From Minisyncoccota bacterium (GTDB lineage: Bacteria > Patescibacteriota > Minisyncoccia > UBA6257 > JAGOQP01), in the NCBI GenBank assembly GCA_017991375.1, contig JAGOQP010000008.1:1-32271 (forward strand): a stretch of DNA of 32,271 nt, read 5' to 3'. The first letter of the stretch is position 1. Every line of letters starts with the position of its first letter. This document shows positions 1 through 32,271 of this stretch, piece after piece. The notes under the pieces are model-generated. The model made no database searches. It was not told the DNA's origin and saw only the letters and a list, made by a program, of their open reading frames with translations. The translations under genes were made by a program, and so were the position numbers.

Positions 1-1444
1 CTTGAGTGGAGAGATACTGTGCTGATGAGTCAGGATCGGAACATGCTATCTTCTTTTTGCCATCAAGACGCATCTGATGCGCAAAGAGATTGAGGGAGGA
101 AGAGGCGGTACACGAAGAAGCTCCTGAAGTTACCGTGAGGGTGGGAGTAACAGTGGTGTTGGCAAGAGATACCGGATACGTATGAGAAACATTTTGTCCT
201 GAGGCAGAGGTGCCATCGCCAAATGACCACGCATAACTATATGATCCGGTGCCGCCAGAAGCGGAGGCGGAAAAAGGGATGGAGTTTTCGACAAGATGGG
301 GACCAGAAACGGGAGCAGATACTGAACAGGTAAGGGATGTTGGCGGAGCAAAATATAATCTGATAAAACGTTCTTGTGGTTCTGAAATACTTGTGAGCGT
401 GGGATTTGGGGAATCATATCCACAGTATTGATAGAGAGAATTATTAGACGCGGTTTTGAAGTTAGGCGTGTATACATCTTGCCCCACCGCAAACGTCGCG
501 GGGATAATTCCCCAACTGCGTTCATCCCCATCGTTTAGTCCTTGATTAGGGAAATCCCTTATGTTGACAATGCGCGTGGTGAGTATTACGTCACGCTCAA
601 GCCCATACTCCATACGCGTCGCGGAACTGGTAGCGGCGGCGCATGATGTTTTTAAATATCCTTGCCAACGTACTTGGTGATAAAACGTATTCACCGTTTT
701 TGTTTGAAAATCACTTGCCGTATCGTTGTGACAAGTGATACGAAAATCGATAGAAGTTGGAATTATATTTATTTGTAACGATCCACTTGGTGGAAGTTGT
801 CCCGTGTCACCCACCACACCAGGATACAAATCACAATAGGTCGCCCCAGTTGATTGCCAAGAAAGTGTTGTTTTTATACTGTTTAAAATTGGATTTGGAG
901 ACGCGGAAAAAGAGGTAACAACCACTGGCGTTGGAGGAGTAATAGGCGTTAGTGAAAATGTTTTTTGTTGATTGAAAAATCCGCTATAACCAGGAGTGCC
1001 CACACAATCGAACGAAACCACCCGCGTTCCTTTAATGGTATACGAAGCTCCAGCAATCAACAAAGGGTTTCCTAAAGTCAGTTTAATGTGCACCTCTTGA
1101 GCCATTCCTTCTCCAAGCGTTTCTATGGTATACAAATTGCTATTTATAGCAACACCGCTCTGATCAAGTAGTTGTACGTTTTGTAATGTGGTTCCCATGC
1201 TAATATTAAACGGTGGGGAGTTTGGATCTTGTGTCGCGGGATCGTATTGTATAAAAGGACAGCTCAATGTTCCTGGATAAAAATCAAAATACCGCACTCC
1301 CAGTGGTGATCCTGATGGAGTTACGTCAATAACGACTCCCGAACCAGATATGATAGTGCCCGCCTGCGCTGGAAATGCGGATAATAATAAACAGAATAGA
1401 AAGACGACCACACATGAAAAAAATCCCGCAATGAGTTTATTCAT
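1..1444 (-). CDS. Secreted PKD-domain surface protein, C-terminus cut by window edge
   Basis: An open frame of 481 codons begins at an ATG at 1444 and runs off the left edge with no stop, so the gene is partial. The N-terminus MNKLIAGFF is followed by a long hydrophobic stretch and an AQA/GT signal-peptidase-like site near residue 27, so the product is probably exported. Around residue 185 there is an Ig-like strand, TTLSWQSTGATYC, a motif style common in Patescibacteria surface proteins. Around residues 365-450 lies a PKD-type domain with the diagnostic WSFGDG motif followed by a VSHTYP strand. The likely role is extracellular adhesion or a wall-associated scaffold; no catalytic motif is visible. 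No Shine-Dalgarno is seen. A TACTAT box ends 7 nt before the ATG, so the mRNA may be leaderless. A small hairpin (1469-1483) sits upstream. The frame and domain are clear; the exact function is not. Confidence 0.85.
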   Translation of the reverse strand, partial: MNKLIAGFFSCVVVFLFCLLLSAFPAQAGTIISGSGVVIDVTPSGSPLGVRYFDFYPGTLSCPFIQYDPATQDPNSPPFNISMGTTLQNVQLLDQSGVAINSNLYTIETLGEGMAQEVHIKLTLGNPLLIAGASYTIKGTRVVSFDCVGTPGYSGFFNQQKTFSLTPITPPTPVVVTSFSASPNPILNSIKTTLSWQSTGATYCDLYPGVVGDTGQLPPSGSLQINIIPTSIDFRITCHNDTASDFQTKTVNTFYHQVRWQGYLKTSCAAATSSATRMEYGLERDVILTTRIVNIRDFPNQGLNDGDERSWGIIPATFAVGQDVYTPNFKTASNNSLYQYCGYDSPNPTLTSISEPQERFIRLYFAPPTSLTCSVSAPVSGPHLVENSIPFSASASGGTGSYSYAWSFGDGTSASGQNVSHTYPVSLANTTVTPTLTVTSGASSCTASSSLNLFAHQMRLDGKKKIACSDPDSSAQYLSTQ

Positions 1445-1545
1445 ATTATATATAGTATAAACCATAAGCTACTCAAAGAGTAGTGAATATTTTTATTTCG
1501 TATGCGCGGCTCGGGAGGATGCGTCTGATTGCCACCACTCTTTCA

Positions 1546-1583
1546 TTGTCCCCATTTTTCACGATCGTGAAAAAAGGGGACAA
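1546..1583. repeat. 38-bp near-perfect palindrome, family A copy 1 (core CACGATCGTG)
   Basis: The arms are TTGTCCCC plus a T-run on one side and an A-run plus GGGGACAA on the other, around CACGATCGTG. There is one mismatched pair, 1554/1575. The same architecture recurs at 3325-3366 and 14747-14786. Here it lies between the terminator of the helical secreted-protein gene and the start of the PKD gene, in a 306-bp gap that otherwise holds only palindrome B and that terminator. It could be a bidirectional transcription stop, a protein-binding site or a REP/MITE-like repeat. Confidence 0.9.
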
Positions 1584-1617
1584 AAAAGAAAAATATTTTT
1601 ATCTTAAACCAACGCGA

Positions 1618-1653
1618 TGTTACAAACATTAGCGATCGCTAATGTTTGTAACA
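1618..1653. repeat. 36-bp perfect palindrome (core GCGATCGC)
   Basis: The two 18-base halves are exact reverse complements, with half-site TGTTACAAACATTAGCGA. It is single-copy in the window and lies only 34 bp from family A copy 1. Both palindromes share a central CGATCG but have unrelated arms. There is no T-tract to suggest a terminator on either side. Function unknown. Confidence 0.9.
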
Positions 1654-1693
1654 CACGAACATAAGCAAAAAATCACAAGCATACATAAAATAG

Positions 1694-1721
1694 AAAAAGG
1701 CCCCGATCGAGGATCGAGGCC
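1694..1721 (-). terminator. Intrinsic terminator of the helical secreted-protein gene
   Basis: Read on the minus strand, a 9-bp stem (GGCCTCGAT with ATCGGGGCC, one G-T pair) closes a CCTCG loop and is followed directly by TTTTT. It lies 30 bp after the stop codon at 1751. A small GCGTC-GTAA-GACGC hairpin precedes it. Confidence 0.85.
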
Positions 1722-1750
1722 GTGCGCGTCTTACGACGCAGAGTGCGATG

Positions 1751-3142
1751 TCACCGAGCAAGCGCGAGTGCGTCGCCGGCGAAAGAAGAGGAAGGAGAGG
1801 TGGTTGATGGTCCCAGTCGACGCCGTGGAGCGTGACGCTCCATAGTGCCGAACTGGAATCCAGTGACGTTTCCGACTTTGTCCTTCACCACCACCCCATA
1901 CGAGATCTTGGTCCAGCTCGCCGGAGGAGTGATAGCGAAGGAGTTGGCGGTCGTAGTGCCGACCTTGTTGTTCATCCATACGTCGTAGATCTCAGTAGCC
2001 CCACCCATCTGACGAGCGGCAGGAAGTTCCCACTGAGCAACGAGTGTGGAAGAAGAAGCGACGGTAGCGGTCAACCCGACGTTGAGCCAACGCACGTTCT
2101 TCTGCTGGTACTGATACACACGACCAGCAGATGCGTTACCACCTGTATACGACGGGTCAGCATCCTCAAACCGGTAGAGTCCCGGAGTAAATGCCATCTC
2201 GCCGTAGAGCAGGGCAACCACACGACCACCGGGGATGTACCCAGGGATCGTATTGGCAAACTGGGGGTCGTTGCACGCAACGACGTTCCCAGTGATCTCG
2301 CGACATCCGATGGCAAAACCAGTCCCGTCCGTCAGAGCCGTCGTCTGCAACCACGCAAACAACGAACGAACGTTTTCGGCGTACTCTCCAACTCGGTAGT
2401 ACGATGGAATCTCGTGCCCAGACGACAGGTACGAGTACATCGCGTTACCAAGCTGAGTGAGCAGGATCGCCGAGTAGACCGCGGACTGATGTCCGTGGTT
2501 TCCAGCAACGGCATACCACTTTCCATCAATCGCGGACTGCTCGCGAGTTACCGAGAAGTTTCCGTTCGAAGTCGTGAATGTGATCTTGAAATACTTCTCT
2601 TCAAGATCACGCAGCGTCTGGCCACCGACTACCGCAACCACCTCCGGGTATTGGTTGCGAACGATCGCGGCCAATACGAACATGGACGCGAAGTCCTCAA
2701 CGCAGCTATTTCCCGGGGCGCCGCAGTTGTCAATGACGAACGTGGACTCCTTGACCGCATCGGCGAGAACGGCGTTCACGCCAGCGCGATCGGCCTCATC
2801 CATCTGGTTCCACAGCTCGCGAGCACGCATCGCGTACACAACCGCGATGTGCTTGGCGAGCCACCCGGTCCCCCACTTGAACCCCAACGAGGTCCCAGCG
2901 GAGAACAGATGGTACCGCTCGGTCGCGAAGCGAACGCGGTCTACGCCCCCAACCGCGAGGTCGTTGATGTAGAAATTCGCCTCACCAGCACCGCCGACGC
3001 TCTGGGCACCGGCCCGAGCCCACGTATTGCCAAGTGGATCGACGACGGTGGTCTGCGCGAAGGAATTCGCGCTGTTGGCGAGAGCCACGGCGATCACGAG
3101 GATCGCCATGACAACGAACGTGTCAAGACGATTCTTCCTCAT
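1751..3142 (-). CDS. Secreted alpha-helical protein of unknown function with Fn3-like C-terminus
   Basis: The product is 463 residues from the ATG at 3142. That start is preferred over the upstream in-frame ATG at 3169 because GGGAGGA sits 4-5 nt before it, and because MRKNRLDTF plus a hydrophobic run ending SFA/QTT forms a clean signal peptide. Residues about 60-340 are helix-rich, with the motifs NHGHQSAVYSAILL and EDFASMFVLAAIV. This is reminiscent of alpha/alpha-toroid polysaccharide lyases, but no catalytic set can be assigned, so this is only a suggestion. Residues about 345-440 look like a fibronectin III-type beta domain (a TLVAQWELP strand, then SYGVVVKD). The gene is a single unit with its own promoter (3199-3227) and terminator (1694-1721). 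Its base composition is visibly more GC-rich than its neighbours, and a 468-codon antisense frame is open opposite it, both consistent with transfer. A hairpin with GTGCTT arms lies in the leader. Confidence 0.85.
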   Translation of the reverse strand: MRKNRLDTFVVMAILVIAVALANSANSFAQTTVVDPLGNTWARAGAQSVGGAGEANFYINDLAVGGVDRVRFATERYHLFSAGTSLGFKWGTGWLAKHIAVVYAMRARELWNQMDEADRAGVNAVLADAVKESTFVIDNCGAPGNSCVEDFASMFVLAAIVRNQYPEVVAVVGGQTLRDLEEKYFKITFTTSNGNFSVTREQSAIDGKWYAVAGNHGHQSAVYSAILLTQLGNAMYSYLSSGHEIPSYYRVGEYAENVRSLFAWLQTTALTDGTGFAIGCREITGNVVACNDPQFANTIPGYIPGGRVVALLYGEMAFTPGLYRFEDADPSYTGGNASAGRVYQYQQKNVRWLNVGLTATVASSSTLVAQWELPAARQMGGATEIYDVWMNNKVGTTTANSFAITPPASWTKISYGVVVKDKVGNVTGFQFGTMERHAPRRRLGPSTTSPSSSFAGDALALAR

Positions 3143-3198
3143 GGTGTCCTCCCTTTCTTCTTTTTTCAATGTCGTGCTTTACAAGCACTTCTAACCCC

Positions 3199-3227
3199 AT
3201 TATACCATACTGGCAAAAATTATGCAA
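3199..3227 (-). promoter_or_regulatory. Sigma70-type promoter of the helical secreted-protein gene
   Basis: On the minus strand, TTGCAT (3222-3227) is separated by exactly 17 bp from a consensus TATAAT (3199-3204). The predicted transcript start near 3192 gives a leader of about 50 nt with a strong Shine-Dalgarno. Confidence 0.85.
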
Positions 3228-3324
3228 GTATCCCATAAAATGACTTAAATACTCACTTATTCGCTACTTTATCTCTATAAAAACCCTTGTTGGGCTATCT
3301 AGCTTTCGTTCATTTTTTGATCTT

Positions 3325-3366
3325 TTTTGACCCCTTTTTTCACGATCGTGAAAAAAGGGGTCAAAA
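3325..3366. repeat. 42-bp perfect palindrome, family A copy 2
   Basis: Arms of TTTTGACCCC plus T6 and its complement flank CACGATCGTG without a mismatch. It lies upstream of the helical secreted-protein gene and on the 3' side of the minus-strand tRNA-Met. Short frames on both strands crossing it read FFDPFFHDREKRGQ and are artefacts of the palindrome. Confidence 0.95.
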
Positions 3367-3405
3367 TATTCGCCCAAACACATGCGATATAAGCGAATCA
3401 TCCAC

Positions 3406-3463
3406 ACAAGCTTTGGCATTCCCCGCCGCGGCGGGTCACCCGCACGCATCTATGTGCGTGCTC
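3406..3463. repeat. GC-rich hairpin repeat, copy 1 (ACAAGC ... TGCGTGCTC)
   Basis: This copy begins ACAAGCTTTGG, contains a CCCGCCGCGGCGGG self-complementary block, and ends in a GCACGCA/TGCGTGC hairpin followed by TC. The same framework recurs at 3528-3607 and 31820-31908, each time with a different central stem. It sits in a GC-rich island within AT-richer DNA. Confidence 0.7.
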
Positions 3464-3486
3464 TTTAGTAGCAGAGGTGGGATTCG
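3443..3486. repeat. 44-bp direct repeat carrying a duplicated tRNA-Met 3' end (mate at 3587-3630)
   Basis: Bases 3443-3486 are identical to 3587-3630, an offset of 144 bp. The mate covers the last 18 bases of the minus-strand tRNA-Met (3613-3630). Bases 3469-3486 here are therefore an orphan tRNA 3' fragment (acceptor strand and half of the T arm). This layout is typical of attachment-site duplication or unequal recombination at a tRNA gene. The 100 bp between the copies holds no reading frame of note, and no integrase is nearby. Confidence 0.85.
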
Positions 3487-3527
3487 CCCTCGACTCGCGC
3501 CTCGCCGTCGCTCGGCACGGTCTGGGC

Positions 3528-3607
3528 ACCGCCTCGCGTGCTCGTGCGGTCACTCGCACAAGCTCCGGCGTTCGAACGCCACCAAACACGCATCTATGTG
3601 CGTGCTC
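3528..3607. repeat. GC-rich hairpin repeat, copy 2, abutting tRNA-Met
   Basis: The blocks are ACCGCCTCGCGT (3528-3539), ACAAGCTCCG (3558-3567), a 14-bp perfect palindrome GGCGTTCGAACGCC (3567-3580) and the terminal GCACGCA/TGCGTGC-type hairpin. The 30-bp distance between the first two blocks is identical in the copy at 31820. It lies just beyond the 3' end of tRNA-Met, so it may be transcribed with it and act in 3'-end formation. Confidence 0.7.
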
Positions 3608-3612
3608 TTTAG

Positions 3613-3686
3613 TAGCAGAGGTGGGATTCGAACCCACGACCTGGCGCTTATGAAACGCCCGCTCTAACCAACTGAGCTACCCTGCC
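3613..3686 (-). tRNA. tRNA-Met (anticodon CAT), elongator type
   Basis: A complete cloverleaf can be read on the minus strand. GGCAGGG pairs with CTCTGCT (one G-T and one terminal G-T pair), the D arm is GCTC/GAGC, the anticodon loop TTCATAA gives CAT, and the T arm is GTGGG/CCCAC with TTCGAAT. The discriminator is A and CCA is not encoded. The terminal pair is not the C1-A72 mismatch of an initiator, so this is elongator Met. A tRNA-Ile2 read through lysidine modification of CAT cannot be excluded by eye. No convincing promoter is visible upstream. Confidence 0.93.
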
Positions 3687-3828
3687 ATCATTGACTAACA
3701 ACCAACGACTCACAACAAACCACCAACAACGGACGCGCATCAAAAAATCAATAAAATAAACACTAACGTGAAAACAATCTAAAAACCACAAAAAGTATAT
3801 CGAAAATAATACTTGTTAGCAAGCTGGC

Positions 3829-3857
3829 TTGACACGTAAATAACACTCAGATATACT
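3829..3857 (+). promoter_or_regulatory. Promoter of initiator tRNA
   Basis: A perfect -35 TTGACA (3829-3834), a 17-bp spacer and TATACT (3852-3857) lie 14 nt before the first base of tRNA-fMet. This is one of the strongest consensus promoters in the window, as expected for a stable RNA. Confidence 0.92.
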
Positions 3858-3871
3858 ACAAAGCACAAAAT

Positions 3872-3943
3872 CGCGGGATAGAGCAGTGGTAGCTCGTCTG
3901 GCTCATAACCAGAAGGTCGTTGGTTCAAATCCAACTCCCGCAA
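3872..3943 (+). tRNA. Initiator tRNA-fMet (CAT)
   Basis: Initiator hallmarks are present. The unpaired C1/A72 end (CGCGGGA against TCCCGCA), the A11-T24 pair in the D stem, and an anticodon arm with loop CTCATAA. The anticodon stem is TCTGG/CCAGA, so only two of the three conserved G-C pairs (30-40 and 31-39) remain; pair 29-41 is T-A. The discriminator is A and CCA is not encoded. The tRNA ends 54 nt before the NlpC/P60 start codon, and the NlpC promoter lies inside that gap. Confidence 0.95.
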
Positions 3944-3962
3944 CACGTTATTTTTTGGCCAA

Positions 3963-3991
3963 TTGTCCGATTGGCTGTTTATTGTTACACT
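3963..3991 (+). promoter_or_regulatory. Leaderless promoter of the NlpC/P60 gene
   Basis: TTGTCC (3963-3968), a 17-bp spacer and an extended -10 TGTTACACT (TACACT at 3986-3991). The start codon at 3998 is 6 nt after the -10, where transcription itself should begin. No Shine-Dalgarno is present. Confidence 0.75.
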
Positions 3992-3997
3992 CGTTCT

Positions 3998-4447
3998 ATG
4001 ACACAAATACGGTCTGAAAAACAAAAAGAGGTTTTACGCCAAAAACTTATTACGTCCGCGCGCGCATACATCGGCACACCATACACATACGGCGCAGCGG
4101 TGAAAAACCACCCCCGCGCGTTTGATTGTTCCAGTTTCGTTCAGCATATATACGCGCACATTGGATACCAGATTCCTCGAAGCACAATAGAGCAAGCCAC
4201 CTTTATCAAAAAAACTGTGCCTGCCATCAAAGATCTAAAACCGGGAGATTTGATATACCTTCATGGTTCACGAGGATACTACACGAGAAAATTCCCCACC
4301 GGCATAGGCCATGTGATTATGTATATTGGCAAAGACACCGTCATTCACGCAAGCGGCAGTGGCCGCAAACAAGGAGTAGTAGTTGAAAAACTCAGCGCCG
4401 TTATAAAGAGCAGAAAACCGTTAGTGGTTATCAAAAGAATTATTTAA
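3998..4447 (+). CDS. NlpC/P60-family cysteine peptidase
   Basis: The product is 149 residues. The fold spans nearly the whole protein, with catalytic Cys44 in FDCSSFV, His105 in GIGHVIMYIG and the third polar residue His117 in VIHAS, in the order and spacing of the NlpC/P60 papain-like family. Family members cleave peptide stems of peptidoglycan, typically D-gamma-glutamyl-diaminopimelate bonds. The upstream in-frame ATG at 3920 lies inside the tRNA gene and is rejected. No signal peptide or membrane segment is visible from the chosen start, which is unusual for a wall hydrolase and implies a cytoplasmic role, an unconventional exit, or wall recycling. The gene is monocistronic, sits between two tRNA genes and has its own leaderless-type promoter. 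Confidence 0.9.
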   Translation: MTQIRSEKQKEVLRQKLITSARAYIGTPYTYGAAVKNHPRAFDCSSFVQHIYAHIGYQIPRSTIEQATFIKKTVPAIKDLKPGDLIYLHGSRGYYTRKFPTGIGHVIMYIGKDTVIHASGSGRKQGVVVEKLSAVIKSRKPLVVIKRII

Positions 4448-4454
4448 CACGCTG

Positions 4455-4482
4455 TTGATTTTTTGGATAAAATCGGTACACT
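4455..4482 (+). promoter_or_regulatory. Promoter of tRNA-Asp
   Basis: TTGATT (4455-4460), a 16-bp spacer and TACACT (4477-4482), 13 nt before the tRNA. The -10 is the same hexamer as that of the NlpC gene. Confidence 0.8.
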
Positions 4483-4495
4483 AGTACTGCTACCT

Positions 4496-4570
4496 GCTCG
4501 CTTGGTGTAGCCCGATTAACACGTCTCCCTGTCACGGAGAAGACCACGGGTTTAAATCCCGTAGCGAGCG
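4496..4570 (+). tRNA. tRNA-Asp (GTC)
   Basis: Acceptor GCTCGCT pairs perfectly with AGCGAGC. The anticodon stem TCTCC/GGAGA closes loop CTGTCAC (anticodon GTC), and the T arm is ACGGG/CCCGT. The discriminator is G73, an identity element of tRNA-Asp. CCA is not encoded. A promoter precedes it and a terminator follows it, so it is an independent transcription unit. Confidence 0.95.
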
Positions 4571-4576
4571 CAGAAT

Positions 4577-4611
4577 AAAAACATCCCGCGGGAGTGGGGT
4601 GTTTTTATTTT
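4577..4611 (+). terminator. Intrinsic terminator after tRNA-Asp
   Basis: The stem ACATCCC with GGGGTGT (one T-G pair) closes a GCGGGAGT loop and is followed by TTTTATTTT on the plus strand, 6 nt beyond the tRNA. Confidence 0.85.
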
Positions 4612-4697
4612 GTGTTCCTGCGGGTTAAATACGAGAGGGGTCGGGAGGTACGCTGCCTCCCGTGTAGTCCGCCTCAGACAAGAAAACCGAGGGTTTT

Positions 4698-6068
4698 TTA
4701 GTAAGCAACTGGGGTTCCAATATAGGTATATCCCCCTTTCCACTTACGAATATAAACCACCGCATCAGAATAAGAATGTATATCTGTTTCACTCCCATCA
4801 GAACGACATCCATGTAACCACATATTTGTATTAGCGTCACCGACTGCCCAGTTTTCATTATATGTCAAATCTGATGTTCCAGAATCATGAGAGTATGACC
4901 CAATGTTCCAACTTTTTGTCGCAGTGATCTCGGCAACATTACGCCCTTGATTTCCATAATATTCGCCATTTATCCTAGTAATAACAGAAGAATCGTGTCC
5001 AGTTGAACCATTGTTACTTATAGCAGTTGGCGTTCCATTGTGACGCCCAATACTACTAACCTCAACACCAGTTGCGCTACGCCCAGAGTATGCTCCGTAG
5101 TTAAATCCATCCCCATAAGCGAGTTTTGATGTAACGCGAAGGGCAAACAAGTCAGCGCCCAAGATTTCGATGTTATCACCATAAGTTCCGTAACCAACAA
5201 CGCAATCTTTCATATAAACACGAATAGGGGTAGTGGCGGTTCTGGCAATGACGGGATACTTTGCACCAGTAATCACGAGATTTTCCAAATAAAGGGTAAC
5301 CCCAGCTGTCACCGTGCGAATATTGTCAGAACCACTATTTGAAATACGAATATCCGCATCAGGTACGCGATTATCAAAAGTATGAACATAAATATTAGAC
5401 CCAGAAATATATATACTTCCAGCATTCGCTTCAACCGCATCTATTGACGTCTGGACCGACAATCTTGTCCAATCGCCATTGCCATCTAGATTTGCCGAAT
5501 CAAACGCCCACGAGGAAGCATTTGTCTGAGTTGCTGTATATGTATTGGTCTTACCACCAACCAAAGCCCACGCAAGTCCCGAATAATGACCTCCGATATG
5601 AGTTCCGCCAGGCGCGCCGACAATACTCATTGATCGAGTAATCGCGTACCCAGTAAGACCTGTGTCCTGATCGTATGGTCCCTGATCGAGAATAATAATT
5701 CTATCGACGTCAGCTTTCGCGGCAGCTGTTTTTATTTTTCTGAGTGGCGCGTCAATAGTTCCCGCGGCTCCATCATCGCCAGTCATTGAAACATAGTATG
5801 TTTTAGAAATAGAAGGAGCGTGGTCAGCAGGATCCCACAATTTTTTTTGTGTTACATCCCAAGCTCTAAATTGACCACCTTTTTCTTGAACAGAAAAAGG
5901 CAATGATTGGCTAAACCCAGATGGCTGCTCCAACGTAACCCACCCACCGGCGCTAAGCATCACAGGAGACATAGCATACGCAACAGGACCAGAAAAAACG
6001 ATCGTTATAACTAACGCGAGAGACGTAATTAAAAGAAATTTCCTATAAATCTTCTTCATACAAAGCAT
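4698..6068 (-). CDS. Secreted right-handed beta-helix protein
   Basis: The product is 456 residues with an N-terminal signal peptide (KKIYRKFLL, a hydrophobic core, VAYA/MSP). After a linker, TYYVSMTGDDGAAGTIDAP is the sequence style that opens pectate-lyase/parallel beta-helix repeats, often with 'DGxxGT' turns. The remainder is a ladder of short strands rich in N, G, S and T (for example YLENLVITGA, VYMKDCVVGYG) as expected for a beta-helix. No catalytic residues can be assigned, so binding or structure is as likely as polysaccharide cleavage. The start 6068 lies 6 nt after the previous stop; an ATG three codons later (6059) is an alternative. A GGAGGAG sequence inside the previous gene's last codons could serve as a distant ribosome site. 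The gene probably forms an operon with the 'VGIGTTTP' gene. Confidence 0.8.
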   Translation of the reverse strand: MLCMKKIYRKFLLITSLALVITIVFSGPVAYAMSPVMLSAGGWVTLEQPSGFSQSLPFSVQEKGGQFRAWDVTQKKLWDPADHAPSISKTYYVSMTGDDGAAGTIDAPLRKIKTAAAKADVDRIIILDQGPYDQDTGLTGYAITRSMSIVGAPGGTHIGGHYSGLAWALVGGKTNTYTATQTNASSWAFDSANLDGNGDWTRLSVQTSIDAVEANAGSIYISGSNIYVHTFDNRVPDADIRISNSGSDNIRTVTAGVTLYLENLVITGAKYPVIARTATTPIRVYMKDCVVGYGTYGDNIEILGADLFALRVTSKLAYGDGFNYGAYSGRSATGVEVSSIGRHNGTPTAISNNGSTGHDSSVITRINGEYYGNQGRNVAEITATKSWNIGSYSHDSGTSDLTYNENWAVGDANTNMWLHGCRSDGSETDIHSYSDAVVYIRKWKGGYTYIGTPVAY

Positions 6069-6074
6069 GGGTTA

Positions 6075-6710
6075 CTACACTCCTCCATCGCTCCAACTCG
6101 CTCCTCCCCCAGAGGTACAGATCCAGTCGTATGCGGTAGCACCTGTTTGAAAGGAAAAACAGGTGAGCGTGTTGCCCACGGCAGGAGTAGTGAGGGTAGC
6201 TTTATCCGCATCATCCAACGCAGTGCCGTCTAGATAGAGTTTGTCATTGGTTCCTGCTTTGATATTGAGCGCTCCTGCTCCGGCGGTGCTCACCACCACG
6301 ATGAAGTTATATCCCGCCGCAGCGGTGGGGAGAGTGAGCGTGTTGGTGGCAGTTTGTCCGTAGTTTGAGATCACGCTTCCGCGCACCTGTGCGGCAGTCA
6401 ATACATCGGTCGATGCTTTGGTGAGAGTAAAGATGCCAAAGGCGACATCGCTATCAAAAGACACTGATCCGGTGGTATGGAGTCCTCCGGCCACGGTCAA
6501 TTTTTGATCGGGAGTGGTGGTGCCAATACCCACATATCCACCTGATGTTTGGATATACAGATCATTACCAGAGCCAAAATCAATTGTTGAGGTGGAGTTC
6601 CCAGTGATGGCATTATGGAAAAAGCTCAAAGACGCGAATGTTTGAGTCCCTAAAATAATAAAAAGTCCGACCGCACACAAGATGAATATGCCTAGCTTCT
6701 TTTGTTTCAT
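6075..6710 (-). CDS. Secreted 'VGIGTTTP' repeat-motif surface protein
   Basis: The product is 211 residues with a signal peptide (MKQKKLGIF, hydrophobic core, TFA/SL). Residues about 45-75 carry FGSGNDLYIQ followed by GGYVGIGTTTPDQKLTVAGG. The GIGTxxP-x-KLxVxG signature is shared by phage tail-fibre and chaperone-associated surface proteins and is abundant in Parcubacteria. The rest is a low-complexity, T/A/G-rich beta-strand region ending WICTSGG. It likely forms an extracellular fibre or adhesin with the adjacent beta-helix protein, whose gene starts 6 nt downstream. No Shine-Dalgarno is seen before the ATG, only an AT-rich TACTAT/TATATA region. Confidence 0.75.
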   Translation of the reverse strand: MKQKKLGIFILCAVGLFIILGTQTFASLSFFHNAITGNSTSTIDFGSGNDLYIQTSGGYVGIGTTTPDQKLTVAGGLHTTGSVSFDSDVAFGIFTLTKASTDVLTAAQVRGSVISNYGQTATNTLTLPTAAAGYNFIVVVSTAGAGALNIKAGTNDKLYLDGTALDDADKATLTTPAVGNTLTCFSFQTGATAYDWICTSGGGASWSDGGV

Positions 6711-6818
6711 ATTACATATATAGTAGATACTTACTTATTGACGCTATAGTTGAGAAACTTTACACGATGCCGTTTTTATTTATACACAATGTACCATTTT
6801 ATTGTTTTTTTGCAATTA

Positions 6819-7298
6819 TCATTCAAGTGCCTTCATTTGTCTAAACGCCTGTCGATATTCGCGTAAACATTCTTTAACCACGTCAAATTCAACCTCGCGT
6901 TCGCCATTAATCATCGCCAACACATCTTGACGGATACGTTTGAGCGCGTCGCTATTGGAAATGCGGTCGTCCCCCACCTGCGCGAGAAGTTCTTGAGTGG
7001 TGCGCCCCAAAAGCCCCGTGTTTTTGAGAACATCATGCAATAGATTATCGGCAATCACAAACGCTTTTTTCCACGCGTCTGGACTTTGAGTTGCTATAAG
7101 AGCAAGTACATACTTCCACTGATCAACTAAATGTTTTTGTTGAACATTTTTGTCTCTGAGTAATCGAATTCCATAGTCGCGTTTATCCGAGAAGAAATCT
7201 ATCCGAATAATAAGTCGAGCGATAGCAACAAGAAGAATGAGCGATACTCCACCCGATACGACCTTAAACCAAAAAAACCAATTAGTAGTTATATTCAT
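6819..7298 (-). CDS. CPR-type one-TM conserved protein coupled to gatA
   Basis: The product is 159 residues with a single N-terminal membrane segment (FKVVSGGVSLILLVAIARLI, about residues 11-30). A soluble helical domain follows, with WKYVLALIATQSPDAWKKAF and IADNLLHDVLKNTGL. A 'W..A.I.ADNLLD..L...G' helical motif is a recurring hypothetical family in Patescibacteria; function unknown. Its ATG overlaps the gatA stop (ATGA), so it is probably translated by coupling to gatA. Nothing in the sequence links it to aminoacyl-tRNA synthesis beyond this position. Confidence 0.75.
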   Translation of the reverse strand: MNITTNWFFWFKVVSGGVSLILLVAIARLIIRIDFFSDKRDYGIRLLRDKNVQQKHLVDQWKYVLALIATQSPDAWKKAFVIADNLLHDVLKNTGLLGRTTQELLAQVGDDRISNSDALKRIRQDVLAMINGEREVEFDVVKECLREYRQAFRQMKALE

Positions 7299-8761
7299 AC
7301 AAAACGAGGATAGTGTTTTTCATACGCGCGACCAAGCCCTAGTATAAATCCATCGCTCTTGTGCGGCCCAATGAGCTGCGCGTTAACCGGCATGCCATCG
7401 GCAGAAAGACCGGTAGGGAATGAGAGCGCGGGAAGTCCCGCGAGATTAGCGGGGATAGTAAATACATCCGAAAGGTACATGGCTAACGGATCGTTTGTTT
7501 TTTCGTTAAGGCCAAACGCGGTTGTTGGAGTAACGGGCGTGAGAATAGCGTCAACACCATCATTATTAGAATCAAATGCTTTAAGAAAATCCTCTTGGAT
7601 AAGTCGTCGGACTTTTTGTGCTTTGGCGTAGTACGCGTCGTAGTAACCCGAAGAAAGGACAAAAGTTCCTAGTAATATACGCCGCCGCGGCTCGTCGCCA
7701 ATACCATCACCACGTTGACGCATATAGTACGAGAGTAGATTCATATCCTCACTCGAAAGACGCTCTAGAGGACTGTAGCGAATTCCATCGTAACGGCCCA
7801 AATTAGCACTCGCCTCCGCGGGTAAAATAATGTAGTAACATGAGAGCGCGTATTGCGTGTGAGGAAGATGGATTGGTTTGATAATAGCACCCAAATCCTT
7901 GCACCGCTCGATGGTTTTTTCAACCGCCTCTCGTACTCCTTGACTCATGCCATCAATAAAATATTCCTGTGGAACACCGAGCGTGATTCCTTTGAAAGAA
8001 GCGTTTTTACTTACTTCAGAAGACCAGTTATGCTCCCACGACGTCGCGTCATGCGCATCGTGACCAGCAATTGCTTCGAATATATGAGCCACATCATCAA
8101 CTGTTTTTCCAAACGGACCGATTTGATCAAGACTTGATGAAAGAGCCATTAAACCGTAGCGAGATACCGCTCCATACGTCGGCTTAAATCCAGCGATACC
8201 ACAAAACGCCGCCGGTTGACGAATTGACCCTCCCGTATCAGATCCAAGTGCTCCCAACGCAAAAGAGGCGCACACCGCGGCCGCGGACCCCCCAGACGAT
8301 CCACCCGGAACTTTAGTAATATCAAGAGGATTTTTAGTGGGACCGTACACCGAATTTTCGGTCGACGAGCCCATCGCAAATTCATCCAGATTAGTTTTCC
8401 CGACCATAAGCACCCCTTGATCACGAAGCGCGCGTATCACCGTTGCGTCATACGACGCGTTATAGTGTTCTAGAATTTTCGAGGCGCTAGTAGCGCGCGT
8501 GCCTTGTATCAAAATATTATCTTTGACGGCAATGGGAACGCCGTAAAGTAGCGGGCTTTCGTGAGTAAGATCTTTATCCAACTCCCGTGCGCGATCTAAC
8601 CCCTCCTGATGGTACACATCCACAAACGAGTGGATAATGGAATCCTTTTCTTGTATGCGAGAAAAAAACGCCTCAGCTACTTCGGCAACAGAAAACTCTT
8701 TCGCGACAAGTCCATCGTGAAATGTTGAAATGGTAAAATGTGAATCAAAAAAATCTGTCAT
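7295..8761 (-). CDS. gatA: Asp/Glu-tRNA(Asn/Gln) amidotransferase subunit A
   Basis: The product is 488 residues, usual length for GatA. It has the amidase-signature triad: Lys80 in GVPIAVKDN, Ser155 in GGSSGGS and Ser179 in GSDTGGSIRQP. GatA releases ammonia from glutamine for transamidation of Glu-tRNA(Gln) and/or Asp-tRNA(Asn) by the GatCAB complex in the cytoplasm. gatC lies 299 bp upstream on the same strand; gatB is not in the window. The -10 TATAGT (8768-8773) is 6 nt before the ATG, so the transcript should be leaderless. A 16-bp perfect palindrome overlaps that -10. The gene ends in TGA overlapping the next ATG. Confidence 0.97.
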   Translation of the reverse strand: MTDFFDSHFTISTFHDGLVAKEFSVAEVAEAFFSRIQEKDSIIHSFVDVYHQEGLDRARELDKDLTHESPLLYGVPIAVKDNILIQGTRATSASKILEHYNASYDATVIRALRDQGVLMVGKTNLDEFAMGSSTENSVYGPTKNPLDITKVPGGSSGGSAAAVCASFALGALGSDTGGSIRQPAAFCGIAGFKPTYGAVSRYGLMALSSSLDQIGPFGKTVDDVAHIFEAIAGHDAHDATSWEHNWSSEVSKNASFKGITLGVPQEYFIDGMSQGVREAVEKTIERCKDLGAIIKPIHLPHTQYALSCYYIILPAEASANLGRYDGIRYSPLERLSSEDMNLLSYYMRQRGDGIGDEPRRRILLGTFVLSSGYYDAYYAKAQKVRRLIQEDFLKAFDSNNDGVDAILTPVTPTTAFGLNEKTNDPLAMYLSDVFTIPANLAGLPALSFPTGLSADGMPVNAQLIGPHKSDGFILGLGRAYEKHYPRFV

Positions 8762-8767
8762 ATATAA

Positions 8768-8784
8768 ACTATAGGATCCTATAG
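8768..8784 (-). promoter_or_regulatory. gatA -10 box overlapped by a 16-bp palindrome
   Basis: TATAGT at 8768-8773 lies 6 nt before the gatA ATG. A perfect palindrome CTATAGGATCCTATAG (8769-8784) covers most of it. A -35 is only weakly recognisable (TTTACA or TTACAT, 18-19 bp upstream). The palindrome could be an operator or chance. Confidence 0.5.
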
Positions 8785-8836
8785 CTACGAAATGTAAAGT
8801 GTAATACGAATATACTAAATACGATATACGCCCTTC

Positions 8837-8993
8837 GGTTAAGAATTGATAATGAACGATTAATGATTATTCGTTTCTCTTTTCTTCGTTTAACGTTCAA
8901 CTTTTAACATTCTTTTTTTCTTCGGTTAAGGATTAATGATCAAAGATTAATAATTTCTCTTGTTGTTAGTCGTTAGTTGTAGGTTGTTGGTTC
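8837..8993. repeat. Intergenic patchwork of repeated words A, C and B between gatC and gatA
   Basis: Two copies of word A (GGTTAAGGATTAATGAT followed by CAAAGATTAATGATT-like sequence; about 8837-8868 and 8924-8954), one word C (TTTAACGTTCAACTTTT, 8889-8906) and one word B (TTAGTCGTTAGTTGTAGG, 8966-8985). The same words recur at 17951, 22424, 24111, 26071 and 28981. No ORF or RNA gene is seen in the 299-bp gap. Confidence 0.75.
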
Positions 8994-9060
8994 ATTATAT
9001 TCGTAATCATTCTCCATTTCACACATATCTCATATCACACTACACACTCATTATTACCCG

Positions 9061-9366
9061 CTATTCTCTAAACACCCCTGGCACCTTTAAATACCCGTGC
9101 TCTTTCTGTGGAAATTGATCAACACAAAGCTGATGTTGCCGATCATTGACCTCACTGGGAGTATCAGACCGCGTGTGATTCAAAAGGAGCGTGCCGCCGG
9201 TGAGCGGTTCAACGGAGGTGGTATCAACCTCATTGAGTTGAGCGAAGTAATCCAAAAGCGCCCCTAAATCTTTCTTGAGTTTTTGACGCTTGTCGGAATC
9301 ACGCTCAGGTTCTATGCGCGCCAACGCACATAGATGATCAAGAAGCGCATCGTCAATATGAGCCAT
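9061..9366 (-). CDS. gatC: Asp/Glu-tRNA(Asn/Gln) amidotransferase subunit C
   Basis: The product is 101 residues, normal for GatC. The N-terminal helix carries LLDHLCALARIEPE, a form of the 'HLA.LARL' signature. It is followed by a QKLKKDLGALLDYFAQLNEVDTT-type helix with the VEPL turn, then a long extended C-terminal tail with the usual late PQ..GY.KVP motif. GatC stabilises GatA against GatB. The gene lies downstream of ligA on the same strand with its own promoter (9373-9402), and its ATG is 6 nt from the -10, predicting a leaderless mRNA. It is separated from gatA by repeat-filled DNA, so the two may be transcribed separately. Confidence 0.9.
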   Translation of the reverse strand: MAHIDDALLDHLCALARIEPERDSDKRQKLKKDLGALLDYFAQLNEVDTTSVEPLTGGTLLLNHTRSDTPSEVNDRQHQLCVDQFPQKEHGYLKVPGVFRE

Positions 9367-9372
9367 ATGTCT

Positions 9373-9402
9373 ATGGTATCAGAAACAAAAGCATTATCGC
9401 AA
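9373..9402 (-). promoter_or_regulatory. Leaderless promoter of gatC
   Basis: TTGCGA (9397-9402), an 18-bp spacer and an extended -10 TGATACCAT (TACCAT at 9373-9378), 6 nt before the ATG. It sits between the ligA stop (9413) and gatC. Confidence 0.7.
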
Positions 9403-9412
9403 CCCCAAAAAA

Positions 9413-11967
<2,555 letters not shown>

Positions 11968-12052
11968 AATCTTTTGTTGTCAGTTATTAGTTGTCTGCCG
12001 TAGGCAGACCCTGAATAAGTGAAATGCATTGAAGGGTTGGTTGTTGGTTATT

Positions 12053-12637
12053 TTACTCCGCAAATAGTCGCGAACTTATAGTGCTCTGAATGTAGTTAGT
12101 AACCGAAAGCGCTTTGTCGTGAGCGGTTACTCCAACGCGCATCGTTATAAGATAGGGCCGCAACGATCGCTCTTGCGACAAGCGAATTCCCAAATATGAG
12201 ATATCAATGGTGTCGGCGGTAATTCTATCCGACAATTCACCCGACCCATCGATATTGCTTATGGCGCGTCTGATGTATCCATACCCCGTTGCCGCGTCGG
12301 TCACGAGTGCGTATGTTATATGTTTTTGTACGTTAGTCCCCAACTCTTCATCGGCCCGATCAAACGCGAGTTGTGTGCACGAATTGGGAGCGGTGCATCC
12401 GGTTGCTTCGAAATTAGTTCCCACGCGCACTTCACGCATCATTTGTTCAATGCTCAAACTCAAATTATCTGTGGCGGTCATAAGTTTGAGCACCACGCGC
12501 TGGTTAGAAAGCGCCTGAATAAAACCTCCGACCGTTACCGCGATGAATATGGTAAACAAACTAATGGCAATGAGCGACTCAACGAGAGTGCTTCCCTCGC
12601 GAGAACGGCGTGCATAATGAAGTAAAAGAGGTGCCAT
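12053..12637 (-). CDS. PilW-like minor pilin
   Basis: The product is 194 residues. The class III prepilin signal RREG/STLVESLIAISLF (cleavage after Gly, Glu at +5) is followed by the hydrophobic helix that packs in the pilus core. The globular part contains a CTAPNSC pair of cysteines that could form a disulfide, and ILE-like beta strands (YLITMRVGV). Minor pilins prime pilus assembly and may bind DNA or surfaces. It starts 2 nt after the PilV-like gene stops, so translation is tightly linked. The product is presumably processed by the PilD encoded 1.2 kb upstream. Confidence 0.82.
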   Translation of the reverse strand: MAPLLLHYARRSREGSTLVESLIAISLFTIFIAVTVGGFIQALSNQRVVLKLMTATDNLSLSIEQMMREVRVGTNFEATGCTAPNSCTQLAFDRADEELGTNVQKHITYALVTDAATGYGYIRRAISNIDGSGELSDRITADTIDISYLGIRLSQERSLRPYLITMRVGVTAHDKALSVTNYIQSTISSRLFAE

Positions 12638-12639
12638 AG

Positions 12640-13149
12640 TTATGCTCTCCAGTTAAAAAAGTGATCTTCAACATCAATAATTGACTCAGACCCGCCGCGC
12701 GTCTTCCATGTGACGATTGAGTGCACAATCATTTCATCTGTATTTGCCGGATTAAGAAAAATGGTGATCTTCCGCTTAAACGATGTGGGCGTTCCATTGA
12801 TGGCACTTATATTATACGTATATGCTTTAGCGTCAACATCAAATACAAGCACGTCATCTTGTCTTTGTGCAACACCAAATTCGTCGTATTGAACACTACA
12901 ACCCGTCTCACAACCAGTCAGCCCTTCATTAAATCCGTTGCCATCCATCACATTGTTGTCAACCACCTGCTTTACTAACTCAATACCTTCGGCCGCAAGA
13001 TATGAGGCAACATATTGATCAGAAACAACTTTGTTTATTCCAATTGATTGAGAAAGGAGTGCCAACAAACCGAGCATGCCAATAACCACCATGCTCAACG
13101 CGACCATAGTTTCAATAAGCATCTGTCCTTTTCGCTCGGTGATACGCAT
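12640..13149 (-). CDS. PilV-like minor pilin
   Basis: The product is 169 residues. The prepilin signal TERKG/QMLIETMVALSMV has Glu at +5, then a hydrophobic helix and AAEGIELVKQVVDNN, typical of PilV/GspI-type proteins. A CETGC pair may be a disulfide. The start overlaps the previous stop in TAATG, so it is translationally coupled to the GspH-like gene. It ends 2 nt before the PilW-like gene. Confidence 0.82.
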   Translation of the reverse strand: MRITERKGQMLIETMVALSMVVIGMLGLLALLSQSIGINKVVSDQYVASYLAAEGIELVKQVVDNNVMDGNGFNEGLTGCETGCSVQYDEFGVAQRQDDVLVFDVDAKAYTYNISAINGTPTSFKRKITIFLNPANTDEMIVHSIVTWKTRGGSESIIDVEDHFFNWRA

Positions 13150-13715
13150 TATTCGGTAGTTATTTGTCCAAACGCATTTATGGAAACGATAAGTGGTGTC
13201 GCGATAGATCCTTGCACAACACGAAAACGCACGGGAAATGTCTTATTGGTATATGCTTTTGGATCTGGTGGGATAAAGAGAACCTCTACTGGATTTTCCG
13301 GACTGATAAAGTCGGAGCTATTTTCCAGCACCACCTCAGCCCCAGAGAGGGAAAACGAATCAACGATCACATCAAACGAAGCATCATACTGTCGCGCGCC
13401 ATTTAAAAAAGCTCCACATTCGCTTGTCCCAAACGATGACCGCGGCATACGTTTAAACAGAAATCCGGCGGATTGGCTGGTAAGCGCGAACCCATACCCA
13501 CACGGCGTATCAGATCCCACGGTGCGATTAAATGTAGTAATCGCCATTGAGCGCGCTTGGTGTACCAACGAAACAATTTTTGCCTGTTCACGAAAAATGG
13601 AAAGTTGTTTATCGGTGGAACGATTATACATAAGCGCTCCCGTCACAAACAAAACAATAAGTGACATAGTCACCAGAAGCTCAATCAGTGTAAACCCCTT
13701 CCGATTATTATACAT
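13149..13715 (-). CDS. GspH/FimT-like pseudopilin
   Basis: The product is 188 residues from the ATG at 13715, chosen because MYNNRKG/FTLIELLVTMSLIV is a textbook class III signal with Glu at +5. The frame is open 26 codons further upstream but that stretch is hydrophobic and unlike a prepilin leader. The body has QAKIVSLVHQARSMAI, as in GspH/FimT pseudopilins, and a beta-rich C-terminus. It heads a tightly packed set: its stop overlaps the PilV-like start. The role is a minor component at the pilus tip or an initiator of assembly. Confidence 0.82.
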   Translation of the reverse strand: MYNNRKGFTLIELLVTMSLIVLFVTGALMYNRSTDKQLSIFREQAKIVSLVHQARSMAITTFNRTVGSDTPCGYGFALTSQSAGFLFKRMPRSSFGTSECGAFLNGARQYDASFDVIVDSFSLSGAEVVLENSSDFISPENPVEVLFIPPDPKAYTNKTFPVRFRVVQGSIATPLIVSINAFGQITTE

Positions 13716-13851
13716 AAAGCAGTGAATAGTAGTCGATAAGTAGTAGCAGCACAAATACAACAAGAACCAAAAGCTTCCCCGTCTTAAAAACAATGCATTC
13801 TAAAATACGTCCACCGTTGTCTGTTGTAGGTTATAAGTTGTTAGTTTTTTC

Positions 13852-14736
13852 CTACATTCCCAGTATACCAAAATATCCACGTATCAATCCAACACCAAAA
13901 AAGAAAGTGATTGCCGACGCGATCACTATAAAAGGTCCAAAAGGAACTCGGTCGGATAACTTTCTAACTCCTCGCATCATTAACCACCCCGAAAAGAGCG
14001 CACCGATAACAAAAGAAAGTACTATGATAACCCCAATATCCGGCCATCCAAAAAGAAGTCCTATGCCCGCGATCAGTTTTACATCTCCCAAGCCCATCGC
14101 TCTCCCCCGAGAACCAATAACCAAGAGTAAAAATAAAAGGCCTCCCCCAATACATCCGGCAATACGATTAAGTGCCACGCTATCAAAGAGAGGAAACATC
14201 CCAGAAAAAGTTCCTAAAAAAGAACCACTCGAAACATCGCCACTAATACCAGTCGCGTACACATACGCGACCCATACCGCTCCCAATATAAAAATGGAAA
14301 GCGCTAAGCCGTTGGGAATAATAAAATAACGACGATCAATAATAAAAACCAAAAGCAAAGCCATGGCGACTGTTATCCATATAATACTGGCTACCCACCA
14401 GGTCCATAGAGGCATCGAAAAAAAGAATGTTGCGCGCGCGAGCACATACGGAATATACGCAAACAAAAGCCCGCTCACTAATTCCACTATAGGATACTGA
14501 AACGAAAGAGAGGCTTTACATCCCCGGCATCGCCCTCGCTGAATACAAAAACTCAGCAAAGGGATAAGTTCATACCACGCGAGCACTTTTTGGCACCGCG
14601 CGCAACGCGATCTTCCGCCAATACGACGAGAAAACAAAAGCCGATCTTCTGGAGAATACCGCAACGAAACGACGTTTAGGAAACTCCCAAACGCCGTTCC
14701 GATAACAAACAATATAAGCCACGCAAATACACTCAT
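13852..14736 (-). CDS. pilD: Prepilin peptidase / N-methyltransferase
   Basis: The product is 294 residues. The N-terminal domain has FGSFLNVVSLRY and two CxxC pairs (Cys45/48 and Cys70/73), the zinc-binding methyltransferase-associated region. The catalytic aspartates are Asp134 in IIDRRYFIIPN and Asp218 in GLGDVKL. About eight membrane segments are visible. It cleaves the leader at Gly/Phe in the pilins encoded around it and methylates the new N-terminus. It is separated from the upstream major pilin by palindrome A copy 3, which may uncouple the two genes. Confidence 0.95.
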   Translation of the reverse strand: MSVFAWLILFVIGTAFGSFLNVVSLRYSPEDRLLFSRRIGGRSRCARCQKVLAWYELIPLLSFCIQRGRCRGCKASLSFQYPIVELVSGLLFAYIPYVLARATFFFSMPLWTWWVASIIWITVAMALLLVFIIDRRYFIIPNGLALSIFILGAVWVAYVYATGISGDVSSGSFLGTFSGMFPLFDSVALNRIAGCIGGGLLFLLLVIGSRGRAMGLGDVKLIAGIGLLFGWPDIGVIIVLSFVIGALFSGWLMMRGVRKLSDRVPFGPFIVIASAITFFFGVGLIRGYFGILGM

Positions 14737-14746
14737 GAAACTATGG

Positions 14747-14786
14747 ATTGACCCCTTTTTTCACGATCGTGAAAAAAGGGGTCAAT
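14747..14786. repeat. 40-bp perfect palindrome, family A copy 3
   Basis: Arms ATTGACCCC plus T6 and their complement surround CACGATCGTG. It occupies half of the 84-bp gap between the major pilin stop and pilD. As RNA it would fold into a very stable hairpin with the stem ending in GGGGUC, so an attenuator or 3'-protecting hairpin for the abundant pilin transcript is plausible. There is no T-tract after the stem. Confidence 0.92.
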
Positions 14787-14820
14787 ATATTATGATAGGT
14801 AGTCAATCAGACCGTTTGTA

Positions 14821-15306
14821 TTAATTGGAAGACCCGGGTCCCACGCAATACTCTTTTTCATTCGTTCCATCGGTACCACACGAAATAGTCCCCACGCACG
14901 ACATTGCTCCAATATCAGCATCATCAAGCTCATTCTGGTCATCAAGTACTGAGCTTTTATTATCCAGTGTCGCGCCAATAACATACGACTGGTAATTTGT
15001 TCCCGCTCCTCCGCCGCAAGGGACATAACTGTACGCGTTGCGCGTTACCGGATCGGTGGGCGCGGTATATCCACCCACGCTCGAAAGTTCACTTAAGGTT
15101 GTGGGATAGCGACGTTGTTGATTGTAAAAAAGTTCAAGTTGCGATTGAATTTTTTGCACATCCGAAATGCGTCGCGTATCATACGCTTGCGCGCGAAATC
15201 CCCGAAGCCCCACCAGAAAGATAGACGATAAAATAGCGATAATAGCAACGACCACTAACATTTCAACAAGAGTAAAACCCTCTCTTTTGCGTGTTTTTGT
15301 ATACAT
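14821..15306 (-). CDS. pilA: Type IV major pilin (PilA/GspG-like)
   Basis: The product is 161 residues. KREG/FTLVEMLVVVAIIAIL is a canonical prepilin signal with Glu at +5, followed by the kinked helix and IQSQLELFYNQQRRYPTTL, typical of major pilins and pseudopilins of the PilA/GspG type. Then come a beta domain with Cys near YVPCGGG and a C-terminal Cys-rich loop (AMSC...ISCG...EYC). It is the best major-subunit candidate because it follows pilC directly and has the fullest signal. The start is preceded by AT-rich DNA without Shine-Dalgarno. Which pilin is the major one cannot be proven from sequence. Confidence 0.85.
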   Translation of the reverse strand: MYTKTRKREGFTLVEMLVVVAIIAILSSIFLVGLRGFRAQAYDTRRISDVQKIQSQLELFYNQQRRYPTTLSELSSVGGYTAPTDPVTRNAYSYVPCGGGAGTNYQSYVIGATLDNKSSVLDDQNELDDADIGAMSCVGTISCGTDGTNEKEYCVGPGSSN

Positions 15307-15344
15307 ATATATGTGTTGCCGCTTTATGCGCGATCAACGTATGA

Positions 15345-16559
15345 TTAAATTTTAAATGATTGAGCCAAATTGTAAATAGGAAGCAAGATAGCGGCAAAGA
15401 GTACTCCAATCAAAAGCCCGATAATAAGAATAAGAATGGGTTGAAGCAACTCAGAGAGATTTCCCATCATATCATTTACCTCTCGGTCGTAAAAATCTGA
15501 AATCTTAAACATCATTTCGTCGATACGACCGGTGGTTTCACCGATGGCGGTCATCTGAGATACAATAATCGGAAACAATTTGCTTTGATCCCCTAGTAGT
15601 TGGGAAAGGAGGTGTCCCTCACGCACCCCTTGGGCAACCTGCGTGAGCGCTTCACCATACACCACATTGCCGATAGTGTCTCCCGCGATTTCAATCGCCT
15701 GGGTAATGGGAATACCTCCTTTAATCAGAACCGCGAGCGCCTGCGCGAACCGCGCGATATACATTTTGCGAAACAGTTTTCCAAATACTGGAACCACGAG
15801 CAGGATTTGATTAGCAACCGCTTTTCCTTCGGCGCTTTTGAAATAATCAACGATCACAAAAATAATTCCCGCGCACACCAAAAGCACCACCCACCACCAC
15901 GAAAGCAAAAAGGTCCCAGCAGACAGTATAGCTTTACTTACCAATGGCAATTCAACATTTGATTCGGTAAATACGGGTTGTATTTTTGGGAACACCACCG
16001 TTACCATAATTCCCGCGACGATCACAAAGAGTCCAAGCAGTACTCCGGGGTAAATGAGCGCGTTGACGATTTTTCCTTTCCACTGCGCTTCTTTTTCCAA
16101 ATACGATGCCAAAAACACCATTGCTTCTTCGAGCCGTCCCGTTACTTCGGCTGAGCGGATCATGCTCACATAAAAATCAGAAAAAATCGGCCGTTGACGC
16201 TCAAGCGCTTGAGAAAGCGCGAGTCCCGATTCAACGTCCTGCAAAATTTGGAATACCGATTCTTTAAGCACTGGATTTCTGGTTTGCGTGTGAAGCGAAC
16301 GAAGCGCGTTATCAAGCGGCATCTCCGATTCGATTAGTGTGGCAAGTTGCCGCGTAAAAAACATCAGATCTTTGATTTTCACCCGATTGAACAACTGCTC
16401 AAGACGTTCTTTTATGCCACGCTTTTCGGTTGAGGAAATACTCAATACGAATAGATCGTGACTGGTGAGAATGGAAAGAGCGCTGTCTTGCGACGGCGCC
16501 TCAACAAAGCCGACTTGCAGTTCCCCGTTTGAGTTACGCGCTTGATATTTAAACTTCAT
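15345..16559 (-). CDS. pilC: Type IV pilus inner-membrane platform protein
   Basis: The product is 404 residues, the usual length for PilC/GspF. Two T2SSF domains (residues about 70-190 and 270-395) each end in membrane helices: LLGLFVIVAGIMVTVVF, then WWVVLLVCAGIIFVIV, and ILILIIGLLIGVLFAAILL at the C-terminus. Motifs include FFTRQLATLIESEMPL and FAQALAVLIKGGIPI, the signature repeat. It couples the PilB/PilT motors to subunit insertion. It begins 14 nt after pilT. Confidence 0.95.
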   Translation of the reverse strand: MKFKYQARNSNGELQVGFVEAPSQDSALSILTSHDLFVLSISSTEKRGIKERLEQLFNRVKIKDLMFFTRQLATLIESEMPLDNALRSLHTQTRNPVLKESVFQILQDVESGLALSQALERQRPIFSDFYVSMIRSAEVTGRLEEAMVFLASYLEKEAQWKGKIVNALIYPGVLLGLFVIVAGIMVTVVFPKIQPVFTESNVELPLVSKAILSAGTFLLSWWWVVLLVCAGIIFVIVDYFKSAEGKAVANQILLVVPVFGKLFRKMYIARFAQALAVLIKGGIPITQAIEIAGDTIGNVVYGEALTQVAQGVREGHLLSQLLGDQSKLFPIIVSQMTAIGETTGRIDEMMFKISDFYDREVNDMMGNLSELLQPILILIIGLLIGVLFAAILLPIYNLAQSFKI

Positions 16560-16573
16560 TGTTCACAAAAATA

Positions 16574-17644
16574 TTACTGCTCCAATAGAATGCGAAGTTC
16601 TGATGAGTTAAGCGAATAGGTCTCCGCGTTTTCCAAACTGATTTCCCGACGCCGCACCAGATCGGCAAGCGATCGATTGAGCGTGAGCATCCCTTCTTGG
16701 CTGTTTGTTTCAATAACCAAATCAATTTGATACGTTTTGCGTTCACGAATGAGGTTACGAATGGCGGGATTGGCAATCATAATCTCACACGCGGGGACAC
16801 GTCCTCCTTCAACGCGCGGGATAAGACGCTCTGAGACAATGCCCACCAATGTCGCGGCAAGCTGTGACGCGATTTGTCCCTGTTGAGACGAAGGAAATGT
16901 ATCAATAATACGATCAATGGTCTGCGACGCGGAGTTCGTGTGAAGCGTTGAGATAACTAAATGCCCCGTTTCCGCCGCGGTAAGTGCCGTGCCGATTGAC
17001 TCAGCGTCGCGCATTTCTCCAATCATGATAACATCGGGATCTTGACGCAAAATAGATTTGAGCGCCTGACCAAAATCGTTAGTGTCCATCCCCACTTCGC
17101 GCTGTGAGATAATGCTTTTGTCTTGAACGAACGCGTACTCTATTGGATCTTCAACGGTAATAATGTGTTCCGTGCGCGTATGGTTAATCTCATCAAGCAA
17201 CGCCGCCATAGTCGTTGATTTTCCATGGCCAGCGGGACCCACGACAAGCACAAATCCTTGAGAAAGCGACGTGAAGTCATGAAGCACGGGCGGAAGTTTA
17301 AGCTCTTCAATTGTGCGCACGCGCGCGGGAATCAAACGAAGCGCCGCCGCCAAATACCCCCGTTGATAGTACGCGTTCACGCGAAAACGCGCCTTGTCCT
17401 GATAAGTATACGAAAAGTCCAGTTCTTTTTTAACAATAATGTCTTTTTGCTGTTCGGGTGTTAACAGCGCCATCACCAACCCTTGAGCGTCTTGAGGCGT
17501 CAAAATCGCCTCTTTGGTAAGTGGAATGAGAGCCCCATCAATACGCAACGATGGGTGGCGACCAACTGCTATGTGCAAATCCGAAGCATCTTGCTTGGCG
17601 CACATAAGAAGCAGCTCATCTAGTTTCTGTGTGTAGTCCAACAT
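16574..17644 (-). CDS. pilT: Type IV pilus retraction ATPase
   Basis: The product is 356 residues, typical PilT length. An N-terminal PAS-like domain (SDLHIAVGRHPSLRIDG) precedes the RecA core. Walker A at about 136-143 reads GPAGHGKS, with His in place of the common Ser. The Asp box TVEDPIEY, Walker B DPDVIMIGEMRD and the His box STLHTNSA follow. The C-terminus keeps AIRNLIRERKTYQ, matching the PilT AIRNLIRE signature required for retraction. Retraction drives twitching and DNA uptake. A separate extended -10 promoter lies upstream (17665-17673), and 346 bp with a 14-bp hairpin separate it from pilB. Confidence 0.95.
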   Translation of the reverse strand: MLDYTQKLDELLLMCAKQDASDLHIAVGRHPSLRIDGALIPLTKEAILTPQDAQGLVMALLTPEQQKDIIVKKELDFSYTYQDKARFRVNAYYQRGYLAAALRLIPARVRTIEELKLPPVLHDFTSLSQGFVLVVGPAGHGKSTTMAALLDEINHTRTEHIITVEDPIEYAFVQDKSIISQREVGMDTNDFGQALKSILRQDPDVIMIGEMRDAESIGTALTAAETGHLVISTLHTNSASQTIDRIIDTFPSSQQGQIASQLAATLVGIVSERLIPRVEGGRVPACEIMIANPAIRNLIRERKTYQIDLVIETNSQEGMLTLNRSLADLVRRREISLENAETYSLNSSELRILLEQ

Positions 17645-17990
17645 AAAGCGCTATGGTTTCTTATAGTATACCACACATTCAAACACAAGTTGAGGAAAAC
17701 CCAATGCCTATGAAAGTCATATTGTTTTCTCTTTAGTAATTGTCCACCCTGCGTAATTATCATTAGCAACAAAACTCTCTCTGTAACGCGCAAACGATTT
17801 TTTGATAACGCTCTACTTCCATAAATCTCCACGACTGTGGAGATTTATGGTAAAAAATATATATATTTCATTAACGTTGCGCTCTTTTCGAGTACCTTTT
17901 TATTCACCGGAACATAACCAGAGAGTTCTTTATCTATTTCATACTTTCTATTTAACGTTCAACTTTTCACTTTCCACATTCATCTCCCCC
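17645..17990. other. 346-bp pilB-pilT intergenic gap
   Basis: No credible gene is visible. It holds an extended -10 TGGTATACT for pilT (minus, 17665-17673, 20 nt before the ATG, no clear -35), a strong inverted repeat at 17819-17850, and a copy of word C (TTTAACGTTCAACTTTT, 17951-17967). It is the only large break in the otherwise compact pilM-to-pilC order. Confidence 0.6.
17819..17850. repeat. Perfect 14-bp inverted repeat between pilB and pilT
   Basis: CCATAAATCTCCAC, a GACT loop and GTGGAGATTTATGG. Read on the minus strand it follows pilB by about 140 nt and has no T-run, so it is more likely an mRNA-stability or regulatory hairpin than a classic terminator. On the plus strand it is followed by an A/T-rich tract. 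Confidence 0.85.
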
Positions 17991-19721
17991 CTACAGCGTC
18001 TCGGTCTCCCGTAACACCGCTTCAATAGAAACAAATCCTTTAAGGGCCTTGATCACGCCATCCTGACGCAATGTCATCATTTTTTGCCGCTGCGCTTCTT
18101 TGATAATCTCCGACTCTGTCGGATGCTCGTTCACAATTTTCTCAAGTTCTTTGGTCATTGAGAGCGCCTCAAACAACGCGATACGTCCCGAGACACCCTT
18201 TCCCTTGCATGCGTCACATCCCTTAGATTCATATACCATAAACGGTTCTTGTATTTCTTTTTTATCACGCGCGTCCAATGAGTCAATAGTTTCTTTTATA
18301 ATAGAAAGAATTTCTGCCGATGGTTCTTTTTTGTTTAAACACTGTTGACATAAACGCGGCACTAAACGCTGTCCCACCATCACATTCACCGCCGCGGGAA
18401 TCAAAAATGGTTCAACGCGCATATCAATAAGACGTGGCACGACTCCGATAGCATTATTAGTGTGTAACGTTGAAAGGACAATGTGCCCCGTTAACGCGGC
18501 ATGAATACCAAGCCCCGCGGTTTCATTATCGCGAATTTCACCTACCATAATCACATCCGGATCCTGACGCAGAATTTGCCGTAACCCCGATGCAAAATCA
18601 TATCCAATTTCTGGATGCACCTGCGATTGATTGAGTCCATCCATATAATACTCAACCGGGTCTTCCAAGCTTACGATATTTACATCGTCTTTATTGAGAA
18701 TCTGCATCAGTGCGTAGAGTGTGGTTGATTTACCCGATCCAGTCGGACCAGTGATAAGCACCATACCATACGGCTTTGCGATCGCTTGCGCGATAATATC
18801 TTTGGTGCGCCCCACCAAGCCCAGATCATCAAGTCCTTTCAGTCCCACTGTCGGATCCAACACGCGGATAGCGACTTTTTCTCCCACGGGCGTGGGAAAT
18901 GTCGCCACGCGAAAATCTATATCGCGCCCCATAAGCACCGTGCGGAATCGTCCATCTTGCGGCACTCGCGTCTCGTCTATTTTTAAATTAGAAAGCACCT
19001 TCACCCGAGACACAATCGGCTGATGCAATTCAATGGGTAATGACGCTTCTTCCTGCAACTCTCCATCAACACGAAATCGAATACGCAATCGGTTACGCTG
19101 TGGCTCAATATGAATGTCAGACGCTTTTTGCCACACCGCCTCTTTGAGCGTTGACGCGACGATACGAATAATAGGCGCGTCCTCCGCTCCTCCGCCGGCT
19201 TCTAGTTGAATAATACGATTATCACCGGCTACTTTTTTTGTTCCATATGCCGAAATACTTTTTACCGCGGCCTCGACTTCACTCCGATAGGGAGAATACT
19301 TGCGCAACATCGCTTCCCATGACGAAAGAGAAATCAGATACACTCCTAAATTCACTCGCAACTGCTTGGCAACAAACTTGAGCGCGTCTTGCGCTTTTTC
19401 ATCGTCAGGATTAACCATGCCAACAACCAACAAATCGTCGGTTTTTGACATTGGGATAACTTTAAAATTCCGTACGGTCGTTTCAGGAATAAGCTTCACC
19501 ACCTCATCGTTGATGGCCTGCGCGTCTGCCACGCGATAGGGAATTCCCAGTAATTCACTCTTTACTTTAAGAATGGTGTCTTCGGGAATAAGTTTTCGTT
19601 CGTAGAGGAGTTCGTCAACACTCCGGCGCGCGAACGACGCTTCTTGCAAAAGCTTTTGACCAGCATCAGCGCTGATTGCTTGCTGTTCAATCAGTTTGGT
19701 AATAAGTACCTTATTTTCCAT
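17991..19721 (-). CDS. pilB: Type IV pilus assembly ATPase
   Basis: The product is 576 residues, full PilB length. The N-terminal GspE_N/MshEN-like region precedes an N2 domain (SDIHIEPQRNRLRIRFRVDG). Walker A is GPTGSGKS (about 325-332), followed by the Asp box SLEDPVEY, Walker B DPDVIMVGEIRD and the His box STLHTNNA. Two CxxC pairs (CQQC near 458-461 and CDAC near 507) bind zinc, a feature of PilB and GspE but not PilT. It powers pilus extension. It starts 9 nt after the small one-TM gene, in an operon with pilMNO. Confidence 0.96.
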   Translation of the reverse strand: MENKVLITKLIEQQAISADAGQKLLQEASFARRSVDELLYERKLIPEDTILKVKSELLGIPYRVADAQAINDEVVKLIPETTVRNFKVIPMSKTDDLLVVGMVNPDDEKAQDALKFVAKQLRVNLGVYLISLSSWEAMLRKYSPYRSEVEAAVKSISAYGTKKVAGDNRIIQLEAGGGAEDAPIIRIVASTLKEAVWQKASDIHIEPQRNRLRIRFRVDGELQEEASLPIELHQPIVSRVKVLSNLKIDETRVPQDGRFRTVLMGRDIDFRVATFPTPVGEKVAIRVLDPTVGLKGLDDLGLVGRTKDIIAQAIAKPYGMVLITGPTGSGKSTTLYALMQILNKDDVNIVSLEDPVEYYMDGLNQSQVHPEIGYDFASGLRQILRQDPDVIMVGEIRDNETAGLGIHAALTGHIVLSTLHTNNAIGVVPRLIDMRVEPFLIPAAVNVMVGQRLVPRLCQQCLNKKEPSAEILSIIKETIDSLDARDKKEIQEPFMVYESKGCDACKGKGVSGRIALFEALSMTKELEKIVNEHPTESEIIKEAQRQKMMTLRQDGVIKALKGFVSIEAVLRETETL

Positions 19722-19730
19722 GGCGGTATG

Positions 19731-20021
19731 TTAAAACACTCCAAATGGTGTTGCGTTGCCACCCGGACGCGGGATCACCTGCGGGACTACTTGTTTGAGA
19801 CCCTGATAAAATTTTCCCGAGACAACGGTCTGTGGATCAAATTTTATTTTCGCGATTTCATCAATTTGATTTTTGAGCGGCACCACCGATCCAATCAACT
19901 CTGGTTGCACAAAAAATAAATAGTACGCCGCCGCGCCAAGAGCCGCGAGAATAACAAACAGCACCCCAAACCCAAACCATCCGCGACCATTCTTTTTTTC
20001 TTCTTCTATAACAATTGCCAT
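19731..20021 (-). CDS. Small one-TM protein in the PilP position
   Basis: The product is 96 residues. A charged N-terminus (EEEKKNGRG) is followed by one membrane helix (FGVLFVILAALGAAAYYLFF, about residues 18-37) and a short extracytoplasmic tail rich in Pro and Val. It sits exactly between pilO and pilB, where PilP lies in Gram-negative clusters, but it lacks the PilP lipobox and is much shorter. It probably belongs to the PilMNO alignment complex; this rests on position and topology only. The gaps are 7 nt to pilO and 9 nt to pilB. Confidence 0.7.
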   Translation of the reverse strand: MAIVIEEEKKNGRGWFGFGVLFVILAALGAAAYYLFFVQPELIGSVVPLKNQIDEIAKIKFDPQTVVSGKFYQGLKQVVPQVIPRPGGNATPFGVF

Positions 20022-20028
20022 AAAAACA

Positions 20029-20595
20029 TTATTGAACTTGATAATAGCTTATCAACGAGAGTGTAAAAGTGAGCGTGGTCGCATTTGCCAACGTCGTCCC
20101 CTCAACTTTCAAATCGGTAATGTCCATCACGAGCACATTGTTTTCAATCTGATTTAAAAACGCTTTAAACGACGCGTAGCTTCCCACAATGGTCACGTCT
20201 GCTTTGATTTTCCCCAGCGGCTTGATAACAGTTGCTCCCACGGATTGCTGAATAGGCACAATCGCGGTGTTAATGGTCTGCAACGAAAGCCCATTGATGC
20301 GCGCGAGTTCCACGATTTGATTGGTAAAATATCCCACGTCTTTTTGGCGCGGAATAACTAGTGATACTTTTTGTTGTACATCACCCGCGTTTTGAAATTG
20401 CGCTTGAAGCTGTTTTATTTTTTCGTTGGTTGATTGATACTTTTCCAGCTTATCTTGCACCGACGCCAGATCCGAGCGTAACCCTTGAATGGTCGCGTAT
20501 GACCCGCGCACAAGAAGCGAGTACGCAAAAACGGACGCGATCAAGAACGCGAGAGACAGCAGAATGAATGTAATGCGTTTTGATGAATTATTCAT
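20029..20595 (-). CDS. pilO: Pilus alignment protein PilO-like
   Basis: The product is 188 residues: one N-terminal membrane helix (ITFILLSLAFLIASVFAYSL), a coiled coil (IQGLRSDLASVQDKLEKYQ) and a ferredoxin-like domain with VSLVIPRQKDVGYFTNQIVE, as in PilO. PilO pairs with PilN to connect the motor platform to the pilus. It begins 3 nt after pilN and ends 7 nt before the small one-TM gene. Confidence 0.85.
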   Translation of the reverse strand: MNNSSKRITFILLSLAFLIASVFAYSLLVRGSYATIQGLRSDLASVQDKLEKYQSTNEKIKQLQAQFQNAGDVQQKVSLVIPRQKDVGYFTNQIVELARINGLSLQTINTAIVPIQQSVGATVIKPLGKIKADVTIVGSYASFKAFLNQIENNVLVMDITDLKVEGTTLANATTLTFTLSLISYYQVQ

Positions 20596-20598
20596 ACG

Positions 20599-21165
20599 TT
20601 AGCGCGCGGCAAGAAAAAATGATTTATCAAAAATAATACGCATAGAAAACGCGACACCCCCTCCTTCCTTTTGATCTCGGCGACGCGATGATTCAAGCGA
20701 AACACTTACCACGCGCGCGTCGCTTTTATACGCCGCGACTTGTTCCGTAAGCATCGTAAAATCAGCCGCAATCCCTTCTAGACGAACTTCTGACGCCGAA
20801 ACATTCACTTGCGCCGTTACCAGTCGAGCCAACGAATAGGTATATTGCTCCAAAAAGGGGAAAAGGGCGCTTGGATACACATGCGCGCCACCAACGATTT
20901 GAATGTTATATAGCTGCGAATAAAAACTGATTAAGCTTTGTTTAGTATCTTCGTTTATAAACTTAGACGCCTGGTCAACTTTGGTAGTGGTTGATTTTAT
21001 TTCACTTTTAAGAAACGGCCCGTATCCAAAAGTCATACCCGCCCACACAAGAACCACGAGCCCGAACAACACAACCGAGATAACGAAAATGCGCCACGGA
21101 AAACCCACAGTTCCCCGTGACATCGGTGGCCGCCCCCCCATTTGTCCCGATCCTTGAAAGTCCAT
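20599..21165 (-). CDS. pilN: Pilus alignment protein PilN-like
   Basis: The product is 188 residues. A flexible Gly/Pro-rich cytoplasmic N-terminus precedes one membrane helix (IFVISVVLFGLVVLVWAGM), then a periplasmic-type region with a short coil and strands such as VRLEGIAADFTMLTEQVAAYK, characteristic of PilN. The conserved PilN N-terminal INLLP motif that binds PilM is not visible, so the PilM contact may differ. The order pilM-pilN-pilO supports the assignment. It is 78 bp from pilM and 3 nt from pilO. Confidence 0.8.
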   Translation of the reverse strand: MDFQGSGQMGGRPPMSRGTVGFPWRIFVISVVLFGLVVLVWAGMTFGYGPFLKSEIKSTTTKVDQASKFINEDTKQSLISFYSQLYNIQIVGGAHVYPSALFPFLEQYTYSLARLVTAQVNVSASEVRLEGIAADFTMLTEQVAAYKSDARVVSVSLESSRRRDQKEGGGVAFSMRIIFDKSFFLAAR

Positions 21166-21243
21166 ACGTTGTGATACTAATAATAAATGCTTTATTCGTA
21201 TTTATTCGTAAATTAGCACTATTAGTATATTCGCATCATGCGA

Positions 21244-22320
21244 TTATTTAACAAAATTTTTCATCCCAAGTCCGATCGCGGTGGCAAACCGTGTCTGTAA
21301 CTCCTTGAGCACCACACTTACTTCGGGCAACGCGTCAACATATAAAAATCCGTTTCCAAGCACTGTGGGAAGTCCCATCTGTTGCTCAGTATAATGTTCA
21401 ATACCTAACAAATTCGCGCCACCACCAATAAGAAGCACTCGTTGCGCTTTTGCTCCGACCTCCCGCTCCAAACGAGCAGCAACCTTCTGCATCTCACTAA
21501 TCATAACATCAACAAAAGGTATTTCCAATGTGGATAACTCGTATTCTCCTGGTCCACCCATAATACCACGTTGCTTTTTGAGTTCTTCGGCGCGTCGCCC
21601 ACTAATGCCCAATCCTTTAGAGACCGCTTGAGTAAGCGTATCTCCCGCGTAATCAATCTGAGTGTTATGTTTTACAAATCCTTGATCAACAAAGGTGATG
21701 TTGGTGGAACGCGCTCCTATATCCATGACGAGCGTTGGTGTTTGATCGGCGCCCACTACCGCGCGCGCGTATGAGAGTGTTTCAACTTCAAGCGCGCGTA
21801 ACGAGAGCCCAACCCGTTTGAAAATGGCCTGATAGCGCGCGATGGTCTCGTTGGGGATCGCGACAATCAAAATCTGTTGTTTTACAAATCCGTTTTCATC
21901 CTCACGCTCTCCCACGCGAATCCAATCAACGGCAATATCAGAGAGTGGCAGTGGGATGCTCTGTTTTATCTGAAATCCCATTGCTTTAACGATTTCATCT
22001 TCGCCCATTTGAGGCATTTCAATCATTGAAATAAACGACGCGAACGAAGGAATGGACGCCACCACTGACTTTGAAGAAAAGCGGGTTTGTTTAAGTAGTA
22101 TAGAAAGAAGCGCGACTGTCTCATCTTCGGAAATTTTGAGCGCGTTTGCTTGAATCACGTTATTAGATCGCTCAAAATGTCCAAAGTTTTCCAAAAGCGC
22201 GTAATTGGCAAGCCGTGGGTTATGTTTCCCTCCTTGTAACTCAACTATTTTAATGGACGTGGTGCCAATATCAACGCCCAAGTACGATTTTGATCCTCCT
22301 AAAAATCCAAAAAGATTCAT
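21244..22320 (-). CDS. pilM: Actin-like pilus assembly protein PilM
   Basis: The product is 358 residues. The actin/FtsA-like ATPase fold is shown by the phosphate-1 motif YLGVDIGTTSIKIVEL at the N-terminus, phosphate-2 TLVMDIGARSTNITFV and the adenosine motif RVLLIGGGANLLG near the C-terminus. PilM is the cytoplasmic partner of PilN and the start of the inner-membrane subcomplex. It is the first gene of the pilus cluster and is divergent from comFC across 148 bp that includes short repeats (GTGATTAGTGAATAGTG). Confidence 0.93.
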   Translation of the reverse strand: MNLFGFLGGSKSYLGVDIGTTSIKIVELQGGKHNPRLANYALLENFGHFERSNNVIQANALKISEDETVALLSILLKQTRFSSKSVVASIPSFASFISMIEMPQMGEDEIVKAMGFQIKQSIPLPLSDIAVDWIRVGEREDENGFVKQQILIVAIPNETIARYQAIFKRVGLSLRALEVETLSYARAVVGADQTPTLVMDIGARSTNITFVDQGFVKHNTQIDYAGDTLTQAVSKGLGISGRRAEELKKQRGIMGGPGEYELSTLEIPFVDVMISEMQKVAARLEREVGAKAQRVLLIGGGANLLGIEHYTEQQMGLPTVLGNGFLYVDALPEVSVVLKELQTRFATAIGLGMKNFVK

Positions 22321-22431
22321 GTATAGACAGTGATTAGTGAATAGTGATTAGTGAGCTAATTTTCTTATCCATCGCTAGTCCACTTCTGGATGATACCACC
22401 GCTCACGTGGCTGCCCCATCTCGTTTAACAT

Positions 22432-22460
22432 TTCACTTTTCACGTTCCACGTTTTATCAT
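22432..22460 (+). promoter_or_regulatory. Promoter of comFC
   Basis: TTCACT (22432-22437), a 17-bp spacer and TATCAT (22455-22460), 8 nt before the ATG at 22469. This predicts a leaderless or near-leaderless mRNA. The -35 lies inside a copy of repeated word C. Confidence 0.6.
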
Positions 22461-22468
22461 ACCACAAT

Positions 22469-23179
22469 ATGAGCATGCAAACGATAGTCAGATCGATTGG
22501 AACGTTCATTTTGGATATCCTGTATCCCCCTGTGTGTCTCAACTGCAAAACATCCACACCACATCAAAAGCAATGGCTCTGCGTTCGTTGTATAAGCGAG
22601 TTGTACATCAATACGGGACTTACGTGTCCGCAGTGCGGAGCGCGCACACCAACGCTTACGTTATCATGTCGTCATGCCACACCCTACATACTTGCCGCCG
22701 CGTGCCCATTTACCGACCCGATCCCCGCGCTTATCCATCACTATAAATACAACCGACTCATTGCCATAAGCACGTTGCTAAGCGCGATTATGATTGTATA
22801 CGCAAAACGATTGCCGCTTGAACACGCTGAATGGATCGTTTCGTATATTCCACTTCACTGGAGACGCGAACGCGAAAGAACATTTAACCAATCACGTATG
22901 CTCGCGGAAAAAATAGCTCAATATTTTTCTTTCCCGTTAGTACACACGCTTGTACGCACCATCTATACCGCGCCACAGGCATATATTAAAGAGAGGGACA
23001 AACGAGAATTCAATGTTACCAATTGTTTCACGTGCTATACAGGCGTAGAAGTGCAAGGAAAAAATATTATTCTTGTTGACGACGTCTCAACGTCAGGCGC
23101 GACACTCGCCGCCGCCGCGCGCGAACTCAAAAAATCGGGCGCCCACACTATTCTTGCGCTCGTCGTTGCAAGAGCATAA
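22469..23179 (+). CDS. comFC: ComFC-family amidophosphoribosyltransferase-like protein
   Basis: The product is 236 residues. An N-terminal zinc-binding region has CLNC (about 24-27), CVRC (38-41) and CPQC (53-56). A type I phosphoribosyltransferase domain follows, with WIVSYIPLHWRRERERTFNQS and the PRPP loop ILVDDVSTSGATL. ComFC/ComF is needed for natural transformation in several bacteria, where it acts on incoming single-stranded DNA with ComFA. Its place beside the pilus cluster, divergent from pilM, fits a DNA-uptake role; ComEC and ComFA are not in the window. The ATG at 22475 is an alternative start. Confidence 0.9.
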   Translation: MSMQTIVRSIGTFILDILYPPVCLNCKTSTPHQKQWLCVRCISELYINTGLTCPQCGARTPTLTLSCRHATPYILAAACPFTDPIPALIHHYKYNRLIAISTLLSAIMIVYAKRLPLEHAEWIVSYIPLHWRRERERTFNQSRMLAEKIAQYFSFPLVHTLVRTIYTAPQAYIKERDKREFNVTNCFTCYTGVEVQGKNIILVDDVSTSGATLAAAARELKKSGAHTILALVVARA

Positions 23180-23202
23180 AAACTCTTTTTATAAATAAGA
23201 AA

Positions 23203-23225
23203 ACAGCGCCCAAAGAGAGCGCTGT
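23203..23225 (-). terminator. Intrinsic terminator between comFC and the unknown 256-aa gene
   Basis: The stem ACAGCGC/GCGCTGT with a 9-nt loop is followed on the minus strand by TTTTCTTATTT, serving the gene ending at 23249. On the plus strand it may also stop comFC. Confidence 0.8.
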
Positions 23226-23248
23226 AATTTAGTGTGCAAAAAAGCTAC

Positions 23249-24019
23249 CTATACGCCGTGTTCGCGCATAATGCCATACAACATTGCGACACCGGCAAAA
23301 AGCGCAAGTTGATGACGAACGCTCATACGCGACGCGTATAACTCGTACGCGTCACCTTTGTAGTTGTCATCTTCAGAAGGAAAAAGTCCTTGCCCCGCGC
23401 CAACCGAGAGATATGCTCTCCCCAGCGAAGAAACAACCACACTGCATACGTGTTTCGATTCGATCCGATGAGCACATCCTAATGGAGAATGATCAAGCCC
23501 AAACTGTGACAACACAAGACACATCATACGCGCCACTCTAGCACGAATGTCTTCCCACCCAGAATGTGTCTCCATCGCGTTGAGCCACTTTCGTGCTTCG
23601 GGCGATACCGTAACACCAAACGAGCACCCATTTCCTCCAGCGACTTTCCAATGGTGAATGGAAAGAAGTTGCGCCTTAGAGACCTCGGGGCGATCGTTTC
23701 TCTCGCTAATCACGTTAAACAACCGCTCAAGCGCAAGCAACGATACCGATACAGCAAGGGCTCGCTTGGTGGTTGTGTCGCTATCGTTAGCAACACAACA
23801 AACCCCCATCAGAACATCCAGAATGAGCGCCTTTTGAACCCTTTCGCATACGATGGTCTTATCGCTAAGCGCGGGAATATACAACTTCCCCACTGACTCA
23901 TTGTTGATGATGGGAGCAAGGTTTGTTGCCCACCAACTTGCTTCGGGCGAAAGCTTGATTCTCACTGTTGGCTCGGTTGGGTTGGGAACTGCAAGATCGT
24001 AGACATAAGTCCCTAGCAT
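23249..24019 (-). CDS. Unknown soluble protein, 256 residues
   Basis: No family was recognised. The start at 24019 (second ATG of ATGATG) is preferred because AAGGAGGG then lies 3-4 nt upstream; 24022 is one codon earlier. The sequence opens MLGTYVYDLAV, contains VRIKLSPEASWWATNL and later FGVTVSPEARKWLNAME, two similar 'V..SPEA..W' segments about 125 residues apart. This hints at an internal duplication. The rest is helical, with several Cys residues and a mildly hydrophobic C-terminus (HQLALFAGVAMLYGIM). It is a single-gene unit with its own promoter (24074-24102), Shine-Dalgarno and terminator (23203-23225). Confidence 0.7.
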   Translation of the reverse strand: MLGTYVYDLAVPNPTEPTVRIKLSPEASWWATNLAPIINNESVGKLYIPALSDKTIVCERVQKALILDVLMGVCCVANDSDTTTKRALAVSVSLLALERLFNVISERNDRPEVSKAQLLSIHHWKVAGGNGCSFGVTVSPEARKWLNAMETHSGWEDIRARVARMMCLVLSQFGLDHSPLGCAHRIESKHVCSVVVSSLGRAYLSVGAGQGLFPSEDDNYKGDAYELYASRMSVRHQLALFAGVAMLYGIMREHGV

Positions 24020-24073
24020 CATCCCTCCTTCTTGCGTTGAAGCGTCGTTGTGTGTTTTGTAAGAGCGATTTTT

Positions 24074-24102
24074 ATGCTAACACAGAATTATTAATAGGGC
24101 AA
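24074..24102 (-). promoter_or_regulatory. Promoter of the unknown 256-aa gene
   Basis: TTGCCC (24097-24102), a 17-bp spacer and TAGCAT (24074-24079). The leader is about 48 nt and ends in a strong Shine-Dalgarno. Confidence 0.65.
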
Positions 24103-24110
24103 GCGAAGGA

Positions 24111-24216
24111 TAATCATTAATCTTTCATTGTTAATCATTAATCCTTCATCTTTAATCCTTAACCGAAGAGCGTATACCGTACTGTGCCCTTCCGAAGCTC
24201 GTAGAGCGAAGAAGGG
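24111..24216. repeat. Inverted word A copies and a nested hairpin
   Basis: Bases 24111-24167 are two word-A copies in reverse orientation (TTAATCCTTCATCTTTAATC, ending in CCTTAACCG). Bases 24187-24216 form a nested hairpin, CCCTTC/GAAGGG enclosing GCTC-GTA-GAGC. They lie in the gap between the cyclase stop and the unknown gene's promoter. Confidence 0.75.
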
Positions 24217-24249
24217 TGGTTGTTGTTCTATTATGTAACTCATCTATCT

Positions 24250-25995
24250 TTAACCGCGAAGATTGATGGTGAATATTTGTACCTCCTCATTTTTCCCCTT
24301 TACTAAAACTGATCCTAAATACATAAATCCGCTACGCCCCTCATCTGACAAATCAACGGTTGTGTCACCAACAATAAGAGGCACATTGTACTCCTTGCAC
24401 TGTCCCTCGAGTCGCGAAGCGACGTTTACAGTATTTCCGATAGCAGTGTAATCAAAACGGAATTCAGATCCCACATTACCAACAATCGCCTTCCCTGAAT
24501 ATAATCCGATACCAATAGTGATCGTTTCTCCAAATTCTTGCTGCAACAACGCATTAACCTCATCGAGCACCGCGAGCATCCGTCGTGCGGCTGCCAGCGC
24601 ATGTTGAGCGTGATGGTGATCATCAAGAGGCGCCCCCCAAAATGCCATAATGGCATCACCAATGTATTTATCTACAACCCCTCCAGCATCCAATATAATT
24701 TGCGTCATCGCGGAAAAATATTTATTGAGAATATGCATCAGCCGTTGTGGTTCTGTGCGTTCCGCAAGCGTGGTAAAGCCACGAATATCACAAAATAACA
24801 CCGTAATCTGTCGTTCCTCTCCTCCAAGCGTAACCGATTCTGGATGTTGCAGTAACCGCGCAACCACATCATGTGAAACATATTTTGAAAACAAATTCCG
24901 AATGACACGCTTTTCTCGATCGGTACTCCAGTGTCTATACCCTAAAAATCCGGCCGTGGTAAAAAACCACGCAGCCACACCATCAACAACGCGAAACACA
25001 TACCCGCTATCAAAAAGCAAAATAGCACCAACAACAAAAATAATAAAAATGAACACGCTGATAACCACGGGAACAATGGGACGTCGAAACACAAAAAAAC
25101 TAGTCGCCACCCCCATGATGATTAACACTACGATGCCCAGCGCTACCCACCATGGCACATACGAAAAAGAAAATTGATTTAACAGCATAGTCGCGATTGC
25201 CGCGTGAATAGCAACCCCTGGAAACTGTTTTCGTGTGGTACCGGGAACAAAATGATCATCATGAAACTCTGGGGCGGTAACGCCAATAAAAACAAATGTG
25301 TCGCGTAAGACATCAACCCCTCCTGGCTCAAGCACGCGCCACAACGGAATAGTACGAATTGCCCGCGCCTCTGCAGGAAAAGAAACGCGCTGCATATGAG
25401 AACAAGACACCTTTTCTCCCGCGCGCGCGAGTACTTGGCACGCGAGCGCGTGCATAACGCCACGATCAGTTTTTAAAAAAAGAGGCACCGAACGTATCAC
25501 GCCATCGGCATCGGTAACAAGATTGCCATGGCCGATTAAGGTAGGAGGAATGTGTAACTGTTTGAGTGGATAAACGATCGCATTCCCTAACACCGTATCT
25601 TTATGAATAACAATTTCGCCGGCGCGAGCGGTAAATATCGCCGGATAGGTGAGCGCGTTGATTGAATCGGTAAGCGTTGCGTCATCAAGATCACCGTATC
25701 GAGATGGATCGGAAAAAAGGATATCAACGCCAACCCCGCGAGGATGGGCCGCTTCCAATGCGCGTAATATAGTTGCAAACGTGGCGCGTGGCCAGGGCCA
25801 TTGTCCTATTTTTTCTATTGTTTGACTATCAATTTCAAGTATAACGACATCGTTACGAGTCGATTGTGTAGTAGTGAGCACATCTTCAATTCGTGCCTCA
25901 AGCGAACTAAAAAGTCCGCTCCACAAAAAACACCCAGCGATAATAAACACCCCTAACACAATCCCTATGTACCAATAATAATCTTTTCTTTGCAT
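24250..25995 (-). CDS. CHASE2-domain class III adenylate cyclase
   Basis: The product is 581 residues. One membrane helix (about 8-27) is followed by an extracytoplasmic CHASE2 sensor (about 35-275, with GVGVDILFSDPSRYGD and FPGVAIHAAIATMLL). Three membrane helices (about 282-303, 308-328, 337-353) lead to a class III cyclase domain (about 393-575). Catalytic residues are present: metal-binding Asp403 in FCDIRGFT and Asp447 in GDAIMAFWG, adenine-selecting Lys443 and Asp515 in DYTAIGN, and Asn524/Arg528 in VNVASRLE. It should make cAMP in response to an external signal. A FecR-domain gene lies upstream, a pairing often seen with CHASE2 cyclases. No cAMP-binding regulator is in the window. Confidence 0.93.
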   Translation of the reverse strand: MQRKDYYWYIGIVLGVFIIAGCFLWSGLFSSLEARIEDVLTTTQSTRNDVVILEIDSQTIEKIGQWPWPRATFATILRALEAAHPRGVGVDILFSDPSRYGDLDDATLTDSINALTYPAIFTARAGEIVIHKDTVLGNAIVYPLKQLHIPPTLIGHGNLVTDADGVIRSVPLFLKTDRGVMHALACQVLARAGEKVSCSHMQRVSFPAEARAIRTIPLWRVLEPGGVDVLRDTFVFIGVTAPEFHDDHFVPGTTRKQFPGVAIHAAIATMLLNQFSFSYVPWWVALGIVVLIIMGVATSFFVFRRPIVPVVISVFIFIIFVVGAILLFDSGYVFRVVDGVAAWFFTTAGFLGYRHWSTDREKRVIRNLFSKYVSHDVVARLLQHPESVTLGGEERQITVLFCDIRGFTTLAERTEPQRLMHILNKYFSAMTQIILDAGGVVDKYIGDAIMAFWGAPLDDHHHAQHALAAARRMLAVLDEVNALLQQEFGETITIGIGLYSGKAIVGNVGSEFRFDYTAIGNTVNVASRLEGQCKEYNVPLIVGDTTVDLSDEGRSGFMYLGSVLVKGKNEEVQIFTINLRG

Positions 25996-26070
25996 AATAT
26001 ATTACGAAATACTAACGAGACGATACGAATATACGAAATACGACATACACTCTCCGCTACGCGTCCATCG

Positions 26071-26146
26071 GTTAAGGATTAAAGATGAAGGATTAATAAT
26101 CATCCCCGCCCCCAGTTAAGGATTAATGATAAAAGATTAATGATTG
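26071..26146. repeat. Two tandem word A units between fecR-like gene and cyclase gene
   Basis: A 44-bp unit (26071-26114, beginning GTTAAGGATTAAAGATGAAG and ending in CCCCGCCCCCA) is followed by a second unit at 26115-26146. The match to the 46-bp units at 29024-29150 includes the C-rich spacer, so the repeat is longer than the AT-rich word. Confidence 0.8.
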
Positions 26147-26170
26147 TCTCTTTTCCACTTTCCACTATCC

Positions 26171-27475
26171 TTACCCCTCTCCATTCAACACCGGCTCAAC
26201 CGACGTTTGAACGGTAATAATCGGTGTTTTTGCAAAAAGTATTTTGTCACTTAACGCGCTTCCCACGCTTGCGGTCACTGATCCAACCGCAAAACCATAT
26301 TCAGCAACATTCTCGCTAAGCGCTGTGGTTAAAAGTCCGGTTGAGTCAATAGTGCCAATACCACCCACCACTTTCCACGCCACTTTCTCCGCGCGCTTTT
26401 TGCTCCCATCGCTCATAGTAAACCACGCCTCGCATAGTATTTTTTCCCCCTCTTTGAATACTAGTTTTGCATTAGTGGTACGAAGCACGATAGAAAGCTC
26501 AACAGGCAAGATTCCTTGCGGCTTTGGAGAAATAACTGGAGATGGTAATACACTCGGCCGTGGTGTTACCGATGGAGTTGTCGATGAATGACCAACACGA
26601 TTTTCAAGAAGATTGAGCGCGCCTGATGTGTCACCCGAACGCGACGCGCGACGCGACTCTATGCGATCTTTAAATTGATTGATAACATCCTGACGAATAG
26701 TGGCGCGAATTTCTTTTATATCTTTTCCCTTATCTGTAAGTTCCTGCATGCGCGTGCGCACCCCTTCATCTTTTTTGATTGATCGAGACACCCACGGCTG
26801 TGAGAGCGTGTTGGGCTGGGTGGAGATAAGATGTTTTGCAAGCGAGACCTTTTTTTGCGCGATCGCGCTCACGTCAGTATCGGCAATTTCAAACACAGTT
26901 CCCGATGCGACCGTTGCTGGCGCTACGTCTAATAATTTTTTTGCAACCTTATCGCGCGCGAAAACGGAAACGGTATTTTCAAATCCGATAATACGCGACT
27001 GTGTTTTAGTACGCTCAACGCCAAATGCGGTTCCTCGCACCGCGGCAACAGTAGTATCTGTGGTAACTTCCCACACGGACGATGGCGTTGCCAACCCAAT
27101 AATTTTTGACCAAACCGTCCCCGCTTTCAAAAATAGGCGAGCGACCAACGTTCCATCAGCGCTATTATATGATGCCTGCGTAAGCGCAAGTGTGGTGTTC
27201 GCGTTAATATGCGCGCGCGAACCATCGGGAAAATAAATAGTTGCCACGCCGGTCGCGTCGGTTGTAATTTCATCACCAACAGAAAGCACATCGCCTGTTT
27301 CAAGCACTCGCTCCTCTTGTCCCAGGGCCCTAACACCAGGCGATTCAACCTCCACCCACGGCATCGTTATCGGTATCGCGATTTTTTCTGTTGACGGCGC
27401 GTGTACCGCTACACGCCACAAAACACCAACCACAATAATAACAACCACAATTGCTAAAAATATCCACTTATTCAT
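26171..27475 (-). CDS. FecR-domain membrane-anchored protein
   Basis: The product is 434 residues. One N-terminal membrane helix (WIFLAIVVVIIVVGVLWRVA) is followed by a FecR domain (about 60-160: LSVGDEITTDATGVATIYFPDGS, NANTTLALTQ, TVAAVRGTAFGV). A helical and charged linker, a Pro/Ser/Thr-rich stretch (about 300-330) and a C-terminal Ig-like Big_2-type domain (SKKRAEKVAWKVVGGIGTID) follow. FecR domains outside iron transport are common in surface proteins and near CHASE2 cyclases. It may present or sense a ligand for the cyclase encoded 175 bp downstream. The leader overlaps the NUDIX gene's terminator. TAGGAT lies 8 nt before the ATG; a G-rich stretch there might act weakly as a ribosome site. 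Confidence 0.85.
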   Translation of the reverse strand: MNKWIFLAIVVVIIVVGVLWRVAVHAPSTEKIAIPITMPWVEVESPGVRALGQEERVLETGDVLSVGDEITTDATGVATIYFPDGSRAHINANTTLALTQASYNSADGTLVARLFLKAGTVWSKIIGLATPSSVWEVTTDTTVAAVRGTAFGVERTKTQSRIIGFENTVSVFARDKVAKKLLDVAPATVASGTVFEIADTDVSAIAQKKVSLAKHLISTQPNTLSQPWVSRSIKKDEGVRTRMQELTDKGKDIKEIRATIRQDVINQFKDRIESRRASRSGDTSGALNLLENRVGHSSTTPSVTPRPSVLPSPVISPKPQGILPVELSIVLRTTNAKLVFKEGEKILCEAWFTMSDGSKKRAEKVAWKVVGGIGTIDSTGLLTTALSENVAEYGFAVGSVTASVGSALSDKILFAKTPIITVQTSVEPVLNGEG

Positions 27476-27505
27476 ATACCCCCATCCTACCCCTTTTCAG
27501 GTAAC

Positions 27506-27550
27506 AAAAAAAGGAGCGTGTTTGCCAATAGAGCTGAGAAAACACACCCC
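27506..27550 (-). terminator. Intrinsic terminator of the NUDIX gene
   Basis: An 11-bp stem (27513-27523 with 27540-27550, two G-T pairs) is followed on the minus strand by seven T residues. It lies 17 nt beyond the stop codon. Confidence 0.8.
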
Positions 27551-27566
27551 CTTGCTTTCGCGATTT

Positions 27567-28055
27567 CTAATCAAATCTTGTAAAAGTGCATGTAAACTTG
27601 AGAACAGTATTGCCATCAGCGCTCAGATCTATATGAGCATAGATATGTTTCCCCGCGAGCACCTCAGGGATCCACAACCTATCGACAGCCCACATCTCGT
27701 CAAGAGGCAACGCCAAAATGGGAAACCATTGAGGAATCATTTCTTCTGTCGCGCGCGTATTTCCCTGCCACTCATACACTATATACACATAGCACACAAA
27801 CGTGAGAACGCTCTCGCGGTAGAATTTAACAATCCCAACCCACTCAAGATGCTCCCCACGCGCGGAGATTCCCGCCTCTTCAAAAAGCTCCCGTGCCGCC
27901 GTCTGTCGGTGAGCTTCCCCTGCTTTGACCTTTCCGCCATACCCGTTCCACTTACCTTGTCCGTGTCCCTGCTTCTTCTTACCAAGCGATACTGTTTTGT
28001 TGTAGTTACGAACAGGAAAACATAATGTACACACCTGCGGATTTTCGATACCCAT
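27567..28055 (-). CDS. MTH1-like NUDIX hydrolase
   Basis: The product is 162 residues. A complete Nudix box starts at Gly41 (GKVKAGE...RELFEEAGI: E47, R55, E56, E59, E60). The flanks resemble human MTH1/NUDT1 beyond the box: GKWNGYGGKV (MTH1 GRWNGFGGKV, including Asn33) and MIPQWFPILALPLDEMW (MTH1 MRPCWFQLDQIPFKDMW). MTH1 hydrolyses oxidised purine dNTPs. Of the base-recognising Asp119/Asp120 pair, only the second is kept (MWAVD, Val124/Asp125 here). Activity as a nucleotide-pool sanitiser is likely, but substrate choice may differ. GGGAGG lies 4 nt before the ATG. The gene is monocistronic with TTGACT/TAATAG (16-bp spacer, 28092-28119) and a private terminator. Confidence 0.9.
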   Translation of the reverse strand: MGIENPQVCTLCFPVRNYNKTVSLGKKKQGHGQGKWNGYGGKVKAGEAHRQTAARELFEEAGISARGEHLEWVGIVKFYRESVLTFVCYVYIVYEWQGNTRATEEMIPQWFPILALPLDEMWAVDRLWIPEVLAGKHIYAHIDLSADGNTVLKFTCTFTRFD

Positions 28056-28091
28056 ACGCCCTCCCTTTTTCTATGTTTCGTACTCCTATGA

Positions 28092-28119
28092 CTATTACTC
28101 TACGGCACAAAAAAGTCAA
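28092..28119 (-). promoter_or_regulatory. Promoter of the NUDIX gene
   Basis: TTGACT (28114-28119), a 16-bp spacer and TAATAG (28092-28097). The transcript leader shares the 10-mer CATAGGAGTA with the leader of the DUF218 gene. Confidence 0.55.
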
Positions 28120-28182
28120 TCATATTTTATCTCATATGCAAAAATGTTTTTTTGTAAAACATTACCAATAATTATTTTTTAC

Positions 28183-28212
28183 AAAAAAAAGTCGCCAGCT
28201 CCTGCTGGCGAC
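28183..28212 (-). terminator. Intrinsic terminator of the DUF218 gene
   Basis: On the minus strand a perfect 9-bp stem (GTCGCCAGC/GCTGGCGAC, AGGA loop) is followed by eight T residues, 11 nt after the stop codon. Confidence 0.93.
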
Positions 28213-28223
28213 CGAATGTGCAA

Positions 28224-28820
28224 CTACCGACAACCATCAAAGGTAAACCCCCTCATCCTACCGCTTTGGTACTGCGTCATCCTCTTCTCAAGGACGCGCT
28301 CCTTCCCAAGCAGAATGGCAACGCGGACCAAAATCCCGAGCGCGATGTACGTCAACCAAGTCCGCCAACCCCCAGTCCCCAAAACAGAGACAAACTTCAC
28401 GTCTGCCCCCCGCTCCTTCGCGCGACGCTTCCAAACAGGAGCGGCGTAAAAAAGATACCAGGGCGACGAGACAACAAAAAACTCTCTCCAGTCAGCGTGG
28501 CCAACAAATGACGCCACATGCCGGGCCTCGGAGAACATTCCATAATCCCCCGTAAGAGGGAGAACGTCTCCGTTAAATCCCATTTCCGCGATCTTCCTCT
28601 CCATCAACTCATCGAGAGTCACGCCCCCCGGCCTGTAGGGAACATCCCCGGTGAGAATGATGATCGGATTAGGACGTCCTTCCAAAAACGCCAGCGCCTT
28701 TCGAATTCGCCTGTTTGTTGTTTCGCAGAGCGTCCCTTTGTCGCGAAAGTGACAAGGGATGATCACAACGACAGACGTCTTTTTGGTATCCAGTTTCATG
28801 ACACCTCCGTCGGCAGACAT
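28224..28820 (-). CDS. YdcF/SanA-like DUF218 protein
   Basis: The product is 198 residues. SVVVIIPCHF opens the Rossmann-like fold. Then NPIIILTGDVPYRPGGVTLDELMERKIAEM and FMFSEARHVASF-like segments (GMFSEARHVA) precede FFVVSSPWYLFYA. These positions match DUF218, in which 'LTGG' and 'S..H..R' segments line the active pocket. Here the first is LTGDV. A hydrophobic helix near the C-terminus (WLTYIALGILVRVAILLG) may tether it to the membrane. DUF218 members act in envelope or vancomycin-sensitivity pathways, with chemistry poorly known. AGGAGG lies 5 nt before this ATG; a second ATG (28799) with its own GGAGG is possible. It is an isolated unit with strong promoter, leader hairpin and terminator. 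Confidence 0.75.
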   Translation of the reverse strand: MSADGGVMKLDTKKTSVVVIIPCHFRDKGTLCETTNRRIRKALAFLEGRPNPIIILTGDVPYRPGGVTLDELMERKIAEMGFNGDVLPLTGDYGMFSEARHVASFVGHADWREFFVVSSPWYLFYAAPVWKRRAKERGADVKFVSVLGTGGWRTWLTYIALGILVRVAILLGKERVLEKRMTQYQSGRMRGFTFDGCR

Positions 28821-28831
28821 GTTATCCTCCT

Positions 28832-28848
28832 CGATCTTCCAAAGATCG
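28832..28848 (-). promoter_or_regulatory. Leader hairpin abutting the DUF218 ribosome site
   Basis: The minus-strand RNA has CGATCTT-TGG-AAGATCG ending immediately before AGGAGG. Stacking or melting of this stem could modulate translation. The sequence alone cannot show regulation. Confidence 0.5.
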
Positions 28849-28889
28849 TTGTCAGTTAGGTTGTCAAAAGATACTCCTATGCTAACTGT

Positions 28890-28918
28890 ATTGTACCATA
28901 CAATAATAATTTAGTCAA
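28890..28918 (-). promoter_or_regulatory. Promoter of the DUF218 gene
   Basis: TTGACT (28913-28918), a 17-bp spacer and TACAAT (28890-28895), giving a leader of about 60 nt. Confidence 0.85.
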
Positions 28919-28933
28919 TCTTTTGCGGCAAAC

Positions 28934-28964
28934 ACAAAACGGGCCCCTTTAAGGCCCGTTTTGT
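28934..28964. terminator. Bidirectional terminator hairpin
   Basis: A 12-bp perfect stem (ACAAAACGGGCC/GGCCCGTTTTGT) with a 7-nt loop. The T-run in the 3' arm works on either strand. On the minus strand it would stop the zinc-ribbon gene's transcript before the DUF218 promoter. Confidence 0.8.
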
Positions 28965-28980
28965 CTACGTACCCGCCCCC

Positions 28981-29180
28981 GGTCAATGATTAACGATTAA
29001 TGATGAAAGACAAATGTCTCGCGGTTAAGGATTAACGATGAAAGATTAATGATTCCCTCCCCGCTCCCAGTTAAGGATTAAAAATCAAAGGTTAATGATT
29101 ACATCCCCGCTCCCAGTTAAGGATGAAGGATCAAAGATTAACGATCCTCCCTGTTATTGATCGTTAGTTGTAGGTTGTTT
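28981..29180. repeat. 46-bp tandem repeat array plus words A and B
   Basis: Units at 29024-29069, 29070-29115 and 29116 to about 29150 each begin GTTAAGGAT and contain an AAAG-TTAA-GAT block and a C-rich CCCCGCTCCCA tail. The period is exactly 46 bp between the first two. A degenerate copy precedes them (28981-29006) and word B (CGTTAGTTGTAGGTTGTT, 29162-29179) follows. No gene is visible here. It is not a CRISPR array, because there are no constant repeats with unique spacers. Confidence 0.85.
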
Positions 29181-29181
29181 G

Positions 29182-29493
29182 TTACCCATTAATCTTCCCC
29201 ATCGCCTCCGCAAATTCTTCATCGGTCGCAACCTCTCCCTCAAGCACGGCGCACTGCTTATCTTGCCAATAGGGCAAGCCTTTCATGTTCTTGCGCGTTA
29301 CTCGCTCAGCAAGCGCGCGATCATCACCGAGCGACTTTAGAAAGAAGCTGACTCCTCCTTCAAAAATTTCTTCGCACGTCCTTACGCTCCCATCCTCGTT
29401 TGCGCAATACAGACAAAACTCACCCTGTTCATCGCCACCAGCAAAATCTTCTTTTTTCTCAAGCGGCATTCCGCACGCACTACATTGTTTCAT
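29182..29493 (-). CDS. Small zinc-ribbon protein
   Basis: The product is 103 residues. MKQCSACGMPLEKKEDFAGG followed by FCLYCANEDG is the signature of the putative zinc-ribbon family Zn_ribbon_2 (CxxCGMPL ... YCxYC-like): Cys4, Cys7, Cys27 and Cys30 would bind one zinc. The C-terminal helical part (GLPYWQDKQ, then acidic helices) resembles the family's tail of unknown function. Proteins of this family are small accessory or DNA-associated factors whose role is not established. There is no Shine-Dalgarno; GATATA lies 6 nt before the ATG. The gene ends inside word B. Confidence 0.8.
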   Translation of the reverse strand: MKQCSACGMPLEKKEDFAGGDEQGEFCLYCANEDGSVRTCEEIFEGGVSFFLKSLGDDRALAERVTRKNMKGLPYWQDKQCAVLEGEVATDEEFAEAMGKING

Positions 29494-29568
29494 AGTATGT
29501 ATATCATTATTTTATGATAGATATATAGTAGCACAACCAACGCAATCAACCAAAGAAAAAATATTTTG

Positions 29569-29577
29569 TGATACAAT
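29569..29577 (+). promoter_or_regulatory. Leaderless extended -10 promoter of the DUF333/DUF3298 gene
   Basis: TGATACAAT with TACAAT at 29572-29577, 7 nt before the ATG. No -35 is visible, as expected for an extended -10. Confidence 0.65.
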
Positions 29578-29584
29578 AAGCAAT

Positions 29585-30718
29585 ATGAAAAAAATATATT
29601 ACATTCTATCGATAGTAGGTGTGATTATTGTCCTATTGGCGCTCGCCTTTTTGGGCTATCGCTATTTTTATCATTCAAAAATCGGCGGAGATTCATCTAT
29701 GGGCATGGCAAACCCGGCATCAACAAACTGCGAAAAGGTTGGCGGACGATTGGAAATACAAACCAGAGAAGACGGCGGACAGTACGGACTTTGTTTTTTT
29801 GACGACAACAGAGCGTGCGAAGAATGGGCGCTCATGCGCGGCGAGTGCCCCGTAGGAGGAGTCAAAACGACTGGCTTTGATACGATCACTCAAAAATTCT
29901 GCGCGTGGAGCGGTGGATCCACCACAGCGCAAGAAAACGCTCAATGCGCATTCAAAAATGGTGTAGTATGCAGCGTCAAAGATTTTTATATCGGGCAGTG
30001 CACCAACAACGTACCATCACTAACCGACAAAAACGATTTTTATTCTATCTCCATTTCTTACCCCGATGAGCCATGGGATAGCACTGGTGTGATAAAACAG
30101 TATGCCGAATATGTGTTTAACCAAAAAAAGACCGAGTGGAAAATCGGCGGCCAATCATATACAAATGAACAACAACTAGCGGCACAATTTCCCGATAGAC
30201 CTAAGATGACATACGAATATCTTTCAACGTTCGAAAAATCAACCTCACCAAAACTAAAAACAGTGTCGTATGTCTTTACCAACTACGAATTCACGGGCGG
30301 AGCGCACGGTAACACCACCATAACGACCTTCAGTTTTGGCGCAAGCGGACAGATGAAAATAGAAGATATCCTCAACTTCAACGATAACCATAACGATATC
30401 GCGCTCACTAAACTCACTGCCACAAAACTGTTAAACGATGCAAACATCAAGACATACACCGATGAGAATATGGTGCGTGATGGACTGGGGCTTAACTGCA
30501 TCGCCGCCAACGGCACGTTCGATAAAGTCGCGTGTAACCGTGATGGATTTTTCTTTCCATCAAACTTTCAGAATTTTGTAATAACCGATACAGGACTTAC
30601 GTTTATTATGAATCGCTATCAAGTCGCGCCATACGTTGCTGGAAATCCAAAAGTATCGTTTACATGGGAAGAACTAAAACCGTTTTTGAATAAGGGATTT
30701 GTGATTGGTGAAAAATGA
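29585..30718 (+). CDS. Membrane-anchored DUF333-DUF3298 fusion protein
   Basis: The product is 377 residues from the ATG at 29585. The frame is open 100 codons upstream, but that overlaps the zinc-ribbon gene on the other strand and lacks a signal. One N-terminal membrane helix (about 5-26) is followed by a DUF333 domain (about 42-90: NPASTNCEKVGGRLEI, YGLCFFDD, CEEWALMRGECP). A second Cys-rich segment follows (FCAWSGG to IGQC, about 106-139). Then an RsiV/PdaC-like pair runs from about 150 to 370, with the DUF3298 signatures TGGAHGNTT, Asp/Asn-rich FNDNHND and YQVAPYVAGNPKVSFTWEEL. DUF3298 is found in extracytoplasmic anti-sigma and deacetylase-associated proteins. The role is probably surface binding or sensing. 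A terminator follows. Confidence 0.85.
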   Translation: MKKIYYILSIVGVIIVLLALAFLGYRYFYHSKIGGDSSMGMANPASTNCEKVGGRLEIQTREDGGQYGLCFFDDNRACEEWALMRGECPVGGVKTTGFDTITQKFCAWSGGSTTAQENAQCAFKNGVVCSVKDFYIGQCTNNVPSLTDKNDFYSISISYPDEPWDSTGVIKQYAEYVFNQKKTEWKIGGQSYTNEQQLAAQFPDRPKMTYEYLSTFEKSTSPKLKTVSYVFTNYEFTGGAHGNTTITTFSFGASGQMKIEDILNFNDNHNDIALTKLTATKLLNDANIKTYTDENMVRDGLGLNCIAANGTFDKVACNRDGFFFPSNFQNFVITDTGLTFIMNRYQVAPYVAGNPKVSFTWEELKPFLNKGFVIGEK

Positions 30719-30775
30719 TTTTAAAAATTCCTTCACAACAAAACATTACTGCCTAGTATACGCTTCCCCTCACAT

Positions 30776-30808
30776 ACAAAAATACATCTGTAACGATGTA
30801 TTTTTTGT
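30776..30808 (+). terminator. Intrinsic terminator of the DUF333/DUF3298 gene
   Basis: The stem AAAATACATC/GATGTATTTT closes a TGTAAC loop, extended by an ACA/TGT base and followed by T residues. It lies 60 nt after the stop. Confidence 0.85.
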
Positions 30809-30950
30809 AAATATGGAGGATAGTAAAAAACATTAGAACCTACCGAATGACTACCAGCGAGCGGTTCTTAGTCCCTATTGTGGACGCATTCAGAACATTA
30901 AAATGGGAGTTATTAGTTAAAAAATTGGGAAGTTTGAATTCTATATAAAT

Positions 30951-30971
30951 AAAAAGGACCCCGAAGGGTCC
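30951..30971 (-). terminator. Intrinsic terminator with a TTCG tetraloop
   Basis: On the minus strand GGACCC-TTCG-GGGTCC, the very stable C(UUCG)G loop, is followed by TTTTTATTT. It ends the transcript of the 104-residue protein gene, 24 nt after the stop. Confidence 0.95.
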
Positions 30972-30995
30972 GAGAGTAGAGTACCGAAGCAATGT

Positions 30996-31310
30996 TCAGT
31001 TGGTCTTGGGAGCGTGGCCGTTCCTTTCCGCCCACAGACGGAAGTCGTTACCTCCGACTTCCAGAAGATCCTCGACTCCCACGATGAAGATCGTCCTCGG
31101 ACGTCGATCAGCTGGATCCGTGAATGCTGCCAGCTCGTCGGGGTTGTAGGCGATGCCTGCTGCGGTGAAGAAGCTGTTTTTTATCAACACCACAGGCAGA
31201 CACCCCTTGGGAACAGCGTCCCAGTCCAGAGTCTTGCTGGGGACTTCGATCCCATGGCCGATCAGGAATACCTCCTTGCTGCAGTTGCCAGGATTCACAT
31301 AGTAGCCCAT
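30996..31310 (-). CDS. Unknown 104-residue protein (MGYYVNP family)
   Basis: The start is the ATG at 31310. GGGGAG lies 4 nt upstream, and the earlier in-frame ATG at 31349 sits on the -10 box and cannot be transcribed. The sequence MGYYVNPGNCSKEVFLIGHG, LPVVLIKNSFFTAAGIAYNPDELAAFTDP and RRPRTIFIVGVEDLL recalls, from memory, small proteins of unknown function seen in phages and CPR genomes that keep 'FTAAGIAY ... F..P.D.RP'. It is one compact alpha/beta domain without export signal. It is an isolated unit: consensus promoter with an internal palindrome, Shine-Dalgarno and a tetraloop terminator. Small phage-like accessory function is possible. Confidence 0.75.
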   Translation of the reverse strand: MGYYVNPGNCSKEVFLIGHGIEVPSKTLDWDAVPKGCLPVVLIKNSFFTAAGIAYNPDELAAFTDPADRRPRTIFIVGVEDLLEVGGNDFRLWAERNGHAPKTN

Positions 31311-31349
31311 GGCTCTCCCCTTTCTTCTTTGAATTTTACAGCTTTGCAC

Positions 31350-31378
31350 ATGATAGCATATTATATGCTATTTGTCAA
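31350..31378 (-). promoter_or_regulatory. Promoter with 19-bp palindromic operator candidate
   Basis: TTGACA (31373-31378), a 17-bp spacer and TATCAT (31350-31355). The palindrome ATAGCATAT-T-ATATGCTAT (31353-31371) fills the spacer and enters the -10. This is the classical position for a repressor dimer. Confidence 0.8.
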
Positions 31379-31435
31379 TATTTACCCCCACCATTGGTCT
31401 AGTTATTATTCAAAACGAGCAAAAAAGCTTTTTCC

Positions 31436-31672
31436 CTAAAACAAAATCCTGAAAATCGCGACAATAGCTATAAAAGTCCAAATAATATTCAATACTCCTG
31501 GTTGATACGCTCGTTTATAAAAAGAAACAAGTACGATCCCCAACGCTCCCGTGCCATTAAGTAGTTGATAAACGATATCGGTAGGTTGCACTAAAGAAAA
31601 GCTCACCAAAGCATACGCCACCACGATGGCAACCATTCCATACCAACCACAAAATTCAATAAACTTCCCCAT
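31436..31672 (-). CDS. CBU_0592-like small membrane protein
   Basis: The product is 78 residues with three hydrophobic helices: FCGWYGMVAIVVAYALVSF, then a YQLLNGTGALGIVLVSFYK helix pair, and VLNIIWTFIAIVAIFRIL. The G-x-x-G...AY...YQLLN..GA...V...K.A.QP..LN..W pattern matches the CBU_0592 family of unknown function (possible small transporter or scaffold). A consensus extended -10 (TGCTATAAT, 31679-31687) lies 6 nt before the ATG with no Shine-Dalgarno, so the mRNA should be leaderless. Confidence 0.85.
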   Translation of the reverse strand: MGKFIEFCGWYGMVAIVVAYALVSFSLVQPTDIVYQLLNGTGALGIVLVSFYKRAYQPGVLNIIWTFIAIVAIFRILF

Positions 31673-31678
31673 TGGCTT

Positions 31679-31687
31679 ATTATAGCA
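31679..31687 (-). promoter_or_regulatory. Leaderless extended -10 promoter of the CBU_0592-like gene
   Basis: TGC followed by a perfect TATAAT (31679-31684), 6 nt upstream of the start codon. The -35 is weak (TTCGTG at a 16-bp spacing). Confidence 0.75.
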
Positions 31688-31762
31688 ATTTTCTTAAATA
31701 CACGAATCGTATCGATATGTGGTTCAGTAATGGGGAGAAACCCTCCTTCAACTCAACCCTAC

Positions 31763-32230
31763 GTCATCGCGTAGGGTTAATCTAGACACCCGCCCGAACG
31801 TACCGTTCGGTACGAGCGGACCGCCTCGCGTTCCGATAAGCTTATCGGAACAAGCTCCGTCGTTCTCCGCCACGGCGGACCCACGCACGCAAAGCAGTTT
31901 GCGTGCTCCTCTCCGCATAAAATTTAAATCCGCCTATGTAGCGGATAAAATTTCATATGCGGTACCTTTTGGTTAAAATCCGAACTTTTTTTGACGAGAA
32001 CCTCGACCAGTGAACTCGCCCCGCCGCCCGCCGCCGCTGACACTCCGGCGGCAACCTCGCAGAAAAATTTTCTCCTCATTTTTTGATTTTGCGCGCGATC
32101 ATTTTTTTCTTTTAAAAGGAAAAGAAAATTTTTCTGCTCGGTTCCGCCCTACAAGTTTTCGGGCGGAGCGGCGGGGCTCAAACGCTCGGGCGAGGCGGAA
32201 TTCCCCCCACACCCCCCTTCCGCCTCGCCC
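31763..32230. other. About 470-bp GC-rich, multi-hairpin non-coding region
   Basis: No credible gene is visible from 31673 to the right edge. In order it holds: AACCCTACG/CGTAGGGTT (31763-31786), CCGAACG-TAC-CGTTCGG, a 22-bp perfect palindrome around AAGCTT (31830-31851), GCACGCAAA-GCAG-TTTGCGTGC (31885-31906), an imperfect 21-bp arm hairpin (31913-31962), GCAGAAAAATTTTCT and its inverse (32059-32073 with 32123-32137) nested inside GCCCCGCCGC and its inverse (32018-32027 with 32168-32177), and GGGCGAGGCGGAA/TTCCGCCTCGCCC around a C-rich 17-nt loop (32188-32230). Bases 31820-31908 are copy 3 of the tRNA-linked hairpin repeat. A 39-codon frame entering from the right edge on the minus strand (ending SPAAPPENL) is noted but not called. 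Confidence 0.7.
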
Positions 32231-32271
32231 TCGCTTCCGACGGCTCTTTTTTCGGCGGATTTGGAGTGCGT

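What the first reader, a model, noticed from the sequence alone, without database searches (positions are those of the whole stretch)
31763..32271. Dense nested-hairpin region that may be a structured RNA or repeat element
At least seven inverted repeats are packed in about 470 bp. A GCAGAAAAATTTTCT pair 50 bp apart is nested inside a GCCCCGCCGC pair, and a 13-bp perfect stem with a C-rich loop follows. No gene is visible. The nesting looks like a multi-branched RNA and does not match tmRNA, RNase P or SRP RNA signatures that I can recognise. From memory, a translated piece (GEFTGRGSRQKKFGF, minus strand) resembles annotated CPR hypotheticals, so it may be a widespread repeat often mis-annotated as protein.
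Basis: partly seen in the sequence, partly recalled or inferred. Interest (0 to 1): 0.62.

Follow-up and report, generated by a model that had tools for sequence, protein, structure and literature searches.

The report
Recombinase element end at CPR tRNAs
The hairpin-packed stretch is the end of a small mobile element that inserts at the 3' ends of tRNA genes in tiny CPR bacteria; its outermost bases are at once the landing site of the element's recombinase and the last codons of that recombinase's gene, which insertion swaps for tRNA sequence.

Summary
The hairpins are real, but they belong to something larger. Window 31959-32271 is one terminal inverted repeat of the cargo half of an integrative element that is widespread in CPR bacteria (Patescibacteria).

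The anatomy recurs at 54 recombinase loci: tRNA 3' end | R module (large serine recombinase with ~120-bp inverted repeats) | C module (cargo with ~140-bp inverted repeats). A tRNA abuts the recombinase's 3' side at 40 loci and its 5' side at none. Empty sites exist in relatives.

The outer ~55 bp do two jobs. They carry a CGAAC motif that copies the tRNA T-arm but lies 5 bp further from the core (25 of 34 loci exactly +5), the attP/attB offset known for serine integrases. They also encode, in the recombinase's frame (42 of 44), a conserved tail. In the inserted state the gene instead reads into antisense tRNA, so integration swaps the protein's C-terminus.

The inner ~250 bp form a nested hairpin array with strong compensatory changes (185 double-changed cells against 51 in shuffles), found in only part of the family. 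DNA or RNA function is undecided.

No description was found in the papers searched. The architecture looks new; the general kind (a serine-recombinase island) is known.

The parts
31755..31911 (.). Hairpins beside the element, on the chromosomal (B') side; parts are 85-97% identical to sequence next to tRNA-Ser(GGA), tRNA-Lys and tRNA-Ala in the same genome
31913..31962 (.). tRNA-Ser 3'-flank palindrome CCGCATAAAATTT...AAATTTCATATGCGG; the same kind of palindrome follows the uninterrupted tRNA-Ser(GGA) at L013
31959..31962 (+). Core GCGG shared by all junctions (inverse of the tRNA-Ser 3' end CCGC)
31960..32013 (+). Conserved C-terminal tail of the large serine recombinase (RYLLVKIRTFFDENLDQ*), in frame when joined to the R module as at contig C10's end
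31978..31986 (+). Putative zinc-ribbon (ZD) motif ATCCGAACT of the attP half-site, positions 16-24 from the core
32018..32177 (.). Nested hairpin array: P1 32018-32027/32168-32177, small P2 about 32028-32052, P3 32053-32082/32114-32143 with conserved apical segment, P4 32143-32149/32161-32167
32188..32230 (.). P5 hairpin with C-rich loop (GGAATTCCCCCCACACCCCCCTTCC)
31963..32271 (.). C-module terminal inverted repeat as a whole; the contig ends inside it (the inverted copy and cargo lie beyond)

Best explanation
The region is the J2-side terminal inverted repeat of a two-module integrative element. Order: tRNA 3' end | R | C | flank. R is a large serine recombinase (LSR) gene between ~120-bp inverted repeats; C is cargo between longer inverted repeats. 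Shown: the anatomy, the precise insertion at the tRNA 3' end (one site compared with empty relatives), the coding tail, the +5 motif offset and the compensatory base pairs. Inferred: a circle with attP (C end - core - R end) recombines with attB (the tRNA 3' end). The zinc ribbon reads the T-arm TTCGAAC in attB, and its copy 5 bp further out in attP. Because attP lies inside the 3' end of the recombinase gene, insertion replaces the conserved tail (motif RTxF) with antisense tRNA sequence, and excision would restore it. This probably silences or redirects the enzyme while the element is resident. An intact inverted attP (J1) stays between R and C. The inner hairpin array most likely acts as a structured boundary between R and cargo, at the DNA or RNA level; that last step is a guess.
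For: Copies of the region form inverted pairs around cargo. tRNA | R | C order with a shared 4-bp core matching that locus's tRNA 3' end, inverted at J1. Of 54 R loci with terminal repeats, a tRNA abuts J0 at 40 and J1 at 0; median R-repeat 120 bp at 99% identity, C-repeat 142 bp at 99%. Empty site: relatives have tRNA-Ser(cga)-~20 bp-tRNA-Val uninterrupted where L215 has R-C inserted exactly after CCGC. Tail motif in R's frame in 42 of 44 loci, NGAAC phase 30 of 30, residue similarity 2.24 in that frame against 0.72-1.05 in the other five. Offset of CGAAC between tRNA and C end: +5 in 25 and +4 to +6 in 32 of 34 loci, as reported for A118 integrase, positions 16-24 in attP and 11-19 in attB (PMC3783163). 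R has Resolvase, Recombinase and Zn-ribbon domains and matches the A118 integrase structure by sequence. Own genome: contig C10 ends tRNA-Ser(TGA)|R|J1|127 bp identical to window 31959-32085. Covariation reached by 0 of 500 shuffles.
Against: No circular form or attP read was seen; excision is inferred. Only one insertion site was compared with empty relatives. Some loci have C next to a tRNA without R (L028, L031), and a few R copies show no terminal repeats (L196, L209, L213), so linkage of R and C is not absolute. If both inverted attP copies were equivalent, R should face either way; it never faces away from the tRNA, which needs selection or another rule. The hairpin array with the C-rich loop is clear in only a minority of the R-defined elements, so it is not essential to the basic mechanism.
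Confidence: 0.85

Rival explanations
1. A structured non-coding RNA (cis-regulatory or trans-acting) encoded at the element ends, with the recombinase as its neighbour.
For: Four helices with compensatory changes, 95.4% of cells paired against 84.3% in shuffles and 49-56% when slid; conserved apical and loop sequences.
Against: No Rfam match. G.U and A.C departures are about equally common, so no strand is favoured. The array is not clear in most R-defined elements. P5 is inverted in place in L066. Each copy exists in both orientations within one element.
Confidence: 0.3
2. R and C are two separate transposon-like elements with terminal inverted repeats; R is autonomous, C is a non-autonomous passenger that inserts beside R.
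For: Each module has its own inverted repeats; C-only insertions exist (L028, L031).
Against: The C ends encode a tail in R's reading frame, and nearly every R with a readable J1 abuts a tail-bearing C end. No direct target duplication is seen; cores are inverted. The domains of R are those of serine integrases, not of a DDE transposase.
Confidence: 0.12
3. Ordinary bidirectional terminators or REP-like hairpins beside tRNA genes.
For: Similar hairpins flank other tRNAs in this genome.
Against: Long inverted pairs at 99% identity bounding cargo, a coding tail, a specific att motif and empty sites; no T-run follows P5.
Confidence: 0.03
4. A real small protein encoded on the minus strand (the GEFTGRGSRQKKFGF frame).
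For: Open frames of about 100 aa exist there in L028 and L033.
Against: Residue similarity in the antisense frames of the tail segment is low (0.78-0.95 against 2.24 in the sense frame) and these frames contain stops.
Confidence: 0.02

Closest known systems
A118-type large serine integrases (Listeria phage; Rutherford et al. 2013, PMC3783163)
   Same: Domain order, and the 5-bp shift of the zinc-ribbon motif between attP and attB (positions 16-24 and 11-19)
   Different: Only about 24% identical; target is the tRNA T-arm; attP lies inside the 3' end of the recombinase gene; attP is duplicated inverted around the gene
SCC/ECC cassette chromosomes with Ccr serine recombinases (PMC6222049)
   Same: LSR-driven, variable cargo, insertion at the 3' end of a conserved gene, circular intermediate; R resembles CcrA/B/C profiles but scores below their cut-offs
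   Different: Targets many tRNA genes rather than rlmH; miniature; long inverted module repeats; C-terminal tail exchange
Archaeal 'suicidal' SSV-type integrases (review PMC8371274)
   Same: attP lies inside the integrase gene and integration alters the integrase gene; SSV-type elements also use tRNA genes (own knowledge)
   Different: Those are tyrosine recombinases, described as exclusive to archaea; here a bacterial serine recombinase loses only its tail
Yeast 2-micron plasmid (own knowledge)
   Same: Predicted circle with two inverted identical recombination sites separating two unique segments
   Different: Tyrosine (Flp) system that amplifies by flipping; flipping is not seen here

Membership tests
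Large serine recombinase / serine integrase | Resolvase + Recombinase + zinc-ribbon domains | tested here: met
   Pfam all above cut-off; A118 integrase structure matched over residues 217-438
Large serine recombinase / serine integrase | attP longer than attB, ZD motif shifted 5 bp | tested here: met
   25 of 34 loci exactly +5, 32 of 34 within 4-6; model from PMC3783163
Large serine recombinase / serine integrase | Recombination activity and directionality control | not testable with these tools
   Needs biochemistry
tRNA-integrating element | Insertion at a tRNA gene with the gene's end kept, and empty site in relatives | tested here: met
   40 loci over 15 amino-acid types; empty sites for L215
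SCC/ECC element | Ccr recombinase, insertion in rlmH 3' end | tested here: not met
   Ccr profile scores far below cut-off; sites are tRNA genes
Archaeal suicidal integrase | Tyrosine recombinase split by its own attP | tested here: not met
   Serine recombinase; the tail-in-attP feature alone is shared
Known Rfam RNA | Score above gathering threshold | tested here: not met
   Only three tRNAs in the window
Structured RNA | Covarying helices with strand-specific G.U pairs and a transcript | tested here: inconclusive
   Covariation met, no strand preference; transcript not testable

The most novel reading that the evidence does not exclude
A bacterial serine integrase family carries its own directionality switch. 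The attP site is built into the gene's 3' end, so insertion cuts the C-terminal helix and replaces it with an antisense-tRNA peptide, and excision restores it. The whole attP arm is kept twice in inverted orientation around the recombinase, with a folded hairpin array that holds or synapses the ends. This system would be a major route of gene uptake in CPR bacteria.
Probability: 0.5. Interest if true: 0.88.

Novelty: new variant of a known kind. Interest (0 to 1): 0.78.

Why it matters
Little was found in the papers searched on how CPR bacteria gain genes. Here is a compact element whose recombinase homologues occur in 193 of 287 sampled CPR genomes. It carries restriction-modification, transport and metabolic genes and seems able to target many tRNA species because it reads the universal T-arm. 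The enzyme family could yield tRNA-targeting integrases for CPR genetics. The tail swap makes it directly testable how a serine integrase could tell that it is integrated. It also explains a class of spurious CPR proteins: hypothetical peptides and recombinase C-termini such as DSNPRP that are translations of attachment-site or antisense tRNA sequence.

Tried and rejected
Rfam: no match. RNA-only reading: covariation is real but there is no strand preference, and the array is not clear in many elements. Independent-transposon reading: rejected because C ends encode R's tail in frame. An RNA-guide idea (like the IS110 bridge RNA): the conserved loops do not appear to vary with the target tRNA and many elements lack the array, so it was dropped without a formal test. 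Free inversion of R in the chromosome: rejected, orientation 40 against 0. A search of viral contigs for free or circular forms found only fragments; plasmid and phage collections hold only distant homologues (all under 60% identity, best near 27%). Empty-site search for L190 gave no informative relative. A first automatic offset count was confused by upstream GAA words and was redone strictly. AlphaFold of a tandem recombinase that keeps a tail puts the tail on a C-terminal helix, residues 517-538, at modest confidence (pTM 0.43). Papers: no hits for CPR or Parcubacteria with serine recombinase, nothing relevant.

Full report
1. Observation. The nested inverted repeats are at the stated places. 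The stretch folds far better than shuffles on both strands (z about -10). No Rfam family matches. The window is the whole of contig C6 and ends at 32271.

2. It is one end of a larger element. Window 31969-32242 has copies in the same genome at C5:15544-15806 (+) and C5:18412-18674 (-), and at C2 (-); C10 ends in a 127-bp exact copy. The C5 pair is an inverted repeat of 286 bp at 99.65% around 2.6 kb of cargo. It abuts a second unit of 1766 bp with its own 124-bp repeats, encoding a 554-aa recombinase, which in turn abuts tRNA-Ala(GGC). Other genomes of the family and an IMG/VR contig repeat the pattern: G011 has 292-bp repeats at 100% around restriction-modification genes, and L026 has the motif at both ends inverted. 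Stems around the C-rich loop change on both sides while pairing is kept.

3. Anatomy. R is a large serine recombinase: Resolvase, Recombinase and Zn-ribbon domains, and the A118 integrase structure is matched by sequence. Homologues occur in 193 of 287 CPR genomes, though some of these matches are weak. I fetched 40 R loci chosen without regard to the hairpin and pooled them with those from the pattern scan. Of 54 R copies with terminal repeats, 40 abut a tRNA gene on the recombinase's 3' side and none on its 5' side, over 15 amino-acid types. In 26 the paired C repeats were also found; median lengths are 120 bp (R) and 142 bp (C), both 99% identical, and median C length is 2.8 kb. Junctions J0 (tRNA|R), J1 (R|C) and J2 (C|flank) share a core that follows the tRNA of that locus (CCGC for Ser, CCAC for Ala, GCAC for Phe and so on), inverted at J1. 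J1 read in reverse is the junction that circularisation would create, so an intact attP-like site remains inside the inserted element.

4. Insertion. For L215, relatives such as G369 have tRNA-Ser(cga) followed after about 20 bp by tRNA-Val(gac), whereas G175 has the R-C element exactly between, after CCGC.

5. The outer 55 bp. Read out of R through the core, the C end encodes a short conserved tail and a stop. The tail motif lies in R's frame in 42 of 44 loci, and the NGAAC word is in phase in 30 of 30. Similarity over 36 non-redundant tails is 2.24 per residue in that frame and 0.72-1.05 in the other five. In the window the tail is RYLLVKIRTFFDENLDQ*, 31960-32013; the end of C10 reads KFVKW|RYLLVKIRTFFDENLDQ in R's frame (reading). 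In the inserted state the gene instead runs into antisense tRNA (for example RRGRDSNPRP). Since the tail is absent from nearly every integrated copy and still conserved, it must be expressed in another state, most simply the circle. Tandem copies such as L027 R2 keep a tail from the neighbouring C. AlphaFold places that tail on a C-terminal helix, at modest confidence.

6. Attachment logic. The T-arm antisense CGAAC lies closer to the core in the tRNA than its counterpart in the C end. The offset is exactly +5 in 25 of 34 loci and 4-6 in 32. In L215 the words fall at positions 11-19 and 16-24 from the core, the positions reported for attB and attP of A118 integrase (PMC3783163). This supports tRNA = attB and C-core-R = attP.

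7. The inner hairpin array. In 37 aligned copies, four helices hold 95.4% of cells paired (84.3% in shuffles, 49-56% when slid); 28 pairs and 185 cells change on both sides (shuffles 17 and 51; none of 500 shuffles reaches either). The structure is therefore kept as a fold. G.U and A.C departures are of similar number, so a strand-specific RNA is not supported. Of pattern hits with enough upstream sequence, 78 of 105 have a tail upstream, against 9 of 105 in shuffled controls, so the array belongs to C ends. It is not universal: few of the R-defined elements show the C-rich hairpin clearly.

8. This window. 31913-31962 resembles the palindrome that follows the uninterrupted tRNA-Ser(GGA) at L013. 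C10 carries tRNA-Ser(TGA)|R|J1|C end. The simplest reading is that C6 and C10 flank one element: window 31959-32271 is its J2 side, and the cargo lies in the assembly gap. This is inference.

9. Mechanism and limits. Shown: anatomy, precise insertion at one site, coding tail, motif offset, covariation. Inferred: circle, recombination, functional effect of the tail swap. The one-way orientation of R can be explained if an inserted recombinase with an intact tail is harmful because an intact attP remains nearby; this is untested. Cargo includes restriction-modification enzymes, a P-type ATPase, a symporter and metabolic enzymes.

10. Comparison. It works like a miniature SCC/ECC island (PMC6222049) and shares attP-inside-the-gene with archaeal suicidal tyrosine integrases (PMC8371274), but it is a member of neither. 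It is a serine integrase system with an architecture for which I found no description in the papers searched; subscription journals and preprints were not covered.

Noticed in passing
L010 (own contig C10) 874-1246: A GIY-YIG-like ORF (MYTVYVLKSSDG...) sits between a partial copy of tRNA-Ala (GGGCCCGTAGCTTAGTTGGT) plus hairpin and the complete tRNA-Ala(TGC): a possible homing-type insertion in a tRNA gene. The family call is by eye.
   Followed up: no
L027 62-10687 (KatS3mg098): Tandem array tRNA-R1-C1-R2-C2; the second recombinase keeps a tail supplied by C1.
   Followed up: partly
L028 1752-5981; L031 1753-4466: C modules without R, lying between or beside palindromes that match the tRNA 3' flank; the palindrome may be a remnant of a lost R module.
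   Followed up: partly
L066 2139-2395; L094: The C-rich P5 hairpin is inverted in place relative to the tail.
   Followed up: no
L196, L209, L213: Recombinase copies, two of them beside tRNAs, without detectable inverted repeats; possible remnants or a simpler ancestral form.
   Followed up: partly
L052, L054, L059, L070, L077, L079, L096, L111: The same element ends in contigs filed under non-CPR genomes (Elusimicrobia, Methanoperedens, Marinimicrobia and others); misbinning or real transfer not resolved.
   Followed up: no
window 30996-31349: A 117-aa minus-strand ORF (MGYYVNPGNCSKEVFLIGHGIEVPS...) next to a GGACCC/GGGTCC hairpin at about 30958-30972; not identified.
   Followed up: no
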